Positions 1 to 64,000 of a DNA stretch of 64,000 bases are shown in pieces (position 1 is the stretch's first letter; the number at the start of each line of letters is the position of its first letter). The notes beneath the pieces were generated by a model, which searched no databases, was not told the DNA's origin, and saw only the letters and a list, made by a program, of their open reading frames with translations. Made by a program: the position numbers and the translations under genes. Origin of the DNA: Psychrobacter sp. Choline-02u-9 (lineage in GTDB: Bacteria > Pseudomonadota > Gammaproteobacteria > Pseudomonadales > Moraxellaceae); the NCBI RefSeq assembly GCF_002836505.1, contig NZ_PJBF01000058.1, positions 1 to 64,000 of the forward strand, read 5' to 3'.

Positions 1-42
1 GATTTATTTTTCCGACAGCATATCTATATAGTATAAATCTGC

Positions 43-77
43 CAAAAAAAACCGCATATATTTCTATGCGGTTTTTT
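43..77 (-). terminator. Bidirectional intrinsic terminator after the CsbD gene
   Basis: An A-run, the stem ACCGCAT/ATGCGGT with a short AT loop, and a T-run make a rho-independent terminator. It lies just downstream of the minus-strand CsbD-like gene and could work on both strands. Confidence 0.75.
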
Positions 78-112
78 GGTTTATTCAGTACAGTAGTTAT
101 GAACTAAATATA

Positions 113-316
113 TTAATATTTATTTTCTACACGCCAGTCATCTACTTCACGCTCTGCGTCTTCTTTGGCATGACCATAACGCTCTTGTACACGGCCTACT
201 AGCTTGTCACGGCTACCTTCGATATGGGTAAGGTCATCATCTGTTAGCTCGGCCCATTTTTGTTTAACCGAACCTTTCATTTGGTTCCATTCGCCTTTTA
301 GAGTATGTTCGTTCAT
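113..316 (-). CDS. CsbD family stress-response protein
   Basis: This is a 67-residue hydrophilic, charged protein. The N-terminal segment with WNQMKGSVKQKWAELTDDD followed by a GRVQERYG motif matches the CsbD/YjbJ family, small cytoplasmic proteins induced by general stress and of unknown biochemical function. The length is typical of the family. AAAGGA precedes the ATG by about 7 bases. It stands alone, with a terminator downstream and a long AT-rich upstream region. The family call is strong; the role is known only in general terms. Confidence 0.9.
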   Translation of the reverse strand: MNEHTLKGEWNQMKGSVKQKWAELTDDDLTHIEGSRDKLVGRVQERYGHAKEDAEREVDDWRVENKY

Positions 317-685
317 TGTATTATTCCTTTTATTGAACTTATTGTGTTTGATTTATTTCTTAATCACTATTTTAATGCTTATTTTGCGATATCGATTACT
401 GATACTACTATTTAGTTTTTATTCTAATTGTATTGCACAAGGATAAATGATTGGTTCCAAATATCTTGTGAGATCAAATATAGGACTTTTCAATTCAGCT
501 GTCTGTATATGCTATGTTTATAGTGTTACTTAATTATAGTGAGCGTTTACTAAGTGTTATATACAGGGCTGCTGTAGTAGTGCCACGTAAATTGCGTCTA
601 TTGTGCGTGATAATAATTTTTTCTATGAACTTGTTTTTTATATGAGTATTAAAAAATATATTATTTATTCAAAAATACTTATGTA
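317..685. other. AT-rich intergenic region, no gene seen
   Basis: This is the gap between the CsbD gene and the terminator of the next gene. It should hold the minus-strand CsbD promoter. No convincing ORF, tRNA or structured RNA was recognised; the one ORF reaching into it (204-446, plus strand) is a hydrophobic shadow overlapping CsbD. Confidence 0.5.
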
Positions 686-727
686 GATAAAAAGCAGATA
701 CTCAAAAATAGAGTAGCTGCTTTTTTA
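686..727 (-). terminator. Intrinsic terminator of the flavin oxidoreductase gene
   Basis: The hairpin arms AAAAGCAG-TACTC and GAGTA-CTGCTTTT are flanked by A and T runs. It lies about 25 bases beyond the stop codon of the minus-strand flavin oxidoreductase gene. Confidence 0.65.
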
Positions 728-750
728 TTGTCTTTAAAATTGATTAAAAA

Positions 751-1992
751 CTATCTCGTCGAATATTTATTCAAATACTGATGATAGCGTTTGGTGAGTT
801 TTTTTATTCGTATACGATCAGCAATCAATGAGAAAACTGGCGAGGCAGTTGGTTTGGGCGATTTCCCTTGTCCCATGCGTTGTAATTGTCGCTTGATGAC
901 GGCCATTGTAGCAACCGCACTTAAGGTTTTATCTTTCCAGCGTACCACAGGATTGTGAGCACTAAGCGTATTATCACTTTTCCAGTCATTCGGTAGAGCA
1001 GGGTTCATGGCTAATGCGGTTCCCATACCAACCACGTCAATCCCTTGCGCCAGTACATCTTCTGCGACAGCCAATCGTCTAACGCCACCTGTCGTCATAA
1101 TAGGCATGGTAGCAATTTGAGCAATCTCTTTTGCGAAGTCTAAAAAGTAAGCTTCTCGTTGCAACGTGCGACCATCTGCTGTGCTGCCTTGCATGGCTGG
1201 GCTTTCATAGCTGCCGCCTGATAGCTCAACTAAATCTACCGCCAATTCATTCATCGCTGAAATAACCACTTTAGCATCATCTGCATCAAATCCTCCGCGC
1301 TGGAAATCGGCCGAGTTTATCTTAACAGCGACTGCGAAGGTAGGCGCAACTTGAGCACGAACGGCTTTGATTACTTCGATCAATAGTCGCATACGATTCT
1401 CAATTGAGCCACCGTATTCATCTTTACGTTTATTGGTAAGCGGTGATAAAAATTGAGAAATTAGATAGCCGTGGGCGGCATGAATCTGTACACCATCGAA
1501 GCCAGCCTGTTCTGCTTTTAGTGCACTATCGGCAAACCGCTGGATCAATTGTTCAATATCTTGCTGCGTCATCGCACGAGGTCTGCCAAATAGATGGGAG
1601 TGCTTGCCCAAGTCAATTGCCACGTCAGAAGGTGACAGCACATCGCCGCCCATGGCAGCATATACTTGACGGCCAGGATGATTGAGCTGCATCCAAACCT
1701 GCGTATTGTTGTGCTTGGCAGCATTTGCCCACGCTCTAAAAGGCGCTATCTCACTGTGTTTGTCTAATACGACCCCACCAGGCCCTGTCATAGCGCGGCC
1801 ATCCACCATCACGTTTCCCGTGATTAACAGACCTGTCCCGCCTTCTGCCCAATTCTTATATAGACGGAGCAGTGTAGGGCCAGGGACTTGACCGACATCA
1901 GCCATGTTTTCTTCCATGGCAGCTTTCGCTAAGCGGTTGGGTAATGTAGCGCCACAAGGCAGAACTAAAGGGGAGAATACAGGTGATGTCAT
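751..1992 (-). CDS. NADH:flavin oxidoreductase, old yellow enzyme family
   Basis: This 413-residue FMN-dependent TIM-barrel oxidoreductase is related to 2,4-dienoyl-CoA reductase and the old yellow enzymes. Visible family signatures are LPNRLAKAAMEE near the N terminus, the WMQLNHPGRQ segment, GFDGVQIHAAHGYLISQFLSP with the active-site HAAHGYL, and MTTGGVRR in the phosphate-binding region. There is no C-terminal Fe-S/Rossmann part, so it is the short single-domain type reducing activated C=C bonds with NAD(P)H. It is divergent from a TetR gene 168 bases away, which suggests TetR control. The substrate cannot be told from sequence. Confidence 0.9.
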   Translation of the reverse strand: MTSPVFSPLVLPCGATLPNRLAKAAMEENMADVGQVPGPTLLRLYKNWAEGGTGLLITGNVMVDGRAMTGPGGVVLDKHSEIAPFRAWANAAKHNNTQVWMQLNHPGRQVYAAMGGDVLSPSDVAIDLGKHSHLFGRPRAMTQQDIEQLIQRFADSALKAEQAGFDGVQIHAAHGYLISQFLSPLTNKRKDEYGGSIENRMRLLIEVIKAVRAQVAPTFAVAVKINSADFQRGGFDADDAKVVISAMNELAVDLVELSGGSYESPAMQGSTADGRTLQREAYFLDFAKEIAQIATMPIMTTGGVRRLAVAEDVLAQGIDVVGMGTALAMNPALPNDWKSDNTLSAHNPVVRWKDKTLSAVATMAVIKRQLQRMGQGKSPKPTASPVFSLIADRIRIKKLTKRYHQYLNKYSTR

Positions 1993-2070
1993 GATAGCGG
2001 CCTAAAAATGGTTGTTTTGTGAAGCATGAGTTCTACTATGGGTTTGGCTATAGACATATGGTTTAAATGA

Positions 2071-2084
2071 CTATAACCTTATAG
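2071..2084. promoter_or_regulatory. Possible TetR operator between divergent genes
   Basis: A CTATAA-CC-TTATAG inverted repeat lies between the divergent oxidoreductase and TetR genes, where an autoregulatory TetR operator is expected. Nearby CTATAG half-sites support it weakly; the region is AT-rich, so chance is possible. Confidence 0.3.
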
Positions 2085-2160
2085 CTAAGATATTCGCTAT
2101 CGGCAATTGACCATTATCATCACATTTTTTTGGCACAATAGCACCTAAGCTAAATTACTG

Positions 2161-2901
2161 GTGTGTCGATATAATTATCTATTGAATAGGAAAACCTCTG
2201 CATTGAATGTATTAGCGCAAGATTTGACAGTCCCAGTAGAATCTAAACGTGAGCTGGCGAAAGCTAAGACTCGGCGTGCGTTATTAAAAAGTGCTTTGCG
2301 GTTGTATAGTTCGGAAGGTGCTCAGGGCATGAGCATGAATAAAGTTGCCAAAGGTGCAGGTATTGCACAGCCCAGTTTTTACAATCATTTTGAGAGCCTA
2401 GAGGCGCTGCAAAACGAGCTTAGTACCCAACTAAAAGACAATTATCTATCACCGATGCGACTGGCATGGGTCAATATGCTCAAAGATTATGATGTATTGA
2501 GTAAAGATCAGTTTAATCAGCAATGTCGACAATGCCTGATTATGATTTTTGATTCTGCATTTGAGAATATCGCACTGTTTCAGCATTTGCTCGAAGACCG
2601 TCCTAGATTTAGTGACAGTATAGAAAACCAGTCATCATTGAATAATGGACTGGGCAATCTGATTACCGAAATACAAGAAGAATGGACAGAGATATTTATT
2701 CAAGGATTGCAGTTATCCAATCGTTCTTGCGAGCGCAGCGATGTCAATCTATGCGTCGACATGGCGGCGGCACAAGTACATGAGTTGATATTGGGCTGTC
2801 ATCAGCAGCGTTACTCAAGACAACAAGCGATTGCCACCTTGAGTATCAGCTTTGATGCACTGTTCGCCAATTTTTTGCACGGAAGCAATACTAGTCAGTA
2901 G
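2161..2901 (+). CDS. TetR/AcrR family transcriptional regulator
   Basis: This 246-residue one-component repressor has the N-terminal HTH in order: KTRRALLKSALRLYSSEGA, then the recognition region VAKGAGIAQPSFYNHFESL (about residues 60-82). The rest is an alpha-helical ligand and dimer domain of no recognised subtype. The GTG start lacks a clear ribosome binding site, and a downstream TTG is possible. It is divergent from the flavin oxidoreductase and only about 60 bases ahead of the molybdopterin oxidoreductase, so either or both could be regulated. Confidence 0.9.
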   Translation: MCRYNYLLNRKTSALNVLAQDLTVPVESKRELAKAKTRRALLKSALRLYSSEGAQGMSMNKVAKGAGIAQPSFYNHFESLEALQNELSTQLKDNYLSPMRLAWVNMLKDYDVLSKDQFNQQCRQCLIMIFDSAFENIALFQHLLEDRPRFSDSIENQSSLNNGLGNLITEIQEEWTEIFIQGLQLSNRSCERSDVNLCVDMAAAQVHELILGCHQQRYSRQQAIATLSISFDALFANFLHGSNTSQ

Positions 2902-2964
2902 TGATAATAAGCAAAAATTATTGTCATGAAATCTAGAACAAAAAACATAACAGGGAGAGTGACT

Positions 2965-5163
2965 ATGGCCACAACCACGGCTGCACCAACGTTAGGCGAA
3001 GCACAAACGCACTTTAGAACGTGTACATTGTGCGAGGCGATGTGCGGCGTCGAAATAAAGCACGATGGCGAAAAAGTCTTGTCGATTAAAGGGGACAAAA
3101 ACGATCCCTTTTCGCAAGGCTATATTTGTCCAAAAGCCACCGCTTTGCAAGATTTGCATGAAGATCCTGACCGTTTACGTCAGCCGGTAGAGAGAACGGC
3201 TGACGGTTGGAAATCTATTAGTTGGCCAGAAGCGTTGGATAAAGTTGCTGCAGGTATTCAATCCATACAGCAAAAGTATGGTCAAAATGCGTTGGGTGTT
3301 TATTTGGGTAATCCTAACGTACATAACATGGGCGGTATGTTGACCATCAAACAACTGCTTACCAGTTTAAAGACGCGCAGTCGTTTTTCTGCCACTTCTA
3401 TCGACCAGCTGCCACATCATATTATTAGCATGCATCTGTTTGGTCACATGCTGCGCATTCCAGTTCCTGATGTCAATAACACACAATACATGCTTATCAT
3501 CGGTGGCAATCCGTTGGCTTCTAACGGCAGTATCATGACTGCGCCCAACATGCGCCAAAAGCTAAAAGATATCAAAGCGCGCGATGGCAAAGTAGTGGTG
3601 GTTGATCCAAGACGTACCGAAACTGCCGACATCGCTAGTGAGCACCACTTTATTCGTCCAGCGACGGACGTACTGCTGTTATTAGCTATGTTGAATGAAA
3701 TCTATACGCAAGGCTATGCAAAGCTCGATACTAGAGTGGCCGCTTTGGCACCTGAGATCGATCGACTTGTTTTGTTTGCTGAACAATACACACCTGAGTC
3801 AGTGGCAGGTATCACGGGTATTACCGCAGCCGAAACAAAACGTATCGTCAAAGAGTTTTGTGAAGCGGAAAGCTCAGTTTGTTATGGCCGTATGGGCATC
3901 TCGGTGCAAGAGTTTGGTTTGCTCAGCCAATATCTATCTATGGTCATTAATATCGTCACAGGTCGTTTAGATGAGGTGGGCGGATTGATGTTCCCGAATC
4001 CTGCTGTCGATGTTGTGAACAGCTCAGGCCCGGGCTATTTAGGTAAACGTCATAGCCGCGTCAGCAACTTGCCAGATTTTAATGGTGAGTATCCAGTGGT
4101 TGCGATGGCAGATGAGATGCTAGTCGAAGGGGAAGGCCAGTTAAAAGGATTCGTCACGGTCGCTGGTAACCCAGTTCTGAGCACACCAAATGGTGAAAAG
4201 TTGGACGAAGCACTATCTCAGTTAGAGTTTATGGTTTCGCTTGATTATTTTGTGACTGAGACCAGTCGCCATGCCAATATAATTTTGCCGCCTGTATCGC
4301 CGTTAGAGCGCGACCATTATGACATCACCTTTAATGGTTTTGCCGTGCACAATGTCGCCAAATATTCGCCTGCTTTGTTTGACAAAACTGACGATACCAA
4401 GCATGACTGGGAGATTTATTTAGGATTAGCAGATCGCTTAGACAAAGATGCGCCAGAAGCAACGCAAAAAGAACGCGCTGCGACAAAAGCCTTTGGTCCT
4501 AAGTTCTTGTTAGAGCAAGGCCTAAAGTATGGCCCTTATAAAGACGTGACATTCGAAGCACTGGTTGAAAATCCGCATGGTATCGATTTGGGTCCACTAC
4601 ATCGGATGTTGCCAGAGGCTATTAAACACGCTGATAAACAAATTCATCTTCATGTCGATTTTTATCAGTCAGATTTAGCCCGTGTTAAAGAGATGGTGCA
4701 ACAGTACAACAGTAATGAGATTGTGCTAATCGGTCGTCGTCATGTACGTAGTAACAATTCATGGTTGCACAATAGCCATCGATTGGTAAAAGGTAAATCT
4801 CGCTGTACATTGATGTTGCATCCGCAAACGGCAGCGCAACATGGCATTGCAGACGGCCAAGATGTCAGAGTAACTTCTCGAGTGAGTAGTGTGGTCATTG
4901 CAGCAGAAGTGACGGATGAGCTGATGCCAGGAGTGGTCAGCATCCCGCATGGCTTTGGTCACGGCCGCAAAGGGGTTAAGCAAAAGATCGCGCAAGCGCA
5001 CGCAGGTGTTAGCGTTAATGATTTGACTGATGAGACGTTGATTGATCAGTTGAGTGGTAATGCCGCAGTCAACGGTGTGCCTGTACAATTAGAAGCATTG
5101 GATATGGATGCAGATAGTTTATCTACTGCTACAGAGACTGTAGCAGAAGGCGCATTAGCATAA
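2965..5163 (+). CDS. Molybdopterin-dependent oxidoreductase
   Basis: This is a 732-residue member of the DMSO reductase/formate dehydrogenase superfamily. An N-terminal 4Fe-4S motif is made by C20, C23, C27 and C55 (CX2CX3CX27C). Then come the molybdopterin domains (GNPLASNGS, VVVDPRRTETADIA) and a C-terminal MopB cofactor-binding domain (SNNSWLHNS, HPQTAAQHGI). It has no Tat signal, so it is probably cytoplasmic. The ATG at 2965 is chosen because GGGAGAG precedes it and the Fe-S motif begins soon after; an upstream in-frame ATG at 2926 has no ribosome binding site. Electron partner and substrate are unknown. Confidence 0.88.
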   Translation: MATTTAAPTLGEAQTHFRTCTLCEAMCGVEIKHDGEKVLSIKGDKNDPFSQGYICPKATALQDLHEDPDRLRQPVERTADGWKSISWPEALDKVAAGIQSIQQKYGQNALGVYLGNPNVHNMGGMLTIKQLLTSLKTRSRFSATSIDQLPHHIISMHLFGHMLRIPVPDVNNTQYMLIIGGNPLASNGSIMTAPNMRQKLKDIKARDGKVVVVDPRRTETADIASEHHFIRPATDVLLLLAMLNEIYTQGYAKLDTRVAALAPEIDRLVLFAEQYTPESVAGITGITAAETKRIVKEFCEAESSVCYGRMGISVQEFGLLSQYLSMVINIVTGRLDEVGGLMFPNPAVDVVNSSGPGYLGKRHSRVSNLPDFNGEYPVVAMADEMLVEGEGQLKGFVTVAGNPVLSTPNGEKLDEALSQLEFMVSLDYFVTETSRHANIILPPVSPLERDHYDITFNGFAVHNVAKYSPALFDKTDDTKHDWEIYLGLADRLDKDAPEATQKERAATKAFGPKFLLEQGLKYGPYKDVTFEALVENPHGIDLGPLHRMLPEAIKHADKQIHLHVDFYQSDLARVKEMVQQYNSNEIVLIGRRHVRSNNSWLHNSHRLVKGKSRCTLMLHPQTAAQHGIADGQDVRVTSRVSSVVIAAEVTDELMPGVVSIPHGFGHGRKGVKQKIAQAHAGVSVNDLTDETLIDQLSGNAAVNGVPVQLEALDMDADSLSTATETVAEGALA

Positions 5164-5190
5164 AGTTAGTCGCAAGTTCATAGACATACA

Positions 5191-5226
5191 AAAAAGGCGT
5201 TCACGTAAAGTGAGCGCCTTTTTTGT
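5191..5226 (+). terminator. Intrinsic terminator after the molybdopterin oxidoreductase
   Basis: A ten-pair stem AGGCGTTCAC/GTGAGCGCCT with one G-U pair and loop GTAAA is followed by T6. It separates this gene from the convergent dadA. Confidence 0.9.
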
Positions 5227-5254
5227 TTGTAAATTGAATATATCGCTTATCTTA

Positions 5255-6580
5255 TTAAGCATTTATACCAATAAAGTCAAAATCAACGCTAGGGGTTTCG
5301 CCTTGGATTAGCAAACTAAGGGCTTTTGCAGAGCCGCAAGAGTGTGTCCACCCTAATGTACCATGTCCTGTATTGAGCCATAAATTGTCAAAAGTCGCTG
5401 AAGCATTATGACTACCATGTTTGACTTGACCACAGTGTGCGCGACCAATAAGGGGCACGTTCGATGGGGTCATCGGGCGCAGTCCTGTCCAATATTGTAC
5501 CGAGTTTGCGATGATGCCTTTTGGAAATAATTGCTGCACACGCCGAGTGATGGCTTTACAGCGCGTAGTATTTAAGTCTAGGTTGTAGCCATTAAATTCA
5601 GCCGTACCAGCAACACGTAATTTGTCACCCAGTCGTGAGGTGACCAGCTTAAATTCATCATCAATCAAACTGACAAAAGGTGCTAAATGCGGCGCTCGCG
5701 GATTCACCGTATACGTAGCCGAATATCCCTTTGCTGGAAAAATAGGCACATGGATGCCCAAAGGTTTTAGCAGAGGTACGCTATAACTGCCAAGCGCGAC
5801 CACATGACTATCAGCCGTGAAGGTCTGCGCATTTTCTCCTTTTGGACGGATAGTCATACTGTGTACATGCGGACGCGCAGAGTCAGTATCGGTATTGAGT
5901 GCTAAAATCTCGGTATCATATAAAAACTGTACACCAGCATCGATACAGCGCTGCGCCAAGCGCTGGGTAAATAGATGCGCATTGCCAGACTCATCACGGC
6001 TGGTATAGGTTGCCCCAGTGAGCTTATGTGCAATTGGGTAGAGCGCTGGTTCTAAGTTGACAGCATTATTGATATCAATCACGTGGCGCTCACAACCAAG
6101 CGCCTGCATGCGTTCAGTTGGTTCGATAGCCGCATCAAACTCTGCCTGATTGGTATAAAAATGCATGATACCGCGTGTTTGCTGCTCATAGTCGATACCA
6201 ATATCCGCGCGCAGCTGTTGTAAGGTATCTCTTGAATATAGACCTAAGCGCACCATTTGCACTAGATTGGCATCGGCTCTATCGGCGCGGCACTCTTGCA
6301 AAAACTGCATGGCCCATTTGAGCTGTGCTTTATCCGCACGCAAGCGATATAGTAGCGGAGCATCTTCTTTAAACAGCCACTTGAGCGCTTTCATCGGGGT
6401 CGCAGGATTAGCCCAAGGCGTGGCATGTGAGACAGATATTTGACCGCCATTGGCAAATGACGTCTGCATACCTGCCGCCGGTTCGCGCTCAATCACAGTC
6501 ACATCATAGCCTGCCTGACGTAGATACCATGCGGTGGTCACGCCCACCACACCTGCTCCGAGTACCGCAATATGTGTCAT
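5255..6580 (-). CDS. dadA: D-amino acid dehydrogenase, FAD-dependent
   Basis: This flavoprotein of about 441 residues oxidises D-amino acids (typically D-alanine) to 2-oxo acids at the inner membrane face, passing electrons to the respiratory chain. It opens with the dinucleotide-binding motif LGAGVVGVTTAWYLRQAGYD and contains SFANGGQISVSHATPWANP and the C-terminal YWTGLRPMTPSNVPLIG and LNTGHGTLGWTHSCGSA, all DadA hallmarks. The start is placed at the Met just before HIAVLGAG; an in-frame Met nine codons upstream (6607) is possible. No racemase (dadX) is adjacent. Confidence 0.92.
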   Translation of the reverse strand: MTHIAVLGAGVVGVTTAWYLRQAGYDVTVIEREPAAGMQTSFANGGQISVSHATPWANPATPMKALKWLFKEDAPLLYRLRADKAQLKWAMQFLQECRADRADANLVQMVRLGLYSRDTLQQLRADIGIDYEQQTRGIMHFYTNQAEFDAAIEPTERMQALGCERHVIDINNAVNLEPALYPIAHKLTGATYTSRDESGNAHLFTQRLAQRCIDAGVQFLYDTEILALNTDTDSARPHVHSMTIRPKGENAQTFTADSHVVALGSYSVPLLKPLGIHVPIFPAKGYSATYTVNPRAPHLAPFVSLIDDEFKLVTSRLGDKLRVAGTAEFNGYNLDLNTTRCKAITRRVQQLFPKGIIANSVQYWTGLRPMTPSNVPLIGRAHCGQVKHGSHNASATFDNLWLNTGHGTLGWTHSCGSAKALSLLIQGETPSVDFDFIGINA

Positions 6581-6671
6581 AGGATTCTCTATGCTCATGT
6601 TAGTCATGACGGTAACTCTTTATTGAACTACCGTCACCTTTGCTGCGTCGTTTGCCTGATTCGATGTGCTT

Positions 6672-7424
6672 TTATTTTGGGCGTGCGACATCTACTTGTA
6701 GTGCAGTTGGCAAGTCCAATATGCTCAAATCGCTTTCTGCCAATTGTTCAGGACGTGCCACGACCAAAGCGGTAAAGCCATCGTCATTTTTCATCGCATT
6801 GACCACTTGGATTTTATCGATTTTGTCACCTGCGTTTGGTGTCTCACCGGTGCCTTGTACATAGTGCAAAAATGCTTTGGGTGCAGATTTAAAGTAGATG
6901 CGAGCGATGACTTCCTGACCTAAGTAGCAGCCTTTATCATAGTCCATGCCGCCGCGCTGATGTAAACGCAGCTCTTGCGGTTGAAACTCACCTTGAGTCG
7001 CGGCCACAATCCAATAATTACCAGTAGCTAGGCTGCATGCCATCCAAGCCTGCGTATCTTCGGCGGTATTATGGTCGTCTTTATGGCTAAAAGTTGGCTC
7101 ATCTGCTAGCACGCAAGGATAAATCGCTGCTGGTGCACTGGTCTCGAATTTAGAAAACGCCCCGTACTTATTAAGATGCGCCTGCAAAGACTCAGCACAG
7201 TCGCTACTGATGACCACATCATAATGTTTTTCTGCTTGTTTTTTGATCCAGATACCGAACTCAATACGACCTTTTAGGTTACCGATAGCGGCAGCCTGAT
7301 AGCTAAGCCCGAGCTTGGTAACGTCACAAGTTAATTGCCCTTGCAAGAATTTTTCGGCGTCCTCGCCTTGGATAGTTAACTGCGAAAACTGCGGTACAGC
7401 TGCTAGATTGGAAGACTGAGTCAT
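6672..7424 (-). CDS. ygfZ: Folate-binding Fe-S cluster protein YgfZ
   Basis: This 250-residue GcvT-like protein carries the diagnostic KGCYLGQE motif at residues 164-171, with the essential cysteine of the YgfZ/IBA57 family. YgfZ proteins bind tetrahydrofolate and assist assembly or repair of 4Fe-4S clusters in the cytosol. It is shorter than E. coli YgfZ (326 aa), as is common in Moraxellaceae. It is followed by dadA on the same strand with a gap of about 90 bases, so co-transcription is possible. Confidence 0.9.
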   Translation of the reverse strand: MTQSSNLAAVPQFSQLTIQGEDAEKFLQGQLTCDVTKLGLSYQAAAIGNLKGRIEFGIWIKKQAEKHYDVVISSDCAESLQAHLNKYGAFSKFETSAPAAIYPCVLADEPTFSHKDDHNTAEDTQAWMACSLATGNYWIVAATQGEFQPQELRLHQRGGMDYDKGCYLGQEVIARIYFKSAPKAFLHYVQGTGETPNAGDKIDKIQVVNAMKNDDGFTALVVARPEQLAESDLSILDLPTALQVDVARPK

Positions 7425-7720
7425 TGTTATTATCCTTCTGGTGAGAGCTTTTATTAATAATATAGAGGGTAAATCGAAGTGATAAAAATTATATGGGCGC
7501 TTTTATCATTGACAGTATTTGTGCACATAAATCTAAATGAGGCTAAGAAGAGTACCACAAAAAACCCTGTCATAAAAAACGTCATCAATAAGCGATGAGT
7601 TAAGTGTTAAATTGGGCATAGAGTTTGATTTTCAAGCGTACAAATTGGTTAAAGATGGTGAGTTACGGTACAATATCAGCTCTACAATTAACCTAATGTA
7701 CGATGGCTGCCGAGGAAATA

Positions 7721-8074
7721 ATGAGCTTACCAAATTGCCCTAAATGTGATGCTGAATATACGTACGAAGATGGTGCGTTACTGGTATGTCCTATGTGTGC
7801 TCATGAATGGACGGCGGCTGAGACTGATGCAGCGCAAGCTGAAGACCAAGACGCAGTTATACGTGATGCTGTTGGCAATGAGCTACAGGACGGCGATGCC
7901 GTGACTGTAATCAAAGACTTAAAAGTCAAAGGCTCTTCAATCGTGATTAAGGTAGGAACGAAAGCGAAAAGTATTCGCCTGTTGCCAGATGCTACTGACG
8001 GTCATGATATCGACTGCAAACTTGATGGCTACGGACCAATGAAGCTTAAGTCTTCTGTGGTCAAAAAAGCTTAA
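7721..8074 (+). CDS. yjdM: YjdM/PhnA-type zinc-ribbon protein
   Basis: This is a 117-residue protein with an N-terminal zinc ribbon (CPKC at about residues 6-9, CPMC at 24-27) followed by the conserved KDLKVKGSS and GTK-KSIRL segments of the PhnA/YjdM domain. The old link with phosphonate metabolism is not established; function is uncertain. The ATG at 7721 is chosen over the upstream 7703 start because GAGGAA precedes it and it gives the family-like [10 protein letters not shown] terminus. Monocistronic, ahead of hemL. Confidence 0.88.
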
Positions 8075-8165
8075 ATTGTAAAAACTTCTTGAAAGATTCA
8101 ATAATAAACAAATATAAAATAGACGCTCAATCACAAAACATTGTCGCTATAAGTAGAGAATAATT

Positions 8166-9467
8166 ATGAGTACTAAAAACGAACAGCTTTTTGCACAAGC
8201 ACGTAAACATATCCCAGGTGGTGTTAACTCGCCAGTCCGCGCCTTTGCAGGAGTTGGTGGTACGCCAATCTTTATGCACCGTGCCAATGGTAGCAAAATT
8301 TATGACACCGAAGACAATGCTTATATCGATTATGTCGGTTCTTGGGGCCCAATGATTTTGGGTCATGCGCATCCAAAAGTCATCGATGCGGTGAAAAAAG
8401 CGGCTGATGATGGTCTAAGCTTTGGTACACCAACACCGTTTGAAACCACCGTTGCTGACAAGATTTGTGAAATCGTGCCTAGCGTTGAGATGGTTCGTAT
8501 GACTAGCTCTGGTACAGAAGCGACCATGAGCGCGATCCGCTTAGCACGTGGTTATACTCAGCGTGACAAAATCGTGAAGTTTGAAGGCTGCTACCATGGA
8601 CATTCAGACAGCCTGCTAGTAAAAGCAGGCTCTGGCATGCTAGATATTGGTGAGCCAACGTCAAAAGGTGTGCCAGCAGATTTTGCTAAGCATACTATTA
8701 CGATTCCTTATAATGATCCGCAAGCGATTAAAGATTGTTTTGAGAAATGGGGTGAAGAGATTGCCTGCGTTATCTTAGAGCCTATCGCTGGCAACATGAA
8801 CATGGTTATCCCGACACAAGAGTTTCATGATACGTTGCGTACAGAATGTACTGCCAATAGCGCAGTATTGATTTTTGATGAAGTCATGACAGGCTTTCGC
8901 GTTGGTCTTGGCGGCGCGCAAGCCCATTTTGGTATTGATCCAGACTTGACCTGTTTCGGTAAAATCATCGGTGCTGGCTTACCCGTTGGTGCTTTTGGTG
9001 GTAAAAAAGAAGTCATGTCTTGCATCGCGCCACTTGGCGGCGTCTATCAAGCTGGCACGTTATCAGGCAATCCACTAGCGATGCGCGCTGGTATCGCTAT
9101 GTTTGAAGACTTAACGGCAGACGGTTTTTATGACGAATTAGCAGCGAAAGTTGATCACCTAGTAGACGGTTTCCAAGCAGCAGCTGACAAACATGGTATT
9201 CATCTACGTACCAATAAGCTTGGCGGCATGTTTGGCATGTTCTTTGTTAAAGACAGCGCAACTGAAACACCAGAGAATTTCGATGACGTGACAGAGTGCG
9301 ATATGGACGTATTTAATACTTTCTTCCACGGTATGCTAGATCGTGGTATTTACTTGGCACCCTCAGCTTATGAAGCAGGCTTTATGTCTATCAAACATAG
9401 CGATGAAGACATTGATGCGTCAATCAAAGCAGCTGATGAGATATTTGCAGAAATGGCAAAAGCATAG
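8166..9467 (+). CDS. hemL: Glutamate-1-semialdehyde 2,1-aminomutase
   Basis: This 433-residue PLP enzyme converts glutamate-1-semialdehyde to 5-aminolevulinate, the second step of the C5 haem pathway; the first enzyme, HemA, is also in this window. Family signatures are [13 protein letters not shown] at the N terminus, [26 protein letters not shown], and the catalytic lysine K266 in [14 protein letters not shown]. Full length. The region has a ribosome-binding AGAGAAT just upstream of the ATG. Confidence 0.97.
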
Positions 9468-9510
9468 TTTAGCCATGTAAGTTATTAGCTAACTAAAAAG
9501 TTAAAGTTTA

Positions 9511-9554
9511 AAAAACCAGCAAGGTCATCCCGTGATCTTTGCTGGTTTTTTTGT
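9511..9554 (+). terminator. Intrinsic terminator of hemL
   Basis: The hairpin ACCAGCAA...TTTGCTGGT with a slightly imperfect inner stem (GGTCA/TGATC) is followed by T7. It lies about 45 bases beyond the hemL stop. Confidence 0.85.
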
Positions 9555-9731
9555 TTATCGATATCTTATTTATAATCATGTTGGGAATAATATAAAGTAT
9601 TTTTGAAGATTGTTTGTATAGACATTAGCGTGACTGATGCTTATACAGTTCTTGCCTGCGCATCCGAAAAACAGACAATAAGTTATGATATTCTGAGGTA
9701 AACCCAGCCAATTAAGCAAGGATGCAAACGA

Positions 9732-11453
9732 ATGAGTACCAGTACTTCTAGCAATACCGCGCCACTATGGCAAGCCACTTACGACCAATACGGCCTAGAC
9801 AATCATTTGGATGTATTGGAAGGTAAGCACAACCTAATTGACTTACTGCAACCAAAGATCGAACAGCATAGTGAATTTCTAGCTTTTAGTATGGGTGCGG
9901 CGTCGCTCACTTTTAGGCAGCTAGATATTGCCAGTCGACGTTTTGCTACTTTTTTACAAGCGCAAGGTGTCGAGAAGGGTGATCGTATTGCGGTACAACT
10001 GCCAAATATACTGCAGTATGCCGTGGTACTGTTGGGTTGCCTACGTGCAGGTGTGGTATTGGTCAATGTTAATCCCATGTATACCCAATATGAATTGGCA
10101 CATCAGCTCACTGATGCTCAAGCATGTGGTCTAATTGTGCTAGATGGTATGAGCACTGCTTATGAGCAATTAGATGACACAGTCAAAGCGCAGTTAAAAT
10201 GGGTGGTCAGATGTTCCATTGATCCTAGCATTGCTGATAACGACATTGCCTTGCTCAGTCAGATTGGCTCAGAACAACCTGCGGACACAGATGAACAAAC
10301 ACATGCTTCCTCCGAATCATCAAATGAGTCATCACAGCACAACATAATGTTTGCCTATATTATGCAAGCCTATGATGCAAAAGCGTTTAAAGCCGTTACG
10401 ATTGAACGTGAAGATTTGGCCCTACTGCAATATACAGGTGGTACGACTGGCAAGCCAAAAGGCGCTATGCTCACTCATTATAATGTCATGGCAAATGTCT
10501 GCCAGTGCTACGCGATGTTTGGTAAAACGATTGAAGCCAATCGTAGCGAGCAGATTAAAATACTTAATCCCTTACCGCTTTATCATATTTTTTCGTTTAC
10601 GGTCTGCGGCTTGCTAGGTCTTTATGGCGGCTGGGAAGATATATTGGTCACTAATCCACGTGATATCGATGGTTTAGTGAATACCATTGAACAGCACGGA
10701 CCTCATGTTATCCCTTCAGTGAATACATTATTCATTGGCATGCTGCATCATCCAAAATTCGCTAGTCTAGATTTTAGTCGTTTAGCCTTATCTATCGGTG
10801 GCGGCACAGCGATTATTAAAGCGGTCTCTGATCAATGGCAGCAAGTGACAGGTATGATTATTAGCGAAGGCTATGGAATGTCTGAGACGGCGCCTGTTAT
10901 TTCTTTCAATCCGTCTGGCATTACAGAGTTCAATGGCAGCGTTGGACTGCCGCTTGCTTTGACAGATATCCATATCATTGATGAGAATGGGAATACGTGC
11001 CCAACAGGTACAAAGGGTGAGGTCTGTATCAAAGGGCCTCAGGTCATGCGCGGTTATTGGCAGCGAGACAATGCAGATACTTTTACCCCAAATGGCTACT
11101 TTAGATCAGGTGATATTGGCGTTATGAATGATGAGGGGTTTTTGACACTCGTCGACCGTAAAAAGGACATGATATTGGTGTCAGGGTTTAACGTATATCC
11201 CAATGAAGTAGAGGCTTCATTGACTGAACATCCTAAGGTGCTAGAAGTCGCTGTAATCGGGGTAGCAGACGACTATAGCGGAGAAGTACCAAAAGCATTT
11301 GTGGTCAAAAAAGATGCGAATCTCACCGTAGAAGAGCTACAAGACTTTGCGAGCAAGCGTTTAACTGGTTATAAGCGTCCACAGTCCTATGAGTTTATCG
11401 ATGAGCTACCTAAGACTGCTGTTGGCAAAATATTACGCAAATCCTTACGATAA
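9732..11453 (+). CDS. fadD: Long-chain fatty-acid-CoA ligase
   Basis: This 573-residue AMP-forming adenylating enzyme activates fatty acids to acyl-CoA for beta-oxidation or phospholipid use. The P-loop motif YTGGTTGKPKGAM begins at Y234; further signatures are GYGMSETAP, YFRSGDIGVMNDEG, DRKKDMILVSGFNVYPNEVE (fatty-acyl ligase signature) and the C-terminal PKTAVGKILRK with the catalytic lysine. Length matches FadD. A Ser/Glu-rich insert sits at about residues 185-205. Chain-length specificity is not predictable. Confidence 0.88.
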   Translation: MSTSTSSNTAPLWQATYDQYGLDNHLDVLEGKHNLIDLLQPKIEQHSEFLAFSMGAASLTFRQLDIASRRFATFLQAQGVEKGDRIAVQLPNILQYAVVLLGCLRAGVVLVNVNPMYTQYELAHQLTDAQACGLIVLDGMSTAYEQLDDTVKAQLKWVVRCSIDPSIADNDIALLSQIGSEQPADTDEQTHASSESSNESSQHNIMFAYIMQAYDAKAFKAVTIEREDLALLQYTGGTTGKPKGAMLTHYNVMANVCQCYAMFGKTIEANRSEQIKILNPLPLYHIFSFTVCGLLGLYGGWEDILVTNPRDIDGLVNTIEQHGPHVIPSVNTLFIGMLHHPKFASLDFSRLALSIGGGTAIIKAVSDQWQQVTGMIISEGYGMSETAPVISFNPSGITEFNGSVGLPLALTDIHIIDENGNTCPTGTKGEVCIKGPQVMRGYWQRDNADTFTPNGYFRSGDIGVMNDEGFLTLVDRKKDMILVSGFNVYPNEVEASLTEHPKVLEVAVIGVADDYSGEVPKAFVVKKDANLTVEELQDFASKRLTGYKRPQSYEFIDELPKTAVGKILRKSLR

Positions 11454-11512
11454 AAAATGTGTCATTTCGCTTATAAAAACAAGATGACATCAACGAAGCT
11501 ATCAATATAATT

Positions 11513-11550
11513 AAAAACTGGGCTGCTAAAAATAGTAGCCCAGTTTTTTT
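11513..11550 (+). terminator. Intrinsic terminator between convergent genes
   Basis: The stem CTGGGCTGCT/AGTAGCCCAG (one G-U) with an AAAAAT loop is followed by T8. It ends the acyl-CoA ligase transcript and could also serve the convergent gene. Confidence 0.9.
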
Positions 11551-11578
11551 GTCATTTAATTTATATAATGACTAAACT

Positions 11579-11983
11579 TTATCGTGCTTTATCAAACTTA
11601 CGATCTCTCAAGCTCAGATTGCCTCGTAGCACATCGCTATACATACGAAAGTCGCTAACAAAGCTTTTCAATGGAAACTTAAAAGAAGCGGGTTTGTTCT
11701 TTTCAAAGAAAAAGTGTCCAACCCATGCACAGGCATATCCGGCGGCAATGCCCTTTACCAAAGGTTTGGTTGAGCCAGTTTTGACAGACTTTGCCAGTCC
11801 TAATAAGCCAAAGCTACTACCTGCAAAATGTAGGCGACGACAGGCGATATTTTGATGCTCATCTAAATAAAAATCATAAAATGCCTGTTTGGGCGAGTTT
11901 TCAGTTTTTACCATGTCTTTTTTAGCGCTACTGATAGGGGTCTCAGTATTTTGGGTAGCGTCTTTTGTGGTGGTCTGATTCAT
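11579..11983 (-). CDS. DUF962 / Mpo1-like membrane protein
   Basis: This 134-residue protein has a hydrophilic N-terminal 35 residues and then a DUF962 domain: FYDFYLDEHQNIACRRLHF, a hydrophobic stretch, AWVGHFFFEKNKPASFKFPL and SDFRMYSDVLRG. The conserved His residues (EHxN, RRLHF, GHFFFEKNKPA) match the Mpo1 family, whose yeast member is an Fe(II) dioxygenase acting in alpha-oxidation of 2-hydroxy fatty acids. The bacterial role is unproven. It sits next to a fatty acyl-CoA ligase (convergent), which fits lipid metabolism but does not prove it. Confidence 0.82.
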   Translation of the reverse strand: MNQTTTKDATQNTETPISSAKKDMVKTENSPKQAFYDFYLDEHQNIACRRLHFAGSSFGLLGLAKSVKTGSTKPLVKGIAAGYACAWVGHFFFEKNKPASFKFPLKSFVSDFRMYSDVLRGNLSLRDRKFDKAR

Positions 11984-12374
11984 GTGGCTAGCTTCCTTGC
12001 TGGTGGGTTTGATAACTATTAATTACAGATGGTTTTTAACCGATTAGCTGGTGGCTTTTGAAGTAAATTATACGGATAAAAATTCTGTAAATAACGGTTT
12101 TTTATCATGATATTGATAGCTTTCAATGTAGCAAACCGATATGCGTAACACAAGCGCTAGATGCTGAGTCGCTACCTGTTAGCTTATAGGGTGGTCTTCG
12201 ATGTCCCCACTACAGTTTTGCATCGCTTGCGAGTGTTTGGCATAAATGCTTTAATGATAAAATTGCCCTGATTTTTGTGGTTATGACTTTTTTCTATACA
12301 TGTGATTTTATAACTATATAGCACGTGATTTTGGTAAACTATCCACTCTCTCTAACACGGTGACGACTTGTCCT
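11984..12374. other. Divergent intergenic region, no gene seen
   Basis: This gap should contain the promoters of the DUF962 gene (minus) and ppx (plus). No tRNA, repeat array or riboswitch was recognised. Confidence 0.45.
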
Positions 12375-13940
12375 ATGCCTATTGACTACCTTACGAATCC
12401 GCCAATTGGCGACGATGAAATGATGGCAGCCATCGATATTGGTTCCAACAGTTTCCATTTAGCTATTGCTCGTCTTGACCATGGGGAAGTGCGAAAAGTA
12501 GTCTCAATGTCTGAAAAGGTACAGCTCGCCGCCGGTTTGGACGAAAATAATATTCTAAGCGCAGCTGCTGAGCAGCGCGGTCTTGATTGTTTAAGCCGCT
12601 TTGTGGCGCGCTTGGATTCAGTACCGCCAGAGCGGATTCGTGTGGTCGCGACCAATGCATTGCGTCAAGCCAAAAATGCTAACGACTTTATCTCCCGTGC
12701 CAATAAAATTCTGCCAAAACCTATTGAGATTATCGCGGGCCGCGAAGAGGCGCGATTGATTTATTTGGGCGTCTCGCATACCAACGAGAGTAGTGATAAA
12801 CGCTTGGTTATGGATATTGGCGGTGGTTCGACAGAGTTTATTATTGGTCAAAATTTTGATCCATTATTGACTGAAAGCTTACAAATGGGCTGCGTTTCTT
12901 TTACCCAAAAATTCTTTGCTGACGGCCTGATTACTAAAGAAGCTTTTAATAGTGCGATTTCAGGTGCACGTAAAGAAGTCTTAGCGATTAACGGTCGTTA
13001 TCAAAAGACAGGCTGGAGTAGCGTAGTCGGCTCAAGCGGTACAATCAAAGCGGTGCGTAATGTCCTAGTGTCAAAGGGTTGGGCCGATGAGCAAGAACGC
13101 ATTACTTACAAAGGTGTCAAAAAATTAGAGAAATTGCTGATTAAGATTGGCAATATTGATGATATCGAGTTAGAAGGCGTCAAAGAACATCGTAAAGCCG
13201 TATTTCCTGCTGGCGTGGCAGTATTGCGCGCTGTGATGAAAGTGCTGGGCGTTGAGACCATTACTTATTCAGATGGCGCGTTACGTGAAGGCGTTATGTA
13301 TGACATGCTAGGCCGTTTCGCTAGTGAAGATGTGCGTGACCGCAGTGTATTGGCATTAATTAAGCGTTATTCAGGGGACAAAAAGCAAGCCAAACAAGTG
13401 GTAAAAACTAGTCGCCATTTATTTGAACAAGTAAAAGATAAGCTTGCGCTGTCCAATGATGATTGCGACTTGCTCAGACGTGCTGCTTTCTTGCATGAGA
13501 TAGGACTGGCAATCAGTCACAGTAGCTATCACAAGCACAGCGCGTATTTGCTGGAGTACTCGGATATTCCAGGGTTTTCGCAAGTCGATCAAAAACGCAT
13601 GGCGCAGTTGATGCTTAACCATCGCCGCAAGCTCAAAGCCGATATGCTAGAGCAGACTTGTCAGATTGGTGGTGATCAGCTGGTTTACCTTTGCTTACTG
13701 TTGCGCCTCGCCGTACTGGCACATCATAGCCGCAGTGATTACGCGCTACCAGAGCTGGAATTAAAGGTAGTCGCTGAAAACAGCTGGCAAATCACTTTAG
13801 TAGATAGCAGTGAGCATTATGCGTTCTTGCTAGCAGATTTGCGTACTGAGATTGACCAGTTTGCTAAGTGGGGCGTACAGCTTAGTGTGATTGAAGCTCA
13901 AGAGGCCGAGACTCCAGAGATTGAGCAGTTACCATTGTAA
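12375..13940 (+). CDS. ppx: Exopolyphosphatase, Ppx/GppA family
   Basis: This protein of about 521 residues of the ASKHA fold hydrolyses terminal phosphate from polyphosphate (or pppGpp). MAAIDIGSNSFHLAIARL is the phosphate-1 loop, VMDIGGGSTEFIIG the phosphate-2 loop, and VVGSSGTIKAVRNVL the third motif. The C-terminal half is an HD-like helical domain (AAFLHEIGLAISHSSYHKHS). The start is uncertain: GTG 12360, ATG 12375 and ATG 12417 are all in frame and none has a strong ribosome binding site. Confidence 0.92.
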   Translation: MPIDYLTNPPIGDDEMMAAIDIGSNSFHLAIARLDHGEVRKVVSMSEKVQLAAGLDENNILSAAAEQRGLDCLSRFVARLDSVPPERIRVVATNALRQAKNANDFISRANKILPKPIEIIAGREEARLIYLGVSHTNESSDKRLVMDIGGGSTEFIIGQNFDPLLTESLQMGCVSFTQKFFADGLITKEAFNSAISGARKEVLAINGRYQKTGWSSVVGSSGTIKAVRNVLVSKGWADEQERITYKGVKKLEKLLIKIGNIDDIELEGVKEHRKAVFPAGVAVLRAVMKVLGVETITYSDGALREGVMYDMLGRFASEDVRDRSVLALIKRYSGDKKQAKQVVKTSRHLFEQVKDKLALSNDDCDLLRRAAFLHEIGLAISHSSYHKHSAYLLEYSDIPGFSQVDQKRMAQLMLNHRRKLKADMLEQTCQIGGDQLVYLCLLLRLAVLAHHSRSDYALPELELKVVAENSWQITLVDSSEHYAFLLADLRTEIDQFAKWGVQLSVIEAQEAETPEIEQLPL

Positions 13941-14117
13941 GTATTGAGTTAAAGATTAACGTAACAAAAGCGGCGTTGTCGATAATGTCATGCTATTTAA
14001 GATGTGCTACTATAGCTCCTATTGAGTTTACAACTGTACTTTCATTATCTGAATACGGATAACGATATTATTCTTAAACATAAATACATTAAGTATAATT
14101 ATTAAAGGGAAGCGTCT

Positions 14118-14921
14118 ATGAGCACTGTCTGGGATAGTGTGCAGCTTGCACGACACGCCAAGCGTCCATTATTTATGGACTATGTTAATCAGCTTTTTAC
14201 CGAATTTGACGAGTTGCATGGCGACCGTGCTTTTGCCGATGACAAAGCCATACTAGGTGGTCTTGCACGTTTTGATGGTCAGCCTGTGATGGTAATTGGT
14301 CAGCATCGTGGTCGTAGCACCCGTGAGCGTATTGCTCATAACTTTGGTATGGCCAATCCTGAAGGCTATCGCAAAGTGATTCGTTTGGTCAAAATGGCTG
14401 AGCGCTTTAACATTCCTGTGATGACCTTTGTCGATACCCAAGGTGCTTACCCTGGTATTGGTGCAGAAGAGCGCGGACAAGCGCAAGCGATTGCAGAAAG
14501 CATCGCTGTATTCTCTAGTCTGAAAGTGCCTGTGATTGTGACTATCATTGGTGAAGGCGGCTCAGGCGGCGCATTGGCGATTGGTGTCGGTGATAAAGTA
14601 AATATGCTACAAAACAGCATTTACTCAGTGATTTCGCCAGAAGGCTGTGCTTCTATCCTCTGGAAAACCGCCGAGAAAGCACAAGACGCTAGTGAAGCAT
14701 TGAAATTAAATGCAATCAACCTTTACCAAATGGGTTTGATTGACGCTGTCATCGAAGAGGGCGAAGGCGCACATGTGCAGCCACAACCTGTGATGAATGC
14801 GCTAAAAGCACTGATTACTGAGCAGCTTGATGAGATTAAAGATTTAGATCCTCAAGAGCGTTGTGAGCTACGTTATGAAAAGCTAAAGTCTTTTAACTCA
14901 GAAGTGATGTTGCCTGCTTAA
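14118..14921 (+). CDS. accA: Acetyl-CoA carboxylase carboxyltransferase subunit alpha
   Basis: This 267-residue crotonase-fold subunit forms an alpha2beta2 carboxyltransferase with AccD, making malonyl-CoA for fatty acid synthesis. Signatures are [40 protein letters not shown] and [16 protein letters not shown]. It lacks about 50 N-terminal residues of E. coli AccA (319 aa), as expected for Moraxellaceae. AAAGGGAAG precedes the ATG. Confidence 0.96.
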
Positions 14922-15005
14922 TTGGTTGCTATGGCGCCTTTATTGTTAAGTCGCTATTATTCAATAATAGGTTTTTCATATTAGAGTTTGAGTCTTAATG
15001 CTAAA

Positions 15006-15038
15006 ATAAAAACGTGTCATTCAATGGCGCGTTTTTTT
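15006..15038 (+). terminator. Intrinsic terminator of accA
   Basis: An eleven-pair stem AAAACGTGTCA/TGGCGCGTTTT with two G-U pairs is followed by T7, about 85 bases after the accA stop. Confidence 0.75.
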
Positions 15039-15161
15039 ATGGCTGTTACTATATAAAGCCCTCAATACAAAGCACCTAACGCAATGTATTGATTAACGTA
15101 GGTGCTCACACATCAGCACGATAGTAAATGTACAACCGCTTAATAATAACTAAGGCTGAAT

Positions 15162-16736
15162 ATGACCAGCAGCGCAATCATCTCACATCCTATTAAATCA
15201 ATTGCCGATTTGCCAGTTGATAAGACACTAGCAACCGCATTATTGAGCAGTATGTCTGTGTATAGTGATCAGCTGCACGGTCGTCGTCTTTGGCTGGCAT
15301 GTAGTGGTGGGCGTGATTCATTGGCACTTGCAGCGCTGTGTGTGCAGCTCTACCGACAAGGTAAATTGCCATGTCTGCCGCAGCTGTTACATGTCGATCA
15401 TGGGTTACAGTCGGATAGTTGGCATTGGGCTAAGCATGTTGCCAACTGGGCGCAAGCGCAGCAGTTGCCTTGTCGCATTTTACAGGCACAAGTGAATGGG
15501 CATGATGAGCAGGCCGCTCGGCAAGCGCGTTATAATATTATGCGTGCTCATATTAACCAAGATGATGTATTGCTATTAGCGCATCACGCTGATGACCAAG
15601 CTGAAACGGTATTAATGCGATTGATTCAAGGAGCAGGAGTCAACGGTCTGTCTGGTATACAGCCGTGGAGTGTACGAAGACAAGGCGGGCAGCGCAATGT
15701 CCTGTGGCGACCTTGGCTCACGATACGACGAGCCAATATTAGCGCCTACGCCAAGCGCTTAGAGTTGCCTTATATAGATGATCCTACGAATGACAGCGGT
15801 GACAATGTGCGTAGTGGGCTACGCCGCGACATCATGCCAATACTGGCTACATACAATCACAATGTCATCGATAATATTGCTCGTAGTGCGCAGCTGTTAA
15901 GTGATGCACAGGAAACAGTCAATGCTCAAGCTATGCAGGATATGCAGCAGACAGAAAATACAGACCTGCAACTTTTACCTGCACAGCGCGTGCTAAATAT
16001 CGATACGTTGCAAAAGCTACCCATGTATCGTCAACGTCAATTATTGCACTATTGGCTCGGTCAAGATGAGCCGTTACCACCTGCTAAGCAACTCGTCGAT
16101 GATGTGTTAACTCTAAGCCAACGTGATAACCAAGATCATCAAACAGAACTGTTTTGGCAAGGTCGTAAGGCATCTTATACCATTCGGCGCTATCGTCAGC
16201 AGCTCTATCGTATGAGCAGCGAGTGGCTGTCTTGGCTGAAGTTACCACTGACCGAGCAGGTGCTGCCACTATCCAGACTGACCTTATCTAGTAACTTATT
16301 TAGTCATTCAGCTGATAATTTAACATCAATCATCATGCGTAGCAGTGATCGTTATACTTGGCAGTTGCAAGTAAAAGCAGATGCGCTGGTACGATTGTTA
16401 GAAAATAGTGCGGACGGTATAGCACAGCAGGCAACGTTAAAAATAGCACCGTTAGACCGTAAGCAACGGCTAAAGACTGAGATGGCTGCGCGCCCACAAG
16501 CAGGCAAAAAACTATATCAGACGCTTGGGATTCCATTATGGCTACGGGAAAGCCTGATGGTAGTCAGCATCACCTTTATAAAAAAATCTGAAGTTGGAAG
16601 CGAAATAGAAACTGATATTCCTCTATTACTAGCATCACCATTTGAGAGTTGGCTTTTGAGTTCTGAGCAGACAGATAGCGATGCCAAAAGCAATCAATTA
16701 GCTGAGTACATCAAAAGTGAGCTTAGTCTAAAATAG
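15162..16736 (+). CDS. tilS: tRNA(Ile)-lysidine synthetase
   Basis: This 524-residue enzyme adds lysine to C34 of the CAU-anticodon isoleucine tRNA, making it read AUA. The N-terminal PP-loop ATPase motif SGGRDS is at residues 48-53; LHVDHGLQ, ARYNIM, LLAHHADDQAETVLMRL and NVLWRPWL follow as in the family. The C-terminal TilS domain is divergent but present (LKIAPLDRKQRLKTEM). It is longer than E. coli TilS (432 aa), with linker expansions. Confidence 0.95.
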   Translation: MTSSAIISHPIKSIADLPVDKTLATALLSSMSVYSDQLHGRRLWLACSGGRDSLALAALCVQLYRQGKLPCLPQLLHVDHGLQSDSWHWAKHVANWAQAQQLPCRILQAQVNGHDEQAARQARYNIMRAHINQDDVLLLAHHADDQAETVLMRLIQGAGVNGLSGIQPWSVRRQGGQRNVLWRPWLTIRRANISAYAKRLELPYIDDPTNDSGDNVRSGLRRDIMPILATYNHNVIDNIARSAQLLSDAQETVNAQAMQDMQQTENTDLQLLPAQRVLNIDTLQKLPMYRQRQLLHYWLGQDEPLPPAKQLVDDVLTLSQRDNQDHQTELFWQGRKASYTIRRYRQQLYRMSSEWLSWLKLPLTEQVLPLSRLTLSSNLFSHSADNLTSIIMRSSDRYTWQLQVKADALVRLLENSADGIAQQATLKIAPLDRKQRLKTEMAARPQAGKKLYQTLGIPLWLRESLMVVSITFIKKSEVGSEIETDIPLLLASPFESWLLSSEQTDSDAKSNQLAEYIKSELSLK

Positions 16737-16913
16737 AAAGCGTTGAAAGTTTAATATTCGTTGGCTGACTCATTGATTTTTATCGGATTGATATCAGGCG
16801 CGACATTTTGAATTTATCAAACGGCGATAGTGGCAGTATGATAAACTGAGTGTCGTTTTATATATCAGTATGTTAAGTTGAATACCTTTGAATTTTGTGA
16901 CTAGGAGACAAGT

Positions 16914-17747
16914 ATGTCGGTATTAGATAATAAAAAAATCAGTTTTATTGGTGGCGGAAACATGGCACAAGCGCTCATTAGCGGGCTTGTGGGTTGCGGC
17001 ATCAAACCAAATTTGATCACGGTCGCCGATCCTAGCAGCGATGCACGTGAGCAATTAGCCGCCAAAGGTCTAAATACTGTTGATCCAATGGCTGATCCAA
17101 AGTCTGCTGTGATCGGTGCGGATATCGTGGTGCTAGCAGTCAAACCACAAATGATGAAAGTGGTGGTAAGTGCTTTTGCTGACGTATTAGACACTCAATT
17201 GGTCATTTCAGTGGCTGCAGGCTTATCGACTGATCTTTTATCAAACATGCTAGGCGGCTATAGCAATATCGTCCGTGCAATGCCAAACACGCCTTCTATG
17301 ATTCAGATGGGTGCGACTGGCCTCTACGGTACAGATAACATCTCAGCAGAACAGAAGCAGCTAGCAACGGCCGTTATGGAAGCCTCAGGTTTGGTCATGT
17401 GGGTCGATGACGAAGAGCATATGCATGCGGTCACAGCCGTATCAGGTTCAGCGCCAGCGTATATGTTTTACTTCATCGAATCGATGGTCGATGGGGCAGT
17501 TGCATTAGGGCTAGATAAAGAACAAGCCTCAGCGCTTGCTATGCAAACCATGTTAGGTGCTGCAAAAATGGCGATTAACAGTGATGATGCACCAGCTGAG
17601 TTACGTCGTAAAGTCACTTCACCGAACGGTACTACTCAGGCAGCGGTCGAGTCAATGCAAGCCAATGAGATTGGTCGTCAAATCAGCGAGGCCATGCAAG
17701 CTTGCTATGATCGTAGCCAAGCGTTAAGTGAAGAGATGAGTAAGTAA
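16914..17747 (+). CDS. proC: Pyrroline-5-carboxylate reductase
   Basis: This 277-residue NAD(P)H-dependent enzyme catalyses the last step of proline synthesis. Signatures are ISFIGGGNMAQALISGL (Rossmann), VLAVKPQMM, RAMPNTPSMIQMGATGLYG, AVSGSAPAYMFYFIESM and VTSPNGTTQAAVESM. AGGAGA lies 6 bases before the ATG. It is followed by the yggT-like gene on the same strand, the usual proC-yggT arrangement in gammaproteobacteria. Confidence 0.97.
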   Translation: MSVLDNKKISFIGGGNMAQALISGLVGCGIKPNLITVADPSSDAREQLAAKGLNTVDPMADPKSAVIGADIVVLAVKPQMMKVVVSAFADVLDTQLVISVAAGLSTDLLSNMLGGYSNIVRAMPNTPSMIQMGATGLYGTDNISAEQKQLATAVMEASGLVMWVDDEEHMHAVTAVSGSAPAYMFYFIESMVDGAVALGLDKEQASALAMQTMLGAAKMAINSDDAPAELRRKVTSPNGTTQAAVESMQANEIGRQISEAMQACYDRSQALSEEMSK

Positions 17748-17866
17748 ACACTGACAAGGTGCGCTGTGAGTCACCACTGACGACACACCTTATGTAATCA
17801 TCAGCATCTGATAATGACATTTGTCATCCTAGAGTCTGTTAATAATGTCACATTGAGTAGCACTTC

Positions 17867-18436
17867 ATGAACAACATGTTATTTCAAATTTTTGATTTGG
17901 TCACCACATTCGCTATGATGCTGGTGTTTATTCGTTTTATGTTGCAGTTTGCAGGGATGGATGCGAGCAATCCGATGATTGCACCTGCCTATAAAGCGAC
18001 ACATATCGTCGATGTATTTGGGCGTATTTTCCCGACTGTTGCACAGGGTCGTATTAGCATTGCCGCTATCGTGCTGATGTTTTTGATTCGTCTAATCGAC
18101 ATCTCTGGAAAGGCCGCATTGACGCATAAAAGTATTGCCCCTGTACCGCTATTTTTCACGGGTACGACTAGCTTATTGTTAGACTTTTTACGCATGTGTC
18201 GCTATCTAGTGATTGGTTCTATCATCGTTAGCTGGATTGTGGTGTTTACCAGATCTGAGCATCCGATTATTGGCATTATTATCAATTTGGCTGAGCCTAT
18301 TTTGGCCCCGTTTCGTCGTATCACACCGAATTTAGGTATGCTCGACTTATCGCCAATGGTCGCTTTCTTAGCATTTTATTTGCTGGAGATATTCATCGGG
18401 GGTTTGGCTGCGAGTGTGTTGCCAACCTTGGGTTAA
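17867..18436 (+). CDS. YggT family membrane protein
   Basis: This 189-residue inner-membrane protein has two YGGT domain repeats: the first around residues 1-75 (IRFMLQFAGMDASNPMIAPAY), the second around 95-185 (IVSWIVVF, PILAPFRRITPNLGMLDLSPMVAFLA). Each carries two hydrophobic helices. The family is associated with osmotic tolerance and cell envelope functions but its biochemistry is unclear. Position after proC is conserved. Confidence 0.92.
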   Translation: MNNMLFQIFDLVTTFAMMLVFIRFMLQFAGMDASNPMIAPAYKATHIVDVFGRIFPTVAQGRISIAAIVLMFLIRLIDISGKAALTHKSIAPVPLFFTGTTSLLLDFLRMCRYLVIGSIIVSWIVVFTRSEHPIIGIIINLAEPILAPFRRITPNLGMLDLSPMVAFLAFYLLEIFIGGLAASVLPTLG

Positions 18437-18465
18437 GACTAATAGAATTACATTTAAAAACTGTC

Positions 18466-18506
18466 ATAAAAAAGGTGCTCTATATAAATATGGAGCGCCT
18501 TTTTTA
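18466..18506 (+). terminator. Intrinsic terminator between yggT-like gene and thiD
   Basis: The hairpin AAAGGTGCTC...GGAGCGCCTTT with an AT loop, preceded by A-run and followed by T-run, lies between convergent genes and may act bidirectionally. Confidence 0.75.
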
Positions 18507-18528
18507 TATCTATCATTTGTATCTTACG

Positions 18529-19344
<816 letters not shown>

Positions 19345-19398
19345 TTAAAGTAAGTGACAAATACTATAGCCACCTACTACTAAAAAATCTATCATAGT

Positions 19399-19464
19399 CT
19401 TATGCTTATGCTTATGCTTATGCTTATGCTTATGCTTATGCTTATGCTTATGCTTATGCTTATG
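19399..19464. repeat. Hexanucleotide microsatellite, 11 copies of CTTATG
   Basis: Eleven perfect tandem CTTATG units (66 bp; CATAAG on the minus strand) lie 75 bases upstream of the thiD start and about 265 bases before tRNA-Ser. Perfect arrays of this length are prone to slipped-strand copy change. The unit being six bases, length change would shift spacing, not a reading frame. Confidence 0.97.
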
Positions 19465-19728
19465 GATGAGGTATAAGACGGTAGAGTGAGTAGACCTAAT
19501 ATTAGTAAGCAGTTTGGTCGTTATATTTAGCAATGATATGTCGCAATTTTCCTTATAAAAATGCAATATAAGTACTTATATCTATAATTTTGATAAAAGC
19601 CGCATTAAATCTGTAGACAACGCTTGCAATTCGTTTTGGCTTTGTTATAATACTCGCCCACGACATGAGACGTATTGTTAGCATCAATACTATGTTTATA
19701 GATTTTTTATAAATGTCTTGAATCGTTA

Positions 19729-19818
19729 GGTGAAGTGGGTGAGTGGCTGAAACCAGTTCCCTGCTAAGGAACCATACGTGTAAGCGTATCGAGGGTTCGA
19801 ATCCCTCCTTCACCGCCA
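19729..19818 (+). tRNA. tRNA-Ser(GCU)
   Basis: A 90-nt class II tRNA. The acceptor stem GGTGAAG/CTTCACC is perfect, followed by discriminator G and an encoded CCA. The anticodon stem GTTCC/GGAAC encloses CTGCTAA with anticodon GCT. A long variable arm (ATACGTGTAAGCGTAT) and GGTTCGAATCC T-arm are present, all as expected for serine tRNA. Confidence 0.97.
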
Positions 19819-19913
19819 TTTATTCAGTTGTTATTAGAGTAATAACGCAATATACTGCGTTAAACATTTTAATAATTAATTCAAAAAATAATTTGTTCTA
19901 ATTAAAAAAAATG

Positions 19914-19942
19914 TTGACACAAGCGATATTATCTATATAATG
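19914..19942 (+). promoter_or_regulatory. Sigma-70 promoter of tRNA-Arg
   Basis: TTGACA, about 17 bases, then TATAAT: a consensus sigma-70 promoter just upstream of the tRNA-Arg gene, as expected for a strongly expressed stable RNA. Confidence 0.8.
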
Positions 19943-19999
19943 ACCAACCTAATTTACTGCAAAAGATATTATCTTCGCAGTGGATAAAGTGCAAAATAC

Positions 20000-20076
20000 G
20001 CGCCTGTAGCTCAGTTGGATAGAGCACTTGGCTACGAACTAAGGGGTCGGGAGTTCGAATCTCTCCAGGCGCACCA
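20000..20076 (+). tRNA. tRNA-Arg(ACG)
   Basis: A 77-nt tRNA with acceptor GCGCCTG/CAGGCGC, discriminator A and encoded CCA, D-arm AGCTCAGTTGGATAGAGC, anticodon loop CTACGAA (anticodon ACG, normally edited to ICG by TadA) and T-arm GAGTTCGAATCTC. A promoter-like TTGACA...TATAAT is present at about 19,914-19,941 (17-bp spacing), about 60 bases upstream. Confidence 0.97.
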
Positions 20077-20116
20077 TTTGCATAATAGCTTAATTTAAGC
20101 TGATAAAACATTAAAA

Positions 20117-20152
20117 TAATCGCCTGTCTTATGACAATTGGCGGTTTTTTTA
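20117..20152 (+). terminator. Intrinsic terminator of tRNA-Arg
   Basis: The hairpin CGCC-TGTC/GACA-(ATT)-GGCG with a TTAT loop is followed by T7, about 45 bases after the tRNA. Confidence 0.7.
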
Positions 20153-20342
20153 TGTCTGTAGCTTTTACCCTTCTACTTATTTATTCTACGATCATCTCCT
20201 GTGTATAACATGATTGGATAGCCAACTAATAATATTAAAGAGCCATCTATGATATCGGACAGTCATTTAGGATAATGTACGATAGCCCCACCATTTACGG
20301 TACAATAGCGTTACTATTCACTGCTTGCTATGAGCTTGTACC

Positions 20343-21005
20343 ATGTCAAAAAGTCCATCTAAACGTCTGTCAAAAACGACTCGTAAATCAAAGCCTCAAT
20401 CGAGTGCGCCTGTACAGCAAGATCCTAACGAAGAGCCAACCATCGCTAAGCCTATGATTCGTGTCGTGGCGATTCTCTATGATGGTATGCTGATTTTGGC
20501 GCTGTTATTTTTGGTAGGAACGATACTAACCGTCGTTGGTACGCTGTTGACTATGGAAACGGGTACTGAATCCTCACAAGCTCAGTCACTGCCGCTCTGG
20601 TATCAGAACGCCATTATGACGCCATCATTTGTACTGACGCTCGTGGCGTTCTACGGGATATTCTGGCGCCGTGGTGGTCAGACATTAGGTATGCAGACGT
20701 GGCGATTAAAAACGATTAATGATGCAGGTCAATGGTTAACGTGGGGTCAGTCGTTTAAGCGTATTTTGGCCGCTTGTTTGATGCCGCTGATTTTCGGCAT
20801 TATTGGCAGTCTTATTGATGGATCACGCGCCGCCTTATTGGCCAGCGCGTTTCTTGGTTTGGTATTCAACTATGTGTTCTGCCTGTTCAACCCTCGCGGT
20901 CTGGCAGTACAAGACATGCTGTCCAACACCATCACCCTAAAAATGCCAAAAGTAACACATGAAGGGTTATGGCGCGGTTTTAAAAATCGTAAGAAGAAAC
21001 TGTAG
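20343..21005 (+). CDS. RDD family integral membrane protein
   Basis: This is a 220-residue protein with a basic Ser/Lys-rich cytoplasmic N terminus (about 35 residues) and three to four hydrophobic helices. The RDD signature is modified to RVVAILYDGMLILALLF in the first helix, followed by WRRGGQTLGMQTWRLKTI and WGQSFKRILAACLMP, typical of the family. Function of RDD proteins is mostly unknown; some affect sodium/proton exchange. Monocistronic. Confidence 0.88.
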   Translation: MSKSPSKRLSKTTRKSKPQSSAPVQQDPNEEPTIAKPMIRVVAILYDGMLILALLFLVGTILTVVGTLLTMETGTESSQAQSLPLWYQNAIMTPSFVLTLVAFYGIFWRRGGQTLGMQTWRLKTINDAGQWLTWGQSFKRILAACLMPLIFGIIGSLIDGSRAALLASAFLGLVFNYVFCLFNPRGLAVQDMLSNTITLKMPKVTHEGLWRGFKNRKKKL

Positions 21006-21084
21006 TCTGATTTTATTAACGTAATAACTCTTATCGACGTAATAATGTAGTTGTACTAATGATCAATTAATTCAGCTTAAACAG

Positions 21085-22110
21085 TTACATACTAACGCTT
21101 TGAATCAGCCATGCGGTGTAGCCCATAAAGAACAGTACCAATGTGGCACCTGACGTACGACCGAATTGGCGTTTTGTTTTAAAGGCAAACACGCATAGTG
21201 TCACTAGCAATATCGTCAAGACTCCCATCGCCATCACATCACGTGACAGAATCACTGGGTCGGCGGCGATAGGGGCAATAACGGTTGCCAAGCCGACAAC
21301 TGCCAACGTATTGAAAATATTAGAGCCGATGATATTGCCGAGCGCCATATCATGCTCGCCTTTACGGGCAGCTGACAGGCTCGATACCAGTTCAGGCAAT
21401 GAGGTCCCAACGGCGACAATCGTTAGACCAATGATAAGCTCACTAAGCCCCCATAGCGTTGCTAACTCGACAGCACCCCAAACGATAGCGCGTGAGCTAG
21501 CTACGAGCATCAGCATACCGATAATTAAACTGACAATACCACGTGTTACGCTTGGTTCTAGCTTTTCTAAGCTCTCTGAGTTATTTGAGTGCTCTAAGTT
21601 ATTTGAGTGCTCTGAGTCAGCATTAGCCACGACTACATCGTCTTCGTGCTCATGATATCCTTCGCGTATACTCATTATGATCTGTAGTCCTAAGACGGCG
21701 ACCAATAGTATTAATAGTACGATACCATCAACTTGGCTTAATGTCCCATCACGTAGCTGCCAAGCGGCGATGACAGTAATCAGTAGCAGTAAGGGCAAAT
21801 CGCGCTTTACGATGCCTCTACGGATGATAATAGGGCTAATCAATACGGTTGCACCGAGTACCAATGCGATGTTGATGATATTTGAGCCATAAGCGTTACC
21901 TAGAGCCAGCTCAGGGCTGCCTTCTATCGCTGCTAGTACTGATACCACCATCTCAGGCGCTGACGTACCTATACCCAATATTAAGACACCAATCAAGAAG
22001 CTAGGCACACTAAATTTCTTTGCTAGTGCTGTCGCCCCATCAATGAAGACATCGGCACTCCAAACTAAAATTGCTAACCCAATCAGTATTGCAAGCGCTG
22101 CCAACCACAT
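21085..22110 (-). CDS. Calcium/sodium antiporter (CaCA family)
   Basis: This 341-residue inner-membrane cation/Ca2+ exchanger is of the YrbG type, with about ten helices. The two inverted alpha repeats are clear: GIGTSAPEMVVSVLAAIEGSP (first) and AVGTSLPELVSSLSAARKGE (second), with GNAYGSNIINIALVLG and GNIIGSNIFNTLAVVG. The central cytoplasmic loop is acidic and holds a small internal duplication (EHSNN twice), copied at DNA level around 21,590-21,620. The actual ion is not certain. Confidence 0.93.
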   Translation of the reverse strand: MWLAALAILIGLAILVWSADVFIDGATALAKKFSVPSFLIGVLILGIGTSAPEMVVSVLAAIEGSPELALGNAYGSNIINIALVLGATVLISPIIIRRGIVKRDLPLLLLITVIAAWQLRDGTLSQVDGIVLLILLVAVLGLQIIMSIREGYHEHEDDVVVANADSEHSNNLEHSNNSESLEKLEPSVTRGIVSLIIGMLMLVASSRAIVWGAVELATLWGLSELIIGLTIVAVGTSLPELVSSLSAARKGEHDMALGNIIGSNIFNTLAVVGLATVIAPIAADPVILSRDVMAMGVLTILLVTLCVFAFKTKRQFGRTSGATLVLFFMGYTAWLIQSVSM

Positions 22111-22165
22111 CGGTATGTTTCCTTATATATGATGAAAAATATGAGTTTAATAGAGAAAAATTGCA

Positions 22166-22202
22166 TAAAAAAAGCCGAATCTTGATTTAGATTCAGCTTT
22201 CC
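22166..22202 (-). terminator. Intrinsic terminator of panD
   Basis: On the minus strand AAGCTGAATCT/AGATTCGGCTT (one G-U) with a short loop is followed by T7. It lies about 100 bases downstream of the panD stop. Confidence 0.8.
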
Positions 22203-22298
22203 TTTTAGCATCGAGATTTTTAGTAATAATAGCAGCTAATTCAAAGATGTAACTTTGTGTTTATCTTAAATTTACCAAAACCTCACCATCCTGTCATA

Positions 22299-22679
22299 TT
22301 AAGCAACTTGTACAGGAATGATATTTGCTGTGTCTTTAACGGTGTTGTCTTCGTTGCAATAGACCAGTTTTGGCTGATACGTTGACGCTTCAACTTCATC
22401 AAAATGCGCGTAAGCACAAATGATAACGATATCGCCCAAATCTGCCATATGAGCCGCAGCACCATTTAATGAGATAATACCAGAGCCCGCCTCAGCACGG
22501 ATAGCATAGGTGCGAAAGCGCTTACCGTTGGTCACGTTATAGATATCAATAGATTCATTTTCGCGTAGACCAGCAAGATCTAATAGATCGCCGTCGATAC
22601 CGCAAGAGCCTTCATAGTGAAGTTCAGCGTGGGTAACACGGGCACGGTGTAATTTGCATTTAAGCATATTAAGTAGCAT
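22299..22679 (-). CDS. panD: Aspartate 1-decarboxylase
   Basis: This 126-residue pyruvoyl enzyme makes beta-alanine from L-aspartate for pantothenate and Co[10 protein letters not shown] places the self-cleavage site between G24 and S25, the family-conserved position; [14 protein letters not shown] and GDIVII also match. Full length. Monocistronic, with its own terminator. Confidence 0.97.
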
Positions 22680-22779
22680 AGGTTGGTTCCTTGGCGTAAC
22701 TGATATTAATTAACTAAATCAAAAGGTTAATGGGGATAAAACTGCCAAAATAAAAGGTCATTATCATTGAATGACTATA

Positions 22780-23361
22780 TTATTCTGGTAATTTAAAGCC
22801 ATTAATTTGTGAACGTGCTTTTTCGACATCACCATCTAACAACAATGGGAGCGCTTCAAAAGCAGCTGTCAGCGCGCTATCAATCGCAATCTGCTCATCA
22901 GGAGATGCTTTAGAGAGAACGTGTCCACTAACTTTAGACTTGTGACCAGGATGGCCGATACCCACACGCAGGCGATGAAAATCATTGCCAATATGCGGCG
23001 TGATATCACGTAGGCCGTTGTGACCACCATGTCCACCGTCTGTTTTGAGTTTGATACTACCAGCTGGAATATCGAGCTCATCATGAGCAATCAACAATTC
23101 ATCATTTTTGATGCCATAGAAATTTACCATAGGCACCACTGACTGACCAGATTTATTCATAAACGTCAGCGGCATAAGTAAACGCACATCAGATCCATGA
23201 ATCTGCCCACGCCCTGTCACTCCATGAAATTTCTTATCAGGGGAGAGCGTGATATTAAACTGCTGAGCCAAATGATGGACAAACCAAAATCCTGCATTAT
23301 GACGCGTAAACATATACTGCTGACCAGGATTACCAAGACCGACAATAAGCTTTATGGCCAT
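22780..23361 (-). CDS. pth: Peptidyl-tRNA hydrolase
   Basis: This 193-residue esterase recycles peptidyl-tRNA from stalled ribosomes. Motifs are LIVGLGNPGQQYMFTRHNAGF with the catalytic His, PLTFMNKSGQSV, HDELDIPAGSIKLK and GGHGGHNGLRDI. The start is placed at the Met before AIKLIVGLGNPG, preceded by AGGGTG; a 23-codon upstream extension in frame (to 23430) is not family-like. It lies downstream of rplY in the conserved ispE-prs-rplY-pth order. Confidence 0.96.
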   Translation of the reverse strand: MAIKLIVGLGNPGQQYMFTRHNAGFWFVHHLAQQFNITLSPDKKFHGVTGRGQIHGSDVRLLMPLTFMNKSGQSVVPMVNFYGIKNDELLIAHDELDIPAGSIKLKTDGGHGGHNGLRDITPHIGNDFHRLRVGIGHPGHKSKVSGHVLSKASPDEQIAIDSALTAAFEALPLLLDGDVEKARSQINGFKLPE

Positions 23362-23440
23362 AAAAACACCCTGCTTGAATTTGATAAATAGGGGTAAGGT
23401 TTGAGGTACTGATAGACAGTTTATTTTCAAACCTTACTTA

Positions 23441-23476
23441 CAAAAACAGCAGGAGATTTTAATCACCTGCTGTCTT
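23441..23476 (-). terminator. Intrinsic terminator between rplY and pth
   Basis: On the minus strand ACAGCAGGTGAT/ATCTCCTGCTGT is followed by T5. It would end or attenuate the rplY transcript before pth. Confidence 0.8.
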
Positions 23477-23537
23477 ATTGACTAAACGAATGTATCACTA
23501 ACCAGCACAAAATAATGCACTAGTTAGAAATAGTATA

Positions 23538-24218
23538 TTACTCGCTGTCTTTGTTTTCTTCAGTACCGTCGTTTTGCTCAGTTGCTGGTACTTCATCAGC
23601 ATCAACGTCAGCATCAGCATCAACTTCTTCTACTGTTGGTGGCTGCATGTTAACGATAGTACGGTCATGGCCGTCTTCTAGCTCAAGCTCATGAATAACA
23701 ACGCCTTCAGGAAGTTTGATGTCTGATAGACGGAACAAATCACCGATTTCCATGCCTGATACATCTACTTCTAGGTATTCAGGAAGTTGTGATGGTAAGC
23801 AGATAACTTCGATATCAGATACTAGAGTAGATAGTACACCAGCAGCAGCAGTACCAGGCGCATCTTCACGACCAGTGAAATGAACAGGAACGTTCATGTG
23901 GATTTTCTGACCTTTTACAATGCGCTGGAAATCAGCATGCATTGGGAAGCCTTTAGCTGGATGGCGCTGCAAGTCTTTGATAACAGCTTGATGCTCTTCA
24001 CCGTCAACGTTGATAGTCAAGATGTGTGAGAAAAACGCTTCGAATTCTAGTGATTTTACTAGTTCGTTAAGCTTGATAGAGATAGCTGTTGGCTCTTCGT
24101 TACCACCATAGATGATAGCAGGAACTAGGTTCTGCTTACGTAGGCGGCGGCTCGCACCTTTACCTTGTAGTTCAGCAGCACGATCAACGGCGTTTAGTTC
24201 AAAATGATTAATGCTCAT
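23538..24218 (-). CDS. rplY: 50S ribosomal protein bL25 (CTC/TL5 type)
   Basis: This 226-residue 5S-rRNA-binding ribosomal protein is of the long general-stress (CTC) form: N-terminal L25 domain (GASRRLRKQNLVPAIIYGG, LKDLQRHPAKG-like segment, HADFQ) and C-terminal TL5 beta domain (VPVHFTGREDAPG, LEVDVSGMEIGD). The last 35 residues are an acidic Asp/Glu tail. The start is set at the Met before SINHFEL, with AGGAT upstream; a 21-codon in-frame extension is rejected. Confidence 0.95.
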   Translation of the reverse strand: MSINHFELNAVDRAAELQGKGASRRLRKQNLVPAIIYGGNEEPTAISIKLNELVKSLEFEAFFSHILTINVDGEEHQAVIKDLQRHPAKGFPMHADFQRIVKGQKIHMNVPVHFTGREDAPGTAAAGVLSTLVSDIEVICLPSQLPEYLEVDVSGMEIGDLFRLSDIKLPEGVVIHELELEDGHDRTIVNMQPPTVEEVDADADVDADEVPATEQNDGTEENKDSE

Positions 24219-24639
24219 GGATATAATCCTATAAAAAAAATGATGAAGTGTCTGGTCATAAAAAAGTGGATTTGCGACCAATCCACTAATACGTGATGAT
24301 AGCTAATATTATCGTTACGAAGAAAACTCGCAATGTCTAAGCTTAGCCATTTGCTTATAGCAGCGCTCGCTACGATAATTACCATAACGATGGTTGCTGT
24401 TAAGCATGATCAGCACTTTTGATAGTGCTAGCCTAACAAAAACAACGAAAAGGTCAGCACAGGCGCGCATTATACGTGATTCTGTAGCAATAATAAAGAC
24501 CTACGCAAAACGCCTACACAAAACAAAGCGCCAAGTAAGGATACTTGACGCTCTGTTTTTTAACTATTCAAGATGTCTTACTACAGTCATTGCTACTAAA
24601 AATTACTGTAATAGCTGTTTTAAAAATAACTGTATCAGT
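24219..24639. other. Intergenic region between prs and rplY
   Basis: This stretch holds the prs terminator near 24,520-24,560 and presumably the rplY promoter on the minus strand. A small ORF (24394-24690, plus) overlaps the prs end and looks like a shadow. Nothing else was recognised. Confidence 0.4.
24520..24560 (-). terminator. Intrinsic terminator of prs
   Basis: On the minus strand AGCGTCAAGTA/TACTTGGCGCT pairs with one G-U and is followed by TTTGTTTTG. The opposite strand would have a C-A mismatch, so the minus direction is preferred. About 80 bases after the prs stop. Confidence 0.65.
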
Positions 24640-25587
24640 TTAAGCGTCAAACATCGCGCTAATAGATTCTTCGTTATTGATACGGCGTAAGCTTTCAGCA
24701 AGCATCGGTGCAATACTTACCTGACGGATTTTGCTACAGGCTTTGGCTTCAGCAGATAGTGGAATTGTATCGGTCACAACCACTTCATCCAATGCAGATT
24801 CGCTGATGTTTTTCAGTGCGTTACCTGATAGGACAGGGTGCGTGATATAAGCTAAGACGCGACGTGCACCATTTTCTTTCAATGCTTCAGCCGCTTTACA
24901 CAATGTACCTGCAGTATCGACCATATCATCAACGATGACGCAATCACGGTCACGAACATCACCAATGATGTGCATTACTTGTGACTCATTGGCACGAGCA
25001 CGGCGCTTATCAATAATTGCCATGTCGGTATCGCCTAACTGCTTGGCCATCGCACGTGCACGAACCACACCGCCTACATCAGGTGAAACAACCATGATAT
25101 TGTCATAGTCTTGCTTTTGTAGGTCGTTTAGCAATACAGGTGTGCCGTAGATGTTGTCTACAGGGATATCAAAGAAACCCTGAATCTGATCTGAGTGCAA
25201 ATCAACAGTCATTACGCGATCGATACTAACGATGTTTAGCATGTCAGCAACCACTTTAGCCGAGATAGGTACACGAGCTGAGCGTGGACGACGATCCTGA
25301 CGAGCATAACCAAAATACGGCATGACAGCTGTGATACGGCCAGCACTAGAGCGACGCAAGGCGTCAGCCATCATCATGATTTCCATCAAGTTGTCGTTGG
25401 TCGGTGCACAAGTAGGCTGCATGATAAACACATCTTTACCACGTACGTGTTCTTTGATTTCCACGGCAATTTCGCCATCAGAAAAACGCGTGATGTCAGC
25501 TTTACCAAGAGGTATGTGAAGATGATCGGCTACGGTTTTTGCTAATTCTGGGTGGGCATTACCCGTAAAAATCGCCAAATAAGGCAT
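24640..25587 (-). CDS. prs: Ribose-phosphate pyrophosphokinase
   Basis: This 315-residue enzyme makes PRPP from ribose 5-phosphate and ATP for nucleotide, His, Trp and NAD synthesis. Signatures are [49 protein letters not shown], and the PRPP loop [15 protein letters not shown]. Full length. It lies downstream of two tRNA-Gln genes and ispE on the same strand. Confidence 0.98.
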
Positions 25588-25696
25588 GACAGAAGTCCTA
25601 TTGATTGACTCAAGCAGCGACCGCTAAGCAGTGTCAAACTGCTCAAATTAAGAAAAGAGTGGTGAAGGTATTGAAGTATACTATTACAGTAAAAAA

Positions 25697-25772
25697 TGGC
25701 AGGGGTAGCTGGACTCGAACCAACGGATGTCAGGATCAAAACCTGATGCCTTACCAACTTGGCTATACCCCT
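25697..25772 (-). tRNA. tRNA-Gln(UUG), copy 1
   Basis: A 76-nt tRNA on the minus strand, acceptor AGGGGTA/TACCCCT, discriminator G, encoded CCA. The anticodon stem TCAGG/CCTGA encloses TTTTGAT (anticodon TTG). Identical to the second copy. Embedded between ispE and prs, a conserved place for tRNA-Gln in gammaproteobacteria. Confidence 0.96.
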
Positions 25773-26012
25773 GTAATGTCTAGGCTATGAACAACTGATA
25801 TATAATAGCGACTAAGTAGTCGTTCTCAATATAGTGTCATGACCTGTCAGTTATCTAAAAAACGGATAAACCGTTTAAAACATAACTTTTCCCTAGCGGT
25901 GTCCATTGCGAACTATACCGAAACTGGGATAACGTTGTCAATGACAATAAGATAAGTGGCTGTCTATAAACCGCTTATACTAGATGTATCTCTAACGCTT
26001 CGTACTAAAAAA

Positions 26013-26088
26013 TGGCAGGGGTAGCTGGACTCGAACCAACGGATGTCAGGATCAAAACCTGATGCCTTACCAACTTGGCTATACCCCT
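26013..26088 (-). tRNA. tRNA-Gln(UUG), copy 2
   Basis: A 76-nt tRNA with the same sequence as the copy about 240 bases away. The whole tRNA plus the few flanking bases AAAATGGC are duplicated while the spacer is not, so this is gene duplication with divergence of the spacer. Confidence 0.96.
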
Positions 26089-26255
26089 ATTGTGGCGACC
26101 TATTATAAGTAAATTTTCAGATTTTGCAAGTCATTTGCGGCTTTTTCTGGTATTTATTCATCATAGGTTACTGCTGGCGCTATTTTAGCAAATTAAAATA
26201 GGCAATCCTACCGTTGTCATTATTTAGATGATAAGAAATCTAAAGGTTGTATATG

Positions 26256-27233
26256 CTATTTTAAGTTTCCAACGACATATGCCGCACAAGGCGCATCTGT
26301 AATCCACTTCGCCACAAGCTTTTTATCAGTGGCTACGCTTGCATCTAGAGGCAAAAATACCGCACTACCAGAACCAGTCATGCGTGGGCGGCTCAGTGTT
26401 TGCGCTTCTAACCCCTGTAGATAACTTAAGGCATCTGCAACAGCAGGAGCAAGGCTTGTGACCACTGGGGTAAAGACATTATGATAAGGCGTAGTGAGCG
26501 TTTGTACATATTCAGCGTATTGGTTTTGGATAGTTGCAACCGATAGGGGCGCGATATCTCGCTGTAGTTTAGGATGCGCAAATAGCTTGGCAGTATTGAC
26601 ATGGGCATTAGGTGTTAAGATTAAGTACTGCTGGTCAGGCAGGTCGATGGCAGTCAATTCTTCACCAATACCCATGGCAATAGCGTCTTGGCCAAAGATA
26701 AATATAGGTACATCCGCACCTACAGTTGCGCCAATCTTTATAAGCTCATCACAGGTAAAATTAAGCTGCCAATTCTCATTGAGCACTAGCATAGTCGTTG
26801 CTGCATTAGATGAGCCACCGCCTAGACCCGCGCCCATTGGCAAGTGCTTATCTAAAGTAACATGCACTTTTGCCAACTGCTCAGGTAAAGTATTTGACTG
26901 TCTGGCAAATGCTAGCAATGCGCGTGCTGCTTTGAAAATTAAATTGTCTTTTATACTAATAGTGATAGCCTCTGCACCATCCAATATCAGTAGCTGATGA
27001 CAGAGTTGATTAGCACTTAATTCACTAGCTATAGTAGAAATCACAGCATCATCACTGACCGAAAAATGCAAGTAATCGCCCCAGTCAAGCAGGCGAAATA
27101 CCGTTTGCAAATTATGATAGCCATCGGCACGTTTACCCGTGATGTGCAAAAACAGATTGAGTTTTGCAGGTGATAAACGAGTAATCGTAGAAGCAGATGA
27201 TGCGGCTATATTTTCAGTCATATTTTTTATCAT
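26256..27233 (-). CDS. ispE: 4-diphosphocytidyl-2-C-methyl-D-erythritol kinase
   Basis: This 325-residue GHMP kinase of the MEP isoprenoid pathway phosphorylates CDP-ME. SPAKLNLFLHITGKRADGYHNLQTVFRLLD is the typical N-terminal region (cut here into its two parts SPAKLNLFLHITG and GYHNLQTVFR), then LPMGAGLGGGSSNAATTML is the ATP loop and RPRMTGSGSAVFLP the third motif. A second in-frame Met (27221) is an alternative start. Between lolB and the tRNA-Gln genes. Confidence 0.95.
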   Translation of the reverse strand: MIKNMTENIAASSASTITRLSPAKLNLFLHITGKRADGYHNLQTVFRLLDWGDYLHFSVSDDAVISTIASELSANQLCHQLLILDGAEAITISIKDNLIFKAARALLAFARQSNTLPEQLAKVHVTLDKHLPMGAGLGGGSSNAATTMLVLNENWQLNFTCDELIKIGATVGADVPIFIFGQDAIAMGIGEELTAIDLPDQQYLILTPNAHVNTAKLFAHPKLQRDIAPLSVATIQNQYAEYVQTLTTPYHNVFTPVVTSLAPAVADALSYLQGLEAQTLSRPRMTGSGSAVFLPLDASVATDKKLVAKWITDAPCAAYVVGNLK

Positions 27234-27310
27234 AAGGTGCAGTTATAAACAGCTATCTTAATTAGCAATAATGATTTTTAGCGTAGTTCATATCATCAAC
27301 CAGTGATGGA

Positions 27311-27943
27311 TTAATGGTTGATCGTCATTACAACTTTGTTGCCTTGAGGCTGTACTGCACTAATTTTACTAGGTAACTTATCCGTACCTTTATAAGTAAA
27401 GTTGGCTGTCCACTCACCATTGACTGAGCTAACTAAACGGCTCTGATCATCCAGTTGTGGCGCACTATCTGAAGGTGCTGGGCGACCAGAAATCCAGTAA
27501 GGCATTTGTGAAATTGGCGCTTGCCAACCAGTAGCTTTCTTTAGCAAGGTTTCAGGGTCGTCAGCGGTCAAGGTACCTGTCTTTTCGCTAACCAGAGTAG
27601 CGGTCTGACCATTGTATTCAATGTTGGTTTTACCAATACCGAGTGCGCCAATTAATTCAATGGCAAATCGGTCATTTTGCTGACCCCATGCATAAAATGC
27701 ACTACCACCTTGAGTACCTGTCGAATCATTCGCAGGTGTCGTCACTCCAATTTTACCGGTAATATTAAAGCTCTCTAGCTTTTTAGGTTGGTCAGCGTTT
27801 TGACCTTGTACCGTCGTTGTCGGTTGGTTGGTCGCGTTGGCTGTTTTTAATGACTGACAACCAGAGGTAATGACCATTGCTGCAGTCATAGCAGTAAACA
27901 GAGCCAATTTATTTGGTTTATAAGAAGTGATTAATGCTGACAT
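27311..27943 (-). CDS. lolB: Outer-membrane lipoprotein LolB
   Basis: This 210-residue lipoprotein receives lipoproteins from LolA and inserts them in the outer membrane. It has a signal peptide (LALFTAMTAAMVITSGC) with a lipidated Cys at about residue 29; the lipobox ITSGC is atypical (no Leu at -3). SFNITGKIGVTTP, GGSAFYAWGQQNDRFAIELIG, PYWISGRP and NGEWTANFTYKG fit the LolB beta-barrel fold. The order lolB-ispE is conserved. Confidence 0.9.
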   Translation of the reverse strand: MSALITSYKPNKLALFTAMTAAMVITSGCQSLKTANATNQPTTTVQGQNADQPKKLESFNITGKIGVTTPANDSTGTQGGSAFYAWGQQNDRFAIELIGALGIGKTNIEYNGQTATLVSEKTGTLTADDPETLLKKATGWQAPISQMPYWISGRPAPSDSAPQLDDQSRLVSSVNGEWTANFTYKGTDKLPSKISAVQPQGNKVVMTINH

Positions 27944-28134
27944 AATAGTTTCTCAAAATGGAAAGATGAACAAAGATATTAGCTTAAGCGTTATTTGTTG
28001 CTCGGTTATGCATGGCTGTTAGCTTCTTATAACGACCTTGTAATTTATAAATGCTTCGTTATTTATAAAAACCTTATCAGCTATCATATCTCTGTGACTA
28101 CAAAACTCGAATAACATATCCAAAATCAGCGCTA

Positions 28135-30105
28135 TTAATACAGCTGTATGCGGTCATTAATATTATGCTGTCCAAATGAGAAGCGCTGCTGCAAGTCGGC
28201 GAGTAATGCCTCAACTTTTTCATTGTTACCTAAGCCTTGGTAGGCGCGCAATAACAGCGTTCCTGAGCGCAGAGTTGGTAGCACATCATAAGGTGTCTGT
28301 AGATAGTCAATAACCTGCTGATAGTTCTCTTTGGCCAATGCATTGCCCGCCAAGACATTTAAGGCTTGCAGATGTAGGTCGTTATCATAACGTGGGTCAT
28401 CATAGCGAATCTGAATAATTGCGGTAGCTAGCGCCAGACCTTGCTCTGAACTGCGCTCATTTGCCAACAGTAACTGTGCATAGCTCAACTGATAGGATAA
28501 ATTGCTAGGATCTAATGCCTGCAAGTGATTCAACAAGGTGCGCTTAACGACATAGTCTTCTTTATCATCTAACAGCTGAGCCCGTGCAAAGAGTAGCATC
28601 TCATTGTCAGGATATTTACGAGCGGCACGAGTTAGTAGACGCAGTGCTTCATCAGATTCGTTTTGTTGCCACAAAATATCGGCTTGCATGACAAAAGTGT
28701 CAGGCGCGAATACCGTGAAGTCTTTGCGCAGCTTCTCTAAAGTCGCGATTGCCCCATCGATGTCATTATCGAGTAATTCAAACGCCACTACCTTTCTACG
28801 CGCTTCTAATACCAAATCCTCTTGCATGACGCCATTGAGATAGTATTTGGCTTGATCGAACAACTGCTGACGCTCAGCACTGATACCCAGATAATAATAG
28901 GCTTGATCAAGATAAGCTGGACTCTTGGCAAGCATATTGAGTAGCTCATCGGCACTAGCGTACTCTTCAATATCCAAGCTCACTAAGGCTGCGAGCAGAG
29001 TAATCTCAGAATCATCACTGAAGCGGCTATGTGCTTCAAGTAGTAACTTCCAAGCTTGTTCGCTTTGCTTTAAATCTAATAGATAGCGAATCTCATATAA
29101 ATATAAGCTTTTGCTATCAGGGTTGCGTAGACGAGCTTGACTGACATAATTGATGACGGTTTCTGCGGTCACAATTTTACGCAATATATCCGCTTTTAAC
29201 GTGATAAAAGGCACATAGTCTGGCTGACGCTCTAGCGCTCGATTAATATGAACAATAGCGACTTCAGGTTCGTTAAACTGATAGAGTAAACCCGCTTTTA
29301 ACACTGACAATGAGGCATTTTGCTCGCTATCTAGTGGCTGCAACGCGGCAAGAAGCTCACGTTTGTCATCATCATTATTTGGGTAAATGCCTATAAGGAT
29401 TTCGCTTAAGTCTGCGCGTGGGTCATAGCGCAAGATGCGGTTTAAAGTCTCGCCTGCTAATATATAGTCATGGGCACGTAAGGCCAAATGCGCGACATAA
29501 AACCACGCAGGCACATGGTCAGGGTTTTGGTCCTGCCATGTCTTGGCAAACTGTAATGAGTCTTCAACCCTTTCGTTACGCAACGACAGGCTAAGCGCTC
29601 TCTCAAACACGGCTGTGGCATCTTCTTTAAAAGACTGTTGCTTATAAATAGAGACCGCACGTCGTTTGTCATCGCGATCGGCAGCAAACTCGGCATCCAG
29701 TAGAGCGTACAAGCTTGGTTCACTCAGCTCAGGTTGCCATAAGCTGGCTGGTGCTAAGCCATTAATATTTTTTACGTTTTCTATAGTAAGCGTATCTTCA
29801 TTATAAGGTGTATCAATCGGAGCACTACTATCATTTACTTTATTGCCATTTGGTTTATCGGCAGTTACCTTATTGGCAGCTGATTTAGTATCGGTAGCAA
29901 CGGATACGTTAGGAATTTTTGTTTCTAGCAATATATCGGGATGGCTAGCATGAACAGGGGCTGCTAAACACAGGCACACAGCTAGAGACAACGCTAGCTT
30001 ATACCGTTGACACAGGCGCTTAATAGCGACATGCAATAAAGCACGGAAGCTAGAGTATTCGCTATAGGGATGTGGTGACCGAAGTAATGACCCAAAAAAA
30101 ATCAT
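28135..30105 (-). CDS. Tetratricopeptide repeat protein, exported
   Basis: This 656-residue protein is made almost wholly of TPR-like helical repeats (for example HDYILAGETLNRILRYDP, PEVAIVHINRALERQPDYV, SDEALRLLTRAARKYPDNE). A hydrophobic segment at about residues 36-53 ending AAPVHASHP looks like a signal peptide with an unusually long basic N-region, so the true start may be internal. The position upstream of lolB and opposite hemA matches the TPR protein found at this locus in Pseudomonas-like genomes. Likely a periplasmic or outer-membrane scaffold; no enzymatic motif. Confidence 0.85.
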   Translation of the reverse strand: MIFFGSLLRSPHPYSEYSSFRALLHVAIKRLCQRYKLALSLAVCLCLAAPVHASHPDILLETKIPNVSVATDTKSAANKVTADKPNGNKVNDSSAPIDTPYNEDTLTIENVKNINGLAPASLWQPELSEPSLYALLDAEFAADRDDKRRAVSIYKQQSFKEDATAVFERALSLSLRNERVEDSLQFAKTWQDQNPDHVPAWFYVAHLALRAHDYILAGETLNRILRYDPRADLSEILIGIYPNNDDDKRELLAALQPLDSEQNASLSVLKAGLLYQFNEPEVAIVHINRALERQPDYVPFITLKADILRKIVTAETVINYVSQARLRNPDSKSLYLYEIRYLLDLKQSEQAWKLLLEAHSRFSDDSEITLLAALVSLDIEEYASADELLNMLAKSPAYLDQAYYYLGISAERQQLFDQAKYYLNGVMQEDLVLEARRKVVAFELLDNDIDGAIATLEKLRKDFTVFAPDTFVMQADILWQQNESDEALRLLTRAARKYPDNEMLLFARAQLLDDKEDYVVKRTLLNHLQALDPSNLSYQLSYAQLLLANERSSEQGLALATAIIQIRYDDPRYDNDLHLQALNVLAGNALAKENYQQVIDYLQTPYDVLPTLRSGTLLLRAYQGLGNNEKVEALLADLQQRFSFGQHNINDRIQLY

Positions 30106-30656
30106 AGATAGCCGTATTCGCCCATGGTTTACCTACACAGATAAGGCAAGTTTGTTTTAATCATTTCAAGTTAGATATTGGCAATATGTACCCATGACAA
30201 ACATTATAAGAGTAGACCGATGAGATAAACAATAGCATCCGTGTTACTCAGATAGTGGCATGTCTGACCGTATGAATATGCTACTAGTAGCGAGTACGTT
30301 ACCAAAGAACGATACTGAAGATAATTAAATATAGATAGGTCTGTCGAACTGAATATTATAGAAATATAACAAGTTAAGATAGAGTAAGCGAATGATCTAA
30401 CATTATATTATTGACCATAAGTCAAAACTCAGCTATTGATTTTATAAATCGTATGAGTAGTTGATTTGTTACATTTGCGACCAGATACAGAGATATGGTT
30501 ATCATAGATGGGTGAGTGTTAATTAAAGCCCGCAATAATGATATAATAGGCGGTTTTTAGGGTCTTCCTTTTTAGCGCTGTCGTCAAAAACTGTCTTTTA
30601 AAAATAATAAGATAGCGTAAGGGGCAACTGAGCGTCATGTTTATGGTCTATCGATA
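30106..30656. other. Divergent intergenic region TPR/hemA
   Basis: A 551-bp AT-rich gap with the promoters of both genes. A TATAAT at 30,542-30,547 is a candidate -10 for hemA, without a good -35. A 6-codon mini-ORF sits right before hemA. Nothing else was recognised. Confidence 0.45.
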
Positions 30657-30657
30657 A
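30637..30657 (+). CDS. Six-codon mini-ORF overlapping the hemA start (TAATG)
   Basis: ATG at 30637 opens a reading frame of six codons (MFMVYR) whose TAA stop shares its last A with the hemA ATG (TAATG). AAGGGG lies 12-14 bases upstream, while hemA itself has no ribosome binding site in the normal window. This arrangement suits translational coupling or a leader peptide. It may be chance. Confidence 0.3.
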   Translation: MFMVYR

Positions 30658-32066
30658 TGAGATTAGTGGTCATTGGGGTCAATCACAAAACTGCACCAGT
30701 CGCTCTGCGAGAGCGCTTGGCGCTTGTGGGTGACGATGTAAATGTCGCACTCAAACAAATAGAAGCCTTTACTGATGGTAGCGTGATCGTCTCTACTTGT
30801 AACCGCACCGAAATCTATGCGCTAGTGCCGCACACTTCAACGTCGCAGCCCGCTAATAGCCAAATATCTGACTCACAATCATCCGATATACAGGATGTCA
30901 AAGCCGCAGGGCAGTTATCTAATAATGCTTTTAGTAGTAGCATGAATATCTCGTCTGCTGCGATTAGTGCGCATATTACCAAAATCAAAACGTGGTTGGC
31001 TGACTTCAAGCAACTACCACTCGTTGATATTGATCCTTATCTCTATGTACATCGTGATACTCATGCATTGACTCATTGGTTAAGAGTGGCAGCTGGTCTC
31101 GATTCTATGATACTGGGTGAGCCGCAGATTCTCGGGCAAATCAAAAACTCTGTGCATCTGGCTCAAGACCAAAAAGTACTCAGTAATCAGCTCGGTTGGA
31201 TCATCGATCAAGTATTCGCTGCCGCCAAACGAGTGCGTAATGAGACGCAGGTTGGCGCCCAAGCCGTATCGCTTAGCTTTGCCGCAGCCAAATTGGTCAC
31301 ACAAATATTTGATGATTTACCCAGTCGTACTCTACTGGTTGTTGCCGCAGGCGAGATGAATCGCTTGGTTGCCACCCATATCGCAGGGCTAGGGGTCGGA
31401 CGAGTCATTATCTGTAACCGTAATCCCGAACGTGCCGAAGCGTTAGCGGCTGAACTACGTGGCCCTAATCGCCGCGTAGACGTTAGACCTTTACAGGAGT
31501 TGCCGCAAGTATTGGCAGAAGCCGATATTGTCAGCAGTTGTAGTGGCAGTATGGATTTGTTGATTGATAAGACAATGACCATACAAGCGCTCAAGCGTCG
31601 CCGTTATCAACCAATGCTTATGATAGATTTGGCCGTACCGCGCGATATCGATTCAACCATTAGCCGTATCGATGATGTTTATCTGTACTCTGTCGATGAT
31701 TTGCAGCATGTGATTGCAGGTAATATCGAGCAGCGTCGCCAAGCCGCAGTGGATGCTGAGCTGCTAGTGAGTCAATTGGTGGTTGAGATAGATCGCCGCT
31801 TTCAGGTTCGCCAAGTTGGTAAAGATATTCAGCAATACCGCGCGTGTACTCAAGGTCAGGTGGATAAGCTGCTGCATGAATCTATTGCTAAGCTGCAACA
31901 GGACGATGTCAGTCCAGAAGATATCATCACTGAGCTATCGCGACGTTTGACTCAAACACTGACCCACGCACCATCGAAACTGATGCGCAAAGCCGCACGC
32001 GAAGGCGATAGTGAGTTGCTAGACTTCGTGGTGTCAGGACTACAAGATGCTCATCGCGGGCATTGA
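30657..32066 (+). CDS. hemA: Glutamyl-tRNA reductase
   Basis: This 469-residue NADPH enzyme reduces Glu-tRNA(Glu) to glutamate-1-semialdehyde, the first step of the C5 haem pathway completed by HemL. GVNHKTAPVALRERL, the nucleophile C48 in STCNRTEIYAL, GLDSMILGEPQILGQIK and VVAAGEMNRLVATHIAGLG (Rossmann) are all present. A Ser/Gln-rich insert lies at about residues 60-105, which makes it longer than E. coli HemA (418 aa). Confidence 0.97.
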   Translation: MRLVVIGVNHKTAPVALRERLALVGDDVNVALKQIEAFTDGSVIVSTCNRTEIYALVPHTSTSQPANSQISDSQSSDIQDVKAAGQLSNNAFSSSMNISSAAISAHITKIKTWLADFKQLPLVDIDPYLYVHRDTHALTHWLRVAAGLDSMILGEPQILGQIKNSVHLAQDQKVLSNQLGWIIDQVFAAAKRVRNETQVGAQAVSLSFAAAKLVTQIFDDLPSRTLLVVAAGEMNRLVATHIAGLGVGRVIICNRNPERAEALAAELRGPNRRVDVRPLQELPQVLAEADIVSSCSGSMDLLIDKTMTIQALKRRRYQPMLMIDLAVPRDIDSTISRIDDVYLYSVDDLQHVIAGNIEQRRQAAVDAELLVSQLVVEIDRRFQVRQVGKDIQQYRACTQGQVDKLLHESIAKLQQDDVSPEDIITELSRRLTQTLTHAPSKLMRKAAREGDSELLDFVVSGLQDAHRGH

Positions 32067-32427
32067 TGTTTTTATCGTGGCTTTATAAATCAAAATTTAT
32101 CAATCAATCAATACCTACCAATAAATGCTCGATAGCGCAAGTCATATCGTTGCCTGAGCGTATCGTTGTCAACCTTAAGCATCAGTGCTAATATCAAGCT
32201 CTCATGGATGGCTTAGGTCAAGATATGTGCTGGTGTTTGCTCGTAATATGACTACAAATATATTAACTTAACGTTAGTAGACCTCATCAGTGTTCGTTGT
32301 TTTTTGTTCGTTTAAAGACAATGTATCTCTAGACAGCGCAAGACCTCACCATCAAAATAATAGCACTTGATTATAGTGCTATCTAATCCATGTCCTATAT
32401 TATCTAACCATACACTAGGAGTGTTCA
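32067..32427. other. Intergenic region before the aminotransferase
   Basis: A 361-bp gap holding the aminotransferase promoter. ACTAGGAGTG just before 32428 is its ribosome binding site. No RNA gene or clear terminator for hemA was recognised. Confidence 0.4.
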
Positions 32428-33564
32428 ATGCCTGCATTACGTCAAGATATCGATCCAAACGGCTTATTAGAGTATTCAGTGGTTTATACCGATCGTGCGC
32501 TGAACCATATGTCAAAAGCCTTTCAGCAAGTGATGAACGACCTATCTAGTGACCTAAAATCTGTGTATAACGCTGACGCAGTGGTGATCGTTCCTGGTTC
32601 TGGTACTTATGGTATGGAAGCAGTCGCTCGCCAGTTGGCAAATGATGAAGACTGCCTAATCATTCGTAATGGTTGGTTCAGCTATCGTTGGACGCAAATC
32701 TTAGAAAAAGGCAAAATCGCCAAGTCATCTACAGTGCTCACGGCCAATCGTGCTGATGATAGTGAGTCGCCAAAGCCGTTTGCTCCAGTCGATATCGACG
32801 TTGCTGTAGCTAAAATCAGAGAAGAAAAGCCAGCAGTTGTATTTGCGCCGCATGTTGAAACCTCATCGGGTATCATCTTATCAGATGACTATATCAAAGC
32901 GTTGAGCGAAGCTGTGCATCGCGTCGGCGGATTGTTAGTCATTGACTGTATTGCTTCAGGCTGCGTCTGGCTAGACATGAAAGCATTGGGTATCGATGTA
33001 CTGATTAGCGCACCGCAAAAAGGTTGGAGCAGTACACCGAGCGCTGGTTTGGTCATGCTAAGCGATGCGGCTGTCACAAAAGTAGACAGCACTGAGTCAG
33101 ATAGTTTTAGTATCGATCTAAAGCAATGGTTGAATATCATGCGTGCCTACGAGAACGGCGGTCATGCCTATCATGCAACGATGCCGACAGACAGCTTGCG
33201 TCAGTTCCGCGATGCCGTTAATGAAGCTAAAGCAATTGGTTTTGATAAGTTGCGTGACGCGCAGTGGACGCTTGGCAAACGTATTCGTGAAATGTTAGAA
33301 GCCAAAGGTGTTGAGAGCGTTGCTGCTGAAGGGTTTAAAGCGCCTGGCGTTGTTGTATCTTATACCGATCGCGATGACATGCATAAAGGCAGTGCCTTCG
33401 CTGAAATCGGGGTGCAAATCGCTGCTGGCGTACCATTGAAAGTGGGCGAGCCTGATAACTTTAAAACTTTCCGTTTGGGTCTATTTGGTTTGGATAAATT
33501 GACCGATATCGATGGTACCGTAGCGCGTTTTGAAACGGCACTTGATAAAGTGCTGAGCCAGTAA
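32428..33564 (+). CDS. Class V aminotransferase (alanine-glyoxylate/serine-pyruvate type)
   Basis: This 378-residue PLP enzyme has PGSGTYGMEAVARQL near the N terminus, VFAPHVETSSGIILSDDYI, VIDCIASGCVWLD, and the Schiff-base lysine region ISAPQKGWSSTPSAGLVML. This fits the alanine-glyoxylate, serine-glyoxylate and related aminotransferases. Substrate cannot be fixed from sequence. A strong ribosome binding site AGGAG precedes the ATG. Monocistronic with its own terminator. Confidence 0.85.
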   Translation: MPALRQDIDPNGLLEYSVVYTDRALNHMSKAFQQVMNDLSSDLKSVYNADAVVIVPGSGTYGMEAVARQLANDEDCLIIRNGWFSYRWTQILEKGKIAKSSTVLTANRADDSESPKPFAPVDIDVAVAKIREEKPAVVFAPHVETSSGIILSDDYIKALSEAVHRVGGLLVIDCIASGCVWLDMKALGIDVLISAPQKGWSSTPSAGLVMLSDAAVTKVDSTESDSFSIDLKQWLNIMRAYENGGHAYHATMPTDSLRQFRDAVNEAKAIGFDKLRDAQWTLGKRIREMLEAKGVESVAAEGFKAPGVVVSYTDRDDMHKGSAFAEIGVQIAAGVPLKVGEPDNFKTFRLGLFGLDKLTDIDGTVARFETALDKVLSQ

Positions 33565-33667
33565 AGATAACAATTAAAAGGGCTGATAAAGATAGTAACA
33601 GGATAGCTTATTAAGTCTTTTTCACCGCCTTTTTTAAAGCCTTTACAGTACAGTCTTTACAGTTATA

Positions 33668-33713
33668 AAAAATACTGAACCATTAGTGTCATGCTAGGTT
33701 CAGTATTTTTTTA
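33668..33713 (+). terminator. Intrinsic terminator of the aminotransferase
   Basis: A perfect stem AATACTGAACC/GGTTCAGTATT with a 14-base loop is followed by T7, about 105 bases after the stop. Confidence 0.85.
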
Positions 33714-33800
33714 CCTTTTTTATTATATTTTATAATATAATGTATTTTTATAAATTAATACTCAAGTACGTATTTAATAAACTTAATCAGGTAGTCCGTT

Positions 33801-34238
33801 ATGAGCATACAAATAGACTGGCAAGCATTTACGCCGATCTCCTTAGTTGGGGGTCTAATGCTAGGTGTAGCGACGGTTATCTTACTGCTAGGTATCGGTC
33901 GTATAGCAGGTATCAGTGGTATTTTTTCAAGCCTACTAAAACCCAAGCGTGTAGAGATGTGGCAGGTGCTGTTTATACTGGGTTTGGTCATCTCACCACT
34001 GCTATATCAGTTGGCAAGACCACTACCTGAGGTAGCTATCAGTACTTCCGTGCCATTATTGATTGGTGCAGGGTTATTGGTCGGCTTCGGCACGCGTTTA
34101 GGTTCAGGATGCACGAGTGGGCATGGTATCTGTGGTAACGCACGGCTGTCTCCACGGTCATTGGCAGCGACTGTCACCTTTATGCTGTTTGGGATTTTGA
34201 CCGTTTATATCGGTCGTCACGTACTAGGCCTACTATAG
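33801..34238 (+). CDS. YeeE/YedE family protein (N-terminal half of a split transporter)
   Basis: This 145-residue membrane protein has about four helices and the YeeE/YedE (sulphur transport domain) signature [21 protein letters not shown]; its Cys residues are the ones implicated in thiosulphate or sulphane-sulphur passage in the family. It pairs with the next gene: together they equal one full-length YeeE. Function in sulphur-compound uptake is inferred. Confidence 0.9.
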
Positions 34239-34336
34239 CGAACTCATGGCAGATTGCCAGATGAAGACTGATGGTCGGACTCATACGCGAACGACATATG
34301 ATGGTTAATAAAAGATAATAATAGCGAGATACGACG

Positions 34337-34756
34337 ATGCTAAAAAATATAATCGGATTGCTAGCAGGACTGCTGTTTGGACTGGGACTACTGGTGTCAG
34401 GTATGACTGATCCTATAAAGGTACAAGGGTTTTTGGACGTATTTGGTGCATGGGATATCTCCCTTGCTCTTGTGATGGGCGGTGGTCTGATTGTCGCTTT
34501 CTTCGGTGTACGATTAGCAAAGCGTCAACAAAGCAGCTGGATTGGTACACCGATTGATATGCCAAGCAAAACTGTCATTAATAAAAAATTACTTATCGGT
34601 GCGATGTTGTTCGGTATCGGCTGGGGGTTGGTTGGTATCTGCCCAGGACCAGGAATTGTATTGCTCGGTACGGGGCAGTGGCAAGCGTATGTGTTTATTC
34701 CAGCTATGATTATAGGAATGCTAGTTTATCAATGGCTTGAGCCTAAGCTTGGCTAA
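34337..34756 (+). CDS. YeeE/YedE family protein (DUF6691, C-terminal half)
   Basis: This 139-residue membrane protein has GLLFGLGLLVSGMTDPIKVQGF at its start (given here in part: LFGLGLLVSGMTDP) and GIGWGLVGICPGPGIVLLG in the third helix, with the conserved Cys. It is the usual partner of the upstream gene, about 100 bases away, and both probably form one inner-membrane carrier for a sulphur compound. Confidence 0.9.
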   Translation: MLKNIIGLLAGLLFGLGLLVSGMTDPIKVQGFLDVFGAWDISLALVMGGGLIVAFFGVRLAKRQQSSWIGTPIDMPSKTVINKKLLIGAMLFGIGWGLVGICPGPGIVLLGTGQWQAYVFIPAMIIGMLVYQWLEPKLG

Positions 34757-34788
34757 CATAACTAGTTCTCTATAAATAGACGAGCGCT

Positions 34789-34825
34789 CAAAAAAAGGTC
34801 AGCTATATGTAGCTGACCTTTTTGA
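34789..34825 (+). terminator. Bidirectional intrinsic terminator
   Basis: A perfect stem AAAGGTCAGCTA/TAGCTGACCTTT with A and T runs lies between the YeeE pair and the convergent acyl-CoA ligase. Confidence 0.9.
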
Positions 34826-34864
34826 TGAATGTTAATTGACGATATGATTTAATAAATAACAGTT

Positions 34865-36529
34865 TTATTTAGCACTGGCGGTTACTTTTGGCGTTTCGTG
34901 TGCCAATGATTTAGCCGCTTGGCGTAGCTCAAACTTTTGAACTTTACCGGTACTGGTCTTAGGTATTTCTGCAAAGACAATATATTTCGGCACTTTAAAA
35001 CCTGCTAGGTGCTGACTACAATGCTCCATCACCGTATCACGTTGCAGCGTGCTACCGGCGTGAATTTCGATAAAGGCGACAGGCACTTCGCCCCATTTAT
35101 CATGTGGCGCGGCAACGACGGCACAGCTCTCAATCGCAGGTAGTTTATACAAGACGTTTTCTACCTCGATACTAGAGATATTCTCACCGCCTGAGATGAT
35201 GATATCTTTTAGTCTGTCCATTATTTTGATATAGCCGTCAGGGTATTTAACACCCAAATCGCCTGTACGGAACCAGCCATCAGCGAATGCTTCTTCGGTA
35301 GCCTTATGGCTTTTTAGATAGCCTTTCATCACCATATTGCCACGTAGTGCCAGCTCACCCATCTCTTCGCCATCGGCGGCGACTGGCTCAGTCGTGCCTT
35401 GTTTAAATACCTCAAACCCTGTCATTAAGTGTGAGGTCACGCCTTGACGTGATTTTTTTTGGGCGCGGGTAGCGACATCAAGATCATTCCATTCTTCTTG
35501 CTCAGCGCAAACGGTCACTGGCCCATAGACCTCAGTCAGACCGTAGACGTGAGAGATATCAAAGCCCATCGCTTCCATTGCTGCCAGCATGGTTTCAGAT
35601 GGTGGTGCCCCAGCGACCCAGCCTTTGACGGTATGCGTAATGGCTTCCTTGTATTCGGGTTTGCCGCCAGCAATCATATTATGGACGACGGGCGCAGAGC
35701 AGTAATGGGTCACTTGATGTTTGGCAATCAGCTGCAATATCAAATCCGCATCAATCTTACGCAAACAGACATTGACCCCAGCGCGCTCGGCGATGCTCCA
35801 CGGGAAGCACCAACCGTTACAATGGAACAGCGGCAACGTCCATAGATACATGGGGTGTTTGGGCATATCCCAATCCAAAATATTCGACACCGCATTGAGC
35901 GTAGCACCGCGATGATGATAAACGACGCCTTTTGGTTTGCCTGTTGTGCCAGAGGTGTAGTTCAGGGCAATAGCATCCCATTCATCCGCTGGCATCTCCC
36001 AATTATCCAAGCTGTCTGAACTGGCAACCAATGCTTCATAGCTCATCTGTCCAAACGGCTCGACATCGATAGCATGATCGGTCGCGTGAATGACAATGAG
36101 GTTTGGGAAGGTCTCATCGATGATCTCAGCGTGCTCAGCAAACTCGCTATCCAAGATAAGAACCTTGGCCTCTGAATGCTGCAAACAAAAGGTCAGGGCG
36201 TTGATATCAAGGCGCGTGTTCAATGTACAGAGTACGCCGCCTGACATGGGTACGCCAAAGGCGCATTCGACCATCGCTGGCGTGTTTGGCAGCATGACGG
36301 CGACCGTGTCATTTTTATCGATACCCAATTTGCGCAGGCCATCCGCCAATTGACGGCAGCGCGTATAAGTCTGTTGCCATGTCTGAGTGAGGTGATTGTG
36401 CGCAAGGTCATCATAAATGATCGCAGTCTTATCAGGATAAACCTGAGCGCTACGGATAATAAAATCAATAGGGGTGAGCGGTTGATAATTGGCAGCGTTT
36501 TTGCCGAGGCCAGTATGAAAATCTGTCAT
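34865..36529 (-). CDS. AMP-dependent acyl-CoA synthetase (medium/short chain type)
   Basis: This 554-residue adenylating enzyme has the P-loop [67 protein letters not shown] and the C-terminal PKTSTGKVQKFELR with the catalytic lysine. The HRGATLNA and LPLFHCNGWCFPW segments match the clade that includes methylmercaptopropionate-CoA ligase and medium-chain acyl-CoA synthetases. Exact acid not predictable. Divergent from fadH, which fits fatty acid catabolism. Confidence 0.87.
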   Translation of the reverse strand: MTDFHTGLGKNAANYQPLTPIDFIIRSAQVYPDKTAIIYDDLAHNHLTQTWQQTYTRCRQLADGLRKLGIDKNDTVAVMLPNTPAMVECAFGVPMSGGVLCTLNTRLDINALTFCLQHSEAKVLILDSEFAEHAEIIDETFPNLIVIHATDHAIDVEPFGQMSYEALVASSDSLDNWEMPADEWDAIALNYTSGTTGKPKGVVYHHRGATLNAVSNILDWDMPKHPMYLWTLPLFHCNGWCFPWSIAERAGVNVCLRKIDADLILQLIAKHQVTHYCSAPVVHNMIAGGKPEYKEAITHTVKGWVAGAPPSETMLAAMEAMGFDISHVYGLTEVYGPVTVCAEQEEWNDLDVATRAQKKSRQGVTSHLMTGFEVFKQGTTEPVAADGEEMGELALRGNMVMKGYLKSHKATEEAFADGWFRTGDLGVKYPDGYIKIMDRLKDIIISGGENISSIEVENVLYKLPAIESCAVVAAPHDKWGEVPVAFIEIHAGSTLQRDTVMEHCSQHLAGFKVPKYIVFAEIPKTSTGKVQKFELRQAAKSLAHETPKVTASAK

Positions 36530-39059
<2,530 letters not shown>

Positions 39060-39089
39060 GAGTTAAATAGAAAGTAATTGTGAGCAACT

Positions 39090-39129
39090 ATAAGGCGGCA
39101 GGGATACTATTTCCTGTCGTTTTTTTTTG
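39090..39129 (+). terminator. Intrinsic terminator of fadH
   Basis: The stem CGGCAGG/CCTGTCG (one G-U) with a short loop is followed by T9. Confidence 0.75.
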
Positions 39130-39215
39130 GCTTATAAGCTATATCATAACCTTAGAACATTAATTCGAAACGAATATTTGTAATTCATAATATATAGCAA
39201 CGGGATAAAAAATTT

Positions 39216-39725
39216 ATGAACAAACTCAGAGATACAATTAATGCATTCAATAACTCAATCACGATTTTAAATAAGGCCTGCTATGATAAACAGAGTTTGT
39301 TTTTGTTTTTCACTTTTATAGATCAGCTAGGATGGTTAAGCTCATCGACTGAATTTTCAGATGGGGCTGACTTTCGCAATTGGCTCGAAACTTACTGCGA
39401 CTTAACTAAGTTAAGATGTACTTCAGTTGATCTATGGAACACTAGATGTTCATTTTTACATATGGGAACTGCTGAACATAAGCACTTCAACAGCAAAAAG
39501 CACTTTAGATTGGCTTTTTATCAAAATATAGATTTGTCCGATCAAGAACTTGTTATTGAAGAAAGAAAATACCAAAACCCAACCAAACTGGTTGATGTAT
39601 TCGACTTATATAACTGCATTAACGATGGAATTGAAGAGTTTATCCAAAATGTAGAAAGTGATCCTTATTTAAAGTCGTCTGTATTGGATAAATGTGAAAA
39701 AATGAACAATTTATATATTCTCTAA
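39216..39725 (+). CDS. AT-rich orphan gene with HEPN-like motif
   Basis: This 169-residue protein of unrecognised family is distinctly AT-rich compared with the flanking core genes, suggesting acquisition. It appears all-helical. The segment LWNTRCSFLHMGT contains R-x4-H (RCSFLH), the catalytic-type motif of HEPN ribonucleases, in the context seen in HEPN families such as pEK499_p136. No nucleotidyltransferase (MNT) or other toxin partner is beside it; the neighbours are fadH and lplA. The RNase idea is an inference from one motif. Confidence 0.7.
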   Translation: MNKLRDTINAFNNSITILNKACYDKQSLFLFFTFIDQLGWLSSSTEFSDGADFRNWLETYCDLTKLRCTSVDLWNTRCSFLHMGTAEHKHFNSKKHFRLAFYQNIDLSDQELVIEERKYQNPTKLVDVFDLYNCINDGIEEFIQNVESDPYLKSSVLDKCEKMNNLYIL

Positions 39726-39804
39726 ATAAATAAGCATAAATTTAGCAAGTGTATGTTGAGTTAGAAAGTTGTAACTTGTCTTACAAGTGCATTGAAGAGT
39801 GTCT

Positions 39805-40809
39805 TTAACCTTCCATCTCACCAACCAACCATTTTTCAAAATCACTAACTTGCGCTGCCAACTCAGGTTGTGCTTTTGCTAGGTCATCGAGTTTATCTTG
39901 AATCTCAGGCTTATTATATTTAACGCCAGTTAATGCCTCTTTAAGTAGGTCAATAAGCTCAACATTTAGCGCATCAGAGAAGATGACAACTTCGGTAATC
40001 GTCGCTTGCTTCACATCCATATGTACATCCATCATGCCCCAATCAAAGCGAGTCTCGATATGATGAGTGAACTCAGGCGTTTTACCAAAGCGCCAATCCC
40101 AGTCTGCCATTTGCTGATAGTAAGCGTTTAGCATCGGTTGCTTAGCAAGGCTGGCTTCATCTAACTGCTCAACCTGTGCAGTCTCTCCATGATATTCACA
40201 GAACGCTTCGATAATCGCATCAGACAGTATCTCGTGATTGATAGTCTCATTAAAATCTACTAAGTTTGCCACGCGCGCACGTACAGACTTGATGCCTTTT
40301 GCTTTAAGCTTTAGTAGATGCGGGTTTAGATAGTCGCCAAGCTTTTGCATATTGGCATTGACCAGCAATGTGCCATGATGAAAGCTGCGATCGGCTGCAT
40401 GTCTAAATGCGCTGCCCGATATTTTGCGGTCGCCTACCTGCATGTCGTTGCGACCAGACAGCGTAGCGTCTATGCCGAGTTTCTTAAGCGCATTGATGAT
40501 GATAGTGAAGTTTGCTTCTTGGTCGTAAGCATCACTGGGCGATAAAAAAGTAAAATTGGTATTACCCAAGTCATGGAACACTGCGCCGCCGCCACTCTGA
40601 CGCCGCGCTAAAAACACATCGTCTGCTTCCATTTTGTCGGTTTTGCACTCTACCCATGGGTTTTGCGAGCGTCCAATAACCACGGTCTCAGAGTTACGCC
40701 ATAAAAATAGGGTATGCGAGTCGGGATTGAGCGTATTAAATATCCAATCCTCGGTGGCAAGATTAAACCAAGGATTGGTCACAGCAGACTTTAGGATGCG
40801 CAGTTTCAT
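39805..40809 (-). CDS. lplA: Lipoate-protein ligase A
   Basis: This 334-residue enzyme activates lipoate with ATP and attaches it to E2 and GcvH proteins. NPWFNLATEDWIF, FLWRNSETVVIGRSQNPW, LARRQSGGGAVFHDLGNTNFTF (RRxSGGGAVxHD motif) and GRNDMQVGDRKISGSAF are all present, and the C-terminal accessory domain is complete (E. coli LplA 338 aa). Confidence 0.96.
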   Translation of the reverse strand: MKLRILKSAVTNPWFNLATEDWIFNTLNPDSHTLFLWRNSETVVIGRSQNPWVECKTDKMEADDVFLARRQSGGGAVFHDLGNTNFTFLSPSDAYDQEANFTIIINALKKLGIDATLSGRNDMQVGDRKISGSAFRHAADRSFHHGTLLVNANMQKLGDYLNPHLLKLKAKGIKSVRARVANLVDFNETINHEILSDAIIEAFCEYHGETAQVEQLDEASLAKQPMLNAYYQQMADWDWRFGKTPEFTHHIETRFDWGMMDVHMDVKQATITEVVIFSDALNVELIDLLKEALTGVKYNKPEIQDKLDDLAKAQPELAAQVSDFEKWLVGEMEG

Positions 40810-41089
40810 GTATTTGACTCTTTAATAAACTGGGTTGGTGAGCAGATTTTATAAATAGGTAGCATCATTCTTACCGATGTAGGTTTGTAATTCAATGGCT
40901 GTCGAATAGAGGGAGCGATCTTATCAGTGGCTTTGACAGTGGTGAAGACGTTGAGCATATAGAGAAAACGGTGAAAAAATTTTATAGAGGATGGTGCTAA
41001 GGTTGATGCTTCAGTTTTTAGCGGGCGGCAATAAAAGCCAAGCAAAACGCTCAGCTTTATTGCACTATAAATTGCCAGAGTACTTTGTT

Positions 41090-41503
41090 CTATTTAGCAC
41101 AAATCTCCCACTGCGATTTTGTACTAAGATAACATTGCATAACTGCTTTACCAGACTGCGCATAAGCATCACTGACGATACGCTGATTGGTTGGCAGACG
41201 ATATCTGATGATCGCGGGCTCGTCATTGACGGTGGTCGTCCATCCAGTCACTTCATTACGGTCATTATAGTTTGCACTGGTAGAGGTCGCCATTTTGCCA
41301 AACCCTGGCAGGTTATAGGAGACCTGTCTAAAACTATAACTCATCGCTGCACCCTCAGCGCCCTCATACTGACAGTTTAGCTTTTTTTGCAGTTTATCTT
41401 GTTTATAAACATAGCAAGTGGTCTCATCTGAGAACTGACCAACCCCGCAAAAACCTGCCGTTGCAACTGACATCATACCGATAAATAACGCTATCCTTTT
41501 CAT
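41090..41503 (-). CDS. Small exported protein of unknown function
   Basis: This 137-residue protein has a signal peptide (MKRIALFIGMMSVATAGFC, cleavage near residue 19-22) and a mature part with paired cysteines (TTCYVYKQ, LNCQYEG, MQCYLSTKSQWEICAK) that suggest disulfides in the periplasm. Family not recognised. Monocistronic. Confidence 0.75.
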   Translation of the reverse strand: MKRIALFIGMMSVATAGFCGVGQFSDETTCYVYKQDKLQKKLNCQYEGAEGAAMSYSFRQVSYNLPGFGKMATSTSANYNDRNEVTGWTTTVNDEPAIIRYRLPTNQRIVSDAYAQSGKAVMQCYLSTKSQWEICAK

Positions 41504-42108
41504 AATTATTCCTCAATAATTTATAAATCCTACTAATGATGTTTGCCATCTGTTTTTTGTATTGCCAAATACTAACCAATACTTTTTAGATAGTAGAAAA
41601 TTAGTGAACAAATATCAACTAATATATTTTGAGAAAATCTTGAATTGATTTATCAGAGCTACTTTTAACAACAGTATTATTAAGAGTAGCTGTTATAAGG
41701 TAGTGCTATAAGCAGGATTTACTATGACCGTGGATCTGTTTTTATAGGTATTGAACGGATGACTTACTTAAGGGTGACTTTGGAGTTCTTTAGTATGTGA
41801 ATAGAAAGGTGCTGGGATAGGCTAAAGTATAAGAAATATAGGATAGGCGCTGCTTACTGTATGGTGCTCAATAAAAGGGATTTGTCCAAATTTACAGATT
41901 ATCAAAAAGGTGAAAATCTTAAAACTGTGCTAAAAAAATCAATAAGTGGATAAAAACTCACTATAAATTTTATAAAAAATTACCCATCAAACAATTAAAA
42001 AGTTATCATCATGAGTTTTTAATCACATGATAATTTTTACAACGCATCAGACGCTTATGACCGACACGAGTTGGTAAACGCAGTCTAAGCGCTTAATAGG
42101 ATTACCCA
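41504..42108. other. 605-bp intergenic region, no gene seen
   Basis: This AT-rich gap separates the small exported protein (minus) from the DMT transporter (plus). It has AT-rich inverted segments near 41,950-42,030 (AAAACTCA...TGAGTTTT) but no convincing ORF, tRNA or terminator. Confidence 0.4.
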
Positions 42109-43038
42109 ATGACCAACCGTGACCTCATCATCTTTGTGACGCTCTCTTTTATGTGGTCACTCTCTTTCGTTTTTTATCGTATTGGCGTGCCTGAGTTTGG
42201 CTCATTGGCATTCGCCAGCTTGCGTGTGATATTCGCCGGATTGGTCATGTTGGTCTTTGTATTGCTCAATAAGAAAAACAGAGTAGGCATCAAGGAGCAT
42301 TGGAAAATGCTAGCGCTCGTTGGCTTGTTTTCAGCAGCGCTGCCTTTTGTGTTGTTCTCGTTTTCCGCGCAATCAGTGAACGCAGGCGTGCTAGCCGTGC
42401 TAAATGCTTCTGTACCGATGATGAGTGGTTTTATCGCTAGAGTCTTCTTTAAAGATAGGCTATCGAAAAAACAAGCACTCGGTTTGGTCATTGGGGTGAT
42501 TGGGGTAATCATACTGATGAGCGAAAGCTTGTTTGGTGGCGGCGAGCCAGGCAAAGGATTGATCGAAGGACTCCTACCGATGGGCTACGCGCTACTAGCC
42601 TGTGTAGGTTATGCGCTTGGGGCCAACATCACCAAGAACTATCTGTACGAAGTATCGCCAGTCGCTATCACTGCAGGCTCGCTCATTATCGGTAGTATTA
42701 TTATGCTGCCTGTGGCTTTTAATGAGTTCCCTTATGGTAAAGATATCAGCATAAAGGCGTGGGTATCCGTGATCTGTATCGGTGTATTTTCGACCGCCAT
42801 TGCCCTTATCTTTATGAATCAGCTGATTAAAAATATTGGCCCGACGCGCGCCACCAGTATTACTTTAGTCATCCCAATTTTTGCTATTATTTTAGGGTAT
42901 CTATTGCTTGGCGAGGCGCTAAATATACAAGCTATCATTGGTTCGATTGTGATATTGATCGGCACATATCTGTCATTAGAGCTATCAATTAAGAAAATGC
43001 TAAAGCCAAAAGACAAGACTCAGACGAACAATATTTAA
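42109..43038 (+). CDS. DMT family (EamA) transporter
   Basis: This 309-residue inner-membrane protein has ten predicted helices as two EamA repeats: the first ends around LGLVIGVIGVIILMSE, the second has FMNQLIKNIGPTRATSITLV-like segments and IFAIILGYLLLGEAL near the end. Family members export metabolites or amino acids by proton exchange; the substrate is unknown. Basic C-terminal tail. Confidence 0.9.
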   Translation: MTNRDLIIFVTLSFMWSLSFVFYRIGVPEFGSLAFASLRVIFAGLVMLVFVLLNKKNRVGIKEHWKMLALVGLFSAALPFVLFSFSAQSVNAGVLAVLNASVPMMSGFIARVFFKDRLSKKQALGLVIGVIGVIILMSESLFGGGEPGKGLIEGLLPMGYALLACVGYALGANITKNYLYEVSPVAITAGSLIIGSIIMLPVAFNEFPYGKDISIKAWVSVICIGVFSTAIALIFMNQLIKNIGPTRATSITLVIPIFAIILGYLLLGEALNIQAIIGSIVILIGTYLSLELSIKKMLKPKDKTQTNNI

Positions 43039-43279
43039 GGCTTAGTAAACAGTCTTCGTAGTAAACAGATACGAATATTTGTATAGGTGAATATTGTTGT
43101 ATCTGTTTGTAAATATTGCTTGGAATAATGAAATCTGTCCCCTATAAAGGTAGGCGCTAAACGTAGATTTACTAATGATATTATAAGTTTTTCTAAACAG
43201 CATTCGATAATAATTAGTATGATTGATGGTTGCTATAACTAAAGATCATAGATAGCAACAATAACCAATAGGACAGATT

Positions 43280-44383
43280 ATGGCACACGATATTTTATTT
43301 GAGCCTGTAAAAATGGGCACACAAACGCTAAAAAACCGCATTATGATGGCCCCACTGACACGTCTGCGTGCCGTTGAGCCAGGCGATGTCCCTATCACAT
43401 GGGCAGCAGAGTACTACTCGCAGCGTGCAGGGGCGGGCCTTGTCATCACTGAGGCAACGCAAGTATCGTTTCAAGCAAAAGGCTATGCAGGCGCACCAGG
43501 GCTACATACTCAAGATCAAGTCACTGCATGGAAAGCCATCGTTGACAATGTCCATGCCAAAGGTGGCAAGATCGTCGTCCAGCTATGGCACACAGGACTT
43601 GTCTCACATGAAAGCGTACAACCTGAACGCCGTGCGCCAATTTCAGCCTCAGATGTCGATGTAGGTATCCGTACCTCATTGCGTGATAGTGACAACCAAG
43701 CCATTCGCGCGGATGCCACGCCGCCGCGCCCAGCCAGTCTTGATGAGATTCAGCAAGTGGTTACTGACTTTGCGCATGCAACCAAGTGCGCGCAGGAAGC
43801 GGGGTTTGATGGTATTGAGATTCATGGCGCGCATGGTTATTTGCTGCATCAGTTTTGGGCCGAGCATACCAATCAGCGTGACGATGAATACGGTGGCAGC
43901 CGCGAAAACCGCGCGCGTCTGACCTTAGATGTTATCGATGCATGTGTGGATGCTTGGGATGCAGATCATATTGGTATTCGTATCTCGCCACTGGGCACAT
44001 TCAACAATGTTGAGGGAGGCTACGAAGAAGACGATAACATTTGGCTGATTGAACAAATCAATAAGCGTGGTCTAATGTATTTGCATCTGTCAGAGCCAGA
44101 TTGGGCAGGTGGTACGCCGTATAGCGATGAGTTCCGTCAGCGTGTCCGTGATGCGTTCGATCAGACCATCATCGCGGCGGGTGGCTATGATGCGGACAAA
44201 GCTGAGAAGAACATCAAAGCAGGCTATATCGATGCGGTAGCATTCGGTCGTGATTATATTGCCAACCCTGATCTCGCTGAACGTATTCAAGAGGGCGCAC
44301 CGCTCAACGAGCAGCATCCAGAGAGCTTCTATGGTGGCAGCACGGTTGGCTACACTGATTATCCGTTTATGAATGAAGTGTAA
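43280..44383 (+). CDS. nemA: Alkene reductase, old yellow enzyme family
   Basis: This 367-residue FMN enzyme is of the classical OYE type (N-ethylmaleimide reductase/xenobiotic reductase). It has LKNRIMMAPLTRLRA, VVQLWHTGLVSH, GFDGIEIHGAHGYLLHQFW with the HGAH (His-x-x-His) active site, GGSRENRARLTLDV and VAFGRDYIANPDL. It differs from the OYE-like gene at 751-1992. NADPH-dependent reduction of enones, nitro compounds or maleimides is likely. Confidence 0.9.
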   Translation: MAHDILFEPVKMGTQTLKNRIMMAPLTRLRAVEPGDVPITWAAEYYSQRAGAGLVITEATQVSFQAKGYAGAPGLHTQDQVTAWKAIVDNVHAKGGKIVVQLWHTGLVSHESVQPERRAPISASDVDVGIRTSLRDSDNQAIRADATPPRPASLDEIQQVVTDFAHATKCAQEAGFDGIEIHGAHGYLLHQFWAEHTNQRDDEYGGSRENRARLTLDVIDACVDAWDADHIGIRISPLGTFNNVEGGYEEDDNIWLIEQINKRGLMYLHLSEPDWAGGTPYSDEFRQRVRDAFDQTIIAAGGYDADKAEKNIKAGYIDAVAFGRDYIANPDLAERIQEGAPLNEQHPESFYGGSTVGYTDYPFMNEV

Positions 44384-44432
44384 GCAATTATCCATCCGTC
44401 AGTATCACTGAATAGGCAGACAAACGCGTTAT

Positions 44433-44474
44433 AAAAAAGCCCTTTGACTATCGATAGTTAGAGGGCTTTTTTTT
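44433..44474 (+). terminator. Bidirectional intrinsic terminator
   Basis: The stem AAGCCCTTTGACTA/TAGTTAGAGGGCTT (with wobble pairs) is flanked by A-run and T8, between the alkene reductase and the convergent pirin gene. Confidence 0.8.
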
Positions 44475-44489
44475 ACGCATTTATTTTGA

Positions 44490-45455
44490 TTAATATCCAA
44501 AATTGCCTGTTTGATAATCACGGAACGTTTGTCGTAGCTCATCTTGGGTATTCATCACAAAGGGGCCGTGACCTGCGATAGGTTCACCGATTGGCTCGCC
44601 GCTTAGCAGTAGCAATTTGATAGGTGTGTCTTCATCGGTAGTTGCAGGGTAGGTCAATTCGATAGTATCAGTAGCAGGTAATGATGAATGTTCAGATTGA
44701 GTGCCTACATGATTTCGAATAGGCGCTGAAAATTCAATTAGGCTGCCTGCGCTGACGGCTGTACCGTTGACCAATATTTGACCTTCTTGTACCAGGAGTA
44801 GGGTATTGTGCGTTTTCGGTACTTGTAGCGTGGTTGTACCTGCTGTATGTAGCTCAATATCCCACATATTGACTGGCGTAAAGGTCGTTGCTGCTCCCGC
44901 TATCCCATGCCAGTCACCGGCAATAATGGCAGCTTGGCCAATGACAGTTTGCTCGTCGCTATTGTCTATCAGATCAACGATAGGCATATCAGCACGTTTG
45001 ATAGATTGGTATTTTGGGTCGGTCAGTTTATGGGCGCTTGGCAAGTTGACCCATAACTGCACCATACTAAATATACCACCACGTTGCCCAAAGGCTTCAG
45101 AGTGGAACTCTTCGTGCAGAATACCGCGACCAGCAGTCATCCACTGTACATCACCTTCTAAAATATTACCGCGCCCACCTGTCGAATCTACATGACTAAT
45201 CTCACCTGCATAAGCAATGGTGACAGTTTCAAAACCTTTATGTGGGTGTTGACCAACGCCATGTGGCTGCATTTTATAAGAGGGATTGGGTGAAAACGTT
45301 GTTGGCTTGGCATAATCTAATAATAAGAAAGGATCAGTATGGCTATAATTAAGGTCTGGATTATCATCTAAATGACTGATCAGAGTTTTTACAAAAAAGC
45401 CGTCACCTACCCAGTGCGACTCTTTTTCACCGTGAATGTGTTTAATTGAACGCAT
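44490..45455 (-). CDS. Pirin family protein
   Basis: This 321-residue bicupin has the N-terminal pirin cupin: PHGVGQHPHKGFETVTIAYAGE-type motif (HPHKGFETVT) with metal-binding His residues, then GRGILHEEFHSE, and a C-terminal pirin domain (LLLSGEPIGEPIAGHGPFVMN). Some pirins are quercetin 2,3-dioxygenases, others regulators; the role here is unknown. The start has AGGTGA upstream. Confidence 0.92.
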   Translation of the reverse strand: MRSIKHIHGEKESHWVGDGFFVKTLISHLDDNPDLNYSHTDPFLLLDYAKPTTFSPNPSYKMQPHGVGQHPHKGFETVTIAYAGEISHVDSTGGRGNILEGDVQWMTAGRGILHEEFHSEAFGQRGGIFSMVQLWVNLPSAHKLTDPKYQSIKRADMPIVDLIDNSDEQTVIGQAAIIAGDWHGIAGAATTFTPVNMWDIELHTAGTTTLQVPKTHNTLLLVQEGQILVNGTAVSAGSLIEFSAPIRNHVGTQSEHSSLPATDTIELTYPATTDEDTPIKLLLLSGEPIGEPIAGHGPFVMNTQDELRQTFRDYQTGNFGY

Positions 45456-45620
45456 GGGTCACCTCATTAGTCTAATTAGAATTACTATCAATAGAAAAGC
45501 TATTATTAAGTAATACTACTATGAATATAAGAGTGGATTGTATGAGTTTTTATTACTATTTCATTCCTAGTGCTGTCAGCAGCGATTAAGCAAATGTTAA
45601 ACACTTATAAGTGTCCATGA

Positions 45621-46904
45621 TTAGACGATCTCACCACTCACAAAACCACTGGCCCATGCCCACTGAAAATTATAACCACCAAGCCAGCCGGTCACATCAA
45701 GCACTTCACCGATAAAGTACAAGCCATTTTGCAAGTTGCTTTGCATCGTTTTGGAGGATACTTCATCGGTTGTGACGCCGCCGCGTGTGACCTCAGCGGT
45801 ACGATAGCCTTCTGTACCAGAGGGCTTGAGCTTCCAGCCATTGAGCGTAGCCCCAAGTTCTGTGAGTCGCTCGTCTTTGATATTGGCAAGTTCTGTATCT
45901 TTGATGTCTTCCCACAGATGCGTCTGTAACGCTGCCAATAGCTTTTTGGGTAGCGCATTGTCCGTATTCTCTGCCAATACGGTACGAATCAGTTGGCGTG
46001 GGTGTGATTTTTTACGAGTCAGTAAAAGCTCAGTGACGTCTATCTCAGGCAACAGATTGATACTGATGGTTTCCCCAGTCTGCCAATAGTTGGAGAGCTG
46101 TAGCATGGCAGGGCCAGAGAGACCACGATGGGTAAATAGGACGGGCAATTTAAAAGAGATACGCTCATTACTGGCAATAACTGGCAAACTGATACCAGCC
46201 AAAGCACGGATAAGCTCGCCTGTTTTATCAGTGAAGGTAAAGGGTACAAGGCTAGCGTCAGTTGGCACAAGAGTATGCCCGAACTGCTGCGCCAACTCAT
46301 AGCCGATACCACTTGCTCCCATGGTCGGGATAGATAGTCCACCAGTGGCGATGACTAAAGACTCACAGCTATAGCCTGTTTGCGAAGATTGAGTGCCGTT
46401 CGCAATGTCTTTTTTACCAAGCTTTTTACTCGTCGTTAGATAAAAGCGCTCACCGTTATCATGAGCAGCAGTTTTAACGTGATCAATCTGAGCATTAAGC
46501 TTTACTTGTACGCCTACAGCCGTGCATTCATCTAGGAGCATAGACAAGATATCTTGTGCCGAGTCGTCACAGAACAGCTGACCGTGTTCGCGTTCATGGT
46601 AGGCAATCTTATGCGACTCTACCATGCCGATAAACTCCCAACTTGGGTAACGACTTAGCGCTGATTTGCAGAAGTGGGGATTGGCACCAATAAAGTGCTC
46701 AGGCTCTACAAAGTAATTGGTAAAGTTGCAGCGACCACCACCTGACATCAAAATCTTTTTACCAGCTTTATTGGCATGATCCAAAACCAATACGCGGCGA
46801 CCGCGCCGTCCGGCAGTCAGTGCACAGTACAACCCTGAAGCGCCAGCACCAATAATAACGACATCATAGTGAGTATGGTTTTGTGCATTGCGTTGATTAG
46901 TCAT
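45621..46904 (-). CDS. BaiN/HI0933-family NAD(P)/FAD-dependent oxidoreductase
   Basis: This 427-residue flavoprotein begins with VVIIGAGASGLYCALTAGRRG, then LMSGGGRCNFTN (family signature SGGGRCN), and ends with FIGEVLDVTGWLGGYNFQWAWASG, the typical HI0933/YhiN C-terminal motif. A related enzyme is BaiN of bile-acid dehydroxylation; the ordinary bacterial function is unknown. Confidence 0.92.
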   Translation of the reverse strand: MTNQRNAQNHTHYDVVIIGAGASGLYCALTAGRRGRRVLVLDHANKAGKKILMSGGGRCNFTNYFVEPEHFIGANPHFCKSALSRYPSWEFIGMVESHKIAYHEREHGQLFCDDSAQDILSMLLDECTAVGVQVKLNAQIDHVKTAAHDNGERFYLTTSKKLGKKDIANGTQSSQTGYSCESLVIATGGLSIPTMGASGIGYELAQQFGHTLVPTDASLVPFTFTDKTGELIRALAGISLPVIASNERISFKLPVLFTHRGLSGPAMLQLSNYWQTGETISINLLPEIDVTELLLTRKKSHPRQLIRTVLAENTDNALPKKLLAALQTHLWEDIKDTELANIKDERLTELGATLNGWKLKPSGTEGYRTAEVTRGGVTTDEVSSKTMQSNLQNGLYFIGEVLDVTGWLGGYNFQWAWASGFVSGEIV

Positions 46905-47355
46905 TGCGGTCTCGTAAAACGATGGGGTGAAAAAAGTATAACCAGGCCAAGCATTGTTTTTATTAAAAACGCGGCTGACATTTTGTTAAATGAAGCAGTA
47001 TGTTTAGTGTAGCTATTGTCCATATTTCACTAAAGGTTACAAGGATTAAATGCCCTAAGCCATACGCTGTTACCGTGTGATCACAACCAGCTGTCATTTT
47101 AGTACTATCGTTATGATAGCTGCCCCTATAAATAGCATTATACGTACCAGTATAAGTACTAATATAATTATCTAAACATACAGATGTACAGTGAAATTGT
47201 TATGTTTGGCTTTTGATGTCTTGCAACCGTCACGCTTATTTGTCAAACTAACGATGAGTGTCACACATTATGGAAGATGACTCTTATCGCTTACATGGGG
47301 CGCGTCATAGACGTTTATCCGTGTAAGTCATAATAATTAAAAGGGACCCAACACT
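46905..47355. other. Divergent intergenic region, BaiN-like gene/acs
   Basis: A 451-bp gap with the acs promoter region. AAAAGGGACC before 47356 is the acs ribosome binding site. A palindrome TGTGATCACA at 47076-47085 lacks the 6-base spacer of a CRP site. No RNA gene seen. Confidence 0.4.
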
Positions 47356-49317
47356 ATGACTCAGAAATCATTTCCTATCTCAGCCGAGTTTATGGCTGCT
47401 GCCAATACCACACCTGATAAGTACCTTACAGACTACCAGCAATCTATTGAATCAATCGAGGCAATTGATGCTTTTTGGGCGAAGCGTGCTGAGCTAATCG
47501 ATTGGATAAAAAAACCAACCAAAGTCAGTAACGTCAATTATGACTTAGATGATTTTCGCATCAAATGGTTTGAAGATGGTGAGCTAAATATCTCAGTCAA
47601 CTGTCTTGATCGTCACCTCGAAGAAAACCCATACAAGCCTGCTATCATTTGGGAAGGTGATCACCCTTCATTGCACAAAATTATTTCTTTTAAAGAATTG
47701 CATGAAGCTGTCTGCCGCTTAGGTAATTCATTGCGCAAGCTTGGCGTTGTAAAAGGTGACCGCGTAACCTTGTATATGCCAATGATACCGGAAGCCATGG
47801 TAGCGATGCTGGCATGTGCGCGTATTGGTGCGGTGCATTCAGTGGTGTTTGGTGGTTTTTCTGCCGAGAGTCTGGGCAATCGCTTGATAGACAGTCGCTC
47901 AAAAGTTGTTATTACTGCTGACGAAGGTTTACGCGGCGGTAAGCACACACCGCTTAAAGCCAATGTCGATCACGCACTCGACATGGATGGCACTGAGAGT
48001 GTCGAAAAAGTCATCGTCGTTCATCGTACGGGTAATTCTATACCGATGAGTGGCCGCCGTGATGTTTGGTATCACAATTTGGTCGATGGTCAATCAGAGA
48101 TCTGCGAGCCTGAAGTCATGAATGCCGAAGACCCGCTATTCTTGTTATATACGTCTGGCTCTACTGGTAAGCCAAAAGGTGTAGTGCATACTACAGGCGG
48201 CTATATCACCTATGCTATCTCAACGTTCCGTGATGTTTTTGATATCAAAGAAGATGACGTCTATTGGTGTACGGCAGATGTGGGCTGGATTACTGGTCAC
48301 ACGTACTCGACCTATGCACCACTGGCCAATGGCACGACGACGGTAATGTTCGAAGGTGTGCCAGAACATCCAACATGGGCACGTATTGGTCATATTATCG
48401 ATAAGCATGACGTGACTATCCTATATACCGCCCCAACAGCCATTCGTGCGATGATGAAAGAGGGCGATGCCTTTGTTCGAGAGTCGGATCGTTCTAGTTT
48501 GCGTCTGCTAGGGTCGGTCGGTGAGCCGATCAACCCAGAAGCGTGGGACTGGTACTACAATGTCGTTGGTGATGGTAAATGTCCTATCGTCGATACATGG
48601 TGGCAGACCGAGACTGGTGGCATCTTAATGGCGCCAATACCAGGGACGGTCGATCTCAAACCAGGCGCGGCAATGACACCACTATATGGCGTCAAACCAG
48701 AAATCGTTGATAGCGATGGTGCGATTTTAGAAGGCCCAGCAGAAGGCAACTTGGTGATCAGTAGCGGCTGGCCAGGGCAGATGCGTACTATCTATAATGA
48801 TCATCCTCGCTTTTTGAAGACTTACTTTAGCGATTATCCAGGTCATTATTTCACGGGTGATGGCGCACAGCGTGATGAAGATGGGCATTACTGGATTACT
48901 GGTCGTGTCGACGATGTACTCAACGTTGCAGGCCATCGCTTGGGCACAGCAGAGATTGAAAGCGCTGTGGTTGCGCATCCTGCAACTGCTGAAGCTGCGA
49001 TTGTCGGTATGCCGCATGAGATACGCGGTACAGGTATCTGTGCATTTATCATTCTAAAGTCGGGTGAAGAAAAGACCGACGATCTAAAAGCAGAATTAAA
49101 ACGTCATGTGCGTGCTGAGATTGGACCAATTGCGACTTTAGATGCCATCTATATGGTTGATGCACTACCAAAAACGCGCTCGGGGAAAATCATGCGCCGT
49201 ATCTTGCGTAACCTTGCAGCAGGGCAATATGTGGGACTGGGCGACTTATCTACGCTTGCTGATAGCTCGGTGATTAGTGACTTGGTCGAAGAAGTAAAAG
49301 CAGGCCGTGGAGAGTAA
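47356..49317 (+). CDS. acs: Acetyl-CoA synthetase
   Basis: This 653-residue enzyme activates acetate to acetyl-CoA via acetyl-AMP. Signatures are [21 protein letters not shown], the P-loop [14 protein letters not shown] at about residues 263-276, [29 protein letters not shown], and the regulatory lysine K611 in [11 protein letters not shown], the conserved acetylation site. Full length. It has its own terminator. Confidence 0.97.
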
Positions 49318-49395
49318 GTCAGCCTGATAACGAACCTGTAGTGTTAAGGATAGTTATTCAATACTAGCCATCAATATTTACATATCAAAGTTGAA

Positions 49396-49433
49396 TAAGA
49401 GCCATGTTATCGAGAATAGCATGGCTTTTTTAC
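49396..49433 (+). terminator. Intrinsic terminator of acs
   Basis: The stem AGCCATGTTAT/ATAGCATGGCT (one G-U) with loop CGAGA is followed by T6. Confidence 0.85.
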
Positions 49434-49598
49434 GTAGACGATATTGATATTGGCGCATTTTGAAGGTTCAATAATGCTAACAAGACAACATCGCTACCAT
49501 TTTAATTGACGATTAATTGACGAGTCACTCGGTACTTACTAGGCTAGCTAATTAATATAGTAGCGACTCATAAATACTTTATAAGGTCTACTGTCATC

Positions 49599-50816
49599 AT
49601 GACTGATCATGCTTCGTGCTCAACTGTTCTATCTGCCCCAAAAATCGCCATCATCGGTGGTGGCCTAACGGGATTGCTTACCGCAACACTATTAGAGCGT
49701 GCGTCAAACCAGACAGGATCGTCATCTAACAACCCGCAAATCACTATCTTTGAAAAATCACGCAGTGTAGGCCGTTTAGCGACCCGCTATCGCAGCGATA
49801 GTAAAACTGATAAAAACTGGCAATGGTCGTTCGGTGCGCAGTTTTTTACTGCGAAAACTGCTGACTTTCAACAGTTTATCGCGCCTTGGTTGGATACAAG
49901 GTTGCTACAGCCGTGGTGTGCCGAAGTGGTTGAGTTAACGGCAGCAGATGAAAATGGTCAGTCACCTAATATCCAAAGCAAAGAGCAATGGGACGCGGTG
50001 CATGCACGCTATATCAGCACACCAAAAATGACCAGTTGGGGCCGTGAATTGGCCGCCGCGCTCAAGCATACGACGATAGTATTTAAGACCCGTGTCGCAC
50101 CGCTTGCTCAGTATTTACAGTATCAAAACCAACAGCAGTCTCAGAACCAGATCCAGCACCAAACTCATAATCAAACTTTTAATCAAAACAGCAAGCAAAC
50201 TGAGCTGTTCGACGAAACTGGAGCCAGTCTCGGTTGGTTTGATTGGGTGATCTGTACAGCGCCAAATGGTCAGGCGGTAGAGCTAATGGCAGATAGCGGT
50301 TTTGCTCAACAAGACAAAATTACTAAACCTCAAATGCAAGCCTGCTATACGTTGATGCTTGGTTGGAATGATGTACAAAAGCTACCTGAGACATTAAATG
50401 GCCAGCTAACACCGCAATGGGATGTCGCTTATTTAAATAGCGCTATTCTCGATAGGATATTTATTGAGCATCAAAAACCTGCTCATGGTGAACTACTACC
50501 AAGTGTCACCATTCATGCACGTAATGACTGGTCAGAAGCCCATGTCGATGAGGACATAGAGTTAGTCGAAGAACAATTATTACAGGCGGCAAAACGAGCA
50601 TTAAATTGGAATGAAGCTAGCGCACCTAGCCAAACAGACTGCCATCGTTGGCGTTATGCAGCTACTATCGTAAATAAGGATGCTGAAGAGCTAGGCATAT
50701 TAATTGATGCAACCAAGCAATGGATCGTCAGTGGTGACTGGTGTGCAAAAGGTAATATAGAAAGCTGCTATCGAATGGCGCAGCAAACCGTTAAGGTAAT
50801 CATGCAAACGCAGTAA
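49599..50816 (+). CDS. Renalase-like NAD(P)/FAD-dependent oxidoreductase
   Basis: This 405-residue flavoprotein has IAIIGGGLTGLLTATLLERA at the N terminus, FEKSRSVGRLATRYR, then WSFGAQFFTAKTADFQQFI, and C-terminal WIVSGDWCAKGNIESCYRMA. This matches bacterial renalase-type amine/dihydropyridine oxidases. A Gln/Asn-rich insert (about residues 168-205, DNA 50,100-50,210) looks like recent simple-sequence expansion. It is the last chromosomal gene before the integrated element. Confidence 0.88.
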   Translation: MTDHASCSTVLSAPKIAIIGGGLTGLLTATLLERASNQTGSSSNNPQITIFEKSRSVGRLATRYRSDSKTDKNWQWSFGAQFFTAKTADFQQFIAPWLDTRLLQPWCAEVVELTAADENGQSPNIQSKEQWDAVHARYISTPKMTSWGRELAAALKHTTIVFKTRVAPLAQYLQYQNQQQSQNQIQHQTHNQTFNQNSKQTELFDETGASLGWFDWVICTAPNGQAVELMADSGFAQQDKITKPQMQACYTLMLGWNDVQKLPETLNGQLTPQWDVAYLNSAILDRIFIEHQKPAHGELLPSVTIHARNDWSEAHVDEDIELVEEQLLQAAKRALNWNEASAPSQTDCHRWRYAATIVNKDAEELGILIDATKQWIVSGDWCAKGNIESCYRMAQQTVKVIMQTQ

Positions 50817-50880
50817 GCGTGATATCCATGCTCATTATTTTGCATCGTTTAACGATATTTAAGTTTAGCAAAACCTAAGC

Positions 50881-50903
50881 AAAAAAAGGCCCACAGAGGG
50901 GGT
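50881..50903. repeat. Left attachment site (attL) of the integrated element
   Basis: A7 followed by GGCCCACAGAGGGGGT. The 15-base part GCCCACAGAGGGGGT matches the right end (63444-63458, GCCCACAGAGGAGGT) at 14 of 15 positions, and both are preceded by A7-G. The left copy cannot form the sRNA terminator hairpin (no TGTGGGC follows). Confidence 0.75.
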
Positions 50904-50997
50904 GCTTTCGGCATTATCAGACATTCTCTAATGTTATCCAAACCCTATGTATTATCTGGTTTACATGCTAATATCTATTATCTAGTGTTATCACAAC

Positions 50998-51041
50998 TGA
51001 CCACCATTTAGTTACATTATTGGTGGTCAAAGTGGTGGTCA
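50998..51041. repeat. Left arm-type repeats (TGGTGGTCA)
   Basis: TGACCACCA (inverted, 50998-51006) and two direct TGGTGGTCA units at 51021-51029 and 51033-51041, 12 bases apart. The same pair with the same spacing and orientation lies near the right end. Probably integrase arm or excisionase binding sites. Confidence 0.65.
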
Positions 51042-51081
51042 GGTTCTCATCTGTATAGATAGATAATAAAGGCGTGTAATC

Positions 51082-52416
51082 ATGGCAGCGTTAACAACTG
51101 ATACTCAGATAAAGAAAGCTATCAAAGAAGCGCAAGGGCAAAAGCGTGTCTATCACACTATTGGTGGGTATCAAGGTTTAAGACTACGCATGAGGGGTGG
51201 TTGTATCGAGTTTCAGCACCGCTACACGCACCCAATGACTGGCAAACGCAAGGAGATGACGCTCGGCCAATACCCCGCCTTGTCACTTGAGCAGGCCAGA
51301 CGCATGCACAACGACAATATGAGCATGCTTGCCAATACGATGGACCCAATCTCGCAGCGCGATAATGAACGAACCAAGCAAGCCGCTGCTATAAATAACA
51401 CATTCCAAGCCGTAGCTGATGACTGGCTATATGAGCAAACTAGTAACCCTGACCACCAACCGGCACCCAGTACCTTAACAAACATCAACAGCTACCTAAA
51501 ACCGTTAGTAACAGCTTTTGGCAAGTTCCCCGTTAGTGAAATTACCACTCAGCAAGTGCTATCACTATGTCGTGACATACAAAAAAACTATGTGCACAAA
51601 GGTAATCGCGTTAAACATATGGCACAGCGTATCTTTGCCCATGCTGTGTTAAAGGGCCTCATTGAGTACAATCCAGTGACGCAACTATCAGGTGCCAAAG
51701 CATTGAAGGCCACACGAACCAAGCACCATGCGTCACTGACCGATCCCAAGGACTTTGCTGTCTTACTAAGAGATATTGACCAGCTAAGCGATAAGCAGGC
51801 ATACAACAAAACGATACTCAAGTTATTAACACTGACCTTTGCCCGTGTAGGCGATGTATGCGCGATGCGATGGGCAGATATCGACCTGAACGCTAAGCAA
51901 TGGGTTTTTACACCTCAAAAGGGGCAGAGGCGTGAGGACATGGTAGAGAGTTTGGTTGTACCACTGGCGCCGCAAGCAATAGCAGTCATAGAGCAAATGC
52001 AGTCACTAACGGGTGGCTATGAGTATGTTTTCTATAACGGCAACCGTAAGAAAGGCCAATATCATGATCCGCAAGCAATCAATAAAGTATTAAACGATCC
52101 ATCTATGAATAGCGGTGGCATTGGTGCCAACTATGAGGGTAGAGGCTACAAAGAAGTGCACACGCCCCATGGGTTCCGTGCCAGCGCAAAAACCATGCTG
52201 ATGGAAAGACTAGGTTATGACGAGCTACTGACAGAGATACAGCTAGGGCACCAAATGCTTAACAAGTACGGCAAGGCGTATAACCGTATGCAAGCCGTAC
52301 CTGAACGAACGCGCATGATGACTGAATGGGCAAACTACTTAGATAATATTAAGGCTGGCAAGATTGACAACGTCATTCACACTAGCTTTAAACAACAAGC
52401 ACAAAAGCTGGGTTAA
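51082..52416 (+). CDS. int: P4-type tyrosine recombinase (integrase)
   Basis: This 444-residue integrase has an N-terminal arm-binding DUF4102-like domain (YHTIGGYQGLRLRMRGG, EMTLGQYPALSLEQARR), a SAM-like core-binding domain, and a catalytic domain with R255 (ARVGD), H363-x-x-R366 (HGFR), H390 (LGHQ) and the nucleophile Y400 (KAYNR). All residues needed for activity are visible. It stands at the left end of the element, pointing inward. Confidence 0.96.
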   Translation: MAALTTDTQIKKAIKEAQGQKRVYHTIGGYQGLRLRMRGGCIEFQHRYTHPMTGKRKEMTLGQYPALSLEQARRMHNDNMSMLANTMDPISQRDNERTKQAAAINNTFQAVADDWLYEQTSNPDHQPAPSTLTNINSYLKPLVTAFGKFPVSEITTQQVLSLCRDIQKNYVHKGNRVKHMAQRIFAHAVLKGLIEYNPVTQLSGAKALKATRTKHHASLTDPKDFAVLLRDIDQLSDKQAYNKTILKLLTLTFARVGDVCAMRWADIDLNAKQWVFTPQKGQRREDMVESLVVPLAPQAIAVIEQMQSLTGGYEYVFYNGNRKKGQYHDPQAINKVLNDPSMNSGGIGANYEGRGYKEVHTPHGFRASAKTMLMERLGYDELLTEIQLGHQMLNKYGKAYNRMQAVPERTRMMTEWANYLDNIKAGKIDNVIHTSFKQQAQKLG

Positions 52417-52528
52417 TGCTCAGCTAAACACTTTGCAAGGCTAGGGGTTGCTCCCGAACGACAGATATTCACACCCTTAAACTGTCACCGCCTTGCTCCT
52501 ATTTTTGCTTAAGGGTGTAGGGTGTGAT

Positions 52529-53713
52529 ATGAGCGTATTAGATGATGAAGTGTTTCAAGGGAAAAAATATATTCTCGCAGTTGATTTTATAAATCTAGCT
52601 GCCAGCACTACAAAAGATTATATAGATGATATAGCTTCCTATCTTGTTTTAAATAATTTTGATAAAGAAGTATCGTCTTATTCAATGGATAAATATTCGC
52701 GTGTCACTCGAGTTGAACGCAGCCAATCTCATGATTATGATGTTAATACTAGAAATTTTTTAGAGAATTGCCACTCAAAGGTAGTTCTTAGTAAGAGTAT
52801 TTCACTCCGCTTAATAAATGATTTAAAAGGGGACTTCTATTATTCCTATGAAGAGTTAGAGTCCATGAGGTGTATCAAAAAACTAAAGCTAGAACTGACT
52901 GCTGAAGCAGCTAGAGTAGTTAGGGACAAGGTAAGGAAATATGATGAGAATGAGATACATTTTATTTATCGAAAGCCTATAGATAAACCTGAAGAGCCTA
53001 ATGCATGGCAATTAAATTACTTCAAGTTAGAAAAGTTTGATATTAAAACCGCGGCTTGCTTACTTGCTGGTATAGAAGTACGTCTGATAGATCAACATGA
53101 AGGCGAAAGTTTATTCGCGGAAGTATTCGCTGATTATATTAGCTATAAACTGATGTTTGAGTTGGCTATAGATAACAACGAGGTCAGTTTCGATGATGAT
53201 CTTATTAAATCTGAAGATTTACAGAAATATCTCTTCAGGATTGGTTATGTTCTCAAGGGTTTCAATGACTGGTTGAGAATTGAGCCAGCAAAACCTTTGG
53301 TAGATGTTCAATTACCTGTTATAGATTCTAGCTTGCCAAAAACACCAAAAGTGGACCATGATGAGTTTACAGAAAAATATGAAGTGCTTAAGAAGAAGTA
53401 TGAAAGCTTAGAAAAGGAGTTTGATAAAATTCAGAAGCAACTTACAAATGCTACGGTTGAGCTGGATGACAATACTGCCGCAAGTTATCAGACAACTATA
53501 GGTATATTGTTGGAAATAATGAAAGCGCCAAAAGGAACAGAAGACAAACCAGCATTTCCTAGCGAAGCTGCCATCATTGGGTTAGCTACTGAAGAAGCAA
53601 TATTCCGTCAAGGTAAAACATCTTTAGAAAATCGTTTTGGGGCAGCAAAAGAGGCGCTGGCCAATGAAAGAAAAAAACCGCATAACCTCAAGAGAAGTTC
53701 GAACTCACGTTAG
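52529..53713 (+). CDS. Hypothetical protein with C-terminal coiled coil
   Basis: This 394-residue acidic protein has no recognised domain. Its last third holds a coiled coil (KYEVLKKKYESLEKEFDKIQ) followed by a helical segment ASYQTTIGILLEIMKAPKG and FRQGKTSLENRFGAAKEAL, a C-terminal arrangement I associate with uncharacterised proteins of Moraxellaceae islands. The ATG at 52529 with AGGGTG upstream is preferred over the TTG at 52493. It is AT-rich and lies between integrase and the Q-like gene; it may be cargo. Confidence 0.75.
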   Translation: MSVLDDEVFQGKKYILAVDFINLAASTTKDYIDDIASYLVLNNFDKEVSSYSMDKYSRVTRVERSQSHDYDVNTRNFLENCHSKVVLSKSISLRLINDLKGDFYYSYEELESMRCIKKLKLELTAEAARVVRDKVRKYDENEIHFIYRKPIDKPEEPNAWQLNYFKLEKFDIKTAACLLAGIEVRLIDQHEGESLFAEVFADYISYKLMFELAIDNNEVSFDDDLIKSEDLQKYLFRIGYVLKGFNDWLRIEPAKPLVDVQLPVIDSSLPKTPKVDHDEFTEKYEVLKKKYESLEKEFDKIQKQLTNATVELDDNTAASYQTTIGILLEIMKAPKGTEDKPAFPSEAAIIGLATEEAIFRQGKTSLENRFGAAKEALANERKKPHNLKRSSNSR

Positions 53714-53819
53714 TGTGTCATGATTCTAGTTGCTGTACGTACTGGAGCGACTCATCAGTTATTAAGATGTGAAGCAATGAGCAAACTAATTTTACATCCG
53801 TATTTTTTTGGATCTTTGT

Positions 53820-54233
53820 ATGATTGATTTCGGCGTAGAAGTACAGGAGTTGCTGACAGCATGGGGTAACTGGGTGTTGGCAGAAGGCAACGGTTTAGGA
53901 TATTCAAGTCCGATGGCTAGTCTAATGCGTGGACATGTTGTAGAGAAAAGCAAAGTACGTTCTGCTATGTTTCTCACTGATGACGAAGCACTAAAAGTAG
54001 AAAGACTAGTAACCATTTTATGCGAATGTAAACCCTTAGAAGGCAAGATTTTAAAGCTAAAATATATTGACCGTATGAGCACCAATGGCATAGCAGAGTA
54101 TTATCTAACGCCGCTCAAGTATGGCAAGGATAGCGTTAACAAAGTGAGCTCGCATACCGCTGTACAGCATATAGCACGTGCTGAAGGATTTATCGCAGGT
54201 TTAATAGTTGGCCAAACAAGGTTAAGCCACTGA
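53820..54233 (+). CDS. Phage antitermination protein Q-like
   Basis: This 137-residue protein has LLTAWGNWVLAEGNGLGYSSPM, FLTDDEALKVERLVTIL, a basic segment and a C-terminal helix-turn-helix-like region (NGIAEYYLTPLKYGKD..., HTAVQHIARAEGFIAGL). This resembles lambdoid Q-type antiterminators / late regulators (Phage_antitermQ), though similarity is judged by eye. The ATG at 53820 is chosen over the TTG at 53808. It directly precedes the first operator block, so it may control the gene downstream. Confidence 0.6.
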   Translation: MIDFGVEVQELLTAWGNWVLAEGNGLGYSSPMASLMRGHVVEKSKVRSAMFLTDDEALKVERLVTILCECKPLEGKILKLKYIDRMSTNGIAEYYLTPLKYGKDSVNKVSSHTAVQHIARAEGFIAGLIVGQTRLSH

Positions 54234-54316
54234 CGCTACACTGCCAATAATAAAGCGGCCATACTTTAATAAGTGCGGCTTTTTTAATGCTAAGTAAATA
54301 ACTAGGCATAAACTTG

Positions 54317-54380
54317 CATCCCAATTAGGGCATAGCTTCACCCTAGTTAGGATGCCCATAATACAGGCTTGAGCCATACT
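54317..54380 (+). promoter_or_regulatory. Operator block A: two CAYCCYARTTAGG sites and CATACT
   Basis: Two 22-base-spaced sites (starts 54317 and 54339), with CACCCTAGTTAGGATGC at the second, then 18 bases and CATACTGATAAC at 54375. The same architecture recurs at 57406-57469. The second site covers the -35 position for a -10 at CATACT, suggesting an activator-dependent promoter for the 723-residue gene. Confidence 0.6.
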
Positions 54381-54445
54381 GATAACCTCAATCAACGTTA
54401 GTTTCAATCTGAAAACTTGAGCTAACAACATCATAGGTGGTAATT

Positions 54446-56617
54446 ATGGCAGCCGTATCTAAAGCAGCAGTGCAAAAGATTGTAGATAAGTATCGTAAGG
54501 CAGGGCTTGGCGACCAAGAGATCGCCATTAAGCTACTCAAACGAAAAGATAACGTAGGCAAAAACCTACAAACAGCCGTTGAAAGGTATCAAGAGGCGGG
54601 ATCACAAACACCCCTTGAGGATGTTATGGGTATGTTTAACCTGAACCCAAGCCGAGCGAAAGGCAGCCGTGTCGCAGGCCAATCAAGCCCCAATGCATCA
54701 ATAGGCGATAAGCTAAGCTCATACGCAACAAGTGCCGCGATGGGCTTGGCTGATGCAGGCGCAGGCATCGTGCAGATGAATAAACAATTTGCAGATAAAG
54801 CTAACACAGTCGCTAACAGCGTACTTGGAACAAATCTAGATACCAATGCAGCAGGTCGCTATAACAAAGAGTATGAGCAAGCAAATTTAGCCACTGATGG
54901 CGCTCGTTCGGTTGCAGGTCGTGACGGTGGCGATTGGGTTCGCGGTGGTACTGAGATTGCGGCGACTTTGCCAATTTATGCAGGTAGTCGTGGTGCTTCT
55001 TTAAGTGCTCGAATGGCTGACCAAGGCGTGAGAGGTGCAGCAGTTGGTGCAGCTCAATATGCAGACGATACAGATGATAGACTGCTTAATATGGGCGTAG
55101 GCGCAGCAGGTGGTGCTATCGGTCAAGGTGTTGGTGAGAAAGTCGCTAGCGCAGTCGGCAAAGGCGTAACGAAGGCGGTCAACGCTAAGAACGGTCGCCT
55201 TGCACCAGCTTACAAAGAGATTGACGACTTAGGCAAGCAGTTTGATGTTAGAACGTCCGTTGGCGATATCAAAGGCGGCGGCGTTATTAAGAACACAGAA
55301 ACTCATCTCGAGCGCATACCAATAGTAGGTATGGGCAAGTTTAGAGAAGGGCAACACAGTCAAGCGAAAGTCGCATCACGTAAAATCACCGGTAAACTTA
55401 AAGCTGTTATGGCTGACACAGACTACAAGGCATTGCCAACTATCAGACAAGCAGCCGCAGCAGGTGATAGAAACGCAGCGCGTGTGCTGAACATCGTTGA
55501 GACAGCAGGTGACGACACAGGGCGCGTACTACAAGCGAGTGCAGAGGTTCGCGCCTTCCGTGAGGGTAAGATTGCATCAAGATTGTATGACAAAGTAGAT
55601 GAAGCAGTTGTAGCGAGTGGCAACGACATTGTTACGCCTACCAATACGCAGTCAGCACTAATAAAAACGCTTGATGAACAAGCGGCATCTTTATCGCCTG
55701 ATGATGTTATTGTTCGAGAGCTCACAGGCATACAAGCCAATTTAGCGGATGCAGCCAAACCGAAAGACTTTGCTAATATGCGTCAGTTGCGATCAAGACT
55801 TGGTAATCTTGCAAGTGAGCTAGGGATAAGCGGAAAAGGTGCGGCATCAAAAGCTATCGGTGACTTGCGACAAGCGGTCGACGATGATATAGCAGCCTTT
55901 GCGCTTAACTCAGGTAACGCAGGTATCAAAAAAGCCTACCAACGTGCAGACAAGTTTTATAAGAATGCAATGAAGCGTGCGGACAAGGCTATTGCCAATG
56001 CAATGGATAGTAACAAGCCCGATGAAATTTACAAAGCATTTATTAAAACAGGTCAAGGCGATAGAGCTAACAACTTCTATCGAGCATTAGACCCAAAAGG
56101 GCAAGCGGCATTGCGTTATCAGATGGCTGACCAGGCTATCAATAAGGCCACAAATGAAAGTACAGGTAGTTTCAGCCCTGCCAACTTCGCAAAAGAATTT
56201 GAGCGATTGAGTGATCCATATAGCAATATCTTCAAAGGTGAAGACAAGAGGCAGATGGACGGACTAGTTAAACTCATGCGACACGTTGAGCGTGCAGGTC
56301 AATACAAAGAGAATCCACCAACAGGAGTAAGACTGACTGATATTGCTATGGTTGGTGGTGTCATGTCCAATCCAATAGGAACCGCAAAAATTGCAGGGAT
56401 GGCAGCACTAGCTAAAACGCTACTAACCACCAACGCAGGCAAAAACCTACTGCTAGCAGCTAACAAACTACCGGAACACAAACAAGTTGCATTGGATAAT
56501 CTACTAAAGATGGCAGCTAAACTGTCAGCGGCGGCAGGTGCCAAGACAGGTCAAGAAGCTAATAACAGTGTAGCAGGCACGAAAATTGCCAATAATGCAC
56601 CGCTAACATCGTTCTAA
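54446..56617 (+). CDS. Ala/Gly-rich phage-like protein (possible ejection/internal virion protein)
   Basis: This 723-residue protein is of no recognised family. A helical N terminus (VQKIVDKYRKAGLGDQEIA) leads to long Ala/Gly-rich stretches (for example VGAAGGAIGQGVGEKVASAV), a coiled central part and a C-terminal hydrophobic helix pair. Such composition is seen in phage internal virion, DNA-ejection or tail-associated proteins. No protease, capsid or portal motif. AGGTGG precedes the ATG at 54446. Driven by operator block A. Confidence 0.65.
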   Translation: MAAVSKAAVQKIVDKYRKAGLGDQEIAIKLLKRKDNVGKNLQTAVERYQEAGSQTPLEDVMGMFNLNPSRAKGSRVAGQSSPNASIGDKLSSYATSAAMGLADAGAGIVQMNKQFADKANTVANSVLGTNLDTNAAGRYNKEYEQANLATDGARSVAGRDGGDWVRGGTEIAATLPIYAGSRGASLSARMADQGVRGAAVGAAQYADDTDDRLLNMGVGAAGGAIGQGVGEKVASAVGKGVTKAVNAKNGRLAPAYKEIDDLGKQFDVRTSVGDIKGGGVIKNTETHLERIPIVGMGKFREGQHSQAKVASRKITGKLKAVMADTDYKALPTIRQAAAAGDRNAARVLNIVETAGDDTGRVLQASAEVRAFREGKIASRLYDKVDEAVVASGNDIVTPTNTQSALIKTLDEQAASLSPDDVIVRELTGIQANLADAAKPKDFANMRQLRSRLGNLASELGISGKGAASKAIGDLRQAVDDDIAAFALNSGNAGIKKAYQRADKFYKNAMKRADKAIANAMDSNKPDEIYKAFIKTGQGDRANNFYRALDPKGQAALRYQMADQAINKATNESTGSFSPANFAKEFERLSDPYSNIFKGEDKRQMDGLVKLMRHVERAGQYKENPPTGVRLTDIAMVGGVMSNPIGTAKIAGMAALAKTLLTTNAGKNLLLAANKLPEHKQVALDNLLKMAAKLSAAAGAKTGQEANNSVAGTKIANNAPLTSF

Positions 56618-56708
56618 TTACTTGTTAGATATAGATTGCTTAAAGCACTTTAGTTTGGTTATAGTGCTTTTCAGGCATTATATTTTAACTACTACGCTGG
56701 AGAATAGA

Positions 56709-57320
56709 TTGAAGTCATTTTTAGTAAGACTACTTCAAGTCCTATGGATTATTGGATTCGCAGTTGTGTTAGGTGGTATTTTTGCCAATATTTCATCCTA
56801 CAATGAATTGCCTGCCGCGGTGTTCGGTGCATGTGCATGGCTCATTTTCTTTGCAGTAATTCAATACTTACTTTTTGCTACTCTTGATCCTAGGGCCCTA
56901 TTCGATGGCAGCATGATGCCTAACAATAAAGGCGGTATTACTAGAAGGTCTTTTGCTATTGGTATTGCTACTAGCTTGGCATTGGTAGTAATAAGCGGCG
57001 TTACAGCTAAGCTATATCTTACCTATCAAGATAATCAAAAACTTGAAGCTGGTAGTGATATTGATTTTTACAGCGAAAGACTTACAGAAATTACCTACCG
57101 CCATGACTTTACAGATTGCTACTACACTGAAGAGGACAAACCAAAGAAAGCTGATGTGCAGCAGATAGCTAAAAACTTAGAAAATCAAGGTGTTGTTGGA
57201 TTGAATATACTCGTAGAAATAGCAGATCGTAACGACAAAATAGGCGAAGCCTTTCGGTGTGCAATTAGGGAAGATATGAGTATTGATGAAATTGCAACGA
57301 TAGCCGGCATTGATTACTAA
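56709..57320 (+). CDS. Small membrane protein of the element
   Basis: This 203-residue protein has two N-terminal hydrophobic helices (about residues 8-27 and 33-60), a third at about 85-105, and a soluble C-terminal part with Cys. The TTG at 56709 is chosen because GGAG lies just upstream; a longer TTG form from 56622 has no ribosome binding site. Family not recognised. Ends with a terminator before operator block B, so it belongs to the block A transcription unit. Confidence 0.65.
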   Translation: MKSFLVRLLQVLWIIGFAVVLGGIFANISSYNELPAAVFGACAWLIFFAVIQYLLFATLDPRALFDGSMMPNNKGGITRRSFAIGIATSLALVVISGVTAKLYLTYQDNQKLEAGSDIDFYSERLTEITYRHDFTDCYYTEEDKPKKADVQQIAKNLENQGVVGLNILVEIADRNDKIGEAFRCAIREDMSIDEIATIAGIDY

Positions 57321-57343
57321 TAAACCAACTGTATCTTAAGAAC

Positions 57344-57376
57344 CAAAACCCACCCATTAATCGGTGGGTTTTTTCA
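57344..57376 (+). terminator. Intrinsic terminator inside the element
   Basis: A ten-pair stem AAAACCCACC/GGTGGGTTTT with an 8-base loop and T-run separates the two element transcription units. Confidence 0.9.
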
Positions 57377-57405
57377 ATTATATGTTCTCTTAATCGATCA
57401 ACTAG

Positions 57406-57469
57406 CACCCTAGTTAGGATGCGAACTCACCCCAACTAGGATGGCAGCCCGCTAAGCTTTTAGCATACT
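57406..57469 (+). promoter_or_regulatory. Operator block B: two CAYCCYARYTAGG sites and CATACT
   Basis: Sites start at 57406 (CACCCTAGTTAGGATGC) and 57428 (CACCCCAACTAGGATGG), 22 bases apart, then 18 bases and CATACTGATAAC at 57464. It matches block A in motif, 22-base repeat distance, 18-base gap and the following CTCA/TCAAATCAACG leader. It precedes the AlpA-like gene. Confidence 0.65.
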
Positions 57470-57518
57470 GATAACTCAAATCAACGCCAAGTAACGGCAT
57501 GACACAGGAGTTAGCAAT

Positions 57519-57749
57519 ATGCTAAATGTATCAAACAATCCGCAAAGCTCAACCCAATTGCATCCGCAAGGGCAGACACGTATTAAGACAGCAGCGTCCC
57601 TAGTAGGTGTTCATCATCAGACACTCCGTCGGTGGTGGAAAGCTGACAAGTTCCCAAGACCAATTGATATCAACGGCATTCTATTATTTAGAAATGCTGA
57701 CCTATTATCGTGGCTTGAACGCCAACATTCAGCTAGCAAGGGGGCTTAA
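57519..57749 (+). CDS. AlpA-family regulator (MerR-like HTH)
   Basis: This 76-residue DNA-binding protein has RIKTAASLVGVHHQTLRRWWKADKFPRP, an AlpA/MerR-type winged helix recognition region, followed by LLFRNADLLSWLER. AlpA proteins act as excision/late regulators in P4-like satellites and cryptic prophages. CAGGAG lies upstream of the ATG. First gene of the long overlapping cluster to 62006. Confidence 0.9.
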   Translation: MLNVSNNPQSSTQLHPQGQTRIKTAASLVGVHHQTLRRWWKADKFPRPIDINGILLFRNADLLSWLERQHSASKGA

Positions 57750-57751
57750 TC

Positions 57752-58033
57752 ATGACTACTACAGCCACCGGCCCAGTGACCAACCAGCCAGCACCTAAAA
57801 CACAGATTGACACTGTTAGAGCGCACCTGATGACAGGGGCAACAATCACTACTTGGGATGCTTACCGCCTTTATCAAATCACATGCCTAGCACAGCGCAT
57901 TCATGACCTAAGAACCGCAGGGCTAACCATTCAAAGCGAGATAGTCACGCACAATGACAAGCGTTTTTCGGTCTATTGGCTTGATGAGCAGACATTACTT
58001 GAAAGCGAACTATCTAACAGCGAGGGGAACTAA
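57752..58033 (+). CDS. Small HTH protein (HTH_39-like winged helix)
   Basis: This 93-residue protein has TVRAHLMTGATITTWDAYRLYQITCLAQRIHDLRTAGLTIQSE, which fits the winged-helix HTH_39 domain found in phage and satellite genes (parts shown: TITTWDAYRLYQI, LAQRIHDLRTAGL). It follows the AlpA-like gene by two bases (stop TAA to ATG), so translation is coupled. Probable DNA-binding regulator. Confidence 0.75.
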   Translation: MTTTATGPVTNQPAPKTQIDTVRAHLMTGATITTWDAYRLYQITCLAQRIHDLRTAGLTIQSEIVTHNDKRFSVYWLDEQTLLESELSNSEGN

Positions 58034-58321
58034 ATGAATAACCACCCTAGCATATCAATCGACACCCCAGCCAGCCGCTTAGTGACCGTGGATAGTCTGT
58101 ACTTACGTCTTATGTATGACCGCATACAGGACATTTACCGCGATACTGACCACCTAGCCACCGCGCTAGATGCTATCAAAACAAAAGATGAGGTTAGCCA
58201 AGGCGTTCTTGTGGCAGTCAAAGCCGCACTTTATGCCAATAGCGAGCTGGCAGGTATTGTTAGCGACATGTTTTGTGACCACGCATTACCGTACCAAGCG
58301 GAGGCAACAAGCCATGAGTAA
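58034..58321 (+). CDS. Small hypothetical protein of the element
   Basis: This 95-residue acidic helical protein begins directly after the previous stop codon and overlaps the next ATG by 8 bases. No recognised domain. Part of the tightly packed cluster downstream of operator block B. Confidence 0.7.
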   Translation: MNNHPSISIDTPASRLVTVDSLYLRLMYDRIQDIYRDTDHLATALDAIKTKDEVSQGVLVAVKAALYANSELAGIVSDMFCDHALPYQAEATSHE

Positions 58322-58595
58322 TAACGATCTAGTAAACGAAGTTATAGACAGGTTAAAAAATGAAGGGTTTTTGATGATAACTGATGAATTTATAGATCAG
58401 CTAATCATTACCCTACATGCTAACGTGACCGCCATTAATAGTCTGACTGAGATAGTAGAAGTAGAAAATAAAATGCTAGCTCTACGCGGTTCGCTACCTA
58501 CAGGTAGTAGGCAAGTAGATTCGCTTAAAGGATTGTCGACCCGAATAGCAGAAATCGCTTTTAACGTGGAAGGGGTGAGAGATGAGCAAAGATAA
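58314..58595 (+). CDS. Small hypothetical protein of the element
   Basis: This 93-residue protein begins at ATG 58314 with GCGGAGGC upstream and overlaps the preceding gene by 8 bases and the next by 14. It looks helical (FLMITDEFIDQLIITLHANV). No recognised domain. An upstream in-frame TTG (58170) is rejected because the region is coding for the previous gene. Confidence 0.7.
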   Translation: MSNNDLVNEVIDRLKNEGFLMITDEFIDQLIITLHANVTAINSLTEIVEVENKMLALRGSLPTGSRQVDSLKGLSTRIAEIAFNVEGVRDEQR

Positions 58596-59208
58596 GAAAA
58601 ACGACCTAACATTCTGTGATGTGGAGCACGATAGCCAGAATGTCACGAATTTGAGCCTTTATCATAAGAATTTGAGTGTAAATAGCCAAAATTTGAGCCT
58701 AAATGCTGCTATTTTGAGTCTTATTCGCAATATTAAAAATAGGGCCGTTAAATCAGCAGAAAGCACAAAAAACCACATGTTTTCTGGCGGTGGAAAAAAA
58801 GGATGTAACAGGGGAGATTACCCATTTTTAGGTAGTTTTTTGACATCTAGTAATAACGAAAACCATCGCTTTACAAGTCATGATAACAAGCGTTATCATA
58901 ACCCCACAACAAAACATTCAGCGGCAAAGCCAAGTCGTCAACCTTTGGCTATTTTTGTGTCTAAAACTGACCTGATTAACACCCAGAAAGTTACCACGGA
59001 CACAGATAACAACGTAATAAGTAGTAATCGTTATACCTATGGCACTGGACACAGTGACGTAAGTTATGACGGGATGAGTGAACCTAATAAAATACCCCTT
59101 TGGGGAAATAAGTTCCGCGGCCTGAATGCCGTTGTTGTAATCCCGTTTATACCCTTTTTTAAGCATACCCTCACACATACAAAACATTCAGGAGGCTATC
59201 ATGCCTAA
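58582..59208 (+). CDS. Hypothetical protein with heptad NLS repeats
   Basis: This 208-residue low-complexity basic/hydrophilic protein starts at ATG 58582 after AAGGGGTGAG. The part NLSLYHK-NLSVNSQ-NLSLNAA-ILSLIRN is a 7-residue repeat (DNA 58,647-58,730), which equals four 21-base units with TTGAG. The rest has no recognised domain. The frame may encode a protein, or the repeat may be a DNA site inside the frame. Confidence 0.5.
   Translation: MSKDKKNDLTFCDVEHDSQNVTNLSLYHKNLSVNSQNLSLNAAILSLIRNIKNRAVKSAESTKNHMFSGGGKKGCNRGDYPFLGSFLTSSNNENHRFTSHDNKRYHNPTTKHSAAKPSRQPLAIFVSKTDLINTQKVTTDTDNNVISSNRYTYGTGHSDVSYDGMSEPNKIPLWGNKFRGLNAVVVIPFIPFFKHTLTHTKHSGGYHA
58647..58730. repeat. Four 21-bp TTGAG repeats
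   Basis: TTGAG occurs at 58651, 58672, 58693 and 58714, exactly 21 bases apart, in units like GAATTTGAGCCTTTAT. The period is both two helical turns and seven codons, so it may be iterons for a replication protein or a heptad peptide repeat. Confidence 0.6.
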
Positions 59209-59782
59209 TTCAATCCGTACGACCTCAAACATTCAAACCACTACTAACAGCACACCAGCCACATTCAAGGCAGGTGATAGCGTGCTATGCCCGTCTGTGG
59301 GCTTTGCTGCTTACAAGCTATTCAATGATAAAGAATATGATTGTTTAGGCTTTACCCTCAACAGCAAAACATACCATTACCGAAATGACGGCAAAGTAAG
59401 CCGTGATGATGCCTTACCGTCACTATTCCATGACACGCCAGCAAACCGCCAAGCGATAGCCACGTTATACAATGGCAGCCAATCAAGCCAGCGCACCGTA
59501 ATAGACATAACCGAACCGAACGACAATGAAGTTATTGTTATGTCATCTTTTGAGTTATCAGATATTGCTTGTGACCTTGAGAGCGCAGCCGTTGTTATAA
59601 GTGACATTGGCAAGCTATTAGCACTCATTCACTATGAAAAAATAGAACCTCATGTTGCTATATCAATGGCACGCTTAACGCATGACACCACTGAAACATG
59701 GCACGAACTACTGCAAAGCCAGTTAGGTTCAATCAAAGAAACCCTAGCAATGACTCGTTACGGCAAGGAGGGCAGCCAGTGA
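59201..59782 (+). CDS. Hypothetical protein of the element
   Basis: This 193-residue protein starts at ATG 59201 with AGGAGGCT upstream and overlaps the previous stop by 8 bases. The N-terminal part (FKAGDSVLCPSVGFAAYKLF) is followed by a helical C-terminal half. No recognised domain. The cluster continues. Confidence 0.7.
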   Translation: MPNSIRTTSNIQTTTNSTPATFKAGDSVLCPSVGFAAYKLFNDKEYDCLGFTLNSKTYHYRNDGKVSRDDALPSLFHDTPANRQAIATLYNGSQSSQRTVIDITEPNDNEVIVMSSFELSDIACDLESAAVVISDIGKLLALIHYEKIEPHVAISMARLTHDTTETWHELLQSQLGSIKETLAMTRYGKEGSQ

Positions 59783-59892
59783 GAACCTACCCACCAAAAC
59801 AGAGCCGTAAGCACGCCAAGCGTAAAAGCTACTACAAGAAGTACAGAGCCACGCGCAAGCCGAACCAGTCACAAGCAAGGGGGAACGGATGA
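59779..59892 (+). CDS. Very basic 37-residue protein, GTG start
   Basis: A GTG at 59779 overlaps the previous TGA stop (GTGA) and has AAGGAGGG about 8 bases upstream, a near-perfect Shine-Dalgarno. It encodes 37 residues dense in Lys/Arg/Tyr (SRKHAKRKSYYKKYRATRK), and its TGA stop overlaps the next ATG (ATGA). A longer ATG frame from 59698 exists but has no such site. It may bind nucleic acid; unknown otherwise. Confidence 0.6.
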   Translation: MRTYPPKQSRKHAKRKSYYKKYRATRKPNQSQARGNG

Positions 59893-62006
59893 CCACCACA
59901 CCAACAGACACCCATGAAAAAGCCCACGCATTTAGCGCAGGCTTTGAAATGATAAGTAGATTTGATGCAGCCACACGGCAAGGGCTAGCAGATGACAATA
60001 TATTACTTAATCTTTATAACCTATGTGAGCAGTCATGCTCGCAAGATAAGCTATTGCACCTTGATAGCAATATTACCATAACCACAGGCTTTGATACAGG
60101 TAAGACAGTGCCCACAGCTGGCACGATAGGGTTAGTACTGAGCAGTAACCAAGATAAACCCGTCACCCTTGCCAGCATTACCGCCAACGGCAATCATGAT
60201 CCGTTAATCATTGACCGTATGCAGCCGTCCGCGTTGATCATTGGCACGTTAGATAGTGGTAATGAGCTTGTAGCGATTGATGACGCACTAGAGGACGTTG
60301 TAAAGCTGGCTTACTACCTCATAGCCGATAATGTCACGCTACTGGTAAGCCTTGATAAGCTGCTATTTAATAGCATGGTCAGTCACTTTGCCGAAATTTA
60401 TCCCGTGACTATCTTTACTACCTTAGATCAAAAAGACAAAGTTTGTAAGCCGTTCAAGGGCGAGAACGTCAAAGCCATTGTTACCAGTGATAGAAACGTA
60501 CTAGAGCATTTAGAGTATGGCAATCTAAGCTATAGAGATATATTAGCCCTTGATGATACAACCATACTCGATCTACAAGCTGAGATATGGGGCGAACCTG
60601 AACCATTAGCCAATGATCCTAGCAAACCCACACCATACCCAATAAATGCTTTCACAGGACTACTAAGGCGAGTTATTGAGTTAGTGGCGTACTACGCACA
60701 AGTGCCGCTTGCCATGGCAGGTCAGTGCGTTTTAGGGTCACTAGCACACATGGGGCAGCGGTTTATTGATGCACCTTTTGGTCATAGCCATATGGCAGCT
60801 TGCTTGATATTAATAACGGAAGGTGAAAGCGGTAGCGGTAAAACTCAAGCAATGGGCTTAACTCACTTCAAAATTAAAGAGTATGAGCGCCAGAAGTACG
60901 CTAGCTATTTAGATGATGTATCAACGTGGGAAAGTGATAAAGCTAGTTTAAAGGGTAAAGAGTTATCTACATTCTTAGATGAAAACCCAAGGCCGCAAAA
61001 TCCTAAGACATTATTTGATGATGCAACTATTGAGCCGATACTCGATAGGTTTATTAGTGGTGAAATGAGTAACGCATCGTGGACCACAGATGAAGCAGGG
61101 CAATTCTTCAATGGTCATACGATGACTGGTGACACTGCAGGCAGCGCATTGTCTGCAATTACTAAGCTATATAGTGATGGCGAAGTGTCTCGTTTACGCT
61201 CGCAAAAGTCTGCTTATGCCACACCGCAAACAGATGCACATGGCGTACGCATGACACTACTGCTACAAGGTCAACGGGTAGTGTTAGAGCAGGCATTAAC
61301 TGATCCATTGATGAATGGGCAGGGATTTTTAGCAAGGGCCTTAATTGCTTGTCCTGAAGACTTACGCGGTCAAAGAACTTGGGACGACGAGCAGCGCAGG
61401 AATGATAGCCCATATGATAATCCTGATTTGATCGCTTACTGGTCACGTTGTCATAGCTTGCTTGATCCGCTACCAGCTAGCCTACCCAATGACAGCACAG
61501 GCACACCGCAGCGTATCAAAATGCAGTGGGCAGATGGTGCAGAACAAGTCTTCTATAAACATATGCAGGCAATAGAGAATCGACAAGCACAAGGGCAGAC
61601 ATTGGAGTATTTAAAAGCGTATGCATCACGGATGGCAGAAAATGCTAGTCGTATAGCATCATTGATGGCGTTCTTTGATGAGCGCAAGGTAGTAACTATT
61701 GATGATATAACGCGCGCTTTTATGCTAGTGGAATACTCAACAGCCGAACGCTTGCGCTATCTTGATGCAACGCCAGCAGGTGAGCAGAACGATAGTGAGA
61801 AACTAAGTAGCTGGCTAGTCGATAAAGTGAGGGGTAAAAACCCACCTATATTGAATAAGTCATTTGTTACCCAAAATGCACCCAATGCACTAAGAGGCAA
61901 GAAGCTTAACGGTTTACTTGAAGACTTACAAAGTGTGGGACATATCAGGTTAGAAAGTGACGGGCGCAGGCGTTTGGTATGTATCAACCCTAAGCTGATT
62001 AATTAA
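59889..62006 (+). CDS. DUF3987 replication ATPase (YfjI-like)
   Basis: This 705-residue protein has a Walker A GESGSGKT at 312-319 (K318) and an Asp-Glu pair at 401-402 (TTDEAGQFF) suiting Walker B, with the DUF3987 context (VSRLRSQKSAYATPQTDAHG, LLLQGQRVVLEQALTDPL). Such proteins replace helicase-primase in satellites and islands. The N-terminal third has no recognised primase motif. Followed by an iteron-rich region, so it likely starts replication of the element. Confidence 0.88.
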   Translation: MTTTPTDTHEKAHAFSAGFEMISRFDAATRQGLADDNILLNLYNLCEQSCSQDKLLHLDSNITITTGFDTGKTVPTAGTIGLVLSSNQDKPVTLASITANGNHDPLIIDRMQPSALIIGTLDSGNELVAIDDALEDVVKLAYYLIADNVTLLVSLDKLLFNSMVSHFAEIYPVTIFTTLDQKDKVCKPFKGENVKAIVTSDRNVLEHLEYGNLSYRDILALDDTTILDLQAEIWGEPEPLANDPSKPTPYPINAFTGLLRRVIELVAYYAQVPLAMAGQCVLGSLAHMGQRFIDAPFGHSHMAACLILITEGESGSGKTQAMGLTHFKIKEYERQKYASYLDDVSTWESDKASLKGKELSTFLDENPRPQNPKTLFDDATIEPILDRFISGEMSNASWTTDEAGQFFNGHTMTGDTAGSALSAITKLYSDGEVSRLRSQKSAYATPQTDAHGVRMTLLLQGQRVVLEQALTDPLMNGQGFLARALIACPEDLRGQRTWDDEQRRNDSPYDNPDLIAYWSRCHSLLDPLPASLPNDSTGTPQRIKMQWADGAEQVFYKHMQAIENRQAQGQTLEYLKAYASRMAENASRIASLMAFFDERKVVTIDDITRAFMLVEYSTAERLRYLDATPAGEQNDSEKLSSWLVDKVRGKNPPILNKSFVTQNAPNALRGKKLNGLLEDLQSVGHIRLESDGRRRLVCINPKLIN

Positions 62007-62275
62007 CCTTAGCTATAACTTCGCTAATCTTAAAAAGCTGCTAAACTTGCTAAACTTTATATAGCCCTTGCCAGTCAAGGGCTTAACTTTAGGTAGTGCG
62101 CTGCTAAGCATTGCTAAACTTGCTAATCTATCGCTAAACTTGGCTAACTTTAGCGGAACTATAGCAAGTTTAGCAGAACCTTAGCAGGTACAATCTAAGC
62201 TACAGGCTATAAGTAATAAGGCTTACAGGAACTTTAGCAACTTTAGCGACTTTTTGTAGGTATAAAACTATATTG
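62007..62275. repeat. Iteron-rich candidate replication origin
   Basis: GCTAAACTT occurs at 62040, 62049, 62113 and 62133, its reverse complement AAGTTTAGC at 62166, with many variants (GCTAATCTT, GCTAACTTT, TTTAGCAACTTTAGC). About 12 copies in 250 bases, on both strands, just after the DUF3987 gene. Similar to P4-type ori/crr. Confidence 0.7.
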
Positions 62276-62370
62276 GCAGGCGTGAACGTCTGCCTTTTCT
62301 TATGTCTCTAGTAATTAAAGCATTGTTTATGTAGGGATAAATTAAACCATGTTATAATCAAGGTTATAAA

Positions 62371-62895
62371 TTGACTAATGATTTAGATAACAACCAGAGA
62401 TTAGACATGCCAGCAATTGCTATGACTCACAGCTTAGATGACTATCTTAAACTGAATATCTCACGCTATCGTGAGCAGCTGAGACAAGGCAACGCTCAGA
62501 GCATCGAATTCAATTACAGCTATCGAAGCAGTTCCTACCAATACTCTATCCAGTTATCTAAAACATCATGCAACTATGGCGGTCATCGCTACTGGTGGTT
62601 ATGTCCTAAATGCCATAAAAGAACATCAACTTTATATTGTGCTGGCTTATATGTTTGCCGTCATTGCATTGGCGCAAATTATGGTAGTCAGCTACAACAA
62701 CCGATAGACAGAATATTCAATCGTTTAAATACTCTTAGATCAAAGTTAGGCTGGCAACGTGGTGCTATTCATGGCATTGGATCACGTCCTAAAGGCATGC
62801 ACCACAGTACCTATATAAAGTTGGTTAATGAGTATGACAAGCTGAGTGCTGATGTATGGCAAGCGTCACTTGATAAACTAGGATGTACCAGATGA
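62371..62895 (+). CDS. Zinc-ribbon protein of the element
   Basis: This 174-residue protein has a four-Cys zinc ribbon (WLCPKCHKRTSTLYCAGLYVC then RHC, at about residues 76-98, in the GGHRYWW context) with an added Cys. I associate it with uncharacterised island proteins of Moraxellaceae. The start is uncertain: TTG 62371 with AAGG upstream or ATG 62407. Just upstream is a TATAAT at 62,353. Confidence 0.7.
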   Translation: MTNDLDNNQRLDMPAIAMTHSLDDYLKLNISRYREQLRQGNAQSIEFNYSYRSSSYQYSIQLSKTSCNYGGHRYWWLCPKCHKRTSTLYCAGLYVCRHCIGANYGSQLQQPIDRIFNRLNTLRSKLGWQRGAIHGIGSRPKGMHHSTYIKLVNEYDKLSADVWQASLDKLGCTR

Positions 62896-62904
62896 GGTTA
62901 ATAA

Positions 62905-63165
62905 ATGCGATTACCTGACTTGAACGACTTAATGCAAGATTTGCAGCTAGCTAAACAAATCGCTATCGATGAGCGCAACCCAAACGCTGTAGTTATAGCG
63001 ACGATGAGTCAAGCGAAGTTATTGTCCCTCGATAGACCAGTGATTAAAGATGTTGTTGCTGACGATGTGACTACTCTTAATGATCTTATTAGTGAGATAG
63101 TAAGCGATAAACAGAAAAGAGCCGCATTTAATGAAAGGCTTGAGTATGTCCGTAATGAGTACTAA
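62905..63165 (+). CDS. Small protein, possible terminase-small-subunit-like
   Basis: This 86-residue protein has LAKQIAIDERNPNAVVIATMSQAKLLSLD, a motif similar to the helical segment of some phage small terminase subunits (Asn-x-AV-x-AT-x-KAKLLGL). The rest is acidic. It follows the zinc-ribbon gene closely. The likeness is by eye and weak, so I keep it as a guess. Confidence 0.6.
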   Translation: MRLPDLNDLMQDLQLAKQIAIDERNPNAVVIATMSQAKLLSLDRPVIKDVVADDVTTLNDLISEIVSDKQKRAAFNERLEYVRNEY

Positions 63166-63364
63166 GAAGCTGATACGCTAACTGAATTAAACTAAATGGA
63201 TAGCTTCAACCTTTGAGCTATCCATTCTCTTCTCTGCGACTATACAAAAAAGATAACCCCAGATGTGGTGATATTTATTTTAAGTGTAGGTCGCTTTCTA
63301 CATTGTCAAAATCTGACATGCCAGCATAAAAGAAACCATATAAAAAAATAAAATTTTGAGCAAA

Positions 63365-63385
63365 TGGTGGTCAAATTGGTGGTCA
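63365..63385. repeat. Right arm-type repeats (TGGTGGTCA)
   Basis: Two direct TGGTGGTCA units at 63365-63373 and 63377-63385, 12 bases apart, matching the left pair (20 of 21 bases across both units and spacer). They lie about 60 bases inside the right attachment site. Confidence 0.65.
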
Positions 63386-63434
63386 ATTCAATATATAAAA
63401 ATATCAAACCTATATAAATCAACGCTTTACGGGT

Positions 63435-63458
63435 AAAAAAAGAGCCCACAGAGGAGGT
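63435..63458. repeat. Right attachment site (attR) of the integrated element
   Basis: A7 then GAGCCCACAGAGGAGGT, matching the left copy at 14 of 15 core bases plus A7-G. It coincides with one arm of the terminator hairpin of the minus-strand sRNA (AGCCCACA...TGTGGGCT), so the element rebuilds the terminator of its target. Confidence 0.75.
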
Positions 63459-63468
63459 ACTGTGGGCT
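63443..63468 (-). terminator. Intrinsic terminator of the candidate sRNA
   Basis: A perfect 8-base stem AGCCCACA/TGTGGGCT with a 10-base loop; on the minus strand it is followed by CTCTTTTTTT. Confidence 0.85.
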
Positions 63469-63551
63469 GAGGAAAACGGGTCATGTATTAGCTACACAGG
63501 CCGTGGTCAAGAGTTGTTGTAATTATTGGTGCTCTCTACTGTTATTTATAA

Positions 63552-63566
63552 GGATAATAATTATCA
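63552..63566 (-). promoter_or_regulatory. Fur box over the sRNA promoter
   Basis: The minus strand reads TGATAATTATTATCC, 14 of 15 to the Fur 7-1-7 consensus TGATAATNATTATCA. It lies exactly between -35 and -10, the usual place for Fur repression when iron is plentiful. Confidence 0.7.
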
Positions 63567-63753
63567 ATACAATAGGTGGAGATATTTACTTAGCTATTAA
63601 TATTTACTGATTTAAGTGTACAAGTGTTCTGGTACAGTCGCTATGATAGCGCAATTGAGTGCTGTCTGGCGGTTTTGGTTACAGTATATTACGTTGTAAA
63701 AATCCAAAAGACGCAAAGATTGATATGAAGCACTGATATTTAGAGTAAGTAGC

Positions 63754-63874
63754 GGAGCTTTATGGTGAAATTATCAATAAAGGCTTTCAATATTTTCAAT
63801 ACCTTATGGCGATAGAAGGTCATCTAGTCGATATTGATACCTTTGATAACTCAATCGCTGCAGAGATGGCATGA
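63754..63874 (+). pseudogene. Possible gene remnant
   Basis: A short open frame without a normal start reads VAELYGEIINKGFQYFQY..., ending TGA (AAEMA). It looks like the 3' end of a lost gene, but is only about 40 codons and its family is unknown. Confidence 0.2.
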
Positions 63875-63937
63875 CGCCTTGTCCGAAAAATGCTAAGCTA
63901 TCTGCCATTATTATGTTCATATTAAACTGGGTTTGCC

Positions 63938-64000
63938 ATGACTGACAGCACGCATTTGCATACGCAGGAAGAACCGCCAAGTTCGCAAAATACCAAGAGT
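63938..64000 (+). CDS. Partial gene running off the window
   Basis: An ATG at 63938 opens a frame through the window end (MTDSTHLHTQEEPPSSQNTKS). Only 21 codons are present, so no family call is possible. Confidence 0.45.
   Translation, partial: MTDSTHLHTQEEPPSSQNTKS

Follow-up and report, generated by a model that had tools for sequence, protein, structure and literature searches.

SaPI elements carry an integrase and are integrated, as is the element described here, and the alpha initiator helicase of P4 binds an origin with repeated short sites, a further likeness to our locus as interpreted below, although P4 differs in needing a second cluster, crr, besides ori. For SaPI, the accessible parts of the published work describe a Rep protein whose C-terminal domain reads iterons behind its own gene, and report that the C-terminal domain of SCCmec Cch2 bound the putative Cch2 origin (PMC7581432). 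In Gram-negative PICI the origin also lies behind rep, deletion of rep or ori impaired plasmid maintenance, and the E. coli elements have four Pri-Rep allelic variants (PMC6092414, from its accessible portion). The PICMI of Vibrionaceae combine an integrase and AlpA with a primase gene modelled by DUF3987/DUF5906, the deletion of which lowered copy number (PMC10803314, available in part). The replication role of DUF3987 has so far come from domain association and from this PICMI deletion, as far as the accessible text of the sources goes (PMC5862659, PMC10803314); the Pfam label is still 'unknown function', and no report tying DUF3987 to iterons or an origin was found in the literature searched, in part as excerpts and with most subscription journals outside the search.

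Here we analyse a 64,000-nt stretch of the genome of Psychrobacter sp. Choline-02u-9 (the window), in which a field of short repeats follows a DUF3987 gene. It resembles the SaPI rep-ori in that several short iterons lie directly behind the gene of an initiator with a C-terminal reading domain, predicted in our case; it is unlike SaPI in that those elements have, in the parts of the source available, DUF927 or D5-type helicases, AEP-type primases and staphylococcal hosts (PMC7581432). The same text offers SCCmec Cch2 as a parallel, with a C-terminal domain binding repeats behind its gene (again a prediction here), but with just three iterons, a D5-type helicase and a different host and element type. 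An iteron field directly behind the initiator gene occurs in the window and 38 further loci, and opposed repeat sets are present. With the Gram-negative PICI, as described in the accessible portion of PMC6092414, the element shares an integrase, an AlpA-type regulator, rep and a putative iteron origin behind rep, and the window contains an integrase, a MerR/excisionase-type helix-turn-helix protein and a specific attachment site. It differs in its four iteron groups over about 240 bp, its Q-like antiterminator and its 726-aa protein. PICMI are unlike it in that their type element measures 6,110 bp, lies next to fis and has no origin described in the text available (PMC10803314).

The integrated element

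The DUF3987 gene and its field lie inside an integrated element of 12.6 kb (about 50881 to 63457), which is satellite- or plasmid-like. All nine relatives read (L090-L098, the top-scoring matches) have an empty site at which the flanks overlap by 23-32 nt, and this overlap therefore defines the attachment sites (Table 1); in four of them (L090, L091, L092, L095) a small additional difference lies immediately left of it. Besides the integrase, the element encodes a helix-turn-helix regulator, named AlpA-like by analogy, another predicted winged-helix protein, the Q-like antiterminator and the 726-aa protein. Neither Pfam (15 open frames) nor PHROGs (10) gave a terminase in the element, and NCBIfam and PADLOC scans returned no match above cut-off.

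Three minor features accompany these genes. Repeats of TGGTGGTCAA near both element ends (51019-51030 and 63365-63386) are possibly integrase arm sites. A 23-nt direct repeat, 87% identical, lies upstream of the 726-aa gene (54375-54397) and of the regulator gene (57464-57486), perhaps as a common control site. The plus strand at 59068-59155, just upstream of open frame 59201, matches Rfam sRNA-Xcc1 with 46.5 bits (gathering score 53; E 5.6e-6).

Table 1. Features of the element and its repeat field, in window coordinates
Feature	Position	Strand	Evidence
Left attachment site, ~23 bp	50881..50903	unstranded	empty-site overlap; shared GCCCACAGAGG
Tyrosine integrase	51082..52416	+	PF00589 E 4.8e-13, PF13356, PF22022
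AlpA/MerR-like helix-turn-helix protein	57519..57749	+	PF12728 E 1.3e-6; phrog_66 excisionase and regulator E 3.9e-7
Further predicted winged-helix protein	at 57752		PF14090
DUF3987 gene, 705 aa, predicted initiator helicase (Rep)	59889..62006	+	PF13148 E 6e-44; phrog_2373 DNA helicase E 1.7e-35
Winged-helix tail, residues 635-705, predicted iteron-binding domain	61791..62003	+	AF2, VIA
Left cassette edge (break zone)	61823..61850	unstranded	breaks in cross-class pairs
GCTAA cores	62023, 62040, 62049, 62103, 62113, 62122, 62133, 62143	+	
TTAGC (GCTAA on the minus strand)	62009, 62150, 62170, 62181, 62234, 62243	-	
Outer left iteron pair TGCTAAACT TGCTAAACT(T), 9-bp period	62039..62057	+	
Hairpin AGCCCTTG...CAAGGGCT separating iteron groups	62063..62083	+	inverted repeat + alignment
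Central left iteron group, 5 GCTAA	62103..62147	+	
Central right iteron group, 3 TTAGC	62146..62185	-	
Outer right iteron pair, TTAGC at 62234 and 62243	62230..62247	-	
AT-rich block around TAGGTATAAAACTATATTGGCAG	62249..62279	unstranded	AT 0.69; alignment of loci
Terminator-like hairpin GGCAGGCG...CGTCTGCC, then TTTT	62275..62298	+	read in sequence
Right attachment site, ~23 bp	63435..63457	unstranded	empty-site overlap; shared GCCCACAGAGG

Architecture of the repeat field

The field adjoins the stop codon of the DUF3987 gene on its downstream side. An earlier sequence-only reading had placed it at 62007-62275 with about 12 copies on both strands, in two opposing clusters. Its coordinates were off by no more than a few bases and its count by a few copies: between 62000 and 62290 there are 14 GCTAA cores, all within 270 bp, 8 on the plus and 6 on the minus strand, against 5 in the densest 270-bp stretches found outside the field when the whole window was counted. 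Five of the six exact copies of GCTAAACTT in the window, and eight of the nine of GCTAAA[CG]TT, fall within it, and over the 300 nt that start with the stop codon the repetition of 7-mers stands 9.5 s.d. over dinucleotide shuffles. The opposed orientation holds as well, in the form of an inverted symmetry: most plus copies lie to the left of about 62146 and most minus copies to the right, with the minus copy at 62009, on the far left, as the exception, and 62032-62255 aligns to its reverse complement with a 69% match (E 1.8e-15). The clusters, however, number four rather than two, namely an outer pair and a central group on each side, with a period of 9 bp within both outer pairs and of 9-11 bp within the central left group.

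To the right of the last iteron lies an AT-rich block, kept in most aligned loci of repeat classes A, B and C (defined below), and conservation usually stops just past it. It is a candidate for both the unwinding element and the right edge of the exchangeable cassette discussed below. In many relatives it is among the three least stable 30-mers, though not in the window, and a stability scan pointed to no unique location for an AT-rich melting site; the stretch 62190-62229 is 62% AT, and in many loci less stable stretches sit outside the iterons. The hairpin that separates the iteron groups is followed by a T run in many class B and C loci and is terminator-like there. An RNA reading of the field was considered and rejected, since its sole Rfam match, AaHKsRNA41, reached 23 bits where the gathering score is 97 and was judged to be due to chance.

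Repeat classes in related loci

We compared 45 loci carrying the gene: the window, 16 loci in named genomes (all Psychrobacter, at 55-83% identity, which marks the window as Psychrobacter chromosome), one viral contig, two plasmids and 25 others, with L063 dropped from the 45 as a copy of L010. Repeat classes were assigned by counting k-mers in the first 330 nt after the stop codon, before the tails were aligned. Repeats stand behind the gene in 39 of the 45 loci, the window counted, and fall into four alphabets: GCTAAA (class A, 10 loci, including L065, which has a tail with a shortened field only), GCCTAA (class B, 9), GCTTAA (class C, 11, including L015, where 91 nt are followed by the contig end) and GGAAAG (class D, 9); L015 and L065 are thus only partial. 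Across 38 loci, the motif of a locus's own class averages 5.9-10.8 copies per 270 bp, against 0-0.5 for the motifs of other classes, and 36 of 38 fields exceed shuffled sequence by more than 3.5 s.d., L057 and L065 falling below. The positions of the groups are nearly equal across classes A, B and C despite their different letters.

Six of the 45 loci stayed unclassed (L059, L061, L062, L064, L083, L088). In L083 a B-like tail goes with scattered GCCTAA-type repeats; behind the D-like tail of L088 come GGGAAA repeats and then unrelated sequence; and in L059 a D-like tail with an altered end is followed immediately by unrelated sequence. In L065 (5971-6225) we observed an isolated 84-aa open frame corresponding to the class A winged-helix tail alone, then the shortened class A field, in all appearance a left-over cassette.

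The two plasmids, pA52P5 (L052, 13,177 bp) and pA37P2 (L053, 10,345 bp), are complete and circular, have a class C field and carry much the same genes, pA37P2 without that of the 726-aa protein; close relatives of the element thus occur outside the chromosome. Each also carries a RepM replicon preceded by direct repeats of its own, apparently giving two origins per circle, and RepM may be what maintains them. A search of the literature by plasmid and strain name, with most subscription journals outside its reach, found nothing on either.

Matches confined to the N-terminal part were set aside, except for eight loci read separately (L066-L073). Four of these (L066, L067, L069, L072) encode proteins of about 845 aa that have the N-terminal 230 residues in common with the window protein, the core of L066 being DUF927, and have TGTCCCAAG repeats behind the gene. 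Three more (L068, L070 and L073; 639-758 aa as read) have TGTCAG repeats behind the gene, and the protein of L070 ends in KGTDKTDKTDW, which suggests iterons within the coding sequence. No repeats were seen behind the gene of L071, read singly.

Predicted structure of the DUF3987 protein

A Walker A motif, GESGSGKT, can be read in the protein. In an AlphaFold2 model of the window protein, built with 16 relatives, confidence is good for the N part and the tail and poor for the core (mean pLDDT 63). In this model, residues 10-234 superpose on DnaG primase (Z 9.6, 5.3 A, 212 aligned), residues 256-623, mostly in the low-confidence region, on MCM AAA+ helicases (Z 10.8, 5.5 A, 183 aligned), and residues ~630-705 on winged helices (Z about 9). 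The DnaG and MCM matches are tentative because middling Z scores are common with this structure aligner, and we describe the N part as DnaG-like and the core as MCM-like with that reserve. Modelled alone, the tail is predicted to fold as H-E-H-H-E-E, with block pLDDT of 83-92 across fragment residues 31-105, and aligns with winged helices, including those of ORC and MCM, at VIA Z up to 8.9 (2.5-2.8 A, 69 aligned). By sequence, no significant relative of known structure was found, nor any relative among 50,697 phage records at E 1e-5.

Covariation of tail and field

Trees of the core (residues 231-640) and of the tail (residues 648-705, 58 residues) were compared on 35 rows, with L010, L065, L016 and L017 left out. 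The repeat classes require 10 changes on the core tree and 3, the minimum possible, on the tail tree; the latter is weakly resolved, with 7 of 32 branches starred, and bootstrap values for a single origin of the class are 78% for A, 60% for B and 30% for C. Over 414 pairs, which leave out D versus non-D pairs, L015 and L065, pairwise identities correlate at rho 0.84 between tail and field, 0.25 between core and tail, 0.19 between core and field and 0.04 between the field and the sequence downstream. Six of the 58 tail columns separate A, B and C, against none of the 417 columns in the core and none of the 230 in the N part, counted on the rows of those 414 pairs minus L016, L017 and L010 with its tail piece. 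The six are residues 657, 662, 674, 676, 679 and 688; in the predicted tail fold, five of them lie in the second and third helix and one in the strand preceding the wing. Other genes of the element follow the class poorly: on their trees it requires 16 changes for the integrase (36 rows), 17 for the winged-helix gene at 57752 (31 rows) and 10 for the gene at 58034 (20 rows). Some class clustering exists on the integrase tree, where 4 of 200 shuffles gave an equally low count.

The edges of the covarying segment are sharp. Counted from the last base of the stop codon, similarity breaks between -183 and -156 in all ten cross-class pairs with core identity of at least 85%, immediately behind a conserved GEQNDSEKLSSWL; these pairs amount to three switches, one each among A (L077), B (L007) and C (L054). 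On the right side, of 56 same-class pairs whose fields are similar, 50 drop under 70% similarity past the field. Exchange also occurs within a class, as in L008 and L013, both C, with 98% identity in the core, 71% in the tail and 75% in the field, and none of the 39 classed loci (L010 judged from its tail piece) joins the tail of one class to the field of another. From the changes on the trees, the pair identities, the break edges and the diagnostic columns we conclude that tail and field behave as one exchangeable cassette. The winged-helix tail, as modelled, is the most likely reader of the iterons.

A proposed replication origin and its alternatives

Could mere adjacency have produced this pattern, with tail and field co-travelling and the letter classes carrying no binding specificity? 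The two are contiguous, cassettes have been swapped within a class too, and the edges date only three independent close switches. We nevertheless regard this as unlikely, because the sharp cassette edges (left breaks confined to 28 nt in every close cross-class pair, similarity mostly lost past the field) would argue against mere hitchhiking, the copies within one field share a single alphabet, and no classed locus mixes tail and field classes. Plasmid iteron arrays often serve origin and control together, which lends some plausibility to an operator or copy-control site, at which DUF3987 or another protein of the element would bind for regulation while initiation occurs elsewhere; the terminator-like behaviour of the intra-field hairpin in other classes and the presence of another predicted winged-helix protein at 57752 would fit such a role. 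That protein, however, does not track the class, the field lies behind its gene and not upstream, and no alternative iteron cluster that might serve as the real origin was found in 37 loci, where the own-class motif does not exceed 6 copies per 270 bp outside the field (5 in the right 24 kb of the window). The tested Gram-negative PICI with the same layout, moreover, has its origin behind rep, according to the available part of PMC6092414, and we therefore hold a purely regulatory site to be very improbable.

That the repeats are instead a centromere for partition or a pac/cos site for packaging seems scarcely credible. TubR, a partition winged helix, is among weak Foldseek matches. Repeated sites behind a replication gene can indeed be centromeres, but Pfam models of ParA, ParB and TubZ found no match in the element's 15 open frames. 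For packaging, where the site might be shared with a helper phage, a weak counter-argument comes from IMG/VR, where the class A 19-mer double iteron matches six viral contigs, always inside open frames (in L137 a frame of 85 aa), with no DUF3987 relative near these six matches at E 1 in the stretches compared, and where the class C 19-mer has no match; a search with the tail alignment returned only the viral contig already among the 45 loci.

An origin served by the DUF3987 protein accounts for these observations better. The anatomy matches the rep-ori of SaPI, Gram-negative PICI and SCCmec Cch2, and for this reason we interpret the field as an origin that the winged helix reads. Given what was computed directly, that is, the presence of the field, its conserved place, its classes, their covariation with the tail, the cassette edges, the predicted winged-helix fold and the integration, the best explanation as a whole is, with high probability, that the field is the origin of the element, DUF3987 its initiator helicase, and the winged helix the iteron-binding part of a swappable cassette. 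The origin proposed in the sequence-only reading is thus supported by the 39 of 45 loci with repeats, the covariation with the tail and the 9-bp repeats of distant loci (below). Conservation in related elements, on which that proposal was to be judged, largely extends to position, spacing and symmetry and often fails for the letters. Its assignment to the P4 type finds no support, since no second, crr-like cluster occurs in the 37 loci scanned and the helicase core looks MCM-like in a low-confidence part of the model; the rep-ori of SaPI and Gram-negative PICI, with its origin immediately after rep, is a better model.

How might such an origin work? The element would first excise from the chromosome, and the C-terminal winged helix would then bind the 9-bp iterons in both opposed orientations, which, by analogy with SaPI Rep, could load two helicase assemblies. 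An AT-rich stretch would melt, perhaps around the stop codon or in the conserved block that follows the last iteron on the right, and host polymerases would presumably copy the circle, both replication and its direction being suppositions. The bidirectional origin suggested in the sequence-only reading would have its ground in the symmetry of the field. Winged helix and iterons would together constitute a heritable specificity cassette; recombination would exchange it between related elements as one segment, reaching from the conserved end of the helicase core to the neighbourhood of the conserved AT block.

DUF3987 loci across the phylum

A further 72 DUF3987 loci from the phylum of the window, the best-scoring among the matches listed rather than a random draw, were scanned, the window's own copy (L124) having been excluded beforehand; 64 of the 72 could be evaluated, the other eight having short or open frames or too little DNA behind the gene. 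Repetition of 7-mers more than 3.5 s.d. over shuffles was found behind the gene in 27 of 64 cases, in front of it in 6 of 59 and inside it in 7 of 268, and three or more 6-mers recurring at a distance of exactly 9 bp occurred in 38 of 64, 2 of 59 and 9 of 268, respectively. The next spacing, 18 bp, was seen in 15 of the 64 windows behind the gene. The first 9-bp-spaced repeat lies at a median of 50 nt from the stop codon; 26 of the 64 distant loci have no 9-bp signal. Among five loci from the plasmid collection read singly, repeats are clear in Legionella, Paracoccus and Pseudomonas and weak in two E. coli records.

A simple recognition code valid across the phylum was considered and rejected, as the tail predicts the repeat letters no better than the core: over 38 distant loci (703 pairs), partial rho with repeat similarity is 0.09 for tail identity, a value reached in 14 of 999 permutations, and 0.20 for core identity. 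As a separate observation, L147, L149, L153 and L175 have the same repeat, TGTCAGTTC, with tails 33-38% identical.

We give about even chances to a broader proposition: that DUF3987 helicases are a large family of self-recognising initiators, whose 9-bp iterons some 50 nt behind the stop codon and winged-helix tail swap together, so that one recombination event resets origin specificity. A field of 9-bp repeats behind a DUF3987 gene would give a simple origin finder for many satellites and islands that are still uncharacterised. The natural classes, on a nearly identical core, would be a ready-made set for how a winged helix reads iterons. A cassette swap would perhaps also reset the compatibility of elements sharing one cell, and the same set of classes would be useful for asking whether origin type decides which elements share a cell. 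In five Psychrobacter genomes with two classed elements, the pair belongs to different classes in three and to the same class in two.
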